DNA from: Owenia fusiformis
Taxonomy: Eukaryota > Annelida > Polychaeta > Sabellida > Oweniidae
Reading direction: 5' to 3'
DNA: 64,000 nucleotides
Assembly (NCBI GenBank): GCA_903813345.2
Contig: CAIIXF020000010.1
Location: forward strand, 34,959,425-35,023,424
Part shown: one piece after another, positions 1 through 64,000 of the stretch
Layout: the number at the start of each line of letters is the position of its first letter
How positions within the stretch are numbered: the first letter of the stretch is position 1
The notes under the pieces: model-generated
What the model saw: only the letters and a program-made list of their open reading frames with translations
What the model was told of the DNA's origin: nothing
The model's database searches: none
Program-made: the position numbers and the translations under genes

Positions 1-470
1 GATCTTAGAGTAGTACTCAAAAATAAAGCTGAACTGTCCTCTTTTATGCCTTGGTAACATTTGCTCCGATTCATTGAGTATCCTGTTCACAATGTATTAA
101 GTTTTGAACAGAATACTCAATCGGCCGGGGCGCTGGTCAATGAATAGGAGCAAATGTGACCAAGGCATTACACAAACAACAAGAGTCTCTTGGAGACCTA
201 AATTAAAAATATAGATTAAAGAGACCCAACCTCTAGTTATAGTCCTAGAATACTCAATAAAGAGGCCCAACCCTTGATTATGATCTTAGAGTACTCAAAT
301 ATAAAGCTGAACTGTCCTATTTTACACAAACAATAAGAGTCTCTTGGATACCTAAATCAAAAATATGAATTTAAGAGACTCAATCTCTAGTTATGGACCT
401 AGAATACTAAATCAAGAGACTCCCCTTTAAATATGATCCTAGAGTACTCAAGAATGAATCTGAATCTTTA
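1..470. repeat. ~155-bp tandem repeat, about 3 units, one interrupted
   Basis: The phrase GATCYTAGAGTA(G)TACTCAA recurs at 1, 281 and 434, and the phrase AAGAGTCTCTTGGA at about 180 and 330. Without the small element at 47-167 the period is about 155 bp. The units differ by scattered substitutions. The stretch lies in the intron left of the linker exon; no coding potential was seen. Confidence 0.75.
47..167. mobile_element. 121-bp MITE with TIRs and TTA target duplication
   Basis: The ends are inverted: TGCCTTGGTAACATTTGCTC on the left pairs with GAGCAAATGTGACCAAGGCA on the right. A second inner pair (GAGTATCCTGTTCA against TGAACAGAATACTC) makes the whole element fold. It is flanked by TTA (44-46 and 168-170). 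The neighbouring tandem unit near 315-335 has the uninterrupted sequence with one TTA. A 3-bp TWA duplication is typical of PIF/Harbinger elements. No transposase fits in this size, so it is non-autonomous. Confidence 0.8.
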
Positions 471-602
471 AGATTTGTGCCTACATTATTATAAATCTTA
501 TTTTGTGTAAAATAGATGATGTTGATTTGTGTTATAGTCAATAAATGGAGTAAGCTGAAATGATTTCATAAAATGATTAAATTCGATGATATTTGAACCT
601 AC

Positions 603-1764
603 CTCCGCCACATGTTCTTGAACATGCCGAAAATCCTGAGATTTTCCAGTCATAATTCTCGCTGGAACCCTGCGTAGGAATCGCCTGTGCCTGTCCCCCC
701 AGGGAGGGGTCAATGAGTCCACCCTGTTGTTGGTTACCTAACCCTGGTTGTTGTATATTTGGTGAGAAACTGCCCCCTGGCTGTTGTCTATTTGGCGCAA
801 AACTACCCCCTGGCTGTTGTCTATTTGGCGCAAAACTACCCCCTGGTTGTTGTCTATTTGGCGCAAAACTGCCCCCAGATTGGCTGTATTTTGGTATGGA
901 GCCGGCAACCCCTGGAGGTACATATGATCCCTGAGTGATGGAGCCTCCTGGTGTTTGGCTATTTCTTGATGGGGGATATTTAGCTAATGCTGAGTTTTGG
1001 GCAGAGATAGGAGTTTTATCATTTTGTATTCCTGTGTTCCTATAGGCTGATAACACATGGGGGTACTGAGGGTTTCTGGGATTGCTTGGGTTGCTGTTTC
1101 CCTGGCTCCTGTACCTGGGATCACTTGCACCTCTTGTGTTTGTGTACTGAGGAATGATTCCTCCCCGGCTATTATATTGAGGATTAACACCCCCTCTGCT
1201 GTTATATTGTGGGTTCACACCCCCTCTGCTATTAAATTGTGGATTCACACCCCCACGGCTGTTATACTGAGGTACAGAGGCCCCTGAATTTGGGTAGCGA
1301 TTATTTGTAGATGCGGCACTGGAATAGCGAGGATCTGTTCGGGGATTAGAAGCCGTACCCTGGTAACCGTATCGAGGATTACTTCTTCCTGTAAATTGAG
1401 AATTGGTGCCTCCTGGCTGGGCACTATTGCGATACAAACTTGATCCCGGATAAGTCTGGGTACCAGTTTGGACAGATCCAGGTACATATCTAGACCTGGC
1501 ATTTATATATTGGCTATTACGTGTAGCTGCTACACCCCCTACACCCCCATTGGGTAATCTAGGGTTGTAGCCTGTGTTACTGACACTCTGTCTATTTGTA
1601 TTAATTTGACTATTTTGATTGCGGGTTGGGGGATAAACTCTACCCCTGGTTGGTTGTTTATTGTTGCTATAAACAGGGGTATCTGATTGGGTTTTCCTAT
1701 GGTGACCATTGTGCCTATGTCTGTTGTTGCTATGGTAGTTGTTTGATGTTTGAGGTAGACGTGC
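603..1764 (-). CDS. ADAMTS-like gene, exon 5 of window: repetitive linker and start of a TSP1 domain
   Basis: Exon on the minus strand. The acceptor is TTTCCAG just above 1764 and the donor is GTAGGT just below 603. It enters in phase 0 and leaves in phase 1, 1162 nt. It encodes about 387 residues that are very rich in Gly, Asn, Gln, Pro, Ser and Tyr. Inside are about four copies of a ~10-residue unit (NSRGGVNPQY) and four of an 11-residue unit (GGSFAPNRQQP). The last residues, DWKISGFSACSRTCGG, are the start of a thrombospondin type 1 repeat. The split inside CSRTCGGG is a usual TSP1 splice position, so the next exon should lie left of the window. The linker follows the spacer domain and precedes C-terminal TSP1 repeats, as in ADAMTS-like proteins and papilins. 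It is probably extracellular, flexible and fast evolving. Confidence 0.85.
745..885 (-). repeat. In-frame 33-bp coding tandem repeat
   Basis: Four near-identical 33-bp units sit inside the linker exon, each encoding about GGSFAPNRQQP. The plus strand shows CTGTTGTCTATTTGGCGCAA recurring. A separate in-frame 30-bp array at about 1135-1265 encodes NSRGGVNPQY-like units. Both keep the frame, so array length can change without breaking the protein. Confidence 0.8.
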
Positions 1765-1959
1765 CTGGAAATGTAAAATATTCAAATAAAATTTTTATTT
1801 CTTAAAATGTTTACATTGTAACATTGAAAATGTGATACATAACAATTTGAATTATTCTAGATGTATATATTTACACTTTTAAACATGCCAAAAGGTTGAA
1901 TTGAAAGAAAACAGTAGTGTGTATAAAGATGGCATGGTGCTGAACTCTTTTTACATTTC

Positions 1960-2510
1960 GAAGTTTCACATTTTGAAACAGGACTGGCACAACAAGTTTC
2001 ACATTTTGAAATATAACTTGCGCAAAAATTTCACATTTAGAAACAGGACTGGCTTGTAACAAGTTTCACATTTTGAAATATAATTAACTTGCGCAAAAGT
2101 TTCACATTTAGAAACAGGACTGGCACAACAAGTTTCACATTTTGAAACAGGACTGGCACAACACGTTTCACATTTTGAAACAGGACCGGCACAACAAGTT
2201 TCACATTTTGAAACAGGACTGGCACAACAAGTTTCACATTTTGAAACAGGACTGGCACAACAAGTTTCACATTTTGAAACAGGACTGGCACAACAAGTTT
2301 TACATTTTGAAATATAACTTGCACAAAAGTTTCACATTTTGAAACATGACTAGCACAACAAGTTTCACATTTAGAAACAGGACTGACACAACAAGTTTCA
2401 CATTTAGCACAACAAGTTTCACATTTTGAAATATAACTTGTGCAAAAGTTTCATATTTTGAAACAGGACTGGCACAACAAGTTTCACATTTTGAAATCTA
2501 ACTTGCACAA
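1960..2510. repeat. 33-bp intronic minisatellite
   Basis: A unit reading about GAAACAGGACTGGCACAACA plus AGTTTCACATTTT repeats some 14-16 times, with variant units (ATATAACTTGCGCAAAAG). It fills most of the 758-bp intron between the linker exon and the second spacer exon. One minus-strand frame stays open for 95 codons because the period is a multiple of three. No splice sites or domain support coding. Confidence 0.8.
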
Positions 2511-2522
2511 CAATTTCCATAC

Positions 2523-2636
2523 CTGAGGATCTTGTTCATTCATTGTCTCCTTCATCATGTTCATCATATCATGGACTTTCTCTTTCTTAATGGCAAACGA
2601 ATACATGATACCAGGGTTGTTGTTTTGGTACAATAT
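2523..2636 (-). CDS. ADAMTS-like gene, exon 4 of window: end of spacer domain
   Basis: A 38-codon exon, phase 0 at both ends, with acceptor TTTTGCAG above 2636 and donor GTATGG below 2523. It begins ILYQNNNPGIMYSFAI, which matches the ADAMTS/ADAMTSL spacer signature in which a Gln-rich strand is followed by NPG and a Tyr-containing beta strand. It ends in a Met/Glu/Lys-rich helix-like segment (HDMMNMMKETMNEQDPQ). It joins the preceding exon as ...ETIELQ/ILYQ..., giving a continuous spacer. Its first ~74 nt plus acceptor are the source of the tandem array just upstream at 2637-3690. Confidence 0.87.
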
Positions 2637-3690
2637 CTGCAAAACATAACATTGCATTTATAATATCATATCATGGACTTTCTCTTTCTTAATGGCAAAT
2701 GAATACATGATACCAGGGTTGTTGTTTTGGTACAATATCTGCAAAACATAACATTGCATTTATAATATCATATCATGGACTTTCTCTTTCTTAATGGCAA
2801 ACGAATACATGATACCAGGGTTGTTGTTTTGGTACAATATCTGAAATACATAACATTGCATTTATAATATCATATCATGGACTTTCTCTTTCTTAATGGC
2901 AAACGAATACATGATACCAGGGTTGTTGTTTTGGTACAATATCTGCAAAACATAACATTGCATTTATAATATCGTATCATGGACTTTCTCTTTCTTAATA
3001 GCAAATGAATACATGATACCAGGGTTGTTGTTTTGGTACAATATCTGAAATACATAACATTGCATTTATAATATCATATCATGGACTTTCTCTTTCTTAA
3101 TGGCAAATGAATACATGATACCAGGGTTGTTGTTTTGGTACAATATCTGCAAAACATAACATTGCATTTATAATATCGTATCATGGACTTTCTCTTTCTT
3201 AATAGCAAATGAATACATGATACCAGGGTTGTTGTTTTGGTACAATATCTGAAATACATAACATTGCATTTATAATATCATATCATGGACTTTCTCTTTC
3301 TTAATGGCAAATGAATACATGATACCAGGGTTGTTGTTTTGGTACAATATCTGAAAATCATAAAATTGCATTTATAATATCATATCGTGGACTTTCTCGT
3401 TCTTAATGGCAAACGAATATATGATACCAGGGTTGTTGTTTTGGTACAATATCTGAAATACATAAAATTGCATTTATAATATCATATCATGAACTTTCTC
3501 TTTCTTAATGGCAAACGAATACATGATACCAGGGTTGTTGTTTTGGTACAATATCTGAAAAACATAACATTGCATTTATAATATCACATCATGGACTTTC
3601 TCTTTCTTAATGGCAAACGAATACATGATACCAGGGTTGTTGTTTTGGTACAATATCTGAAAAACATAACATTGCATTGATTTATCAGGC
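2637..3690 (-). repeat. 102-bp tandem array of truncated spacer-exon copies
   Basis: Ten copies follow the real exon at a period of 102 bp. Each holds the splice acceptor (TGCAG or TTTCAG), the first ~74 nt of the exon and ~28 nt of intron. The donor and last ~40 nt of the exon are absent. In the spacer frame each copy reads through ...KVHDM and then meets TAA. Copies alternate between a GCAAAACAT and a GAAATACAT version, so part of the array has a 204-bp higher-order period. These are pseudo-exons inside the intron. Confidence 0.88.
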
Positions 3691-4277
3691 AATCACTTTT
3701 AAATACATGTTTACAATGAGATATGTTTACGATGAGAAGTGTCTATAATTGCTATCATAATACGAAGACTCGCATTGTCATACTTATGGGGGGGGGGAGT
3801 GTGCATGGCATACATTCATATACTGTAGTTTTTAAATTCATTTAGTTTTTGTTGTCATAAGCATGAAGGATCCCTACAATTTGTTTCGGTAATAATTTGT
3901 ACTTTTGAGGCCAAAGGAGCAAAGCTTTTCTTGGCCATGAAATAATTTTCACATCTGTGTTCAAATATATAAATGCTAAATAATAATATCAACAATGATT
4001 CAGTTTTTAAAAATAATAAAATAACCACAAAATCCAGGTCTTAACATTGCTCAGATCTTATGGCATTCTTACCCTGGAATTTTTCAAATAGAAAAATAAC
4101 AATCGGAAATCTCAAATTAAAACATTATTTCTTTCATTTTTGAGGTTAGCTAAGGCCCTGTTATGCAAAACCACAATTACTGTATCTCAAAGGAAGAAGC
4201 CTTCAAATTTCCAAAACTGAGGAAAACATGAATTTGACAATGTTCTTATCAAAAGCTAAACAAATGGTTTACATGTA

Positions 4278-4472
4278 CAGTCCCATAGCCAGGGGGTTCG
4301 ATGAGTTCGCCCCCCCCCCCCCCACACTCAAAAATTCTTTCAAAATCATGCAGTTTTTTCACCATTCTGAGCACTTTTTAAATGATTTGGGCCATTTTGA
4401 AACAAAATGATCAAAAGTAAATCCCCCCTGGAATTTTTCAAAAAGTGGCAAATCCTGGCTACAGGCCTGATG
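4278..4472 (+). mobile_element. Small hAT-like MITE, poly-C variant
   Basis: The left end reads CAGTCCCATAGCCAGGGGG and the right end CCTGGCTACAGGCCTG, whose complement CAGGCCTGTAGCCAGG pairs imperfectly with the left. The inside carries a long C run and the phrase TTTTTTCACCATTCTGAGCACTTTT. Related copies lie at 10060-10187 (opposite strand) and 11085-11226. CAGgCCTGTA-type ends are common for hAT MITEs; an 8-bp duplication could not be defined. Confidence 0.6.
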
Positions 4473-6390
4473 TATATTACACAAGGCATTAACATGCAAA
4501 ATGTCACGAGCTACCATTTGTTAGAGATGCTGAACACCAACCGCTGGAGATTAATGGCCTTTCAAAAAGTATGAACACATCTGACCAGACAAAACCTTTA
4601 AATATACACAGTGGTGCAGCAGTGAACAATGCAGAAACTGGTTGCACTTAATACTGTATGGCAAGTATGGCAGGCCTTGAAAATGAACATCCCTGTAACC
4701 AAAACCTTTCAGGTTCAGGTTCCACTTGTGCATACATGCAACTCAGTAGCATAATCAAAGGTTTTCCGCAAATTACTTCAATACAATTGATTACTGGAAA
4801 TTATTTTTTGAAGTTTGGCTGCATAAAATAACTACTTTGGCTAAAATGCAAGTTTGAGCCCTACATATTATACACAGCCTTTAAGTATCCATAGATTGCA
4901 TAGTATTGTATAATAAATGGGAAAACTCTTACATCTAGGTTAATAAGGATGAAATACTTCAATGCACTTAAGGTTCTGTGTACAATTCATCAACATAGGG
5001 AGATAAAATGAAACTGCTACACAAAATGATGTGGGGTAGAATTTGCGAGAGATTGAAGGGGGGGGGGGGGGGCGATTTGACGAGAGAGGGACAGCTAACG
5101 AAGACCAAAAAATGTTGATGTACTGGTAAGGTATACATTGTATAAGAGTTCCAAACAAGTCAAATTCTTCATGTTAACTAAATTCATATATCTACAGGAG
5201 GGGTGAATCGGAGGGGAGGGGGGAGGGGGCACACAGAGTCGCAGATAGATTTGCAGAGGCAAGGTTAGAAAATACATCTACAGGTCAACATGAAACAATG
5301 AAGTAAACTGAATTTATCAAATAAGGTCTATGCACTATAAGATATTGTAACTTTTGTTTAAGATTGAATTAATGGTTCTTGACTTTTCTATGATCTATGG
5401 AGAATGCGATACAGGGATGTCGAACATAGAGATTAGCCGGCATTTTGATGAATGATTCAAACTGCAGACAGAAATGTAGTACCCTTTACCAGAGTGCTGC
5501 TTTGACTATACTCTTAAAGATTGATTGATGTCATTCATCCAATCAGAACATATACACAGAACATGAGTATATATTACTGCATTGTATTGGTACTAGCATC
5601 CACATTCACTCAAATTTCCATAACAGTCATGAGGGCTGCAAATGAGATTATTAAGATCATATGAGTATTAAATCTGTAAAACTGTCTGTTTTACTCAGAG
5701 GGTGGTATGGACTGTAGATAGCTGAAGTGGATTTAAGGGTAAGAGGTGAGATTGGATGAACAATTCACCCTGCAGACATAAATAAAGAGCTTGCATGCAT
5801 AATGAAAGCAAACAGAAAATTTGACAGATTTCAAGTCATGAAGTCCATGAATGAAAAATTACTAAATATTCAAAATTTGGACATTCCTTTGAAGAAGCTA
5901 TATGTGAATACAGAAATACCAGTAACCTGTGTCAGTGGAACACTTTTGGTACTTCTTAAAAGTGTTCAACTTTGGAGGTGTTCCACTTACAAGATCATTT
6001 GACATGATGCCAATCGGTTATAATGGAACATGGAACTGAAAAGTGGAGGTGTTCAACTTATAGAGGTGTTCCATTATCCATTTTTTATTGTACAGTAATT
6101 TCACATGGGAAAATACATTTGATCCAGGTGACCTTTAAATGAGAAAATATATTAATCTGTTGATACACTTACATTTTGTTTAATATCAATATTTCAAGTC
6201 CAAATATCACCTGGTGTCTAATCTCCCGAAATTGGCAATCATTGGCAATTGTCAAAATACTTGGGAGGCAAAAGGAAATAACCAAAGCATGTGTCATAAA
6301 TCAAAAGCATGATTTCAAATGATGTATAATTTGTATGTTATATAATAAATTAGAGTTCAGATTACTCAGAGCTTTACTTTCGCTAAAAAT

Positions 6391-6554
6391 GTCCGTCTGC
6401 TCATTCTTAATTCACATATTTCTCTTAAAAATTTGAATGAAGTGATTGATTTTCTTGCATTTCTATACAATTGAGCGTGTTAACTACATGCCTGTTTACT
6501 TCATTCCTTGCTAATTCCACTCTTTTCCACTCAATTTTGATTTTAAATCATGGC
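6391..6554 (+). repeat. Dispersed ~165-bp repeat (family R165), copy 1
   Basis: This is the first copy of a local family. The plus form runs from GTCCGTCTGCTCATGCTTAT through TCTCTCTAAAATTTGAATGA, GATTTTCTTGCATTTCTATA and TTTAGAGTGTTAACTACATG to AAAACATGACC. The core holds an inverted pair (CTCTAAAATT against AATTTAGAG) that could form a 9-bp stem with a loop of about 35 nt. No convincing terminal inverted repeats, tail or coding capacity were seen. The class is unknown. Confidence 0.8.
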
Positions 6555-8730
6555 CGTTTCTGACATTTTAAGCAACACAATTACATCTTCAAAGGAAACC
6601 TACCATATCCAAACCACTATGTTTATGTTACTCATTTTATAAATTTTTCCAGAGCTTTCATGGTTCAGCTGCAAGGTCTGATACTTTGATAAATGCTTGG
6701 AAAAACAATAAATACTTTAAATGAGTTCTTGTTCTTGTATTGTTCTTCCCGCACTTATTTGTTTGCGGCACTTTAAATTAGTAATATTCTATTGTGTAAT
6801 TGGACATAATCCATCAAATAAATGCTTAGACATTTACATATAACTTAATATCATTACTTTGAATTATTTAGAAATGCTCGATATTTTGAATAATACAAGT
6901 TTCTCAAAACACAATTGGAGACACCCCTCGTCACCCCTAATATTAGAGCAAATGCGTGCTGCACCCTATTTAAAATTCAGTGTCCTAATCTTGCAAAAGT
7001 GGTGAAATATCAAGATATTTTGACAGAAAATTTAGGATTTGACATCCTGTTAAGAAAGATTTCGGGGAGTTTACTTATGAAAAGATGATTAAAATTATTT
7101 CAATGGATTAAACTAAATCAAAAATAATTTAGGTTTGTAAGCATTGCATCTTGTTAAATAGTTAGGTTTAATACTTGGTTTGGCAAAGTACTATTTTAAC
7201 AGAGTCAATCAAAAAGGCGATATGATATCAAAAGTTTTTCTAAAGGTTAAAAATAATGGCTTACTCGATTAAAAATAGATACCAAAATATTTACAACAAA
7301 AGGTTTATAAAACAGACATACACCACGTATAAGTGAGCTCGGCGGTAGGTTCAAACAAAGCGGATCCTCAAAGCATGTGCTCATGGTATCATCGTGGCTT
7401 AACACCCGTGCACACAGTCTGTGAAGAACACACAAGTTTGAAGTGTAAGATTGACTTCAAGTTCAATCATAAACATATCTATTTTTGGCCACTTTGAATT
7501 CAATCTTGGGAGTATGTTTAACATAAAATACACTTGATGGGAAATCAAGGAAAATACACAATCCAGTTACCCTGACACATAAGAAAGATACACTCTCCTC
7601 TAAGCAAGACATTCTATGACTACCCTCTTTAAAGCAAGACAAACTAACCTCTGCATATAACAACTAGTTTTGAAAGTTATGATGTCGTCATAGTTTAGAC
7701 ATTTCCAATTATCTCAAAAGTAAATTAGATGACCTAAATTGAATGTCAAATGAATATCAGGTATAAAATATTAAATCATGTCTCATTCGAAGAGGTCAAC
7801 AAAGGTAAACTCTAACACAGGGTAGAAGCAATCTGTTTCAGTTGCAATATTTAAGCAATGCTTGGAATGATGATAAGGGGCCCTTACAGTCGCAGATGGA
7901 TTTGTTATTGATCTTTTTAAAGAACATTTCTTTTATTGTCTCATTCAAAGTTTGAAAAACTCATCAATTTTGTTATATATTTTTTACAAATTCCTTTATA
8001 TTCATTCCATACCAACATTAGATGTCAGATTTTAAAATGAATATCTTAAGTTTTTCCTAACTTCTTATGGCGGAAATGAACACATGAGCGACTTTACAAT
8101 CAAAGACATAATGTCAGCTTGCCTCTTTGAGACGGACACTCCCAAGGCGAAGTGGCTGTAAACATGCAAAGTGGAACTTGATGAAATCCAGAGTTATTTT
8201 TACATTTTCTAAAATCAGATCAACTTCCTCAAAATGCAGAAATAGTATGGAAGGTGAGAAACCCATCAAAGCCCATTAAAAGCCATTATATAAACACAGA
8301 AAGGTAAAAAATCTAAGAAGTACATCCCTATAGAAATCCAATGAAGGGGTGGGGTTGTCTGACGATATATACTTTGGTGTATATATTAAATATGGGTGCA
8401 AGGGTATATATGATTTATATACCAGAATTACATTTGACTTTTCAATGTAGGGTCAAAGCAAGATCTTTATGCACATAAAGTATAACTCTGGGTTAAGGCC
8501 CCTACAAGTTATGTAAAAAATATATGAGAATTGCAAGCGCACCCCCCCCCTTTTCATCTTGCCAACCATATCATACAATCAAAACCACAAATCACGAGCC
8601 AAAATTCTTGAACATAATCATGATAAAACCACAAACAACATATTCTTAGTTACATAAGTGGACATAAGTGTGGGAGTAATCAAACCTAATAATGTTTGTC
8701 TGATTCACTGCATTACGAGCGCCTAAATTC

Positions 8731-8895
8731 TCCGTCTGCTCATGCTTATTTCACTCCATTTCTCTCTAAAATTTGAATGAAGTGTCTGATTTTCTTGCAT
8801 TTCTATACAATTTAGAGTGTTTACTACTTGCCTGGGTACTTTATCCCTTGCTAATTCCTCTCTTTTTAATGTATTTTTAATTTCAAAACATGACC
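8731..8895 (+). repeat. R165 repeat, copy 2
   Basis: Near full length, from TCCGTCTGCTCATGC to AAAACATGACC. It differs from copy 1 by scattered substitutions (for example CCTGGGTACTTTATCC). Confidence 0.8.
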
Positions 8896-9449
8896 ATATT
8901 GGCTTTTTTTCGACGGGTGATGCCTCTTTTAGCCCAGCATGCACTTGAGTTGATACTGTATACAGTAAATGTCAAATCAATTGAAATGAAAAAATTGAAA
9001 GTAAAGAGAAAACTCCTAATCCATGTATATATAAACACGTGTGCCACACTCATACAAGTCAATTGCAAGTCAATTATGTATACAAGTTAATGAGTACTCA
9101 TACAATTCACTCATACATCAATCACTCAGATAAGTCACTCATATATTTACATTTCTTAAATCGACTTGCAAAATTTTAAGAAATCTGGAGATGAGGTTTT
9201 CTCAGGCAAGTTACTCAAATGAGTTAATCATACAAGTCAATTGTACAAGTTAATCTTACAAGTCACTCATACAAGTTACTTGTTCAATTTTTCCAAAACT
9301 GCTAACACACTTACTCATGATTGATCTGTGACACCATGAAGTGGGAGAATGACAATCTCACCATATTTTTAAAAAAAATTATTAGATGTGATGAAATTCA
9401 AAATCAATCAAAAACAAATTAAAACTCCATTAAAAAACAATTGATTCAC

Positions 9450-9616
9450 CTGTAGCTCAATGGTTTCATTTATGGGTCCCGTGGCTAGAATCTGCTCTCC
9501 CTTGCTTCTGGCAGATCTTGTATAATGGAACTCCCCGCCTGCCGCGACGTATGTCCCCGTCCAATCAATGGCCCAGTTGCCATTTAGTATAAATTTGCCA
9601 CTTTCACGCTTCAAGA
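9450..9616 (-). CDS. ADAMTS-like gene, exon 3 of window: spacer domain
   Basis: A 167-nt exon with acceptor TTTATTTCAG above 9616 and donor GTGAAT below 9450. It enters with two bases of a split codon and leaves in phase 0. Joined to the exon at 12374-12578 it gives ...RPSRNYLVLKRESGKFIL..., then NGNWAIDWTGTYVAAGGEF, FHYTR and GPINETIELQ. The RPSRNYL...LNGNW...G..F.Y...ETIELQ order is the classic beta-strand pattern of the ADAMTS spacer, which mediates matrix or substrate binding. NET is a possible N-glycosylation sequon. The reading frame and both splice sites are clean. Confidence 0.92.
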
Positions 9617-10059
9617 CTGAAATAAAAATTTAAATATGCAAATCAGAAAACAGAAACTGAGATAATTCTTTGAATATCCAATGAATCAACTCATATCTTA
9701 AAGTGATATATTTCATAGTTCTTCAGATATTTTGTGTTTCCAATGTTGCCCTTTGTGTGTTTTTTAATATTATGAAGGGATTGTTATCTATAGTTGATCA
9801 TGACTGAGAATCACTCACAATCATGTCAATGTCAACTTTGGAGAGAGGTTTTCGCAAGAGTAGTGTTCATTCTAGAGAACACATTTGAGAGGTATTTACT
9901 TAAAAAGGTGTTCTTAACCATGGGGTATTCATTTCAGAAAAATGGAATGTAAATAAGACGCTGGTTCATTTCAAAGTTGTGTCCAGTTCAAACTATCATA
10001 ACAGTTTAACAAATTATATACATAATTTCTTTTTTTGAGATGTCAGGCCCATTAATAAG

Positions 10060-10187
10060 TCAGCTTTTGCCAGGAGGAGATTCCAGGGGCTTCAAATTTG
10101 ACAATTTTGGCCCAAAATCACTCAATAAGAGCTCAAAATTGTGAAAAACTGCATGATTTTAAAAGAATTTTAGCCATGGGACTGGAT
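10060..10187 (-). mobile_element. hAT-like MITE fragment, same family as 4278-4472
   Basis: It contains GTGAAAAACTGCATGATTTT and ends CCATGGGACTGGAT, the reverse complement of the left half of the 4278-4472 element. Ends and target duplication are not clear. Confidence 0.5.
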
Positions 10188-10768
10188 CCTTGACTCACTT
10201 TAGGAAGTAATGTGAACAACATGACCTTTCTAAAAAAAAAAAAAAAAAAAAAAATCCAATTCCTGACTTTTTCTATGTCAATGAGCATAATACAAAGCGA
10301 TAACATATAATTTACTATAAAATCATGACATCTAGAATGTTATAAAGAAGAATATAAACAGACGTTTATGTCATGTTATATTATGTTATGTCATGTTATA
10401 TTATGTTTATGTCATGTTATATTATGTTTATGTCATGCTATATTGCAAATGGGGATACCAAAACGAAATAAATCTTATTACACTATTATTTAACCTAAAT
10501 CTACAAAAGAAATTAGTTACGGAAAATAGACACTGGTATGTGGCATTGACTGAACCATATTAAAAACATTTAAGTTATTTTGTTAGTTATATCGCTTTGA
10601 AGAACTTTTATGAACAAATCCATTTCTAATCATCATAAAATTAAATATATGTCTATGTGATATAAATACTAATAGGTGAATTATTCCCCTCATAAATTGT
10701 GCTCATAAAAATGAAATTTACAAAACCACCTGGCTTATGTCAGACCACCAATTTTGAATCTAAAAAAA

Positions 10769-10860
10769 AGAATGGAATTAGCAAGGATTAAAGTAAACAC
10801 TCTAAATTGTAAAGAAATGCAAAAAATCAGTCATGTCATTCGTAATTTTAGAGAAAATGA
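10769..10860 (-). repeat. R165 repeat, truncated copy
   Basis: It holds GGAATTAGCAAGGATTAAAG, ACTCTAAATTGTAAAGAAAT and the Leu/Phe-rich half. The segment with GGCATGTAGTTAA is deleted and the GAGCAGACGGAC end is lost. Confidence 0.65.
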
Positions 10861-11084
10861 AAGAAAAAGGCACAGGCACCTCTCTACTTGACAAATTTGG
10901 AATATCTTCAAATTGGTTTTGTTTGTCTATTTGGTGTCTAGTATAGCAAAAAGCTATGAATATAACATCACCATTTTATCTACTGTTGCATTCAACTTTA
11001 ACCCATTTTCTCCCTAAGGAGAAATCTCCCAGTCCCTTTGAAACTCTCAATTATTAAGGTGTTGGAGGAGACACACAGAGAAGG

Positions 11085-11226
11085 GATGAGGGGGGGGGGG
11101 GGGTTGAGCGCCATCTGACCAAAATTTCTTTCAAAAATTGGTTTTTCACCATTTTGAGCACTTTTCTAGTGATTTAGGTCAAGATTGTCGACCCTCCTCT
11201 CGGGCAAAGCTGGCTACAGGCCTGCA
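11085..11226 (+). mobile_element. hAT-like MITE fragment, poly-G variant
   Basis: A G run, TTTTTCACCATTTTGAGCAC and a right end GCTGGCTACAGGCCTGC match the 4278-4472 family in the same orientation. The left terminus is not recognisable. Confidence 0.5.
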
Positions 11227-11454
11227 CACTTGCAAGCATGCCGTTGTATGGCAAGAAGGGAATCCTAGGTATTTGGAAATCATGCATCTTTCTCTTATAT
11301 CATTGAATTGTACATTCGTAAGTTGTTTATTTATCATTTATATGCAAGAACCAGTCTTCCAAACCACAAATGAGTCAGGTCCTGTTTAGATTGAATTGAC
11401 TGAAACGCAAAACACAAGTGTTATCTCAATGTGCTGATTTTCCTTGTTTGAAAT

Positions 11455-11620
11455 GTCCGTCTGCTCATTCTTATTTCACTCCATTTCTCTCTAAAATTTG
11501 AATGAAGTGTCTAATTTTCTTACATTTCTATACAATTTAGAGTTTTCACTCCATGTCTATTTACTTTATTCCTTGCTAACTTTGCTCTCTCCTTCTTTAA
11601 TTTTCATTTGAAAACATGAC
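11455..11620 (+). repeat. R165 repeat, near full length
   Basis: From GTCCGTCTGCTCATTC to GAAAACATGAC. The 3' part is altered (TTGCTCTCTCCTTC). Confidence 0.78.
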
Positions 11621-11914
11621 TGTCTTTTGGGGCACACATCAAAACGACCACATCGTCATATTACAACTTGTCTTGGCACAACCTTTCTTGACCTGCTGGT
11701 AAATACATACATTTGCTAGACTCAGATCCTGAAAATCGGTAGGAGGTGACCCCTTGTCAAAACCTCAACATTACCTCAAAACATAAAAAACAAAAGAACT
11801 ACCTATTTTAAAAACAACATGTGTTAAAGGCTCTTTTTTGAGTCACCTCACAGTACTGTCATTCTGACAAAAAAAATTACAAAATCGAAAAAATGTCCAC
11901 GTCAAAACTTCCAC

Positions 11915-12105
11915 TAGTTTGTCCCATATTCCGCCCATCTTCTTGTCCCATTACATAATATAATGTATCCAATATATGGGTCTAGATACATAACATTTCA
12001 ACCCACCTCAAAAGTTACCCTAGTTTGTCCCATATTCCGCTCATCTTCCTATCCCATTACATAATATAATGTATCCAATATATGGGTCTAGATACATAAC
12101 ATGTG
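11915..12105. repeat. Duplicated ~80-bp block, two direct copies 106 bp apart
   Basis: TAGTTTGTCCCATATTCCGC starts at 11915 and again at 12021. Both are followed by near-identical sequence through CCAATATATGGGTCTAGATA. Confidence 0.8.
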
Positions 12106-12373
12106 GGGGAGGGGGATATACAACCCTTATTAGCCCTAACCCTCAAAGGTTCAGTATTCTGTATTACCTTACCAGAAACATGTACATCCGAACACCTCTC
12201 AATGTGAACACCTTTATGGTCCAAAATCTCCCATTGGTTCACATGTTTATAAAACCTATAAATGTGAACACTGGCCAAGCTGAACACCTTTGGTTGGTCT
12301 CGGAGGCATTTTGATTAGATTATTATACCGTGATATTTACAAGATAGAAGCATAAAATATGACTGTCACTCAC

Positions 12374-12578
12374 CTAAATAGTTTCTGCTGGGTCGCATTT
12401 CTGTGACATTTATTTGACACGCCCCCTTTGGAATCTTTATGACTGTGTTATATCCATACTTCAGCTTAGGGTTGGTGAATATTCCTGATACGATGCGACA
12501 TGACGTACCATCTCCGCCACATTTTCCGCATTTGTCAAGATGTTTGTTTGAACCAATAACACCATCGCAGCCCACTTG
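12374..12578 (-). CDS. ADAMTS-like gene, exon 2 of window: end of Cys-rich domain and first spacer strands
   Basis: A 205-nt exon with acceptor GATTCCAG above 12578 and donor GTGAGT below 12374. It enters in phase 0 and leaves in phase 1. It encodes QVGCDGVIGSNKHLDKCGKC, then GGDGTSC, then a spacer start with KIPKGACQINVTEMRPSRNYL. The GCDGxxGSxxxxDKCGxCGGDGxSC signature is diagnostic of the end of the ADAMTS/ADAMTSL/papilin Cys-rich module. No metalloprotease HExxH exon was seen in the window, so the call is ADAMTS-like rather than a protease. NVTE is a possible N-glycosylation site. Confidence 0.92.
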
Positions 12579-13631
12579 CTGGAATCATATAAAAATAACA
12601 TTCGATTAAAATTAGAAATATTTGTAGTTATGTTAAGTATAAGCTTAGATGGGATTGAGGTTCAGTTTTTCTTGAAAAAAGGAACTATTGATTGTTTTAA
12701 CAGAATCATATCAGCTATAAGAGCAACACAACCACAACACAGTAATTTGGCACAACCAAACTCAAACACAATGGCACAATCAAGCAATGAAGCACAACCC
12801 AATGGGAACCTCTATGATACAACCAAATGATCCCAATATACCACAAACTTTATTGATCAAGTAAAGCACAACCTAATCATAACACTGTCAAAAATAAGAA
12901 TAATGTTTAAATAAACAGTATTGCAGATAAACAAATCATTTTGTAATAAAAAATAAACTCGAAAATTCAAACACAAAGGGTAAATAAAAATGAGTATTAT
13001 CAAATACATAGAGAAAATGTGAATTTCAATCTTAAAAATTGAAAACATGTTATAGTATATAATTTGAACATTTTTCTATCCCAGGGGGGCTGATGAAGAG
13101 GCATGGCAATGTCATGTCAATCATTGACATGACAATAAATGACATGAATTAGTGTCAATACAGGGGTCAGGTCAAAAGAATGATGTCAATTGAAAAACAA
13201 AGATATATTATATACGTTAAAAGAAGGTTATAGAGATTAAATGCATTATTTTTTTGATGCCATTTTCGTTTTTATACAATTTTTCATACTGTTTTATTAA
13301 TATTTTCAGTTTCATTTTAAGATATTTGAGCCAAGTCCAAATATGTCAAAAATATGTATATATTGACAGGACCCCTAAGTGTCAACATAAAGTTGAGGGT
13401 CCTTTTCCGAGGATACTTGATAACAAGCAATGATTAAAGTTTTCATTTCAGAAATATTGAAGTATATACTTTTGTCTGTTTACTAACACTGAATAACCCT
13501 AAACGTCTAATTAAAGCCCCAGTTTTGGACAAAAATTATGTTATTCTATTTTTAAAGCTACTGAACATCAGCAAAAATTGCCCATTCACAGTTACTCCCA
13601 CTATTGTATTGATAGCGGCCTTTGCTGAAAA

Positions 13632-13797
13632 GCCGTCTGCTTATGCATATTTTGTGTCATTTCTCTCTAAAATTTGAATGAAGTGTCTGATTTTCTTACA
13701 TTTCTATATAATTTAGAGTGTTAACTACATGCCTATTAACTTTATTCCTTGCTGATTCCACTCTTTTCCACTCTATTTTGCATTTTAAAACATGACC
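13632..13797 (+). repeat. R165 repeat, near full length
   Basis: GCCGTCTGCTTATGC to AAAACATGACC. The TTTCACTCTA segment is replaced by TTTTGTGTCA. Confidence 0.75.
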
Positions 13798-14249
13798 ACC
13801 ATGACATTTTAGTCATCAGTGACACCAAGGATGCATTATTACCACATTTCAACAAATGATAACCAACTTAGTCATGATTTACTTTGCCAAATAGGGTAAA
13901 AATGAAAACGCAATTCAAGGAATAAAACATATATACTTGAACTCAATAATCAAAATTATACCGTTACGCCAAAAAACAGAAATTTCATTCACATTCCTGC
14001 CAGAAAACCTGCATATTTACATACTCAAGGCATGAAACAAGGGAGAATTTTGGGCAGGGGAAAGTAAGTCTGGATTAAGAGGATCCGAGATTGCCCCCCA
14101 GGTGAGAATATGTGGACACCCCATAGAAAAGGGAAATAACATAAATTCATCCAAAACTCTCCATTGTTTCGCTTCAATGTGTCACTCGCATTTTTATCCA
14201 ATAAACCTGGCCAACTGGGTTATGGATTCCAATCAATCAAAAAATAAGA

Positions 14250-14403
14250 TGTTGATTTTCTTAAATTTCTCTCAAAAATCTGAATAAATTGTCTGATTTT
14301 CTTGCATTTCAATACAATTGAGAGTTTTAACTACATGCCTGTTTACTTTGTTCCTTACTGGACCCCCTCCTTTTCACTTTATTTTACATTTCAAAACAAG
14401 ACC
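14250..14403 (+). repeat. R165 repeat, 5'-degenerate
   Basis: The CCGTCTGCTC start is lost. From TTTCTCTCAAAAATCTGAAT the family order is kept to CAAAACAAGACC. Confidence 0.65.
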
Positions 14404-15785
14404 CCATGATGCGCTGTATTTACCATGGGCGATATATTGCCTTGAATTCAAGTTCACATATTTTCAATTTACTTTCCACTCAATTATTCAAGATAAATAT
14501 ATATTTATACAGGGGTAATTTATAAAATAGACATATCTGACATTCTGAATAGTTTGGCATCAGTATAAGTTATTGGTACAATAAAGCATTGTATTAAATG
14601 TTTATTGATCCTAAACCTGTTATTTCATTGAATCTAAATAATAAATACCATAAACTTATAAGATGAAACCTGAAACTTTCATATTTCAAAGCAATTGTAA
14701 CATTGGCCGCTTTTACACCCCCGTCCATAAATATGGTAACTGGAAGTCTCGATCAGATGGCATGTTCAAGTCTGTTGACATCTTTTAAAGGCTAATGTTT
14801 TTAAACCATTAAATGGTGATGTTATTAAAACATAGATATCATTTAAAACCTAATTTTGTTTCTTATTACAATACAGTAGTTTGGAAATCTATGACTTTGA
14901 TTAATTAATATTTTAAATTGCCAAGTATAAGTCTTTAACATGACATTCAATAGGGAATTTCAGGTTTCCATATTTATAGAGGGGAGTGTATCAAAAAAAG
15001 ATCATGATATATTACAAATATGAGCCTTTAACGTAAAAACACATGAACAAATGCCAAGATGTAGCCTTTAAACTCATTCAAAGATAAAAGACAAGCTCTT
15101 AAACAAAAGTACTACCCTTATCAAATATATTCTCACGATCAATGAAAAAGGACCAACTTAACATCGATAATAGAAGAGAAAATATTGGCGTGAAAACTAC
15201 AAACATTATATCACTGCAAACTTCAACTGGATAACCTCGCTATTCAATTTTACATAAATTCTTCTTCAAATGTCAAATTGAAATCTCAACACTAAATTGT
15301 TCATTTCCTTTGCATAAGACCCCCCAAATGCTTAAGACAGACTTTTAAGAAATAGAAAATATTTTCCCATACATTAATTCCCATAGTTCTATGCTTGAAT
15401 TTTGATACATTTTATCGAATGATTAGTTCATTCAGATATTCGGTACTGTTGTGTCTTACAACTATGGTGATGGTGGGCACATCACATGATGTTTTTTGGC
15501 CATGCTGCGCCAAAATAAAGCCACTTCAGCTCAAGAAAAATACAAGAGGAATGTGTGACATAATGCTCTGTATCAATTTAAGTAATCTAGTATGCATTTG
15601 TCTCAATGAAAGAATATTCTGGTCTTAGTCAAGTTGACAACCCCTTCAAATAATATCTTTTATGATAACTCCAGGTTCAGGTCTTTATGACACGGTTTAA
15701 GTAGTTCTTTAATAATTGTAGTATTTCTGTACAATTGGGTGAGTTGATTACATTGCTGTTTATTTTATTCCTTGTTAAAACATCT

Positions 15786-15925
15786 TAATTTCCTCTAAAA
15801 TTTGAATGAAGTGTCTGATTTTCTTGCATTTATATACAATTTAGAGTGTTAACTACATGCCTGTTTTCTTTATTCCTTGCTAATTCCACTCTTTTCCACT
15901 TAATATACCATTTTAAAACATGACC
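15786..15925 (+). repeat. R165 repeat, 5'-truncated
   Basis: It begins at TTCCTCTAAAATTTGAATGA and is then close to consensus to AAAACATGACC. Confidence 0.72.
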
Positions 15926-15964
15926 ATTTTGTGATGTGATCATATGAGAATGATGTTTTCAAAT

Positions 15965-16072
15965 GGTACATAGTGGAAAATAAAAGAATGTAGTCAATAC
16001 TTTAAATTGTAAAGAAATGACAGAAAATTATAGATCCTTTATTCCAAATTTTCAGAGAAAAGATAGATTGAA
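15965..16072 (-). repeat. R165 repeat, degraded copy
   Basis: GTGGAAAATAAAAGAATGTA, TTTAAATTGTAAAGAAATGA and CAAATTTTCAGAGAAA follow the family order. The last third is lost. Confidence 0.5.
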
Positions 16073-16278
16073 CAAAAGACAATATTTCAGTACAATAAAC
16101 AAGTCAAGTCTGTGGAAAATAAAAACAAATAAGTGTGTCAAATCCTATGCTAAACAAATGTTGTGTTGCACTATAACAATAAATCTCAACTTCTGAAGGG
16201 TGTCTGATTTATCACTTCTGTCTTTCAGGAAATAGTGCCTGGTTTTTCCCAAATCTGTAAAAACATCACATGACTCAT

Positions 16279-16438
16279 TTTTTAAAATGGGAAATAGCAA
16301 AAAAAGAGTGGAAATAAAAGAAAATAAAGTAACCAGGTATGTAGTTAACACTCTAAATTGTATAGAAATGCAAAAAAATCAGACACTTCATTCAAATTTT
16401 AGAGAGAAATAGAGCGGAATAAGCATGAGCAGATGAAG
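16279..16438 (-). repeat. R165 repeat, near full length
   Basis: TTTTAAAATGGGAAATAGC to AATAAGCATGAGCAGATGAA. The middle is close to consensus (CATTCAAATTTTAGAGAGAA). Confidence 0.75.
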
Positions 16439-16613
16439 GAAATTAAACGCCTGCCTGGTTTTCTTCTGATTCATGATGTAATAGATAAGTTCTGCCATTC
16501 TGCATTACCAACTTTCTTATCATACAAAAAACATTTCAGGCAATTTGTGACAAATTTTGACCCTGGGTTGAGCGGTAATAAATAGTCTTGTGGCATTTGA
16601 TAAGTCTAAAATA

Positions 16614-16780
16614 TCTGTCTGCTCACGACTTTTTTCCATCACATTTCTCTCTAAAATTTGAATGAAGTGTCTGATTTTCTTGCATTTCTGTACAATTTAG
16701 AGTGTTAACTACATGTCTATATATTTAATTCCTTGCTTATTCCACTCTTTCTCCCTTTATTCTCTGATTTAAAATACGAC
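16614..16780 (+). repeat. R165 repeat, near full length
   Basis: TCTGTCTGCTCACGAC to TAAAATACGAC. It lies only ~175 bp from a copy in the opposite orientation (16279-16438), so the pair could form a large hairpin. Confidence 0.75.
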
Positions 16781-17183
16781 TCCAATGACATTTTATCTCA
16801 GGAACACCCTGACATTCTGTTCCCTCTGTGGATATAAAACAGTTCTGATCACTCAATGGCATGGCAACAAAAGTGTGCCATTATGGAATCTAGCTGTACC
16901 TTAAAGGCACTTATAGATAATTCACAGCTTTGAAGCCAGAGAGCATCATAACAGTCTCAAATGCAGTTTTCATATTTTTTTGTATGACTGAATATTAAAA
17001 GTTAGTTATGCTTTAGGCAGAATATATTTTGGAATGATTTTGGGACTTCATATCTTGGTTGATTTTAAGCTATAGTAGATCACACAATTATTTCTCATTT
17101 AAATAGGGCACAGACATCAGAATCTAACAAAGGGTATTACTTGATTCAGCTGATTATTTAAATTATATATGTGTGTCAGAAAA

Positions 17184-17325
17184 TAAGTGAAAAGTGAGGA
17201 ATTAGCAAGGAATAGTTACATGCATAGCCAACATTCAAAATTGTTCTGAACTGAAGAAAATCAGAAATTTCAAAATTCAAAAAAAAATTACAGAGAATTG
17301 ATTGGAATATGCACAAGCAGATGGA
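17184..17325 (-). repeat. R165 repeat, diverged copy
   Basis: AGGAATTAGCAAGGAATAG, TACATGCATAG and a GCACAAGCAGATGGA end mark the family. The centre is substituted. Confidence 0.6.
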
Positions 17326-17710
17326 GCTTTCGGCACGTGTAACGCAAAGTGAGTTAAGAGCGGGAACAACAAAGGGGTCTTAATGATAAGCCATTTTAAT
17401 CTCATTTTCATATCCGGTGGAAGAATAATTCTCTGAGCATTAACTTTTGAACTTGAGTCGTAACGTGAATGATTCTTTCAAAATCCTTGAAATTTGTCTT
17501 TCACAATATTGAATACAATATAATATTGAGTGGGTTTTTCAATTCTGACTGTTTATATAAAATATCCACTTATTTTCACACTTTCGCTTGAATAAATCTG
17601 ATCATATAATCTTTGAACCACTTCAATTTTCTGAAAATCAAAATTAAGTGTTTCTTATTATCATGTTCCTAAATATTTTCAATTGCAATAACACTGGAAA
17701 CATTTGCTTG

Positions 17711-17836
17711 AAATATGAACGAATTCTTGATTTTCTTGCATTTCTATACAATTTAGAGTGTTCACTACACGCCCGTTAACGTTATTCCTTGCTAATTCCA
17801 CTCTTTTTCACTCTATTTCACATTAAAAACCATGAC
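17711..17836 (+). repeat. R165 repeat, 5'-truncated
   Basis: TTGATTTTCTTGCATTTCTA, TTAGAGTGTTCACTACACG and AAAACCATGACC follow consensus order. The first ~50 bp are missing. Confidence 0.68.
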
Positions 17837-18300
17837 CCGTGATATTTAATTCACGGGTTAACCTTCGTATTATATCCCATAATGCAATTTGGGTCGTTGA
17901 TAAGATTGGACAAAAAATCTAATAAAACTAACAAGATTTCACCTGAAATAATTTGGCTGTCAATACATTTAAACAAATATATATTCGTGAAATTATTCGC
18001 AGCAAGGGGTCAAAACTGAATAAAGGTTAAAAGTGCTATAATAAGAACAACTGGAAAAGCTAATGTATATGTATAATGTATATAAAAAATACAGGGGAAA
18101 TATTAAAAGGGCATTTTCAAAATATGCTATAAAAATGTGAAATGTTGAAATGCCAACTCTCCTATCAGTTTTGAATCAAAAAGGGTAAAAATGTCAGAAA
18201 AGACCATCTGGCATTTTGCTCAAAGACAGACAAATATTTCATTGTAAAAAGGTGGAGTCTAAGAAGAGGCTTTAAGGGCTATTTGTATGTGGGAGAGGGT

Positions 18301-18461
18301 CATTCTAAATTGAAAATAGAGATGAATAAAGAGAAATATGCAAGGAATAAAGTAAATAGGCATGTAGTAGACACTCTAAATTGTATAGAAATGCAAGAAA
18401 ATCAGACACTTTATTCAAATTTTAGAGAGAAATTGAGTGAAATAAGCATGAGCAGACGGAT
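18301..18461 (-). repeat. R165 repeat, near full length
   Basis: From TTGAAAATAGAGATGAATAA to AGCATGAGCAGACGGA. A frame across it stays open for 111 codons and contains MQENQTLYSNFREK, which recurs as a chance frame in other copies. Confidence 0.78.
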
Positions 18462-19169
18462 ACTTTTAGATGAATTGTCAAACAAGATATTGTGGTATAG
18501 AAAACCAGAAACATTTTTGTTTAAGATATATATTACATCCTTATATCAAGTGTTTTTTATTTTAGCCTATGAACTCATTTGTCAAAACTACTTCTGGCAA
18601 ATGATTGGTCGAAATTAGCATCTGAAATTTTTTTTTTGATGTTCGTGGGTATCATATGTAGAAACACAAGAAATTGGTCTCCTGGGGTTGAACATCAACA
18701 TGTCCTTCCTAGTACTCATTTTGAAAGGGAGTAAATAATGAAATATTCAAACCTTCAGTCAATATACAATATCATTTTCACTATGCCTAAATTCAAAAAG
18801 GGGGGGTGATCAAAGTAGAGGGGTAGGGTGAAAGGAACCTCTTATCTTTTTGTCAATTATTTTTGTGACAGAAAACATTGACAACTTCTTAAGAATGGTT
18901 GTTGTTTGTTGATTCAAAATTCAAGATCCCCCACAATGTAAAATAACTTATGGCTGCATACAAAGGTTAAGGAGTATATGCAATTAATATACTTTATGAG
19001 TAGGGCTATGTTTTTAAGTATGAACGGGCCAACGCTGGCATTGATAATTTGCAAGAAGCTAATATATGTTAATATGAAAAGAATTTATATAAGACAGATG
19101 ATTGAATATACATATATAATCATATTTTAAATGAATCACTTATTTCTTTTGTGGAATCAGTTAAGAGAC

Positions 19170-19335
19170 ATATTTCATGAGAACCACATTTTATCAGACT
19201 GAGAACCATATTTTAGCAAAAATTCCTTTTAACAGAACCACATTTTAGGAGAACCACAATTTAGGAGAACCACATATTAGGAGACACATTTGCTAACAAC
19301 CACATATTAGCAGAACCTGATATTAAACAAGAACC
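19170..19335. repeat. Degenerate ~17-bp tandem repeat
   Basis: GAGAACCACATTTTAG recurs about eight times with changing spacing (ACCACAATTTAGGAG, ACCACATATTAGCAG). Confidence 0.6.
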
Positions 19336-20940
19336 CTTTATTAGAAGGGCAACACACAGTCTATTACCACTTAAAAACACTTATCAAAAGGCAGATTGAG
19401 TCACTAATTAGCAAACCACACATTTGTTTCATTGGCACGACATTAACAACTGAGAAAGTGGAGAATATTTCATATTTCTTGGTGATTCAGTATCACTTAC
19501 AATCAAGAGGCATTACTGTAAAATTAGCTAATTTTGCAATATTCTATAATTTTTAATATCTGAATCTAAGGGCAGATTTTGTCGATTTATGAATAGAAGT
19601 ACGTGTAAATTTACCTTTTAGACAATGATTTCATCCTTCTGTCAAGGCTATCAATTCTTAATAAGAATCTTATACCAGTGATCATGTTATATCCAACTAC
19701 AGGTACAAATTACAAATCAAATATACACCCTCGGGCGTTCACTTTGAATGTGTGATTGAACGATAATGGCCGTCACATTGACTAACATTTTATAGAGCAA
19801 TGATGCTACCCATCTTTGATACAAGTGTTCCTTTATTACAAACATATTCCCAAAGTTGCGATAAACTTCCATGCCAACGATATTTTTCTATGACAATTTA
19901 CTCGCGATAGAGATAAATTACCCCAAAATTAAGTATACTAGGGTAAAGTACATACTTTAAATTGTACAAAAATGCAAAAAATTCAAAAAGATGATTGTTT
20001 TGAAATTTTTTGGAAGGATTGTTCAAATGTTAGTGTGGTTTTATTGCTAATTTCCACATGTTCTGGTTTTGATAGAACAGTATCATTTGATTGGTCATAA
20101 TCATCTTCTGTAAAAAATAATTTTGGGTGGCCAAAATGGTTTATTTGTACAATAAACATGAAATGAAAAAAGAGAAAAAAATAGGAAATTTTCTTCAAAT
20201 CGATGCTAAATGCTTTTCACACATTTCAGGAAACAAGAAAATGATGACAGAATTGGGAGAAGATTTTTGAAGAGAAAAACTTAAAAAAAACATCATTTGC
20301 AAGTTCAAGGATATCAAACAAGAACAAGATCCAATCATATAAACATTATCTGGCTGTTTTTTCTAGTATCTAGCACTGAGGTCAAATCTGAATATCAAGT
20401 ATCAAATTCTTTTTCTTCATTTATTTCAATATAAGACTTTATTATCACGTTTGTCTTGCACAGTCTTAAAACATTCTAAAAAAATGTTCATACAGTAAGG
20501 TAGCCAAGTGAAACATAACACCAAAGAAAAGTGTTTGAATTTAAATAATATGAAATTATATATTTTGAGGACTGAGTTTTCTTTTAATATACTTTTCTGC
20601 TTTATATGCCATTACATTTCCGGATTAAATGGAATCCAAATTTTTGGATATTCAAAAACAAATTCATCTTTTATTTACATCAATTTTGTCTATTGCCTTA
20701 CCGTCATGCATCTTCGCACGCCTGGTCTTTGACCAATGGGAGCCGAGTGAACAAAGATGTTATTGATAATACCCTCTTGACCAACATTATTTCCAAAACA
20801 GCCCAATTTGCAAGAAACATCAATTCTAACCATGCCAAGGGGCCTTGATTTTTTAGTATACAATTTCTTAATAGTTTCAACTTAGGATTTCTGTACCATT
20901 TATAAATCTCTACAAATTATTTCAACTCTGCATGCAGAAA

Positions 20941-21082
20941 TCTCACTTTTCTCTCTAATATTTGACTGAAGTGTCTAATTTTCTTACATTTCTATATAAT
21001 TTGAAGTTTTGACTACATGTCTGTTCATTTTTTTCCTGAGAATTTCTCCTGGTTTCTCCAAAATCAAGGATTAAAAATGACC
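20941..21082 (+). repeat. R165 repeat, diverged
   Basis: TCTCACTTTTCTCTCTAATA to AAAAATGACCCC. The CCGTCTGCTC end is lost. Confidence 0.6.
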
Positions 21083-21210
21083 CCAAATAACTATTTTCTA
21101 CTATGTTGCCAAGAAGGGCTTTCAGAGTTTGTTAAGGGCTATTTAGATGCAATGGTGCATGCAGCACAAAAAGAGGTATTGATGACTTAGAAATCGTGAA
21201 TATCATTTCT

Positions 21211-21367
21211 ATAAAACTCAAAATAGAGTAGAAAAGAGTGGAATTAGCAAGAAATAGAATAAACAGGCATGTAGTTAACACTCTAAATTATATAAAAATG
21301 CAAGAAAATCAGACACTTCATTCAAATTTTAGAGAGAAATAGAGTGAAATAAGCATGAGCAGACGGA
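21211..21367 (-). repeat. R165 repeat, near consensus
   Basis: Very close to consensus from CTCAAAATAGAGTAGAAAAG to GCATGAGCAGACGGAC. It lies 130 bp from the opposite-strand copy at 20941-21082. Confidence 0.8.
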
Positions 21368-21990
21368 CATTTTAGCAGGGTATTGCTATCTTATAGGGAA
21401 GTATGTAACGAATGATGCTCTCTGAGAACATTATCATATACCATACAACGATAAATATTCTGCAAAATGCACATTAATCAAGAAACCTTGAGTGGTACAA
21501 TTGAATATCCTTTTGTGAGGGTGTGACCTTGACTTTGTAAATACAATTTAGAAGCACAAAAAGGAGATCCTCTCCAGAAAATCACTCAAATATATTGATG
21601 GTCAATATTTTTGGGAAATACATCAATAAAAGGTATAAGCATATTCTAGTGTTTTATGTACATGTACATATTTCATTTTTCTTAGCTTTGTTGTATTCAA
21701 AACCTCACACTGGGTGTAAGCATCATAAGATCATTCTTGTAAAATGGTACAGACTTTGTTTATGAAAATTCCCCTGAATTCAAGTCATATAATCACAGTT
21801 CAAGTCAACATATCAGTCATTAAAGTAAGCCACAAAAATGCTAAAAATGAATGGGTTGGGGTGTTTCCCTGGACAAGATATCATTTGAATACTTACAGAA
21901 ATGAACATACAAGAATTATTTTAGATTATGAGTTGAGTCCCAGATTCATGTTATAACAGATAATACGGTAAGTGAAGCTACGTTAAAAAT

Positions 21991-22155
21991 TCTGTCTGCT
22001 CATGCTTATTTCACTCTATTTCTCTCTAAAATTTGAATGAAGTGTCTGATTTTTTGCATTTCTATACAATATTGAGTATTGCGTACATGATTAAATACTT
22101 TCTTTATTCTTGATTCAACTGTTTCTCCATTTATTTTTCATTTTATAAAACTATG
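21991..22155 (+). repeat. R165 repeat, near full length
   Basis: TCTGTCTGCTCATGC to TTTTATAAAACTATG. The last 60 bp are diverged. Confidence 0.72.
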
Positions 22156-22499
22156 TATCAAGAAATATTCTTAGGTTGGACCCACTTATGGAAATGTAGA
22201 AGTAGACCTATGTTAGTTTTGATAAGCTTTTTTCAAGAAATATTTCATTTCAACTGTTATGGTCTTGTTTAATTTTACACGAGATAGTACATGTAATATT
22301 TCTATGTTATACTTGAAGAAGGTAGGGATGGCGTGAAAATGAATTGATCGAGCGTGATGAAAATGATTTTCACATGGGTGTAACTGAGTTTAGTTTTATA
22401 CCAAAAATGTTGGGCTTTATAACAGCCAGACGTCACACCCAATTTTCTAACATCATTATCTGCAAATTATCCAATGAAATCCTTTTAAATAATGAGGAA

Positions 22500-22775
22500 A
22501 AAATAGAGAGACATTCCTCGGATAGATAATGGATATTTTATAGTTGCATCATGCGACCTATAGGCTTCATGGTTATAACAACAACAAAAACAACATTTTT
22601 GTGAAATTCTTTTTGGAATGCAAAGCAGATAATTCACAAAATAGAGAGACATTCCTCGGATAGATAATGGATATTTTATAGTTGCATCAAGAGACCTATA
22701 GGCTTCATGGTTATAACAACAACAAAAACAACATTTTTGTGAAATTCTTTTTGGAATGCAAAGCAGATAATTCAC
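22500..22775. repeat. 137-bp tandem duplication
   Basis: AAATAGAGAGACATTCCTCG starts at 22501 and 22638. The copies are nearly identical over 137 bp, differing for example at CATGCGACC versus AAGAGACC. The 134-codon open frame on the minus strand is a by-product of the duplication. Confidence 0.9.
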
Positions 22776-23385
22776 ATTCTTAGCCACCACACCCCAAACC
22801 CCCAAACATTCTTCAAAGTATTCCCCCAAACGTTCCATAAGTTCTTCCCAATACATGTACCTTATTCCATTAACCATTCTACCCCTCATTTCCCCACACT
22901 ATATGCTCATTTTCCCCACGCTTTCTATATATCATTCCCCCAACTTTCAACATCCCCACACTTTCAATAATTTTTCCCCATACTTTCTAGAATGGCTTTA
23001 ACTCATCCTTCTTCCCTTTACTTCGTATATGTCCATGTTTCAAAACAAAAATAATAGAGTAAAAAAACAAGATAATCAAGAAAAATATAGTAATTCTGTT
23101 ATATGTAATTGTGTAAGTTGTACAGGCCTATAGAAATTCTAGAAAATCTGGCAGTTTTATGCCCAGAATTGACACCGCTATTCAGGAAGCCGATTTAGGA
23201 TGGGGTACAGTTCAAAATGAATGTACTTTAGTATGTTTACAGGTTTGCGTTTTCAAATTCTTTGGATTAAATTGATCAATTAAACCTTCTGTAATACACA
23301 CCCTGTTGGCTTGTAAAAGAATAAGTTGTTGATGGAAACTGTGGTATTAAAGATATCTTCAAGTCAGTGGTGAAATTCCATGGGT

Positions 23386-23549
23386 CTTGTTTTAAAATGG
23401 AAAATAAAGTGAAAAAGAGTGAAATCAGCTTGGAATAAAGTAAACAGGCATGTAGTCTAAATTCTTAATTGTATAGAAATGCAAGAAAATCAGACACTTC
23501 ATTCAAATTTTAAAGAGAAATGGAACTGAAATAAGCATGACCAGACAAC
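23386..23549 (-). repeat. R165 repeat, near full length
   Basis: TTTTAAAATGGAAAATAAAG to AAGCATGACCAGACAAC. The target-strand end has changed (GACCAGACAAC). Confidence 0.75.
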
Positions 23550-24668
23550 ATTTTGAGATAGGAGATGGCAGCTTGGTATTCTCTTAAAGGCCAGTGGTAC
23601 TCTAAACAAAGGTCAAGTTTTGAATAAGGTCCTGTTGACGGAGACACTCAAGTGACACTAGTGTTCTTCAACATTCCTCTTACTTCCTTAAAATTTCTAA
23701 ATCAAAGAATATCCCACCATTACCTAACTACTAGTCTTGGTTCAAGACTCTGGTGGACCTCCTCCCCCCTCTTCAACAGGGAGATGTGTAGTAGGGGGGT
23801 GGGGGGGGGGTCACAATGGCTGGCTAGACTAACTATCTAAAAATAGCTCTGTTGAAAGTCTAAAAGCGCAATACTCAATTTGGTGTTATCAAAAAGTTAG
23901 ACTTCAAAAACATTCCATGAACAAAAATCTCTTTGTAGAAATTGCGATGGGCATTATCAAAAACCTCGGCTCATCAAATCTCTATTTCCTCCCAAGCTTT
24001 ACATCCAAAGCTAATATTTAAGCGTTCTCGTGAATTTCAATTAAAATCAAATTTTCACACTTAAAAGAGTTAATTAGTTAAGGCTATATCTCAATTTTAA
24101 CAGTTTAAAAATATACTCGTGCCACATACGGATGCCATTAAGATAACTTAGTATTGATTTGTTTGTTTAACAATTGACAGATATATAGAATAACTGTGTT
24201 GGGTATGATCCCGTGATGAAAGATTGCAGAGAACATTTATCTAACCCTTATCTATTAGCATATTATCATATATATACTTTGCCTGAGTGTATACTTGCTC
24301 TTCTTTATAACTAAGTCTGTTTTGCAAAAGTTAATTAAATGGTACTTATATGTTAAATAACCTAACACATGAATAAAAAGTGTTTATATTTTAAGGTGTT
24401 TTTATTGTGACTGATATGTCATTTACATGACATGGTTATTGAGTCAATAAAAGATATATATCATAGAGAGGTGTTCATATTTAAACCAGTTGAATTCACT
24501 AAAATTTATATTTTCTTATAGTATATGCTAAAATCAGGACAATGGCTACCTACTCTTTTATTGGATAAATCCATTAGAGTTTAACTATATATAAACCTTT
24601 TGTGATATATTTTTATTGTTTTATATCATCTCAACATGGCAAGAAGTGATAAGAACCTAAACTGAAAT

Positions 24669-24836
24669 GTCCGTCTGCTCATGCTTATTTCACTCAATTT
24701 CTCTCTAAAATTTGAATAAAGTATCTAATTTTCTTGCATTTCTTTACAATTTAGAGTGTTCACTACATGTGTGTTAACTTTAAAACTTGTTACTTGTGAC
24801 AAATTGCAGTATATTTTACGTTAAAAAAATAATGAC
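24669..24836 (+). repeat. R165 repeat, 3'-diverged
   Basis: GTCCGTCTGCTCATGC to CACTACATGTGTGTTAACTT is close to consensus. The remainder is recognisable only by AATAATGACC at the end. Confidence 0.7.
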
Positions 24837-25090
24837 CTATATTTTGTGAAAAGATTAGGACCCATTCTGTCAACTTTATATCCAGATAAAGTGTTTTTAA
24901 TGATTCAATAGGGTGATAATGAGATTTATATGAATGTATATATAGCAAAATGGTTTCAGTGTAAATCTACCGTTGACACTTTGAATAACCTGATATTGAA
25001 ATGTTCCCGATACTGAAGATATATCACATAAGTAATAATAGTTATTTCTTACTAATTTAGTTCCAAATTCATCAGACTGTGGCTACCTTA

Positions 25091-25260
25091 ACCACTGGCA
25101 GATCTGGGGGGGGGGGCTCCCCCCCCCCCTTGGATGGGCAAAAAAGGCCTTAAGGCCCCAAAAATTAGGCCTTATTGGTCATTACTGGGCCTTATAAGGC
25201 CTTATTTTTAAATTTCAGTTTTTGAAGAAAATGTGCCTCAAAATTTCGCCCCTGTTAAGC
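25091..25260 (+). mobile_element. MITE half, GGCCTTATAAGGCC family
   Basis: It begins ACCACTGGCAGATCTGGGG, carries G and C runs, then AAAAAAGGCCTTAAGGCCCC and TGGTCATTACTGGGCCTTAT. The same sequence recurs inside 60309-60640. CACTGGCAGATCTGGGG is a terminus-like sequence seen on hAT-type MITEs; the right terminus is missing here. Confidence 0.55.
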
Positions 25261-25919
25261 GGGACCTTTACTCATGAAAGTAAATATCTGAAAATATACA
25301 CTCTGGGACTACCTTAAACCATCCTTTAAAATAAAACTATCTGACTTCAAATACAAAAGGGTATTGGTAACCATTTGGATTACAATGTTGAATAAAGAAA
25401 TAGTGAAAGTCACAAGTCATATATTTCTTAGCATTTTGTGGAAATGAATAATTGTATTAATAGGACAGGTTTTGTTTTCAGCAAAGGTTTGCAAAGTTGC
25501 ACCAAGAGGGTGTGGATTTGTTATTTGGCAATTTATTAGATTATTATGTAAAATCATGGTGTTTTAAATGCACTTGGCTAAATCACAGGAGTTTATTTCT
25601 AGACATTGCCAAGAAAAACTCACCCTTTTAGTAATGGAACACAAAAAACGTTGATTTACATTTTAAAATTACAGGAGATTTGAAGTTGAAAAATGAATTC
25701 ATTGGCTGTAATTTTAAATTAGTATTATTGAGTTTTTTATTTTTCATGTCAGCCATATTTTATTTATTTAGTTGGAATGTGAGGTCATTTCACAAGAGAG
25801 TTTTTGGGACAATTTATCATTTCCGCCAATGAGCCGCTCAGTTACTCTTACACAATCTTATATCTGAAACGACACAGGAAATGAAAAACATGTTGTGAGG
25901 GACATGTTTTCAGATCAAA

Positions 25920-26037
25920 AATAATGTAAAAAAGAGTGGAATTAGCAAGGAATAAAGTACATGGGCATGTAGTTAACACATTAAATTGTAGAGAAATGCA
26001 AGAAAATCAGACACTTTATTCAAATTTTAGAGAGAAA
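25920..26037 (-). repeat. R165 repeat, truncated at GAGCAGACGG end
   Basis: From TAAAAAAGAGTGGAATTAGC to TCAAATTTTAGAGAGAAAAA, then unrelated sequence. Confidence 0.7.
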
Positions 26038-26578
26038 AAAACGTCAAATAGGCCTTATCTAAGAGATCATTTAATGCAAGGGTAAAGTAAAACACACTAA
26101 AAACAGTCTTAAAAACTCACTGGGCATTACTAAAATAAGACTTTGGCAAGCTGATAATTTAAACTTAGTGCAAAAATCCAATTGGTCGGATTCTAAATCA
26201 ATTTGTGTCACTGATATGAATTTGATAGTCTAATTTTTATAAAATCATAAGTAGTTAAAGTCAAATCAATATAATAAATCAGCATGCTCTTACAATGTTC
26301 AGAAGCCAACATTTTTCTACATCATTTCCTTGATTTTTAGTATATGAAAAACAAACAATCAATCAACTATAAAGCAACACCTGTTTGTTTGTTTGTATGT
26401 TTCTCCAAATGAAACAACAACAAATCTTGTAAGAATTCTAAAATTTAAAACACAAAGCTTATAATTTTTGTAAGGGCAAGAATGCCTTTATCAATGAGAA
26501 GCAAGGTTAATCCATATATGAGTGGTCATTTTACATCAGTTGTTAGACAACGTCTCAACCTAAACTTTCACAGGAATC

Positions 26579-26741
26579 ATTTTTTGAAATGCAAAATAAA
26601 TACAAAGGAGAGAAATTAGCAAGAAATAAAGTCTACGTGGATGGAGTGAACACTCTAAATTGTACAAAAATGCAAGAACGTACAAGACTTTAATCAAATT
26701 TTAGAGAGAAATTGAGTGAAATAAGCATGAGCAGACGGACT
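26579..26741 (-). repeat. R165 repeat abutting a truncated LINE
   Basis: TTTTTGAAATGCAAAATAAA to GCATGAGCAGACGGAC. The LINE-derived segment begins within about 70 bp of its end. Confidence 0.75.
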
Positions 26742-26807
26742 ATTACGCACAAGATTGGCATTAAAAAATGATTTAATGATTGAGAAAAGGTGTGAATGAG
26801 TTGATAA

Positions 26808-27902
26808 ACTAAACGTATTGAATTTGGTAATACGCTTTATACAACAAAATTCCTCTCGGGGCTGTTACATGGCTGTGGTGTTTGGGTTACGAATACCAAG
26901 ACCATCCTTGATAAACTCCGGACAATGCAATATGACATGGCCAGGGGTATTTTCAATATAAAAAGTACCCCTGCATATGTTGCTATCATTAATGAACTTG
27001 GTTGGACACCAATTAAGTACATAGTCCTCAAGCGACAAATCCAATATTTTCTCCATTTACAGACTCTTGATCAGGGGTCATTCATAAGATTACTACTAAC
27101 TAGAATGCAAGAACGATTTGCATGTAACAAATCAAATAGTTGGAAATATGTCGAGCACATAAATGATATCTTTAAACTGATTGACCTTAAAGGCATTGAC
27201 AATAACTTAAATACTTTGACAGAAAATTATGAATCTTCTATTCAGAAGACATGCGACTCCGAGATACAAACTGAAATGAATGGAAAGTCTTCCTTGACAC
27301 TGTATAGACAGCTTATTGATCTTAAACATGAAGGTTTACAGTACTATTTAAGAAATGATTTTGATTTTGCAAGCGCACGATTAAAATTTCTTGCCCGGAC
27401 CGGGAAACTAGGTCTTAAAGGTGAAACATATAAATGGGCAAATGTACAAGTTAATAGCCCATTCTGTGATTTTTGCTCTGATAAAGAAGAGAATATAGAA
27501 CATAGATTACTATTTTGCTCTAATTTTGCAGGGGAAAGATCCAAATTTTATAAAATACTTGAGGATAAAATTCCCATACATTTAACAGGGATATTCTTTA
27601 GCGCCCCAACTGACACAAAATTGAAATGGTTACTGGGAGATGAGGCATACATCTTTGGGGGGCACGAATATGGTGTTTTATTCGACTCTTTAGTAAAAAG
27701 CTTTTTAAATAAGATTTTAAGTAAATATTAACATACCTGTACCTATGTTTTAATTCTTTTTAAGACTCATTTTAGTTTGATAAAATGTTGTTTTTAACCA
27801 ACATGGCATTTTGGATATTTTCGATTAGATGCACCTTAATGTAAGAGTGCCACTGTTAAAAAAGTGTATATCTAAATAAATAAATAAATAAATAAATAAA
27901 AA
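26808..27902 (+). mobile_element. 5'-truncated LINE: C-terminal end of a reverse transcriptase protein
   Basis: An open frame without interruption runs from 26808 to the stop at 27729-27731 (about 307 codons). It holds LINE-type thumb sequence (STPAYVAIINELGWTPIKY), the phrase KFLARTGKLGLKGE and a C-terminal zinc-binding-like pattern FCDFC...EENIEHRLLFC. The catalytic RT core and endonuclease are absent, so this is a 5'-truncated insertion. The 3' UTR (~145 bp) ends in about six AAAT repeats (27876-27902), a tail type used by several non-LTR clades. It differs from the LINE at 39.5-43.9 kb. The open frame is not a host gene. Confidence 0.82.
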
Positions 27903-29029
27903 TAACCCCAAAATATTTTTTAATCAACTGATATGGTTTTTTAGAAAATCTATAATAAGACGATACAATATTTAATAACTCAAACAAGAAATCCAAGCTT
28001 TTACAATTTAAAGAAAACATTTAATTTAATGCGGAAAGTAACGAAGAATAAGAAAAGAATAAAGAGATGCCAAAACCAAGTTAATTATGTATTTTTTGTT
28101 TGGGTCGTTATCTCTTTAACTTTCTTATATTTGCCAATAACCATTTTACATATCTCGATTGTTGTGTACATAGTTTACATGTATACCCATAATACAAAGC
28201 CATGATATACGACAGAAGTAAAAAACACCCAGGTTTCAAATTTTTAAATCTTCATAATTTAAGGTCTCATCCCCTCCCCACCATCTACATTCGTTCCACG
28301 AGGTGAGGTTCCCAGATAAGCCAGGGGAGGGGGTTATAAGCCCCTGAAGCAAGACAATACTCTTCAATTCCAATCTTTTTTTAGATGAATTTAATGTATT
28401 TTTATTGAGAAATTATATAAGCAATAGTTAATGAAAATTCATTTAAAGTCGTTCACCACTTGAATTTCCTTTCTGTTCTTTGCATCCTTTAAGCTGAAGG
28501 TAGACAACGGAAGATATGAGGTCCTCGTGTTTATATGTGACATGAGTATACAAGTGTCGATTGAGAAAAAATTGGGCCCTTAATTCTCATACTTAAACTG
28601 ATCTGTTCAAAATAAAGTCCCAATCTTACAAATAAGATGTTAATTTTTCCTCAGAAATGATTTCAGCTGAACAGGGCCTACTTTCAGTCCTAAATTACAA
28701 AAAAACTTCATGACCTACGTTAAGCCACCCATCCAACCAATCTTCTAGTGGTATCCATGACAATATATAACAGGTCAAAGTTTCCAGTTAATTAGTAAGA
28801 TTACTCATTCTTACTCATTCTGAGTTAAGATATGATTCTTACTCGCTATCAGTAACCATGGCAATAAAAGAAACATTACTTTTTTGGCCAGATATATTAA
28901 AAATGTACTAGAGTTAGCTGCAGTCTAATATGCCAGTCAAGAACACTACATCCAACCATAAATCTTCTCCAAAGTCATGCAAATTCCATGATTTTTCTCT
29001 TTAATTTGACTAAACTGTTTATTTCATTT

Positions 29030-29104
29030 TATTTCACCAATGTTTCTCAAAAACTTGAATGAAATGTCTGATTCTCTGATATTTCTATACTATTTCGAGT
29101 GTAC
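29030..29104 (+). repeat. R165 repeat, core fragment
   Basis: TTTCTCAAAAACTTGAATGA, GTCTGATTCTCTGATATTTC and TTTCGAGTGT are a degraded core. Confidence 0.5.
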
Positions 29105-29514
29105 ATGGACATCAAGCCATATTTGGGCGTTCTGCGTTAAATCAAATGAAAGACCTTATTCAAAGACTCCTTCAGAGAAGGAGAAGACTCCGTGAACGGT
29201 TAAATTCATTCTGATTCTGAGCAGGGAAAATGAATGAAGGAAAAGATCCTTTGGAAAAAATGGGATCATACTACAATTAACAATCCCAAATGATGAATGT
29301 GTATAATGTAAATGAAATAAATTGGCTATAAAAGACGAAAAAATAGAGCCTAGAAGTCAAACTTTTTCAGAGGGTAGATTCTGATGTATCTATGCTTGCT
29401 TCATATACCCTTTTGTTGTCTTTTGTTCCTATGGAAACCATGGTGATAGAACAAGATAGCTCTGCATGAATGAATTTGAATGACAGGTACTAGTATGTCA
29501 ACCAGAATCAAATG

Positions 29515-29682
29515 TCCGTCTGCTAATGCTTATTCCACTCTATTTCTCTCTAAAATTTGAATAAAGTGTTTGATTTTCTTACATTTTTATACAATTTATA
29601 GTGTTAACTACATGCATGTTCACTTTATTTCTTGTTAACTCCACTCAATTCCTCTGTTTTTGAGATTTTAAAAATATAACCA
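29515..29682 (+). repeat. R165 repeat, near full length
   Basis: GTCCGTCTGCTAATGC to AAAATATAACC. Close to consensus in the first 120 bp. Confidence 0.75.
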
Positions 29683-29929
29683 TCCTGATATGACGTCTTA
29701 CTCAATGAAATGTCAAATTCACATGACAGTCCAAAAACAGTACCTGCCAGCCCATCCAGCCAAAAAGCCCAGCTATGTACATATACCCTGTTGGTATAGC
29801 TACCTAAGACAGTTTCACTGCCAAATTGCAAATATTTCAATGATATAAATTTGGTAATATTACAAATGTCTACTCTGATCAGGTCACCTCCATATAAAAA
29901 GCAAGAGGCTTTAACATGTACTATACTAT

Positions 29930-30240
29930 TTAAGTCATTAGATGTTATGTCAAAAAGGGCCTTTAAAACATACTATAATAATATAAAGTCACATGTTTCG
30001 ACAAAAAGAGCCTTTAACATGTACTATAATATTAAGTCATTAGATGTTATGTCAAAAAGGGCCTTTAACATGTAGTATGATATAAAGTCACATGTTACAT
30101 CAAAATGGGCCTTTAACATGTACTTTTGTACTTTAATATTAAGTCATTAGATGTTATGTCAAAAAGGGCCTTTAACATGTAGTATGATATAAAGTCACAT
30201 GTTACATCAAAAAGGGCCTTTAACATTATGCTTGAGTATA
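29930..30240. repeat. ~105-bp tandem repeat of two alternating half-units
   Basis: GATGTTATGTCAAAAAGGGC recurs at 29941, 30043 and 30150. Between these lie AAAGTCACATGTTACATCAA half-units, with CCTTTAACATGTA shared by both. The array ends about 140 bp from the donor of the signal-peptide exon. Confidence 0.8.
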
Positions 30241-30380
30241 AAATTTCAAGGTGTTATGTTTAAAATGAGCCTTTAACTTTGTACTGGTCATGAATTTTCT
30301 GAATGTAACTACAAAGTGAAATCAAATATGTAAGGTTAAGTCTAAAAACACAAATCTATTCTTTTATCTTTTTTACTTAC

Positions 30381-30419
30381 CAGGAGTGCTAAGAACAAAA
30401 TCCAGCCGATTGTATCCAT
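30381..30419 (-). CDS. Probable first coding exon: signal peptide, ADAMTS-like gene
   Basis: On the minus strand AAACAAAATGG gives a good start context. It is followed by 13 codons, MDTIGWILFLALL, and then a consensus donor GTAAGT. A short N-region and a run of Ile/Leu/Phe/Ala is typical of a secretory signal peptide. The exon ends in phase 0, which fits the phase-0 entry of the exon at 12374-12578, but a TSP1 exon is expected between them and was not found. Assignment to the ADAMTS-like gene rests on strand, position, phase and secretory nature. Confidence 0.6.
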
Positions 30420-31283
30420 TTTGTTTCTTTACCCGTTTCGTATTTCTAATCCAGCTATTTACTTTGAGAATCAGTTCTATATCTCAGTCATTTTAGACTT
30501 TCTTCTGGATTTACTTTCAGTTTTGATATCAAATTCTTAAGTGTAATTTACAATGGGTATTGGATATGGATTATGAAATTCCAATATCGCCAATATCAAA
30601 TATCACATTTGCTAAATCTCTTTTGTAACTTGACTACAAAAGTCTTTACTTGTTAAAAACTTCCCTCTGAAAAATAGTTCAAGATATACAAGTCTTCAAA
30701 TGCTGACAAAAATACTGTGTTGAGCTCGTGCATTCAAAATCAAACTGTTTATAAAATCTTCAAAGTCCGGTAGTTGAAGTGTTATGCAAAATCTTGGTAA
30801 TTATTATTGCGTTATCGATTTGTACATACTTTTGCCCAAGGGTCGTATAATTATTATCAAATAATCCCCTGCTTTCAGATAAATAGTCCAGGTTTCTCTC
30901 CTCAATCTGAGATAATAACGATTGTCATTTGATTTGTCCACCTGTAATGATGAAGTAATCTAAATTAAATACGCACTCTATTTGCGAAAGGAATTCAGCT
31001 TTAAATCTTGTTAAATTCACACCTATAGGATTTGTAAATTTAAAATAACCCGTAACTTTTTGTTGGTTTACGTCGTCGATTTCCTTTCAACTGTTTGTTT
31101 TATATTTACAATGCTCGCTAATCTGTTATTTTATTATGCTCTGACTTCCTAGTTGGGACGTGCTTCTATTTGATCTCAATAGGTTTTCAACGTCCAGACG
31201 GTTTTGTTGCTTGTGCCAAAGTGAATTGTGGAGTGATCCGTTTAGTCAGTGAATTTTACACCAATGGGTATCAAGTATTCTAC

Positions 31284-31452
31284 TGTCGTCTGCTCATGCT
31301 TATTTCACTCAATTTCTCTCTAAAATTTGATTAAAGTGTCTGATTTTTTTGCATTTCTATACAATTTAGAATATTTTTTATATGCCTGTTTATTTTATTA
31401 CATGCATATTCCTCTATTTTCCACTCTATTTTGCATTTGAAAAAGTGACCAC
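31284..31452 (+). repeat. R165 repeat, near full length
   Basis: GTCGTCTGCTCATGC to TTTGAAAAAGTGACC. One base of the start is lost and the 3' half is diverged. Confidence 0.72.
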
Positions 31453-32082
31453 CCTGACAGCTTACTCAAGGGTAAGTTCACTTTATTAAATAAGCACATT
31501 GATTATACTCAAGTTTAGTCTGCAGTTTTATATGTTCCTTTAATGATTTGAAAGTTGACCACCTTCTTTACTTTACAATCAAATCTACTTGTCAGCTTTG
31601 TTTTTTATATGTTTTCTGCTATCCTTGGCTCCCTTATCAGTCCTGCCAGAGAATTATCATGTAGTTACACAGTTTAAGTTAATTTACTTACACGTATATC
31701 TGTAAGGGATAAGTCCATTAATAAGTAGTTTTATCTAAGTATTTTACAATTCCTTTCTCTTTCTAAGTCCATATGTATATATGTTTAAATTATCACTCTT
31801 GACTGGGATTTGATTGTTATTTCATAGCATTTTTCATGGCATTTTTCTTATTTCATGGTATTTCTTTTTAGGGTTGTTTAGTAAATAGAAACAATTTTTG
31901 GACTTCTGTATAATTTACAGACCTCTAATTTTATTACTTGCCGAATCTCCTTTTTTCTCTTTTTTGAGTTTTGAAACTTGAAAAGTTGGTAATTTCATTC
32001 ACAAGTGGGTTTCTTATACAAGTTGCATAAGTGGAAGAATGCTCAACTCACATTTGGCTGCCTTAGAAAAATGACAGCTACC

Positions 32083-32236
32083 ATTTCAAATGCAAAATAA
32101 AGTAGAAATGAGAGAAATCAGCAAGAAATAAAATAAACATAGATATAGATAACACTCTAAATTGTTTAGAAATGCAAAAAATGAAGAAGTTTATTGAAAT
32201 TTTACAGAGAAAAAACATGAAATATACATGACTGGT
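32083..32236 (-). repeat. R165 repeat, diverged
   Basis: TTCAAATGCAAAATAAAGTA, AACACTCTAAATTGTTTAGA and GAAATATACATGACTGG follow the family order. Confidence 0.62.
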
Positions 32237-33697
32237 TAGAAAATTTATTATATAAATAATTTTAAATAAATCAATAAACAGTCAGGTTTTAAAGATAAAC
32301 AATACAGAATTATAACTTAACCTACACTAAACTGATAAAAGAAATATATTAAATCAATTAAAGTCATTCTTGAAAACATGGAATTTAAATTAATATAAAG
32401 GGGGTAGTTTCTAAAACTGGAAATCCTTAAAGGCTCATCTTTAATCCCCCTACTTGACTGAATAAGCCTTTAATCTGGTGAAATATCAAAATTCTAAATT
32501 CTCAATGGAGTGTTACTAGTGGCTTGATGGAGCAAATCACTTAATACTTGAGGCATTTACAGAGGAAAAGAGAAGTAAATATATGAAATGGGGTCAAAAT
32601 TGGGCATAAGGGCTTTAAAAATTGGAGTGTTGCATCACATACCTAAAACACCCTCCCCCTCTACTTCGGCAGTGGGGATGACATGTACAGGGTGTAGAAA
32701 GTTAGTGAGGAGTCAAAAGATGGGGCATATACTTAATTGATTCCATATTTCACTCGACTTGACTACCTACTACTCTCTCCCCCTGGCCCACAACCAATAG
32801 AGTATCTAAGATCTCAAGGGGTCAAAAAATGAACATTACCCTTTAAAGTCTATCAGAAAGCCTTAAATGAATTTGAATTACAAAATAAATATCTATAAAA
32901 GAAAACATATAATCATCTCTCCCAGCATGACTTCACAAATCCATTAACAAAAATTGTCAAATAATTAAAAACGGGCCATGGTTTTATGATTGTCTCTAAG
33001 AAACACAATTCAAACGAAACGAAAAATAATTGCCTGAATGTTTTAGAAGATACAACAAAAACACGAAATGTTAAAATAATAGCCCATGAAGGCGTTAAAG
33101 TAAACAATAATTTGCTACATTTCACGGTTTAATGAAATATCTAATTAAAAAGCTATTATCAAAGTTTCCCTGTCAGTGACCATTTGAAATTGGTTTCTCG
33201 GATCAACGAATTGTTTATGGGGGTGAAAATTATATATGGGTTTTACCGAAATTTTCTTCAACTACTAATGATATTTGTTTTTGATCTATCTCAAAATTGC
33301 AATTATTATGATCATATCTTACACTTATGTCAAATGTTACATTACATAAGATTAATGAAGCGATTAATACTGATTAATATTGATTTGATTAATACAAATA
33401 GCTGTTAATCAGAAGTACAAAGATTTACTTCTGACAATAAAAATAAAATAAAAATGACATTTCCTGCTTAGGAATTGAACTAAAAGCTTTTAATCAAATT
33501 CAATTACTAAGATTGATTGGCATTGAAGACAAGATTGATTGATATTGAAGCTAAAATTGATTGGCATTCAAGCCTTATTTAGAAGAACAACACTTTTTTG
33601 AAAATGTTTGGAAACACGCCATTTAGTTAAGTTTGGTATAATTACATTTTTGTGACGTAAATCAAACTTCTTATATCGAATTGGTATTAAAAATTCT

Positions 33698-33840
33698 ATG
33701 CAAATAATCTATAGCCGCAATTTCAATCATATAATACTAAAAATGCCCTGAGCAACTTTTGAAAAATTACAAATAATCTATTGTTGCAAGCGGACTTTCA
33801 ATCAAATAATACTAAAAATGTCCCAAGCAACTTTTGAACA
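33698..33840. repeat. ~80-bp tandem duplication
   Basis: CAAATAATCTAT and CTAAAAATGYCCYRAGCAAC recur at about 33700 and 33772 in direct order. Confidence 0.7.
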
Positions 33841-34447
33841 ACGGTCACTTTTTCTTGCCATTAAGGTACATGCTTGGTACATTAAAAGTTCATTCGTTTT
33901 TGAACATCCATTTACATTACAAATTTTTTTTTTGACATTTTAACAAAGCAAATGCAGATCTAAATACAATCTATAATTCCCTAATTGATATCATTATGTT
34001 TTTGTTAGTATAATCCTACATTTAGCAATAATTTTTGTCACCAAGCATTTATTTTGTTTGAACAATTTTCAGCTGAAAAAATGAACAGTTTAGTCAAATT
34101 TCCATTTCAAAAATTCTCTAGGTCCAAAAATTTCAAAACCAACACCTAATGCAGAGCTGATACCATATTCCAAGATACGCCAGGTGCAAAAATCTCAAAC
34201 CTTCAAAAAGTTGATAAACATAACCGACACATGTCATGAGATCCTGTTGTATATGTTTTTCATAAAGATCGCCAAAAACGTAACCATAACTAGTTGATAT
34301 CACTTGATGACGTCTTAGGGCTTCCTTAAATATCAAACCAGAAAAATCTTGTAATAGGTCCTGTTTTAAAATACTATATACAAAGATGATGAAGGGAGCG
34401 AGACACCACTGAAAGGTGTATGGTGCCCCCTATAACAATAAAAGATT

Positions 34448-34770
34448 CATATGAATTAGCAATTGAAGATGACAATAAACTATACAGTCTGAAAGACAAA
34501 TCTAGGAATCATATCTAAAAAAGCAAACATTTTATTCAAATTTTAATGAGAGAAAATGAAAGAAATTGTAGTATGATCTGACAAACTTGAATTCTACCAA
34601 AAAGATTTCATTTTAATTCGCCTATTCTGATTGTATTCTCTCTATTTCTTGAATGAAGTGTAACATGTATCATACTCCTGTATTTCTATAAATATAAAAT
34701 ACCATCTACATCATCATTTACCTCAATATTTTCTGGTTTCTCTCTTTTAAAAAGTTTTTAAAAAAAACTG
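34448..34770. repeat. Two degraded R165-like copies in opposite orientation
   Basis: A minus-oriented remnant (about 34448-34575, with TTCAAATTTTAATGAGAGAA) is followed by a plus-oriented remnant (about 34631-34768, with TCTCTATTTCTTGAATGAAG). Both are much more diverged than the copies further left. Confidence 0.45.
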
Positions 34771-35077
34771 ACGGGATATTTTTATTTACTTTGGTTTACC
34801 ACTTTGACTTTAAGCACCTAGATCTCATTTACTTTACAGTTTCCTAAACATGATAAGTAATGCACTTATCTGACTGGTTTTGGACAACCACATTTGTAAT
34901 ATGTACAAAAACTGAGGTCTAAATGATAAAATATAATGAGGAAGAATGGATTTTTGCTACCCTGAATATCAGAACCTAGTATAGTCTGAAAGAGGAGAAA
35001 AACAAAAAATCACTGTAAATTCTATTTTGATTGTGTACTAGCTAGATTTCTGTATTCTCAGTACATTTAAACCTGTC

Positions 35078-35165
35078 TTCATGAACACCTGTCTCTAGTG
35101 AACACCTGTCTCTACTAAACACCTGTCTCTAGTGAACACCTGTATCTAGTGAACATCTCTCTTCA
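35078..35165. repeat. 17-bp tandem repeat, about 5 units
   Basis: GAACACCTGTCTCTAGT repeats with single-base variants. Confidence 0.8.
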
Positions 35166-36437
35166 ACATATACTCGAATAACTTCTGTATAAAATTCTGT
35201 AAACATATGTAAAATTTTGATCAATCCAAACTCAAAAATGTCAACAGACTGTCTCTTTTGGCCCTCTACAGGGTGTCCATGAAGTAAAGTTACAATTATG
35301 CTCTTACTTGCTGAGCTTTTTGGCTTGACATTTTCATTGTATATAGTCTGAATCAAAATTTTGTCTCCTTATTTCAGAGTCTAGATGACATTTGGCAAAA
35401 GGGTTATGATTATATTGATGGAAATACAAGCAAGGACGACGGAAGTGTTCTATAAAATTTCATATCATATCAATCCACTCTGAAAAAGATAAACTCAATT
35501 TTACAAACATTTGTTTGCCATAAATTATGTACTGATCCAAAGAGTGTTATATTAAATCAAAAACACTATCTAAGTCTTTAACACAGAATTGATAACAATT
35601 CAATGATTGTGGAATGTGATTTATATATTATATAGTACATGTTAAGTGGTTTGATTTTGGGGGTATTCTCTCCAAGCATTTAAAGCAATCTACTGTAGTT
35701 GCACCTATTTGAAATGAGAAAATGACAAAATTAAGAATCAGTATATTTTGACAAATTGTGCAGGATAATGTTTTCTCTCTGTGTCCATTAAGGCAGAACA
35801 ATAACGTAATGAACCAATACACAAAATATTCAAAAATATAATCTACAGTTTCATAGTCTTTCTTTATTGCATTCGGTCTCTGTACCCCCCCCCCCTCCCT
35901 GCATCCCTCTCTTTCCCCCTCTGTGCCCCCTTTGCATTCCCCCTATCTACTTTTTGTGGTGAGATATGCATATAACGACACTTAGATTTTGTGTGAAAAA
36001 TACAGCCCATAATTCTCATATATTCAATTAGAATATGGCATCAGAAAATCAACATATTTTCTGCCTAAATGCAGCTGTGAATTTATTTCAAATGAACACT
36101 CGATGCAGCTGTGCATTTATTTTCAAATGAACACTACAAGGATGCATTTAAGATCATTAAGATATCAAAAATGTAAAATCCTTTGTTTTAGTCAGAGGAA
36201 TAGTACTGCCATCTGAATATATACATTCAGGGCAAAAAAATATATATTGTAAAATTTATAGAATTTATAGCTATTCATTTTGACCTGTTATAACAAAAAA
36301 AGGTTATCTTTCTCTCTTATTATCAACACTTTAATGTTTACTTTGTGTTCTATAGCCATTTGAAACAGAAGGACAGTTATCAACCTATATAGGTTTGTTT
36401 GTTCCAAAATATTTTCTGTATCATGCCAATTTTATGG

Positions 36438-36577
36438 ATTTCTCTCAAAAATTGAATGAACCACCTAATATTTTTTACTTTTCTACATAATTTAGAGTGA
36501 TGACTTTATTTTTATTTGCTTTATTTCTTGCTAATTCCTCTCTTTTTAAATTCAAATTTTAATTTACAAATATGATC
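36438..36577 (+). repeat. R165 repeat, rightmost copy
   Basis: TTTCTCTCAAAAATTGAATG to TTACAAATATGATC. Diverged. No further copy was seen to the right of it in the window. Confidence 0.55.
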
Positions 36578-37476
36578 ACGTTTCATTTTTATAATGGGTT
36601 TAGCCACAGATATGCTATTGATGGACCAAGGATGCTATTGAGCAGCATTATCTGTCCTGATAAGTAAAAAGTCATATTTTAAAGTACAGTACTAATGAGG
36701 TAAAACTAACAGGAACAAAAATTGAAATTGATGATTGAAGTGACCCATAAATGAAAATTTCAACCCTTTCCCTCAAGATTTGTGCCTATTTTTCAATAAC
36801 ATTTTTGCCATATTTTCTTTGCACATCCTTTGGGGGCTACCCAAGTGCCACCCCTGCTAGGCAGCAATGAAATGTGGAACACAATATAGCAGAGGCGTAA
36901 ATAAAAAATATTTTTGTAGATAATCAAGAAAACTGGAACAATTATCAGAGAAAAGTAATCCATGTAAATATAGATGGCATTTAACAAGACTTGTTCAAAA
37001 TCTGAAAAAACGTCTGTATAGTGCTGCCATCTTTTGAAAAGCACACAAACGTTTGGGTTTGATAGCAACAATAACATGTAGTAAATGAAAAACAATGTCT
37101 TATAATGCTATAGAGATGGCACTGCAACCCTCACATTAGCCTAGAATCATTTAGAAAACACAAATCAACATTATTAATTATTATTAATCAGTCAATCAAA
37201 GTTACATTTAACCTTCACTGTATTCCTTAAAAATCCCAAACATGACCGCTTTTCGAATAGCATGATGATACAGAATTATTGTTATCTATTCCAAATTCAA
37301 ACTTCTATTCCATTTTTTGTATCCTTATAGACACAAAGAAATTAAAAAATAAAGCTTAATCCTGGATCCAAATAAAAATATGAAAACATAAACAGTTTAT
37401 CAACAGTTTATCAAATAACAAATCACTTATAGATAAACCCCATTCTTCTACTGTTATGGATGACATGTAGAGTAGT

Positions 37477-37944
37477 TTCCCTTAGGAAAAATGTTATGGG
37501 TAACCCATAGGTTTCAAATAACTACCCATATTGTTACCCATTGCCCCAAGTACCCATAACTTGAGGGTGATTGATGCCGTATCCAACCTAAGTATTTGGT
37601 AATAACTTATAATGGGTTATAATGGGTAAATAATGGTTTTATGTTATGCCATTATGTATTGGTAATGTGCAAGTTATGTGTAGGTTATTTGGAATTTATG
37701 TGTATGTTATGGGGACACATAATTTGCCAATAACCTAAACATGCTTAGCCCATAACATCTACTTATGTTAAATTATGAGTATATCATTGTTATAACATGT
37801 AAGTTTTAATCATAACTATTGGTTATGGGTAACATTATGGGTAACACTATGGGTTATGTACATATAAACCATAAATGACCCAATGAATTACCATTATTAT
37901 GGATAACACTATGGGTAATACCCATAACATTTTTCCTAAGGGTT
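37477..37944. mobile_element. 464-bp MITE with TIRs, empty site in paralogous copy
   Basis: The termini CCCTTAGGAAAAATGTTATG (37479) and its complement ending CCTAAGGG (37942) form TIRs of about 24 bp. The interior is crowded with subterminal TTATGGGTAA/TTACCCATAA motifs in both orientations. The paralogous site at about 51995 reads GTAGAGTAGTTTGTATCTT without the element. Comparison implies a 2-bp TT duplication (37477-37478 and 37943-37944). No transposase is encoded. Confidence 0.85.
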
Positions 37945-38296
37945 GTATCTTATCATTAAACATGTATATAAATATATGATCTCATAACTTTATATTCAAA
38001 TCTATAGTCATCAATTGTTAAGATATAATGTAACAAAATTCTAACTTTGTAAGTTCATATGATTATGTAAGCAGTTTTTACTTACATGAGACTTAAAATC
38101 AGTACTAGTGGAGCAAAAACAAGAAAATAATATATGTGCTCAATCAAAGATATTCTTGCTTAAACGTTGAATGACGGGAGAATAGAAGTTGAATGTAAAT
38201 ACAATTAGTCATCAGAGTAGACCAAGGAAATCTCAAACTGTACAAAATTAAGACATTGAATTCTACTTTTATATCACATGGATGTATATTATCGTC

Positions 38297-39466
38297 ATGG
38301 GTGCTTGTTATAGTAAATGTAACAGTAGTAGTCATAGTGAAAGTAACAGTAGTGGTCATAGTGAAAGTAACAGTAGTAGTCATAGTGAAATAGTTCCAGA
38401 ATTATTTTTTATAGCACCATTACCGGTAATCAAGAACACTCTCCCTACAACAGAAAAACGATCATCCCATCATGTAACTGAAATACACAACTTGGCTAAA
38501 CTAAAACACAGTCAAGAAGACATAGACAGCCATGTAAAATACATCAAGACTCGTATTATACAACCAATCCTTGATAAATTCAACAAAATGCAACCAGCAT
38601 TAGCAGTGGATGATGTACTACTGAATGGGAGCATGTCGAACAAAAGTAAAATAGAATTTCCCAATGAGATTGATTTTGTTCTCCCGATGGCTCTCTCCAG
38701 ATATGTAGTGATCTCAGAAAGAGGTAATGGAGGTTGGTTAGGTGTAAAGTTACCTGATGATGAACCTCACACTGATTTACTAAATCTCACTAAGAAACAT
38801 CAAGAGTTAATACAAAATGGCAATTCACTAAATTCAAAATATTTAACTGAGAGTATTATACATAAAACTGTTGCAGAGTGTTTATCACAACTACACACTG
38901 AGGGTGTACTGATCTATAAGGGACAAGGATCTCTGAGGTATAAGCCTGTAGAATCATCTCAGCTGGAAAAGAATGAAGTCATCCTGCATAATAAACCACA
39001 TGGTCCCTGCATCCAACTCAGGGTGTGGGGACCAAAGTGTGTGACAGACATAGACCTGGCATTTTGTCTGAAAATACTCAATATACCTCAGCTACCTGAT
39101 ACACTAGACAGTTTCTATGTGGGATTGCCTATGGGATATGGATGGGTGAAATCATTCTATGAGAAACCAGACTTGAGAGCATCCAGGATAGATGAACATC
39201 ACAGGATTATACTGATGGGACTGAAATATATTCTATCAAGGTATGAGAAAATATTTGACAAAACTGCTTTACATTCCCATGCATTGTATACATTAGTAAG
39301 ATACCACCAGGAGCAATGTGACAGCAGGGCAGGTAAACCTACTCTTGGAAAATGTTACTACGACATCTCATACAATCTATGTAAGCTGAGGCTAAGATCT
39401 GTACAGAATACAACACAGGTTAAAGTATGTGATGAATGGCTTGAAGATCTCTTTGATAAAGACTGT

Positions 39467-39468
<2 letters not shown>
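38297..39468 (+). pseudogene. Mab-21/cGAS-like protein gene, copy 1, 5' part, broken by a LINE
   Basis: About 391 codons of a Mab-21/cGAS-like nucleotidyltransferase-fold protein, paralogous to the gene at 52500-53960. I place the start at 38297 (GTCATGGG, good context). An in-frame ATG five codons upstream would add MYIIV, and an out-of-frame ATG lies at 38278. From 38297 the N-terminus is MGACYSKC, a likely N-myristoylation signal with Cys4 and Cys8 as possible palmitoylation sites. Then come three ~8-residue NSSSHSES units encoded by a 24-bp repeat. The catalytic pattern is present: NGS, about 11 residues, then NEIDF, and later VTDIDLAF for the third acid. The reading frame is intact until the poly-T of the LINE at 39469, where it would run into Phe codons. 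The 3' part lies at 43959-44309. Confidence 0.88.
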
Positions 39469-39499
<31 letters not shown>

Positions 39500-39670
39500 T
39501 ATTAAATTAATCATTTGTACAAAGAATACATACAATAATACAGTGTAAGTGGCTGTGCTTTTAGCATTATTAGCCACGTTCTACAATTACAATATACAAT
39601 GTATTCAATCAATAATATTTGATTAAAATAAATGAGATACAATAAGATAAAAGTTGTCTTGTGGAGGATT

Positions 39671-42600
39671 TCAGACATTTACACATCGCTCGAAGAAAAT
39701 GGCACTGCACTTTAAAACAATCAGATTCTCAGCTCTACATAATGTTTTATCACCATTGAGGATCAGAGAAAGTTTATCACGTTGTGTCTTATATTTACGG
39801 GAGTATTGTATATTCATATTTTTTAGTTGGTTTTCTAATTCAGTCCAGAATGTTAATCTCAAGTTACATCGAAAAATCACATGGCTGGTTGTTTCACTGT
39901 TAATACCACATGAGCATATGGGGGAATTTACATTGGTAAAGTTATGCGAGTAAAGGTGAGCCTTGAAAATGAAATCACATCGTACTCTGTTAAATATAAT
40001 TTCTTGGTTTCTTGAGATGGACAGTTCTGATGAGTTAATGACAGTTTCGTTAAAAATATTTCTTTTTAGGCTTGATTTAAATATGCTTAAGCTAGATGAG
40101 TTCTTTATATCAGATGGCAGTAGATTCCATTCTGATATTGTTTTTGAGATACAAGATCTTTCATAAAATTTGGATTTAACTGGTAAAATATAGTCAAGTT
40201 GGTGTCTTAGTACATGTGTTTGATTTCTTTTTAGTGGTTCAAATATCTCAGTAACATAAGAAGGCAGCAAATTGTTGTGAGCTCTATACATAAAGGTAGC
40301 TCTATGATATTGACGTCTATTTGAGAGTGTGGGCCAATTTAAAGTATTCAACACTTTTGTGGTTGATGTTCCATGCATGGCACCTGAACAAATAAGTGCA
40401 GCTTTATAGTAAAGGCGGTCTAAAAGTTGTAGTTTTGTCAAATTTGCACATCCGTAAAGAATATCACAATAATCAAAGAGTGGCAAAATAAAAGACTTAA
40501 AAATTGTTTCAAGGTGTTTTCCACTTATTTTCTTACTGAAGACTTTCAACGGATTTATGAGTTTATCTATTCTTGCTACAAGTTCAGTAATGTGATAGTC
40601 AAAAGTGAGATTTTTGTCCAAAATCAACCCCAAGTGCTTGTGATTGTTTACTCTTGGTAACTTGTCATTACCAAGGGAAAGATCTGGGGTCAAAATTTCG
40701 CGCTTTCTTGGATTAAAAAAAGTCATATCTTTACTTTTACTAGCTTTGAAGTTTAATTTCCATGTATTTGACCATAAGAGAATTTTATTTAGATCCTCTT
40801 GTAATTCATTATTCTTAGCAGCTGCTGTTTCAGCTGTGAAGGATTGGTAAAGTGACGTGTCGTCTGCATATATAAAACATTTGGTATTTAAGTTATCAGG
40901 TAGATCATTGATATAAATTAAGAACAGGAGGGGGCCTAATATGGAGCCTTGAGGTACTCCTGCGTTTATATGGTTCATCTCAGATAGTTCAGACTCATGG
41001 CCATCCAATACAACTTTTACTTGTCTATTTGATAGGTAAGATTTCATTAATTCTATGATGTTATGACCAAAACCATACATTTTCAGTTTTTTTAATAGTA
41101 GCCCATGGGGCATTGAATCAAAGGCGGCCGAAATGTCAAGATAAATCCCCCTTACATTGGCCCCATTTTCAATTTCATTAGTTATGACATCAATTATACT
41201 TAAAAGCTGTGCCTGGGTGCTGTGACCTGGCAAAAAGCCACTTTGGAGGTTATAAAATAAATTGTTCACAATGAGATGGTCAAAAAGTCTTTTGAAGATT
41301 ACGCGTTCTGCAACTTTAGATATACAGCTCAGAAGAGTGATAGGTCTATAATTTTTTACATCTGTTTTGTCTTTACTTTTGTGAATTGCTACAACGTGGC
41401 CTATCTTCCAAGAATGGGGGTATTTATTAAGAATGAACATTTTGTTTAATAATTTTGATAATATGGGTGAAAGTGATGGTGCTGCCATTTTAAGCATTCT
41501 ATTGCTTAACATGTCAGGGCCAGTAGCTTTATTTGTATCTAACCCAAGTAAAATGCTATAAACCTCTCTATCATTAGTAGAGAGTAGGTCAAAAGATTGA
41601 TCAGTTCTTGGAATAAAAGTTTCATTTCCTTCTTGATAGTTTATATGATATTTGTCAATGAAATGAGACAGTAGCAAGTTTGCTTTGTCATGGCTATCAG
41701 TGTAACTGTTACCTCTAGCATCACAAAGAAGTGGTATTTTACTATTTTTACATTTTCCCAAAAGCCTACTTACAATTGACCAGTATCCTTTGCTTCCATA
41801 TCTCTGATTACTTAATTTATAGTACAACCTTGATTCCATTGCCTCTTTGGCCTCACGAATAGCATCATTAACAAGATTACATTGATCAGTATATTTCTTA
41901 AAGTATTTGTCATCATGTGTTTTCCTGTACTTACGATGTAATTTATTTCTTTTATTTATCAAGGTTTTGATATCGCTTGTAAACCATGGCTTATCCGTAG
42001 GTTTAATTTCAATATCAGAGTTTGGAATAAGATCTGTAAAAATTGCAAGTAACCCTCTCGAAAAATTGCTTACTATGTCATCTAAATCATTACTACTATC
42101 TATCAAGTGATCAAAGTCTGCTGCTCTAACTGAATTGTTAATTAGATTTATATCTGCTTGGTCATATTTCCAAATTTTTCTTGAATAAGGACGGTTTTTA
42201 AGATTTTTAAGAAAACACTCCGTGTTTATTGAGCAATGGTCAGTGTTACCAATAGGAGGAGAAACATAAGAATTTGTTATAATATCAGGGCTATTTGAAA
42301 TGAGAAGATCGATACATGATCTACTGGTATTTGTTATTCGCGTTGGTTCATCTATAAGCTGAAAAAGTCCAAGTTCTTCAATGTGTTCAGATAATTTTTT
42401 TCCTGTGAAATTTTCATTGTCTAAGGCCCACCATTGTTTACTCCTTGCATTAAAATCTCCATTAATAAAAATAGCTTCTGGGTTAGAGTCAAGTGCCATA
42501 TTGCATGAGTTTGAGAACCTAGTGCAGAATTCATTTGCCTCATTTTGAGTTTGCGATGGTGACCTATAATAAATTGCATATAGATATGACTTATAGTTAA

Positions 42601-43366
42601 TGCTCAATTCAATCCATAAGGAGTCACCCTGATCATTCATAAGGTCATTTCTAATTTTAAAAGGGATATCATCTTTAACATATATCAATAGGCCTCGATT
42701 TTTATTCGAGTATACATGACAATGACCATCTATAGAATAATCAGAAGAAACTGTCAAATCAGTTAGATTTCCAACCTCACAAAGTCCAATAATGTCATTT
42801 CCATTGATCTGTATTCTATCTTTAAGTGCTTCAAATCTGGCATTTACATTTGCACTTATACTGTTTATATTTGAGAATAAAATCTTTGTGAGCTTAAAAT
42901 GATTTGTAGGTCCTGGATTCTGATGAACATCATTACTCAGTAAGAGAATAGCTTGAACAGTATTAGGAATATAACATAAAATAGCACAGAATGGAATGAA
43001 CAATAAAACTATACTAGCAAACATCTTCATTATGTAAAATGTACCAAAATGTTTGTGATTGCTATGAATATAGACAATTGTGCCCATGAATGTTAAACCA
43101 TGGATGACAACTAAAAATGAACTAATGCATCCAAATAAAATCTTACAAGAATTCAAAGTGATTTGCCTGCCTGAATCTGCTATGTAGAGCTCAAAACCAC
43201 ATATCAATGTAAGGCAAATGTACAATGGAATCCAAGAGAATGAGTTAAAATAGTCGAGTATGCATTTGCTGCCATTTTTGACTTCTCTCTTATTAACTGA
43301 TATAAAACACTTTCTACTGTTGTGCATTCCAACACTCATCCTCCAGGCAGTGACACTTATGCCCAT
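39671..43366 (-). CDS. LINE polyprotein: hydrophobic N-terminus, 2A-like motif, APE endonuclease, reverse transcriptase
   Basis: A 1231-residue protein that copies the element by target-primed reverse transcription. Residues ~41-62, 74-101 and 110-133 are hydrophobic, membrane-segment-like. Residues 146-153 read DVHQNPGP, a 2A-like ribosome-skipping motif with His where Glu is usual. The endonuclease follows (~160-380) with Glu197 in LCEV, GDFNA at 303-307 and TDH at 375-377. The RT (~650-900) has YLDISAAFD (Asp744), GVPQGSILGP and FIYADD at 831-836. A C-terminal CSCG...H...C pattern (~1170-1190) resembles the zinc-binding tail of these elements. If the 2A acts, a ~152-residue membrane peptide would be released from the enzyme. 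All catalytic residues are present, so it may be active. Confidence 0.93.
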   Translation of the reverse strand: MGISVTAWRMSVGMHNSRKCFISVNKREVKNGSKCILDYFNSFSWIPLYICLTLICGFELYIADSGRQITLNSCKILFGCISSFLVVIHGLTFMGTIVYIHSNHKHFGTFYIMKMFASIVLLFIPFCAILCYIPNTVQAILLLSNDVHQNPGPTNHFKLTKILFSNINSISANVNARFEALKDRIQINGNDIIGLCEVGNLTDLTVSSDYSIDGHCHVYSNKNRGLLIYVKDDIPFKIRNDLMNDQGDSLWIELSINYKSYLYAIYYRSPSQTQNEANEFCTRFSNSCNMALDSNPEAIFINGDFNARSKQWWALDNENFTGKKLSEHIEELGLFQLIDEPTRITNTSRSCIDLLISNSPDIITNSYVSPPIGNTDHCSINTECFLKNLKNRPYSRKIWKYDQADINLINNSVRAADFDHLIDSSNDLDDIVSNFSRGLLAIFTDLIPNSDIEIKPTDKPWFTSDIKTLINKRNKLHRKYRKTHDDKYFKKYTDQCNLVNDAIREAKEAMESRLYYKLSNQRYGSKGYWSIVSRLLGKCKNSKIPLLCDARGNSYTDSHDKANLLLSHFIDKYHINYQEGNETFIPRTDQSFDLLSTNDREVYSILLGLDTNKATGPDMLSNRMLKMAAPSLSPILSKLLNKMFILNKYPHSWKIGHVVAIHKSKDKTDVKNYRPITLLSCISKVAERVIFKRLFDHLIVNNLFYNLQSGFLPGHSTQAQLLSIIDVITNEIENGANVRGIYLDISAAFDSMPHGLLLKKLKMYGFGHNIIELMKSYLSNRQVKVVLDGHESELSEMNHINAGVPQGSILGPLLFLIYINDLPDNLNTKCFIYADDTSLYQSFTAETAAAKNNELQEDLNKILLWSNTWKLNFKASKSKDMTFFNPRKREILTPDLSLGNDKLPRVNNHKHLGLILDKNLTFDYHITELVARIDKLINPLKVFSKKISGKHLETIFKSFILPLFDYCDILYGCANLTKLQLLDRLYYKAALICSGAMHGTSTTKVLNTLNWPTLSNRRQYHRATFMYRAHNNLLPSYVTEIFEPLKRNQTHVLRHQLDYILPVKSKFYERSCISKTISEWNLLPSDIKNSSSLSIFKSSLKRNIFNETVINSSELSISRNQEIIFNRVRCDFIFKAHLYSHNFTNVNSPICSCGINSETTSHVIFRCNLRLTFWTELENQLKNMNIQYSRKYKTQRDKLSLILNGDKTLCRAENLIVLKCSAIFFERCVNV

Positions 43367-43947
43367 TTTAATACTAATTCATAGATGCAATATAAGAAAA
43401 GAAACCGTTCTGTTTACAAATAAATTATCTGATGTGTCATGTCTGGTGAACACTTGCTATATGAAGTACTGTTCCCTTGATTCCTTATAGTAGCTTATTG
43501 AATATGTAATAAAAGTAGCTAAATACAGCGATAAGAAAGTAAGGGTTTCACACCAATTAAGTTGAAGAGTTTCTCCACAAAACAACCTTTATTTTAAAAT
43601 ATTTAGTTAAAATTGATTAAAGTCAAGATATAAAACAAATGTAGAAAAGTACAGTTATAGTACTTGACTTTTACTGTAAGTGTTTGGCTCTGAAAACGGC
43701 AAACTCAATGCTCTATCTGTTCAAAGGCAAAAACTTTTGAAAATATGTACAGAGCAACTCATTTCAGGTGAGCAGTGTTTCAGTAAAGTGAAATGCCCCC
43801 ATTAGCGCTACTGATTGGCGCAATGTAAGGTCATGACCTTGGATCTATGCCAAAACAGTGTTTACATTGAGAGTGATATATACCCGCACATAAGTTTCAC
43901 TGTAACATAAATGTATGGTTTGTTTCCAAGTATATATCTTCTCAGAT
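43367..43947 (-). promoter_or_regulatory. Probable 5' UTR and internal promoter region of the LINE
   Basis: This is the ~580 bp between the coding start and the 5' target duplication. It has no coding potential. Such elements carry an internal promoter in this region; no specific motif was identified. Confidence 0.5.
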
Positions 43948-43958
43948 AAGACTGTCCT

Positions 43959-44309
43959 GATATGTATATCTATAGATCAGGTAAATATGTTGGTCGATCC
44001 CAAACAAAAATATTCCTACTTGCTGTGTACATCCTACCAGAACTACTGAAATCAACATGTATACGTTTTTTTGAGTTTGACTGTAAATATCTGAAACTGG
44101 TGTTTAAAGAGTGTGAGCTAGAATGCTGGAGACAAATGCTACTCCAGGATCCAGAGATTAAGCTTACATCTAGTCAGAGGGAAGAGATCTCATCTGTAGA
44201 GGATGTGGAGGAATTAAGGAAATATAATTATGGTTATAATTATTCATCTGTGGTTGATACAGAGAGAATTCTGCCAAGACTGAGCCCTGAGATAATCTCA
44301 TTGGAATGA
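43959..44309 (+). pseudogene. Mab-21/cGAS-like protein gene, copy 1, 3' part
   Basis: It continues the reading frame of 38297-39468 beyond the LINE: 116 codons and TGA, with KIFLLAVYILPELLKS, FFEFDCKYLKLVFKECE, TSSQREEISSVEDVEEL and SSVVDTERILPRLSPEI. Similarity to copy 2 holds throughout, with one codon missing. The only visible disabling lesion of the gene is the LINE. Downstream of the TGA, codons matching NYYWSKAQRSLF of the remnant at 56289-56402 are still visible, interrupted by a second stop. Confidence 0.88.
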
Positions 44310-44464
44310 TATGACAGTTATTACTGGAGCAAAGCATAGAGGAGTCTGTTCTTGTGAGTAAATCAATTTCTCTGTCTTTTCTTTCTCCTGTCTACACTTA
44401 TCTCTAAAATATCAACTATTTATGATATTTCAACATCAGATACCTTGATTTGTATAATAATGTC

Positions 44465-44748
44465 TTTTATTCCATAGTTAGCATGATATTCATAGGATAA
44501 CATGTGAAAATAAAAACGGTATTTTTGTAATCAGTGGTAAAATATGATATTTTTGACAAATTTTCACTTAACCATAACATACGTTTTTTTAGCCATGACA
44601 TACGACGTCGTATGCGATGGTTTATGGATTTTTGCTACTTCAGACTCAAAACGAGGCTAAGTGTCAACATCGCCGGATCGTTTGGAAATTCGAATTAAAT
44701 AACTTAATTTCCGACGATTCTGATGATGACTTTAACTATGGAATAAAA
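44465..44748. mobile_element. Small TIR element present only in copy 1
   Basis: TTTTATTCCATAGTTA (44465-44480) is inverted at 44733-44748. Copy 2 at about 56508 lacks this sequence and goes straight from ATAATGTCTT to ATCTCTAAAATATC. A GACGTCGTATGCG stretch lies inside. Boundaries relative to the adjacent palindrome are uncertain. Confidence 0.6.
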
Positions 44749-44752
44749 AGAA

Positions 44753-44888
44753 CATCCTATGATTTACTCGTGATATGATTTTAATCCACTCATGGATATT
44801 GATATCTGCACTCTCTCGCTACGCTCGCTCGTGCAGATATCGTGTCCATTCGTGGATAAAAATCATATCACTCATAAATCATAGGATA
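44753..44888. repeat. Near-perfect palindrome with TCGCTACGCTCGCTC loop
   Basis: The arms CCTATGATTTACTCGTGATA and TATCACTCATAAATCATAGG, and nearer the centre GATATCTGCAC and GTGCAGATATC, pair over about 57 bp each side of a C/G-rich loop. Absent from copy 2. A similar but unrelated-in-arm palindrome is at 62573-62716. Confidence 0.85.
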
Positions 44889-45179
44889 TCCTCTATATCT
44901 CTAAAATATCAACTATTTATGATATTTCAACATCAGATACCTTGATTTGTATAATAATGTCTTATCTCTAAAATATCAACTATTTATGATATTTCAACAT
45001 CAGATCTTAATCTTTTGTAATATAGGTTGCTTTGGTATCAGTGATCTTACATCAAACACTATACCTATTGCTTTGTGTTCACAGCAAAGATATGACAGCA
45101 ACTGAAAAACTGTTTTCTGAATGTACATAACCCATCAAAACAATACAACAGACGCAAGTCAACGTAACCCCAACTTCCC

Positions 45180-45302
45180 AAATTCCACCCTATCCTTCTT
45201 GGGCCCACTTTTTTGTTTAAGGGGCCCCAAAACAAAAAATTTTCGCAGACCTGAAATTTGCCCCCCCCTTGTTGATTCCCAGATTCGACCCTGTGCTAGT
45301 GT
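45180..45302. mobile_element. MITE half, shared by both duplicates
   Basis: GGGCCCACTTTTTTGTTTAA, CAGACCTGAAATTTG, a C run and GTTGATTCCCAGATTCGACC match the right half of 60309-60640. The same fragment is at 56796-56903, so it predates the segmental duplication. Confidence 0.55.
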
Positions 45303-45499
45303 ACCACACAGAAAATAAACAAGGCATTAATAGGCAAAATGTCACCACCTTCCAAATGCTGAGCACCAACCACTTAACACCATCTACAAAAAAGTTGTGC
45401 TGGTGACATAAAAAATTATTTACAATGTTATGCATTATCTGATCCATGCCCGGTGATCGTACAAAAATGATGGAGGGGGGATTAGGCGATTTCTGCATC

Positions 45500-46301
45500 A
45501 AAACTCAACAAATTTCGAAAATTTACAACTGAATTGCCAAATGAATAGGCGCAGTGCATGGCAAAATATAAATATGTTAGGTCATTTAGTGTTTTTTTTT
45601 GAACTGATGCCCTTCTAAGATATGAGATCTATTAAAAAAGGCGCATCATCACCAACGTGCAAACGTCAATGTTTTTGATATAAATCGGGCAACAATGGTC
45701 TACACGACCTGTAATGAATAAGTATAAGGGACGTTATTATCACAATGGAGGGGGGATCACGTGTATATAAGACATGATAAGAGGTGCTACTTGAATTTAT
45801 TCTTATGACTCCAAATTTTCCCAGTTTTCATTCTCCAGAGATATAATATCAAGTTTCTTACTAGGGTACTGAGTTTAGTTTTTTCAAATACACGAGTTCT
45901 TGTGAATTTGTTCCATCGTAAAGATATATAATCCCCCTCCATCCGATCCCCCCCCTCCATCCCAAATTAATTTATTTCGATTATTTTTTGTATAACGCAA
46001 GGAAACTAACTTTAATAAAAAGTGAGCAATGTCATAAGTATTGTGATAATAACGTCCCTTATACCTATTTATTACAGGTCGTGTAGACCATTGTTGCCCA
46101 ATTTATAGCAAAAACATTGACTTTTGCACGTTGGTGATGATGCGCCTTTTTTTAATAGATCTCATATCTTAGAAGGGTATCAGTTAAAAAAAAAATACTA
46201 GATGACCTAACATATTTTGCTATGCACTGCGCCTATTAGTTTGGCAATTCAGTTGTAAGTTTTCTCTTGAAAAAATAAATCTTCCAAATTTGTTGAGTTT
46301 T
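45500..46301. mobile_element. ~0.8-kb element with ~250-bp terminal inverted repeats
   Basis: The left arm (45500-45746, from AAAACTCAACAAATTT) is the inverted counterpart of 46040-46301 (ending AAATTTGTTGAGTTTT), including CGTGTAGACCATTGTTGCCC and AGGCGCATCATCACCAACGT. The ~290-bp centre is non-coding with C/G runs. The paralogous site near 57060-57210 lacks it, although the sequence there is itself different, so the target duplication cannot be read. A non-autonomous foldback-like DNA transposon. Confidence 0.85.
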
Positions 46302-48688
46302 CAAAAATGCTTCAATTAAACCATTGCCTTATTACCTTCATAAAAAATGGCATTTTGATATGGCCCGTTGTCTGAATTCTTATCTATAACAGACTTGTAA
46401 ATGATATTATATATTGATTTGCAATGCACTCGTTTGTCTAGTTTAGTTAAGTACCAAATTTGACAAACTACATGTAGTAATTATGATAAATTGAAAATGA
46501 GTGATAATTCTCTATCTGGGGGTCATTAGCAGAAACTTTGTTAAAAATTTGTAAAGTCCATTGTTCTCTAACTGTGACAGCATTATATCCATGGTTACAA
46601 CAATTGATTTAAGAATGCATAACTTTTCGAAGTAACTGTTAATGACCCCCTGAATAGGCTCCATCTCAATTTTCATGAAACAAAAAATGGACTTTGAAAG
46701 TTTTGACAAATCCTCAAAAGTATCAAACTGTAGACAGTGAACAAAGACTAGTATTTGTAGATACTGTTCATCTCACTGTATGAGAGTATAATGGCAAAAT
46801 GAGCATAAACATTCCGCACTATAACTTTGGGAAAATGAAGTCATCATTTGATAGTGAAAACCTGCTAATGTTTGAATCTTTATTTTGTTCCTTTATTACA
46901 AATGTTTATGACTTTGATAATTGTTTTTAAATTGAAAAATATTAATGTGGTCCAGAAGTGGACTTCAAGTTGTCAAACTTTTGGAGAGAAGTGTAATACT
47001 CTGTACAGGCTAATGTAAATAAATATACACATATATTTTTGTACATAAATGTTTTGAATGTTGTTTGTAATGATTGAACTTAGATCTAATCTAAAGAGAT
47101 TCAGAAATAGAAAATGTAGCATCAGAGCAATGTTATGTTTACGATTTTGGCCAATTCAAAATGGCATGAAGATGATAATGATATCAAATCTAACAACTAT
47201 ACTTGAAAACAGTGTACACAATAACTAAATTGTAACACCTCACTTTTTAACCTCATACTACTGATACACAATACTATTGATGTGAGAGCCATCTTTTTAA
47301 CATTTTTACAGTAAAGCTCCTTTAATTTGTCATATTTTACAACTGAACAACTTATTGAATACTTTGAATGAAATATCAGACATTATTATACAATAAGATC
47401 ACTTCAAAATAAGCACAATAAATTCTGCAGACAAGTTGAGACAATGTATTGAATTGTTTGAAAACAACCCACTCCTTTAAACTTAAAATGTTTCTTTAAA
47501 ACTGGATTGTTTTAAGAGATGGCAGAGTACACTTAGAAGATTGACAAACCTTTTACTTATGAAACAGCCAATCACCTGTTTTAGAGAGTTGACAATTATA
47601 TATATGCCACTGTAATTGAAGTGCTCAAGTTTCAATTCATGGGTGCACCTGGGGGGGGGAGTGCATTGAGTGACTGTGTTGACTAAAGTTGACTACCCAT
47701 CCCACTTTCTCCCCCTGGCCCGCAACCCATAGAGTTTCTAAGATCTCAAGGGGTCAAAAAATGTACATTACCCTTTAAAATCTATCAGAAAGCTGTAAAT
47801 GAATTTCAATTACAAAATAAATTGATTATCTATAAAAGAAAACATATAATCATCACTCCAAGCAGGACTTCACAAATCCATTAACTAAAAATGTCAAAGA
47901 ATTTAAAACGGGCAATGGTTTTATGATTGTCTCTAAGAGACACAATTCAAACGAAACGAAAAATGAAAATTTCAGCCCTTTCCCTCGAGATTTGTGCCTA
48001 TTTTTCATTAGAACAACATTTTTGCCATATTTTCTTTGCACATCTTTTGGGGGCAGAGGTGTAAATAAAAATATTTTTGTAGATAATCAAGAAAACTGGA
48101 ACAATTATCAGAGAAAGGTAATCCATGTAAATATAGATGGCGTTTAAACAAGGCTTGTCCAAAATCTGAAAAAACATCTGTATAGTGCTGCCATCTTTTG
48201 AAAAGCACAAAAACATTTGTGTTTGATAGCAACAAGAACATGTCGTAGATGAAAAACAATGTCTTATAATGCTATAGAGATGGCACATTAGCCTAGAAAC
48301 ATTTAAAAAACACAAATCAACCAAAAAGACATTCTGATGCATTCTAATTATCCTTAACAATGTACTCCCGGGTATATATAAAACTAAAATTATACTGGAT
48401 TAAGTCGGACTGGTGAAAATCATTTGATATTCAACAGAAGCTGACTCAGAATTTTGACTCAGAAATTCAATTCAACTTATACATGGCCAATTAATATTTC
48501 ATTGAACAAATACGGAAATCAACTGATTTAGGAAAAACATGCATTTAAAACCATATATTTTAAGTTACACAAACTCAAACTACATTTGCCATGTATTGCA
48601 TGCTTATGTTCATATTTGACTGTCCTTAGCTACTATATGCCCAACTTAATTTACTTAATTTAGGAAATCTTATCAATAGTGAAGAGTA

Positions 48689-49290
48689 CAGGGTGTCCCA
48701 AAAGTGTGCCCCCCCCTCTAGGCAGACACATTCCAGTATCCTCATAGTATGTGTCATATATCATTTTAAAGCTTATCCAAAGTAACATTGATTTGCCAAG
48801 TATCATGGTTTAACTCCCAAATGGTAAAAAGTTACAGTCATTTTAAAAGTTAGTGTTCACAAAATTTGTCAAAACAAAGTTCAATTTTACACCACATTAC
48901 TAGTCAATGTGTCCCCCCTTGGCCAAGTTAACAGCAGCAATTATTTTCAGATATGACCTTAAAAGCCCTTCAAATAGGGATGTGGAATTTTATAACCCTC
49001 TTAAAACCTGTTAAGGGACTTTAGAAGAGTTTCATTAGAGTTTCTACCCTCATCGTTCTCTTTTTCCAACTCAATATCCCTCCAACCCGAAAAGAATTGC
49101 AGCTGTTAAGATGGCCCCGGAGGACACATTGACTAGTGATTTGGTGTAAAATTGAACTTAATTTTGACAAAACACTAAATTTTGAAATGCCTGTAATCTT
49201 TTTCACATTTGGGAGTTGAACCTTGATACTTGGCGAATCAATGTAACTTTGGATAAGCTTTAAAATGGTATATGACACATACTATGACCT
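48689..49290. mobile_element. ~0.6-kb foldback element
   Basis: TATGTGTCATATATCATTTT, AAAGCTTATCCAAAGTAAC and TTAACTCCCAAATGGTAAAA on the left are inverted in 49180-49285. Both arms contain CCTTGGCCAAGTTAACAGC-like central sequence only once, so the arms are about 200 bp. The left end starts ACAGGGTGTCCCAAAAGTGT, a terminus common to mariner-like elements. It has no counterpart in copy 1. Confidence 0.75.
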
Positions 49291-49346
49291 TTGTGAGATA
49301 TGCAAAACTTATACACTCCCCTCCATAAGTAATATATATCTATATA

Positions 49347-49755
49347 TACACTCCCCTCCATAAGTTTGGCAATAAAAATTCCCCATTGGATCACTCATCA
49401 AAGCCTGTTTAGTTGTTTGTCAATTTAAAAATTCATCTTTGGCACAAATTTTCATATCATTGTTAATTAATGAACAAAACTAAGAATCATACATTGAAAG
49501 GCTATCTACACAGCCAATATAATTCAGCGCTGTTTCCGCATCGCAAAAAAATTGGCGCTGTTCCGGCACCATTTCGGCACCAAAACCTTTCGACACTAAA
49601 ATTTGGAACCGGACTAGTCAGTCTATTTGGTGCCGAAACGGCACCGAAATTTGGCACCAAAACAGCGTCGAAAAGCAGATTGCATTTTGGGGGTGTATGT
49701 TTACTATGCTATCCAATGTACACTTCTGGTTGCCAAACTTATTGAGGAGAGTGTA
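49347..49755. mobile_element. 409-bp TIR element with C/G-rich centre
   Basis: The left TIR TACACTCCCCTCCATAAGTT (49347) pairs with the right end TTATTGAGGAGAGTGTA (49755), about 26 bp with mismatches. The centre (49515-49670) repeats CGGCACC/GGTGCCG motifs, far more G+C than its surroundings. TA-flanked ends suggest Tc1/mariner ancestry. No transposase. Confidence 0.7.
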
Positions 49756-49917
49756 GACATGTTTACTATGTGAGTATTATTAATCAGTCAATCAAAGGCA
49801 CATTTAACCTTCTTAAAAAACCCAAACATGACCACTTTTCGAATAGCATTATGATACAGAATTATTGTTATCTATTCCAAATTCAAATTTCTATTCCATA
49901 TAAAGAAATTATAAACT

Positions 49918-51886
49918 AGACTTTTTAAGATTGCAAGCAATCTCACGGAGGCCCTCTTAGGCATTTTTGACAAATTGAAGGTCAACTAAAGGACAAATAT
50001 CAAATCTGAGGTCAGATGTGAAGTCCTGAGAACTTGTAGATGATTTTCCAAAAAAGATTTTGTCAATTTGAAGCGATTTTAAATTTAACCTTGAAAAATT
50101 ATGAACTCTTATATCTCAAACTGGGACAAAATTCTATTAGATACTCAATTGCTAATATGTGTAGGACCCTTAGAGGAATGTGTATATTTCGACTTCTGAT
50201 TAAAAATATTGGTTTGTAGTCTCGAACTTTGCGAAACTTAGAAAGCACAGTTTGTGACCTAATTTCATGATCTTGACCTTTGACCTTTTTACTTTTTTAG
50301 ACCTCAGTAGGTCTTTTGTGATTAGGCTGACCTAAATTTAAATCCAAAGACTCAATTTGAAAAATCAACTTTTCTTACCTTTGGAAGGTCATTGAAGGTC
50401 AACTAAAGGTCAACGGTCAAATCTTAGGTCAGATATGGACTCCCGGGAACTTGTAGATGATTTTTAAAAAAAATTGGTCAGATTGAAGCAAGTTGAAAAA
50501 TGACCTTTTTTGACCGTTTCTTGACATCAAATATCTCAAAAACGGTAAAAATTTAATGCTGACATATAGTGAACAATTTTTAGAGAATACTAAAATGTAG
50601 TTTCAGTTTAATTCATCGCAAGAAATAATTAAGTATAAGGACAAAGTTGAGAAACTTGAAAAGAATTTAGATTTGACCTAGATTTTGACCTTTGACCTAA
50701 TTTGATAACCGTGACCCTTGACCTTGAAAATTTTACTGTTCTAGAGCTCAGTAGGTCTTTTATGATTAGGCCAACCCTAAATTTGAATCCAAAAACTCAA
50801 TTTGAAAAATCAACTTTTCTGACCTTTCGAAGGTCACTGAAGGTCAACTTAAGGTCAAATGTCAAATCTGAGGTTAAATATGAACTCCTGAGAAGTTGCA
50901 GATGATTTTTAATAAAAAAGTTGGGTGAATTTGAAGCAAGTTAAAATTTGACATATAAACTTTGAAAAAATGACCTTTTTCAGTTTTTGAGCTCTTATAT
51001 CTCAAAACTGGGACAAAATTTTAATAAATTATTTGATTTTTTAAGCACGTTTTTGCAAACTTATCACCACCCTAATAATTTTGCCACACCCATCAATTTT
51101 TATTGAAACTTTTTCACCACTCACTTTTGAAAAATTAGGGAGAACACTGAAATAGTCAACGACTAATACGTGTAGAACCCTTAGAGGAATGTATATCTTG
51201 ACTTTCAATTAAAAATATTGATTTGTAGTCTTATACTATGAGAAACTTAGATAGCACAGTTTGTGACCTAATTTGATGACCTTGACCTTTGACCTTGAAA
51301 TTTTTACTTTTTTAGACCTCAGTAGGCCTTTTGTAATTAGACTGACCTAAATTTGAATCCAAAGACTCAATTTGAAAAATCAACTTTTCTGACCTTTCGA
51401 AGGTCACTGAAGGTCAACTAAGGGTCAAAGGTCAAATCTGAGGTCAGATTTGGACTCCTGGGAACTTGTAGATGATTTTAAAAAAAAAATTTGGACAGGT
51501 TGAAGCAAGTTGAAAAATGACCTTTTTTGACCGTTTTTTGACATCAAATATCTCAAAAACGGTAAAAATTTAATTCTGACATATATTGAACAATTTGTAG
51601 AGAATACTTAAATGTAGTTTCAGTTTAATTCATCGCAAGAAATAATGAAGTATAAGGACAAACTTGAGAAACTTGAAAAAAAACTTAGATTTGACCTAGA
51701 TTTTGACCTTTGACCTTGACCTAGATAAAAAATATTTTTCCCCCTATTCCAGCTGAGGTTCCTAGTAGGAGCATATAGTAAGTAGTTGAAAGCTAGTTGG
51801 AAGTAGGGGAAAAATGCTTTGATAGAATAATAATAAAGAAAAGCTACAAAAGCTATAGGAGGCCCTTTCAGGAGGGTCTCCTAATA
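49918..51886. mobile_element. ~2-kb repeat-rich insertion in copy 2, Helitron-like 3' end
   Basis: Copy 1 has an uninterrupted site near 37345 (AAAGAAATTAAAAAATAAAGCTTAATC). The insertion is made of ~1-kb direct repeats (50242-50690 against 51260-51720, plus a partial at 50700-50900) rich in TGACCTTTGACCT and GAAGGTCAACT. The right end holds a hairpin (GGAGGCCC...GGGTCTCC) followed by CTAA and then T. That matches the hairpin-CTRR-T end of Helitrons. No Rep/helicase coding was seen; the left end is not a clear TC. Confidence 0.5.
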
Positions 51887-52499
51887 AAGCTTAATCTTGG
51901 ATTCAAATAAAAAGATGAAAACATAAACAGTTTATCAAATAACAAATCACTTATAGATAAACCCCATTCTTCTATTGTAATGGATGACATGTAGAGTAGT
52001 TTGTATCTTATCATTAAACATGTATATAAATATATGATCTTATAACATTATGTTCAGATCTATACTCAGAGCTAGGTCATCAATTGTTTAAATGTAACAA
52101 AATTCTAACTTTGTAAGTTCACATGTTAATAAATATGATTATGTAAGCAGTTTATACTTACAGACTTAAAATCATAACTAGTGGAGCAAAACCAAGAAAA
52201 TAATAAATGCATCTCAATCAAAGATATCCTTGCTAAAATGTTGAATAACGGGAGAATAGAAGTTGAATGTAAATACAATTAGTCATCAGAGACAGGCTGA
52301 GATCCAGTTGAAAAATTATATCTCATAGAATAGGATTTGTATTAAGCACATTTCTAATGAAGAACACTATTACTGCACTAAGGAAATCTCAAACTATGTA
52401 CATGTACATACATGTATCATTGCACTAAGGAAATCTCAAACTGTACAAAATTAAGACATTGAATTCTACTTTTATATCACATGGATGTATATTATCGTC

Positions 52500-53960
52500 A
52501 TGGGAGCTTGTTATAGTAAACGTAAAAAACGTAACAGTAGTAGTCATAGTGAAAGTTTATTTCTTACACCATTAATCAAGAACACTCTCACTACAACAGA
52601 AAAACAACGATTATCCCAACATGTAACTAAAATACACAAATTGGCTAAACTGAAACACAGTCAAGAAGACAAAGACAGCCATGTAGAATATATCAGGACT
52701 GAAGTTATACAACCAATCCTTAATAAATTCAACAAAATGCACCCAGCATTAGCAGTGGATGATGCACTACTGAATGGAAGCATGTCAAATAGAAGTAAAA
52801 TAGAATCTCCCAATGAGATTGATTTTGTTCTCCCGATGGCTCTCTCCAGATATGTAGTGATCTCAGATATAGGTTATAGAGGTTGGTTAGATGTAAAGTT
52901 ACCTGATGATTGTCACACTGATTTACTAAATCTCACTGAGGAACATCCAGAGTTAATACAAGATGACAATTCACTACATTCAATATATTTAACTTTGGTT
53001 ATTATACATAAAGCTGTTGCAGAGTGTTTATCTCAACTACACAATGAGGGTGTACTGATCTATAAGGGAGAGGAAAATCTGAGGGATGAACCTGTAGAAT
53101 CATCTAAGCTGGGAAAGAATGAGGTCATACTGCATTATAAACCACATGGTCCATGCATCCAACTCAGGGTATGGAGACCATTGTGTGTTACAGACATAGA
53201 CCTGGCATTCTGTCTGAAAGTACTCAATATACCTCAGCTACCTGATACACTAGACAGTTTCTATATTGGATTGCCTATGAGATATGACTGGAAGAAATCA
53301 TTCTATGAGAAACCAGACTTGCGAGCATCCAGGATAGATGATCATCACATGATTATACTGAGAACACTGAAATATATTCTATCACAGTATGAGAAAACAT
53401 TTCGCAAAACTGCTTTACATTCCCATGCATTGTATACATTAGTAAGATACCACCAGGAGCAATGTGACAGCAGAGCAGGTGAACCATCTCTAGGAAAATG
53501 TTATGATGACATCTCACACAATCTATGTAAGCTGAGGCTAAGATCTGTAGAGAATACAACACAGGTTGAAGTAAGTGATAAATGGCTTGAAGATCTCTTT
53601 GATAAAGACTGTCCTGATATGAATATCTATAAATCAGGTGCTATGGATTTAAGAAGCAGTGAAACAAACATATTCCTACTTGCTGTGTACATCCTACCAG
53701 AACTACTTAAATCAACATGCATAACTTTTTTTGAGTTTGACTGTAAATATCTTGAGCTGGTGTTTAAAGAGTGTGAGTTAGAACACTCGAGACAACGTAT
53801 ACTGCAGTATCCAGAGAGGAAGCTTACATCTAGTCAGAGGGAAGAGATCTCATCTGTAGAGAATGTGGAGGAATTACAGATATATGATTATGCTTTTAAT
53901 TATTCAGTTGAGCTTGATACAGAGAGAATTCTGTCAAGACTGAGGAGGAAAGTGATCTAA
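52500..53960 (+). CDS. Mab-21/cGAS-like protein, N-myristoylation motif, copy 2 (open)
   Basis: A single-exon gene for 486 residues. The start at 52500 (GTCATGGG) is preferred over the in-frame ATG at 52485 because it gives MGACYSKRKKR: Gly2 for myristoylation, Cys4 for palmitoylation and a basic patch, a Src-like membrane anchor. The nucleotidyltransferase-fold core has Gly93-Ser94, Glu106 and Asp108 (NEIDF) and Asp234 (TDIDLAF), placed as the metal-binding triad of cGAS and cGAS-like receptors. A helical C-terminal half (HSHALYTLVRYHQ, LLAVYILPELLKS) is typical of Mab-21 proteins. No cGAS zinc-ribbon motif was seen. Family members sense nucleic acid and make cyclic dinucleotides, or are non-catalytic. 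The last residues (RRKVI) come from rearranged sequence next to the minisatellite, so the native C-terminus is altered. Confidence 0.88.
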   Translation: MGACYSKRKKRNSSSHSESLFLTPLIKNTLTTTEKQRLSQHVTKIHKLAKLKHSQEDKDSHVEYIRTEVIQPILNKFNKMHPALAVDDALLNGSMSNRSKIESPNEIDFVLPMALSRYVVISDIGYRGWLDVKLPDDCHTDLLNLTEEHPELIQDDNSLHSIYLTLVIIHKAVAECLSQLHNEGVLIYKGEENLRDEPVESSKLGKNEVILHYKPHGPCIQLRVWRPLCVTDIDLAFCLKVLNIPQLPDTLDSFYIGLPMRYDWKKSFYEKPDLRASRIDDHHMIILRTLKYILSQYEKTFRKTALHSHALYTLVRYHQEQCDSRAGEPSLGKCYDDISHNLCKLRLRSVENTTQVEVSDKWLEDLFDKDCPDMNIYKSGAMDLRSSETNIFLLAVYILPELLKSTCITFFEFDCKYLELVFKECELEHSRQRILQYPERKLTSSQREEISSVENVEELQIYDYAFNYSVELDTERILSRLRRKVI

Positions 53961-56288
53961 TCTATTGAGGATATGGGGAAACTATAATATCTGATCACTC
54001 ATCTATTGAGGATATAGGGAAACTTAAATATCTGATCACTCATCTATTGAGGATATGGAGAAACTATAATATCTGATCACTCATCTATTGAGGATATGAG
54101 GAAACTATAATATCTGATCACTCATCTATTGAGGATATGGGGAAACTATAATATCTGATCACTCATCTATTGAGGATATGGGGAATCTATAATATCTGAT
54201 CACTCATCTATTGAGGATATGGGGAAACTATAATATCTGATCACTCATCTATTGAGGATATGGGGAAACTATAATATCTGATTGCTCATCTATTGAGGAT
54301 ATGGGGAATCTATAATATCTGATTGCTCATCTATTGAGGGTATGGGGAAACTATAATATCTGATCACTCATCTATTAAGGATATGGGGAAACTATAATAT
54401 CTTATCACTCATCGATTGAGGATATGGGGAATCTATAATATCTGATCTCTCATCTATTGAGGGTATGGGGAAACTATAATATCTGATCACTCATCTATTG
54501 AGGATATGGGGAATCTATAATATCTGATCACTCATCTATTGAGGATATGGGGAATCTATAATATCTGATCACTCATCTATTGAGGATATGGGGAATCTAT
54601 AATATCTGATCGCTCATCTATTGAGGGTATGGGGAAACTATAATATCTGATCACTCATCTATTGAGGATATGGGGAATCTATAATATCTGATCACTCATC
54701 TATTGAGGATATGGGGAAACTATAATATCTGATCACTCATCTATTGAGGATATGGGGAAACTATAATTTCTGATCACTCATCTATTGAGGATATGGGGAA
54801 ACTATAATATCTGATCACTCATCTATTGAGGATATGGGGAATCTACAATATCTGATCACTCATCTATTGAGGATATGGGGAAACTATAATATCTGATCAC
54901 TCATCTATTGAGGATATGGGGAAACTATAATATCTGATCACTCATCTATTGAGGATATGGGGAAACTATAATATCTGATCACTCATCTATTGAGGATATG
55001 GGGAAACTATAATATCTGATCACTCATCTATTGAGGATATGGGGAATCTATAATATCTGATCACTCATCTATTGAGGATATGGGGAATCTATAATATCTG
55101 ATCACTCATCTATTGAGGACATGGGGAATCTATAATATCTGATCACTCATCTATTGAGGATATGGGGAAACTATAATATCTGATCACTCATCTATTGAGG
55201 ATATGGGGAATCTATAATATCTGATCACTCATCTATTGAGGATATGGGGAAACTATAATATCTGATCACTCATCTATTGAGGATATGGGGAAACTATAAT
55301 ATCTGATCACTCATCTATTGAGGATATGGGGAATCTAAAATATCTGATCACTCATCTATTGAGGATATGGGGAATCTATAATATCTGATCACTCATCTAA
55401 TGAGGATATGGGGAATCTATAATATCTGATCACTCATCTATTGAGGATATGGGGAATCTACAATATCTGATCACTCATCTATTGAGGATATGGGGAATCT
55501 ATAATATCTGATCACTCATCTATTGAGGATATGGGGAATCTATAATATCTGATCACTCATCTATTGAGGATATGGGGAAACTATAATATCTGATCACTCA
55601 TCTATTGAGGATATGGGGAATCTATAATATCTGATCACTCATCTATTGAGGATATGGGGAAACTATAATATCTGATCACTCATCTATTGAGGATATGGGG
55701 AAACTATAATATCTGATCACTCATCTATTGAGGATATGTGGAAACTATAATATCTGATCACTCATCTATTGAGGATATGGGGAAACTATAATATCTGATC
55801 ACTCATCTATTGAGGATATGGGGAAACTATAATATCTGATCACTCATCTATTGAGGATATGGGGAAACTATAATATCTGATCACTCATCTATTGAGGATA
55901 TGGGGAAACTATAATATCTGATCACTCATCTATTGAGGATATGGGGAAACTATAATATCTGATCACTCATCTATTGAGGATATGGGGAAACTATAATATC
56001 TGATCACTCATCTATTGAGGATATGGGGAATCTATAATATCTATTGAGGATATGGGGAAACTATAATATCTGATCACTCATCTATTGAGGATATGGGGAA
56101 TCTATAATATCTGATCACTCATCTATTGAGGATATGGGGAATCTATAATATCTGATCACTCATCTATTGAGGATATGGGGAATCTATAATATCTGATCAC
56201 TCATCTATTGAGGATATGGGGAAACTATAATATCTGATCACTCATCTATTGAGGATATGGGGAATATACAATATCTGATCACTCATCT
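53959..56288 (+). repeat. 41-bp minisatellite, about 57 units
   Basis: The unit reads TCATCTATTGAGGATATGGG GAAACTATAATATCTGATCAC, with a common AATCTATAAT variant and one 12-bp deletion near 56040. It starts at the stop codon of the Mab-21-like gene. It resembles that gene's own coding sequence for SSVENVEELQIYDY (TCATCTGTAGAGAATGTGGA...): translated, the unit begins SSIEDMGKL and then stops. No unique spacers exist, so it is not a CRISPR array. Confidence 0.93.
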
Positions 56289-56402
56289 TATTCATCTGTG
56301 GTTGATAAAGACATAAATCTGCCAAGACTGAACCCTGAGATAATCCCATTGGAATGTTATGACAATTATTACTGGAGCAAAGCACAGAGGAGTCTGTTCT
56401 AG
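56289..56402 (+). pseudogene. Orphaned C-terminus of the Mab-21-like gene beyond the minisatellite
   Basis: An open stretch of 37 codons and TAG. It starts YSSVVDKDINLPRLNPEIIP, matching the end of copy 1 (YSSVVDTERILPRLSPEIIS), and continues LECYDNYYWSKAQRSLF. It is followed by GTAAGT. Copy 1 has TGA in place of the TGT codon after LE, so the ancestral protein may have been ~16 residues longer than copy 1. It is separated from the gene by 2.3 kb of repeat with stops. Confidence 0.75.
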
Positions 56403-58815
56403 TAAGTAAATCAATTTCTCTGTCTTTTCGTTCTCTTGTCTACGCTTATCTCAATAATATCAACTATTTATGATATTTCAACATCAGATACCTTGATTTG
56501 TATAATAATGTCTTATCTCTAAAATATCAACTATTTATGATATTTCAACATCAGATCTTAATCTTTTGTAATATAGGTTGCTTTGGTATCAGTGATCTTA
56601 CATCAAACACTATACCTATTGCTTTGTGTTCACAGTAAAGATATGACAGCAACTGAAAAACTGTTTTCTGAATGTACATAACCCATCAAAACAATACAAC
56701 AGACGCAAGTCAACGTAACCCCAACTTGTGTCAATCATGGGGCTGTTCTGCAATCTGGCAATGTCCTGTTGATTTCTACAAGTGACATTTTCCCAATTCC
56801 ACCCTATCCTTTTTTGTTCCACTTTTTTGTTTAAGGGTCCCAAAATTTTTTCTCAGACCTGGAATTTGCCCCCCCCCCTGTTGATTCCCAGATTCGCCCC
56901 TGTGCTAGTATACCACACAGAAAATAAACAAGCCATTAATATGCAAAATGTCACGACCTTCCAAATGCTGAGCACCAACCACTTAACACCATCTACAAAA
57001 ATGTTGTGGTGGTGACATAAAAAATTATTTACAATATTATGCATTTTCTGATCAAAATTTGTTCAAATGTCCATGTATTTCAGATTGGAGGGGATGAAAA
57101 CAACCCTGATATAACAACTGACACTGATCTATGTCTTGTGTCTTCATTTTGTGCTTCAAGGCCATGGTAGTCTTATAACATATGGGACCAGGTCAAACAA
57201 CGAGAACAAGAAAAAATGCTTCAATTAATCCATTGCCATATTACCTTCATAAAAAATGGCATTTTGACATGGCCCCTTGTCTGAATTCTTATCTATAACA
57301 GACTTGTAAATGATATTATATATTGATTTGCAATGCACTCGTTTGTCTAGTTTAGTTAAGTACCAAATTTGACAAACTACGTGTAGTAATTATGATAAAT
57401 TGAAAATGAGTGATAATTCTCTATCTGGGGGTCATTAACAGAAACTTTGTTAAAAAGTCCACTGTTCTCTAACTGTGACATCATTATATCCATGGTTACA
57501 ACAATTGATTCAGGAATTCATAATTTTTCAAAGTTACTGTTACAAAAAATGGACTTTGAAAGTTTTGACAAATCCTCAAAAGTATCAAACCGTCGACAGT
57601 GAAAAAAGACTAGTATTTGTAAATACTTTTTTGAATCTGTTCATCTCACTGTATGCAGGCCTGTCAACTGTCCCGCAATTTGCGTATTTGTCACGCATTT
57701 GCTGAAGAATTTGAAGTCACGCCAGTTATTTTTGCGTGACAGAAAATGTCACGCAAATACGCATTTTACCTGGTAATTGTCAAGTAAAATTATTGCTGTG
57801 TAAAAATTTCTAAAAAAGTTCGTCTTCACAGCAAAAATACAAACGCTGAAAAAAATTGTACGCATTCGGTTCGGACTTTCCACGCGAATTACGTATATGT
57901 CACGCATTTTGTTCGAAATTTTTCGTATTTGTAGATACTGTTCATCTCACTGTATGAGAGTATAATGGCAAAATGAGCATAAACATTCCCCACTATAACT
58001 TTGGGAATGAAGTCATCATTTGATAGTGTAAACCTGCTAATGTTTGAATCTTTATTTTGTTCCTTTATTACAAAGGTTTATGACTTTGATAATTGTTCTT
58101 AAATTGCAAAATATTTATGTGGTCCAGAAGTGGACTTCAATTTGTCAAACTTTTGGAGAGAAGTGTAAAACTCTGTACAGGCTAATGTAAATAAATATAA
58201 ATATACATATTTTTGTACATAAATGTTTTGAATGTTGTTTGTAATGATTGAGCTTGGATCTAATTTAAAGAGATTCAGAGATAAAAAATGTAGCATCAGA
58301 ACAAGTTATCGATGTTTAAGATTTTGGTCAATAGAAGCCAGGACTCGTATAATGGTAGTTAACTACATGTACTAGGTTGTTCTTCACATCTGGCTCATTG
58401 GTTTGTGTTTAAATATTGCTGTTTAAAACTTGGAATTCTCTACATACATATAGCATATAAATATCATATTATCCTTCATTATTATTTACAAACATGTTTT
58501 AAGATTCCAAATCAAAAGTTTTGGATATTTTCATTATAATTCATCTTAGGAAATTTTTGGAGCAATTTTTACATGTTAAAGTATGCTATTTAACCTACTG
58601 AATTTTTCGCCATCTATTGACAGTCCTGAAGGCCATTCAAAATGACATGAGTATGATAATGATATCAAATCTAACAACTGTACTTGAAAACAGTGTACAC
58701 AAAAACTAAATCACTTTTTAATCTAAAACAACTGATACACAATAGTATTGATGATTTAAGAGCCATCTTTTTAACATTTTTAAAGCTCCTTTAATTTTAC
58801 AACTGAACAGCTTAT
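56403..58815. other. Downstream flank of copy 2
   Basis: It mirrors 44340-47330 of copy 1 without the palindrome and the 0.8-kb element. It includes a MITE half (56796-56903) and an insertion at 57658-57935. No gene was recognised. Confidence 0.7.
57658..57935. mobile_element. ~280-bp insertion in copy 2, hAT-like terminus
   Basis: Copy 1 (46765-46785) reads TTCATCTCACTGTATGAGAG without interruption. In copy 2 CTGTTCATCTCACTGTATG occurs on both sides of the inserted sequence, so flank was duplicated. The insert starts GCAGGCCTGTCAACTGTCCC and carries many TGCGTGACAG/CACGCAAATACGC motifs in both orientations. Confidence 0.6.
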
Positions 58816-59146
58816 TATTATATCTTTTATTGACTCTTTAGATGTCATATCAATGACATATTAGTCACTAAGGTAGAGCAGTTCTTCCCATTGTCGAGTT
58901 GAAGAACTGGTATCTTTATCCTGGCTAGAACCATAGACAATTCTAGCCAGCGCCAGCCTTTTATCGAGTTAGCAGCACTCTAGTAATCGCCGGTACAGGT
59001 CAGCAGTCATAGGTCAAAGACAAATCACAAGAAGTGCTGTGACCTGGGTTTGAACCCAAGACCTCTACTTTTTTCAGCCTGAAGCCAGACTTCCTGCTTT
59101 TCAGACCAATGCCTTAACCACTAGGCCAACCCGGCGATTATAATAT
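58816..59146 (-). mobile_element. tRNA-derived SINE
   Basis: On the minus strand the head (about 59140 down to 59040) has a tRNA-like box A (TGGCCTAGTGGTTAAGGC) and box B (GGTTCAAACCC). It is followed by a ~220-bp unrelated body ending in a TAAAAGATATAATA tail. The paralogous site at about 47350 (GAACAACTTATTGAATACTT) lacks it. ATTATA near both ends may be the target duplication. Such elements are transcribed by RNA polymerase III and mobilised by LINEs. Confidence 0.82.
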
Positions 59147-59178
59147 TGAATACCTTCTTGAATGAAATATCAGACATT

Positions 59179-60290
59179 GACCCCTGTTACACAGGATGGT
59201 TGAAATGCTTCGTTACGAACCATTTTGATAAAAAGCTTCGTAACTAACGAAGTGATTTTGATTTCACTCTACAGATTTACCATACAGTGAATGAAGATGA
59301 TTTGTGCCAAATTTGAAGAGCCAAAACAGTATGGTTAGGAAGTTATTTAATTTTTTTGCGGTTGCAGTCACCCTTGAATGCTCGTACAAATGTCATTTGA
59401 GCAGGTGTCCAAGGCATCATGTTTTACAACTAACCATTTACAGGAGCAGTACATACACAGTCTCCTCTTTATTTCCTGAAAATATGGACATAATTGCACC
59501 AGTATTTTTCAAGATATAGCGATTTCTTTGGGTTGCGTTTTTTTAACACCCTGTATTAAATGAGAGGAATCGCGAGGAAAGAACATGTTTTTAAGTACGT
59601 AATATTATAATGCTGCGTTTTGATTAAATAATTACCTATTTGCGTCACTGATTGACGCTAACTCAAGCCCTAAATGCCACAATTTCCCGTCTTTCGTAGC
59701 ATTTCATTCGATTCCGTGTCTTTTCTCGCATTGATATGACAAAAAGTATTAAATCAAATAACGCAGGTTTTACCGAATAGGTATACGGTAGTTTTGAAAT
59801 GTTTATCTAATCTATAAGTGAATAAACCTAGAATATTTAAATGTCCCTCTTTCGGAAAACTCCGTCTCAAGTGTGGAAGGGTAAACTTTTGAAATTACAT
59901 AAGATATGCTTACTAAATAGAAAGTTGTGGCATACATGTTTAATATTTAGATTTTCTTGCGCCTCAAATAATTATACCTTGAATGTAATTCTAAAGGTGT
60001 TAATACCATGATACTGATACTATTGCTTCCCGGTGAATCACATCAGGGAATTTAGCCGATTTGATTGATTCGAAAATGTCTCTCTTCAGAAATCGTATTC
60101 AACTGGCTATCACCCTATTGCAAAACTTGTACTAGCTGTTCCATTATTTTATCCAACGACGATTTTAAATTGTAATTGAATTTAAACTTTATGTTTAAAT
60201 ATATTGAATTAACGTTTCCTAAGGACAAGGAACGTTGGCCAAAATTGTGGACAGATATTTGCCAGAGAAAGGCTCCATGTTTTAGGCCAG
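59179..60290. other. Unique-looking intergenic DNA
   Basis: Short inverted motif TTCGTTACGAACC...CTTCGTAACTAACGAAG near 59210-59260. No gene or repeat family recognised. Confidence 0.6.
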
Positions 60291-60308
60291 CCCCAAACAC
60301 TATTGATG

Positions 60309-60640
60309 CAGTGGCGGATCCAGCTCCTCCCCCCCCCCCCCCCCCCCCCCGTAAGTTGGCCCCAGAAAAAAAATTGGGGCCAAAAAAATTTTGGGCCAAA
60401 AAAGGCCTCAAGGCCCCAAAAAGATGGCCTTTTTGGTCATTACTGGGCCTTCTAAGGCCTTATTTTTTAATCTCAGGCCAAATTTTGAAAAAAATGGGCC
60501 TCAAAATTTCAAAATTTGGGCCCACTTTTCGGTTTTAGGTGCCCAAAACTTTTTTCCACGCAAGCGCAGAAATTTTTTTCTCTGACCTGAAATTTGGCCC
60601 CCCCCCTTGTTGGTTCCCAGATCTACCCCTGTGATGTGTC
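60309..60640 (+). mobile_element. MITE, GGCCTTATAAGGCC family, both ends present
   Basis: The left end CAGTGGCGGATCCAG pairs imperfectly with the right end CCCAGATCTACCCCTG. C runs sit near both termini and the centre is GGCCTT/AAGGCC-rich. Halves occur at 25091, 45180 and 56796. The ends resemble hAT MITEs. Confidence 0.65.
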
Positions 60641-60814
60641 CTTAGGCAGTGCTTACAACTGATATTCAAGTTTCTTCCTATTTGGGCCATTTTCGAATTT
60701 TCGAAAACATAAATGTCACTATCATCATCACAGCCTGTCATCGACTATTTTGTACAATGAGGTGGAGGAGGTCATTTTTACAAGTTTCAATGTTTCTGCA
60801 CAATTTGTTATTTA

Positions 60815-61679
60815 ACCAGTGGTTTTCCTCATAGGTTGACATGTTAACCCCCATATTTGTTTGAATGACTATTTTCTAAGCGGGGGACAAAAGAAATCTC
60901 AATAAAGTAAATAAATCTGTAGCTTGCTTCTATTCCCTATAAAGTCCGCAACGTTTCAATGTTCTATCTCCATTACATTGGGTCAAAATTTGATGTCAAA
61001 ATTGATGAATTTCATTAAATTTAACAAAAATGGCAAATCCCATGTTAAACAAATGGGGAATGGTGGCTTAGGGCAAACTCAGATTTTGGAATATTTATTC
61101 AGTAAATCATTTATTAAAAATACTTTCTAAGTAGAAAATTGAATGATTTTACATTTTACATGCTAAATGTCTCGCTTATGTTGTTAAAATCAGCGATACG
61201 GAGCGTTAAAGTAATTTTGACCACCTCACTGAACCACCTGTGTTATTTCAATAAGAGGTTCATTAAAAAATTATTGAATTTGAAACCATTAACTTTTGTA
61301 AAGCCTGGACAATTAAATCATATTTTTGTCAAGTGGACAATTTAGCAAATTTAGTTATCTCTTGCAATTTCAGTTTTGAGAGCAATCGGATGGATGGATC
61401 GTTCCTCATATGACTTATGGCAACCCAACCATTCCCCATTTGTTTAACATGGGATCTGCCATTTTTGTTAATTTCATAAAATTCATCAATTTTGACATCA
61501 AATTTTGACCCAATGTAATGGAGATATAACATTGAAATGTTGCGGACTTTATAGGGAATAGAATCTAGATACAGATTTATTTTCTTTATTGGGATTTATT
61601 TTGTTTCACGCTTAGGAAATAGTCGTTCAAACAAATATTAGGGGGTTAACATGTAAACCTAAGAGGAAAACCACTGGTC
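60815..61679. mobile_element. ~0.87-kb element with ~260-bp terminal inverted repeats
   Basis: ACCAGTGGTTTTCCTC at 60815 is inverted at 61664-61679 (GAGGAAAACCACTGGT). The arms match through CTATTCCCTATAAAGTCCGC, CAATTTTGACATCAAATTTT and CCATTCCCCATTTGTTTAAC. CAGTGGTTNTC ends are hAT-like. TTAA lies close outside both ends but not at matching distance. No transposase in the ~340-bp centre. Confidence 0.82.
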
Positions 61680-62572
61680 CTTAACTTTTTTTGAGGAGTA
61701 TAGTTAAGAAATTAGGAATATTCTTTTAATTAATAGTCAAATTAGTGCCTTTTGACACCTTGTTCACCATGTTAAATCTCACAAATCTTTTGTTATATAT
61801 ATAAGGAGTATTTTGATACAGGTCTCTTGCCGGCTCGTTAAAATATAAGTACTTTCACTTTCTAGAGGCTTTATCATCATATGATTCTAGTCTATATATC
61901 AGGTACAGATTTATCATTTTAAAATAGAAGCGAAGTTAGTTTTGCTAAGAACACTTAACGCAAATAGCAATTGAAAGTTAGAAATATACAAGTAGGCAAT
62001 ATAAAATCATATAGAAACAACAAAGGACCACATTGATATACATGTACATGTATAAATCAAAACCTAAGAATCACATGATCGTATATAACATCAAAGTATT
62101 TAGTTTTTCTATAGCAACACTCAACGCAAATATACTAGCAACTGAAGTTTAAAAGTACACAATAAGGCAATATAAAATGAAACATAAAACTAGAAAACAG
62201 CAACTCCATGGAGTAACAGATCCCACCAAACAAATAGCAGCCATCTTGAAAATTTCATCTTGAACAGAGCTGTTTTGTCCCTAGGCATCAGCATATTTAA
62301 AGAATAGGTATCGATATGGTGAACTGAATTCAACAATGTTTTTCTCTTAAACCAATCATTCTGCAATGTTGACTGATTGACAACAATTTAGTGTGAAAAT
62401 TATTTAGAAATATAACCGTTTTTTTCGACCAATTGTTTTTGTTCCTTTCTACCAATTCTTGAGAATGAAATAAAATGTCTTTCATTCTGAACATATACCA
62501 AGATCAAAATAAGTGTTTGATGTGTTTTCTAAAACAATATAGAGAAAAGTATATATGCTATATATTATGAGG
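61680..62572. other. Intergenic DNA
   Basis: A+T-rich. A diverged direct repeat near 61975-62170 (GCAATATAAAATCATATAGA against GCAATATAAAATGAAACATA) is the only structure seen. Confidence 0.5.
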
Positions 62573-62716
62573 TTATATAATGGTTCATTCTGTATATCGT
62601 GTTTACACTCGAGTGAGTATATGATATATTCACAAGTGAGCATAGCGAACGAGTGAATATATTACATTCTCACGAGAGTATAAAATGCACGATATACAGA
62701 ATGAACCATTATATAA
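62573..62716. repeat. Long palindrome around a GAGCATAGCGAACGAG loop
   Basis: TTATATAATGGTTCATTCTG and the complement CAGAATGAACCATTATATAA at the two ends, with GTATATCGTG/CACGATATAC inside, form arms of about 60 nt. The loop holds GCATAGCGAACGAG. Confidence 0.85.
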
Positions 62717-62719
62717 TCT

Positions 62720-62945
62720 TATTATGCCACTCTAAGTTCAATTACAGTTGATCTCGATCCATTTATGACGTCACTTGATTTTAGCAAATCATGTGGGAAC
62801 CATTTATGACATCACTTGATTCTAGGAAATCATGTGTAACAATACATACACCTCGTTCTTCGGTCAATATTCATTAGCTCCCAGAATGCACTTCTACAGT
62901 GGTATACCCCATGTTATACAACTGTAATCGGACTTAGAGTGGTAT
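62720..62945. mobile_element. ~225-bp MITE with ~27-bp TIRs
   Basis: TTATGCCACTCTAAGTTC on the left pairs with GACTTAGAGTGGTATAA on the right, and AATTACAGTTG with CAACTGTAAT. Inside is a diverged direct repeat of ATTTATGACGTCACTTGATT. TA at the ends suggests a TA target. Confidence 0.7.
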
Positions 62946-62949
62946 AATA

Positions 62950-63440
62950 TTTGATATATTAGTAAAACCAATTTTATTATATGGATGTGAAATCTGGGGT
63001 GCTGTTCTAACAACTAATAAAGATCTTCTGAAAAATAAAGAATTTGGCCTTGAAATGAAATATGACAAGTCACTTCCAACAGAATTACTACATCTATCTT
63101 TTTTGAAGTTTCTATTAGGGGTGCACAGAAAAACGAGTAATTTAGCTACGATGGGTGAATTGGGTAGATTACCTCTGTTTATCAATATATTTTACCAACA
63201 AGTTAAATACTTAGATCATATAGAAAATGAAGGAACAAGTTCATTACTAATTAATGCATATGCAGATAGCATTGAACTATCAAAAGTTCATAATCAGGGA
63301 TATTAGAATTTTTGGATAATATCAAACAACGATGGGGAAAAGAACCATATTTGGATTTAATAAAGAAGGCTGAACATAGGAAATTTATGACGCAATTAAG
63401 AATAAGTGCACATATTTTGCCAATGACTCATTCTTTGCTG
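62950..63440 (+). pseudogene. Decayed LINE reverse-transcriptase C-terminal fragment
   Basis: Translates to LILLYGCEIWGAVL, LHLSFLKFLLGVHRKTSNLA, GELGRLPLFINIFYQQVKYL and then a stop (63304-63306). A change of frame gives FLDNIKQRWGKEPYLDLIKK and LRISAHILPMTHSLL. The order YGCEIWG...KFLLGV...SNLA..GELGR.PL...LRISAHxLP is typical of the region after the RT core in many invertebrate LINEs. Truncated at both ends with at least one frameshift. Confidence 0.78.
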
Positions 63441-63554
63441 TAATTTAAATATATTTAAAATCAAATTCTTATCTACCAGCCTAATTAATGAAAACTAGAC
63501 AACAGCAACGCCAAAGCGTAGCAAATCGCATCGAACAGCCATGGCTGGCATTTT

Positions 63555-63860
63555 TACAAACAACGTATATAGCAAAAATGGCAGCCATTTTTCAAAATGG
63601 GCACCTTCTACCAAAAGTGTCCTCAGACAGTGTGCCATGCTTAAAGTATTCAAATACCAAATATGAATAAAATCGCTTCACTACTTTTCAAGATATAGTA
63701 AAATACGTTAAAATGGCGGCAATCTTTCAAAATGGCCACCTTCTACCAAAAGTGTGATTAGACAGTGCCATGCTTAAAGTATTCACATACCAAATATGAA
63801 CAAAATCGCTCCACTACGAGATGTTTAAACTGCGGGCCTCCTTCTACCAAAAGTGTCATA
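63555..63860. repeat. ~137-bp tandem repeat
   Basis: AAAATGGCRGC and CACCTTCTACCAAAAGTGT recur at about 63574, 63711 and in part 63838, with ATGCTTAAAGTATTCA and ACCAAATATGAA between. The last ~140 bp of the window show nothing more. Confidence 0.75.
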
Positions 63861-64000
63861 AGACAATGTGTCATCTTTAAAATCTTCATTTCTAGCTCCA
63901 TCAATGTCCAATATAATTTTTTACATTTAAAACATATTGCTATCTTATTTTTACATATTGCACCTAAATTACTGTAAAATGGGCACTAAAATGGCTGGCA

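Follow-up and report, generated by a model that had tools for sequence, protein, structure and literature searches.

The membrane contacts of cGAS are made by a disordered basic N-terminus and not by a myristate, and its zinc ribbon is formed by the ligands H-x5-C-C-x6-C; the product of the OAS family is 2'-5' oligoadenylate. Proteins that become N-myristoylated follow a rule in which Met is followed by Gly, position 6 is small or Ser/Thr, and Lys is favoured at position 7. According to sections of a paper on OAS2, N-myristoylation of the Gly after Met is required for both the Golgi location and the antiviral effect of this protein, and the signal has Ser at position 5 in that paper's numbering (PMC13372824). 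The section of Li et al. 2023 that sets out the cGLR motif gives it as h[QT]GS, 8-20 residues, [DE]h[DE]h, 50-90 residues and h[DE]h (PMC9980059); AlphaFold2-predicted structural homology and ligand-dependent production of a cyclic nucleotide are further criteria given there. Among the matches listed for open-licence PMC titles and abstracts, a scope that leaves most subscription literature outside, no myristoylated Mab-21/cGAS-like protein was found. The main text of the shrimp LvMab21 paper (PMC12928593) has 0 occurrences of 'myristoyl', and a word-start search of the cGLR preprint's main text gave no occurrence of either 'myristoyl' or 'membrane' (0 each). Two reviews contain both lipidation and cGAS-like/cGLR/Mab-21 terms (PMC12246121, PMC9454636).

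The DNA analysed, referred to here as the window, is a stretch of 64,000 nt from Owenia fusiformis (GCA_903813345.2, contig CAIIXF020000010.1, 34,959,425-35,023,424), and all coordinates below are counted within it. Copy 2 (52500..53960, + strand; 486 codons from MGACYSK plus stop) is intact and, by sequence similarity, belongs to a large family of Mab-21/cGAS-like nucleotidyltransferases that evolves fast. Its first seven codons (52500..52520, +) encode MGACYSK, which recurs in paralogues and is the proposed N-myristoylation signal: Gly2, Ser6 and Lys7 fit the rule given above, of which the Gly/Ser part is also stated for OAS2. Cys4 within the same codons is a possible palmitoylation site, and the RKKR basic patch that follows (52521..52532, +) is a possible electrostatic second membrane signal. 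The nucleotidyltransferase residues were compared across 17 of the 20 closest loci (L001-L020, with the broken L011, L013 and L020 excluded). Gly93-Ser94 of the GS motif (52776..52781, +) is invariant in these 17 aligned sequences, as are Asp108 of the acidic pair Glu106-x-Asp108 (52815..52823, +), in which Glu106 is nearly invariant, and both Asp residues of Asp232-Ile-Asp234 (TDID; 53193..53201, +) at the third acidic position. The core GS/ExD pattern was present in 58 of 67 family loci and in 16 of the 18 loci with an MG start.

A sequence-only reading of the window had described a pair of genes that both begin MGACYSK, followed by divergent tails, and that both keep a GS...ExD...D triad. 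The shared start is indeed encoded on the + strand at 38297 and 52500, the GS, ExD and downstream TDID occur in both copies, and the tails differ as described, with RKKR in copy 2 and an extra Cys plus NSSSHSES-type repeats in copy 1, apart from one NSSSHSES that copy 2 has as well. Only copy 2 is intact, and the notion of a pair has to be amended twice. Copy 1 is the same gene in disrupted form: its N-terminal part runs for 391 codons from MGACYSK (38297..39469, +), and the frame then enters a poly-T tract at 39470, the poly-A tail of a LINE inserted into the coding sequence on the opposite strand (39470..43947, -). This element carries an open frame of 1231 aa with endonuclease and reverse transcriptase domains (39671..43366, -), it is flanked by an 11-base target-site duplication (left copy 39459..39469, +; right copy 43948..43958, +), and it has stranded the last 119 codons of copy 1 as a C-terminal remnant (43950..44309, +). 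Furthermore, the array has a third tandem copy (L002, MGANNSKKK), whose MG start follows the end of the window by 367 bases.

An array with such a broken member raises the alternative that copy 2, too, is a duplicate in decay or without expression, and that the array is birth-and-death debris. The LINE in copy 1, the truncated frames of L013 and L020, stops at other family places, and the dN/dS values between the tandem copies (0.93 for copy 2 versus 3, 0.97 for 2 versus 1, and 0.64 for 3 versus 1) all lean towards decay; dN/dS as a proof of function was dropped at these values. The open frame of copy 2 speaks against it: about 6 stops are expected from the 166 changes between copies 2 and 3 were these neutral, yet 0 were observed, and the simulated chance of zero stops was 0.0005 for 166 changes and 0.024 for 83 changes. 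That copy 2 is decaying or unexpressed is regarded as quite improbable.

The position of Gly2 depends on which ATG is used. An in-frame ATG at 52485 would place MYIIV (52485..52499, +) in front of MGACYSK and bury the Gly, and it is the first in-frame ATG past the stop; under a first-ATG rule, copies 1 and 2 begin MYIIVMG, whilst L004 and L005 begin MIMG. However, its context is weak (T at -3 and T at +4, compared with G at both positions for the ATG at 52500), and MYIIV is missing from L002, L007 and L010, in which an upstream in-frame ATG is absent and the homologous ATG comes first. The MG start codon proposed for copy 2 is therefore supported by homologous ATGG context in relatives, MYIIV is probably not the start, and translation from 52485 is considered very unlikely.

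Membership of the Mab-21/cGAS superfamily was supported transitively, via proteins that match PF03281, and also by the matches of a family profile to cGAS. The Pfam Mab-21 profile itself (PF03281) gave 0 matches, both with copies 1 and 2 (E cut-off 1) and with 17 family members (E cut-off 0.01). Thirteen of the 32 PF03281 places in the genome coincide with places matched by copy 2, for instance C4:28846369-28847295, where copy 2 matched at E 8e-18 and PF03281 at 3.9e-8. A profile of 17 relatives searched against PDB returned 13 matches at E up to 0.1, every one of them cGAS (best 7e-4), and the aligned regions are a piece of the core and a single helical segment, both short. In the single-sequence PDB search with copy 2, an unrelated hypothetical protein (E 0.027) outranked cGAS (E 0.056), and an AlphaFold2 model of copy 2 made from the window's own sequences only reached a pLDDT of 34.7. 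No relative was confirmed when viral contigs were scanned with the family profile. Exons for NMT_C were found at three places on C7, and STING domain exons are likewise present in the genome. Four weak exon fragments of OAS1_C were seen on C8.

The strict cGLR motif was not found in copy 2, which has LNGS, 11 residues, EIDF, and TDID after about 121-123 residues; N-GS in copy 2, and R-GS or others in many relatives, stand where the motif has Q/T-GS. Given this residue and this spacing, copy 2 is not classed as a cGLR by the definition of Li et al. 2023, though it may work like one. The departure from the motif, in which the third acid comes after about 122 residues rather than 50-90, would also suit membrane-tethered non-enzymes: scaffolds that activate a TBK1/IKK-epsilon-type kinase and retain their acidic residues for the sake of the fold or to bind nucleotides. 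By analogy, the sections on shrimp Mab21 proteins report that these bound no dsDNA/dsRNA, that none of the ligands tried led to cGAMP production, and that IKK-epsilon was activated by them (PMC12928593). Against a scaffold stands the (near-)invariance of GS, ExD and D in 17 close relatives despite the high dN/dS of the tandem copies (0.64-0.97), as a pure scaffold has no obvious need for these residues; a scaffold role is judged unlikely.

The main new evidence for a lipid-anchor signal, as predicted from sequence, is provided by the paralogues. Copy 2 matched 102 genome places, of which the best 20 are L001-L020; a further 47 regions with a match start at query residue 68 or before constitute L021-L067, and matches starting later were excluded because the N-terminus is missing there (one more early match, C10:36335979, is the same gene as L015). 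Starts were scorable for 63 of these 67 loci, disrupted loci included, with two lacking an upstream stop and two lacking a Met. The rule that requires a purine at -3 was chosen after viewing the starts of L001-L020, and L021-L067 were collected after the hypothesis arose. MG starts amounted to 18/63 by the purine rule and 14/63 by the first-ATG rule, or 17/60 and 14/60 without the disrupted L008, L011, L013 and L020. For comparison, MG was seen in 0/37 scorable RING starts (first 40 of 150 places, open frame of at least 600, stop-free), in 1/32 scorable BTB starts (first 40 of 146 places, frame of at least 380, profile start at 4 or before, stop-free), hence 1/69 together, and in 22/467 internal Mets. 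L021-L067 gave 11/45 under both rules (p 1e-4 against the 69 controls). MG together with Ser/Thr6 was found in 13/63 family starts (9/63 by the first-ATG rule) versus 1/467 internal Mets and 0/69 control starts. Nine of the 19 PF03281 places unmatched by copy 2 (L068-L076) were examined outside the count of 63; seven had a Met, and none of the listed Mets was an MG start. The proposal of a lipid anchor is thus strengthened by the family at large.

The MG members were also enriched in candidate second signals: Lys/Arg7 in 12/18 versus 6/45 non-MG members, Cys at positions 3-6 in 8/18 versus 3/45, and at least two basic residues at positions 7-12 in 10/18 versus 5/45. Within L021-L067, where MG starts include MGCSLSK, MGGICCK, MGNATSK and MGGTSSK types, Lys/Arg7 occurred in 9/11 MG versus 6/34 non-MG members. 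Once corrected for relatedness, these associations are only suggestive: nine independent pairs gave 5.3 for and 0.4 against (median p 0.07), with p 0.125 for Lys/Arg7 and p 0.25 for residue 6. The MG state underwent at least nine changes on the family tree, which was built with a quick method, with L023, L026 and L027 left out as too short; as long branches were flagged, its exact branching order carries no weight. The signal turns up here and there in several clades and is missing from some near relatives, and hence the earlier idea of a membrane-tethered cGAS-like receptor class is supported as to superfamily membership but not as to a single class.

The same pattern invites the objection that the MG start is incidental, with no lipid attached or a lipid of no consequence. 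ATGG is a favoured initiation context, and codon 2 drifts among Gly, Glu, Ala and Lys, with GAA, AAA or GCA in near relatives; the Ser-rich tail provides Ser6, and the phylogeny-corrected tests are not significant. Ser6 was rejected as evidence within the copy-2 clade, where it is weak because 8/11 non-MG members of L001-L020 carry Ser/Thr6 too. An incidental start nevertheless fits poorly with an MG frequency far above that of the controls and with the pairing of MG and Lys/Arg7 in L021-L067, and I regard it as distinctly unlikely.

The open frame, its start context, the motif and its recurrence, the triad residues, and the NMT and STING domain exons are read directly from the DNA. From these I infer the expression, lipidation, membrane location, catalysis, ligand and pathway of copy 2. 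The preferred reading, to which I assign a probability of roughly 0.55, is that some Mab-21/cGAS-like members, copy 2 included, are N-myristoylated and membrane-tethered and sense near membranes. The initiator Met of copy 2 would be removed and Gly2 N-myristoylated, palmitate at Cys4 and/or the RKKR patch would add a second membrane contact, and the protein would be held at the membrane via a flexible Ser-rich tether. From that position its cGAS-like domain would detect a ligand close to membranes, of which viral nucleic acid at endomembrane replication sites is the likeliest, as in the case of human OAS2, and would produce a nucleotide messenger for STING. A broader and more tentative idea, possible though somewhat doubtful, is that in one branch of the animal cGAS-like sensors a lipid anchor with two signals (myristate together with either palmitate or a basic patch) has been acquired and lost over and over. 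Soluble and membrane-bound sensors would then occur as pairs, and the membrane-bound ones would monitor membrane-associated viral replication, in convergence with OAS2. If true, a single radiating gene family would supply both kinds of sensor. In the copy-2 clade, near relatives are separated by single codon-2 changes (GGA versus GAA or GCA), and a family with near relatives differing at Gly2 is a natural experiment on sensor location. L004 (MGAGSSN) and L006 (METGSSN) form one natural pair of this kind.

Compared with known systems, copy 2 shares with human cGAS the GS/ExD arrangement and an LKYIL-type helix; unlike in cGAS, the Cys-rich zinc thumb is absent from the aligned place in the copy 2 family, with no such cluster before the LKYIL helix by inspection of alignments of copy 2 with cGAS and of 17 relatives. 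With the animal cGLRs, the bivalve and cnidarian radiations among them, it shares the acidic triad, an extensive radiation of genes, the presence of STING in the genome, and similarity to cGAS in a portion of the NTase core plus one helical segment, whereas it departs from h[QT]GS and the 50-90 spacing and carries predicted lipid-anchor signals. Shrimp LvMab21-1 to -3 are likewise invertebrate Mab21-family immune proteins, but the sections describing them report non-enzymatic IKK-epsilon activators (PMC12928593). Human OAS2 (p69/p71) differs in that no OAS chain appeared in PDB searches with copy 2 or the family profile at the thresholds used. It resembles copy 2, as interpreted here, in being a nucleotidyltransferase-fold innate sensor which, according to sections of the OAS2 paper, myristate directs to membranes (PMC13372824), a role that copy 2 would share. 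In function, the myristoylated OAS2 of humans offers a close precedent: the signals suggest that some cGAS-like sensors act at membranes as OAS2 does, and if some are lipid-anchored, location and not just the ligand could set what they detect, which has been shown in the case of OAS2.

Both related plus-strand frames in the window (CAIIXF020000010.1:34959425-35023424, within a 498 Mb genome of 525 contigs) start with MGACYSK, at 38297 in copy 1 and at 52500 in copy 2, as the sequence-only reading had it. The pair of genes it described had to be amended: copy 2 runs uninterrupted from its Met-Gly (MG) start to the stop over 486 codons (52500-53960), while copy 1 was found to be disrupted by a retrotransposon and a third tandem copy, L002, lies just outside, its MG start (MGANNSKKK) standing 367 bases beyond the window end. 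The disruption of copy 1 was evident from several features: from 39470 its frame reads into poly-T, followed by a LINE on the minus strand whose 1231-aa open frame carries endonuclease and reverse transcriptase domains; an 11-base direct duplication, AAGACTGTCCT, stands on both sides of the insert (39459-39469 and 43948-43958); the C-terminal coding remainder picks up again past the right-hand duplication; and the equivalent site in copy 2 is an unbroken exon. The open reading frame of the LINE suggests that the insertion was recent. Elsewhere in the window, a repetitive Gly/Asn/Gln-rich frame on the minus strand (577-1794) has an end that resembles thrombospondin type 1 by eye (WKISGFSACSRTCGGG).

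Copies 1 and 2 have an upstream in-frame ATG that gives MYIIV-MGACYSK, and the competing ATGs were compared using the Kozak preference at -3 and +4 as a yardstick. The first ATG has T at both positions and the second G at both, and three of the 20 best genome matches of copy 2 (L002, L007, and L010) have a homologue of the second ATG, an ATGG that follows a TTATATCA(T/C)C stretch and has no in-frame ATG ahead of it; on these grounds 52500 is the likely start of copy 2. In another match, L016, the ATG stands a few bases after a polypyrimidine tract and CAG, which resemble a splice acceptor by eye. Codon 2 among near relatives is GGA in L001, L002, L004, and L005 and GGT in copy 1, one change from a Gly codon in L006 and L007 (GAA) and L010 (GCA), and two changes away in L003 (AAA).

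The dN/dS of copy 2 was 0.93 against copy 3 (L002), 0.97 against copy 1, and 0.59 against L010, and that of copy 1 against copy 3 was 0.64, values which fit either rapid evolution or weak constraint. Copy 2 itself keeps its frame: 166 neutral changes should have produced about 6 stops, and copies 2 and 3 have none (a chance of 0.0005 by simulation, or 0.024 if only half of the changes fall on copy 2).

Searched against its own genome, copy 2 matched 102 places, counting its own locus. Neither copy 2 nor 17 close relatives matched Pfam Mab-21 directly, and of 32 genomic Mab-21 places 13 overlap matches of copy 2. With an E threshold of 0.1, a profile of the 17 relatives retrieved 13 PDB sequences, every one cGAS (best 7e-4, two stretches). 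Copy 2 alone gave weaker evidence of this kinship: 13 of 14 matches at E up to 1 were cGAS (best 0.056), and the top match was an unrelated hypothetical protein (E 0.027). A fold model of copy 2 built from window sequences alone failed (pLDDT 34.7). By pattern search, the GS motif and ExD pair were found in 58 of 67 loci and in 16 of 18 MG loci; the misses were L011, L023, L026, and L027, all partial, L005, with Thr between the two acids, and L030, L033, L059, and L066. At the third acidic site copy 2 has TDID, and most other loci have TDID, VDID or similar; two loci, L062 and L067, yielded no candidate in the search, and the one in L064 is weak.

N-termini were read for the 67 loci, 63 of them scorable, under two rules: the first ATG that has a purine at -3, or simply the first ATG. 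MG starts numbered 18/63 and 14/63, respectively (17/60 and 14/60 minus four disrupted loci), against 0/37 RING-gene starts, 1/32 BTB-gene starts, and 22/467 internal Mets of the same family. Fisher tests gave p = 3e-8 (purine) and 1e-5 (first ATG) against internal Mets and 6e-6 and 2e-4 against pooled controls, where neither family members nor control genes are independent of each other. The purine rule was chosen with the first 20 loci already seen; the 47 regions fetched afterwards gave 11 MG in 45 scorable under either rule (p = 1e-4 against 69 controls, 3e-5 against internal Mets). MG with Ser/Thr6 occurred in 13/63 family members (9/63 by first ATG), 1/467 internal Mets, and 0/69 control starts. 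Beginnings included MGACYSK, MGANNSKKK, MGNGCSQKR, MGCSLSK, MGNATSK, MGGICCK, MGGKCCK, and MGGTSSK, while MGNIIFR and MGNFFAS look less convincing as lipid signals. MG members also differed from non-MG members in Lys/Arg7 (12/18 vs 6/45), Cys at positions 3-6 (8/18 vs 3/45), and at least two basic residues at 7-12 (10/18 vs 5/45).

Mapped on a 64-row tree with a state assigned in 61 rows, MG required 11 changes, of which well-supported branches force at least 9; shuffling gave a mean of about 16, so the state is clustered yet recurrent. In nine independent pairs, a second signal (Cys or basic residues) on average went with MG in 5.3 and ran against it in 0.4 (median p 0.07), Lys/Arg7 in 4.2 versus 0.1 (p 0.125), and Ser/Thr/Cys6 in 3.1 versus 0.3 (p 0.25): with kinship corrected for, the direction is consistent and significance is not reached. 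Within the 20 best matches Ser6 carries little weight as evidence of myristoylation, because 8/11 non-MG members have Ser/Thr6 too. No MG was seen among the Mets listed for PF03281-only loci (nine fetched, seven with a listed Met). In a Mab-21-like cluster (C6:39545000-39790000, six genes fetched), L057 (MGGICCK), L060 (MGGIFSS), L062 (MGGKCCK), and L065 (MGGTSSK) have MGG starts and L063 and L064 lack MG; L059 (MGGICCK) sits outside the cluster at C6:37.68 Mb. By eye, L003, L004, L006, and L012 carry Cys-rich C-terminal extensions like a zinc knuckle or small zinc finger (for example CFRCNQLGHKRKLC in L003 and L006), which copy 2 lacks. The C-terminal Cys cluster of the non-MG paralogue L009 (LFKCCSLCCVKD, by eye) is possibly an alternative palmitoylation route. 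L015 has an array of Ser-rich repeats, each of 36 residues, in frame upstream of its Mab-21-like domain.

I consider a membrane-tethered cGAS-like sensor the best reading of the copy 2 product. Gly2 would carry myristate, Cys4 and/or RKKR would provide a second membrane contact, and a Ser-rich linker would join this anchor to the nucleotidyltransferase domain. NMT_C exons occur at three places in the genome, all on contig C7, and STING-domain exons at 14; STING ligand-binding-domain exons are clustered at C7:10960518-10982096 and C5:30326204-30330175, which suggests that STING is also duplicated. No title or abstract among the matches listed for lipidation with cGAS-like, cGLR or Mab-21 literature described a myristoylated protein of this kind, and 'myristoyl' has no occurrence in the main text of a cGLR survey (PMC9980059, preprint). 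That survey reports radiations of more than 200 cGLR genes in some bivalves, and its definition calls for Q/T before GS and 50-90 residues to the third acid. The catalytic triad proposed from the sequence stands as residues (GS, ExD, and TDID) and departs from the published motif: copy 2 has N ahead of GS and a spacing of about 122 residues up to the third acid, so its fit is incomplete. A rival reading, modelled on what was reported for shrimp Mab21 proteins (PMC12928593), makes the protein an immune scaffold without enzyme activity. For the tethered sensor, the clearest precedent is human OAS2, in which N-myristoylation was reported to set Golgi location and the G2A change to abolish the antiviral effect, while activity of the enzyme in vitro was reported not to require myristoylation (PMC13372824); in copy 2, lipidation and location, like ligand and product, are inferred.
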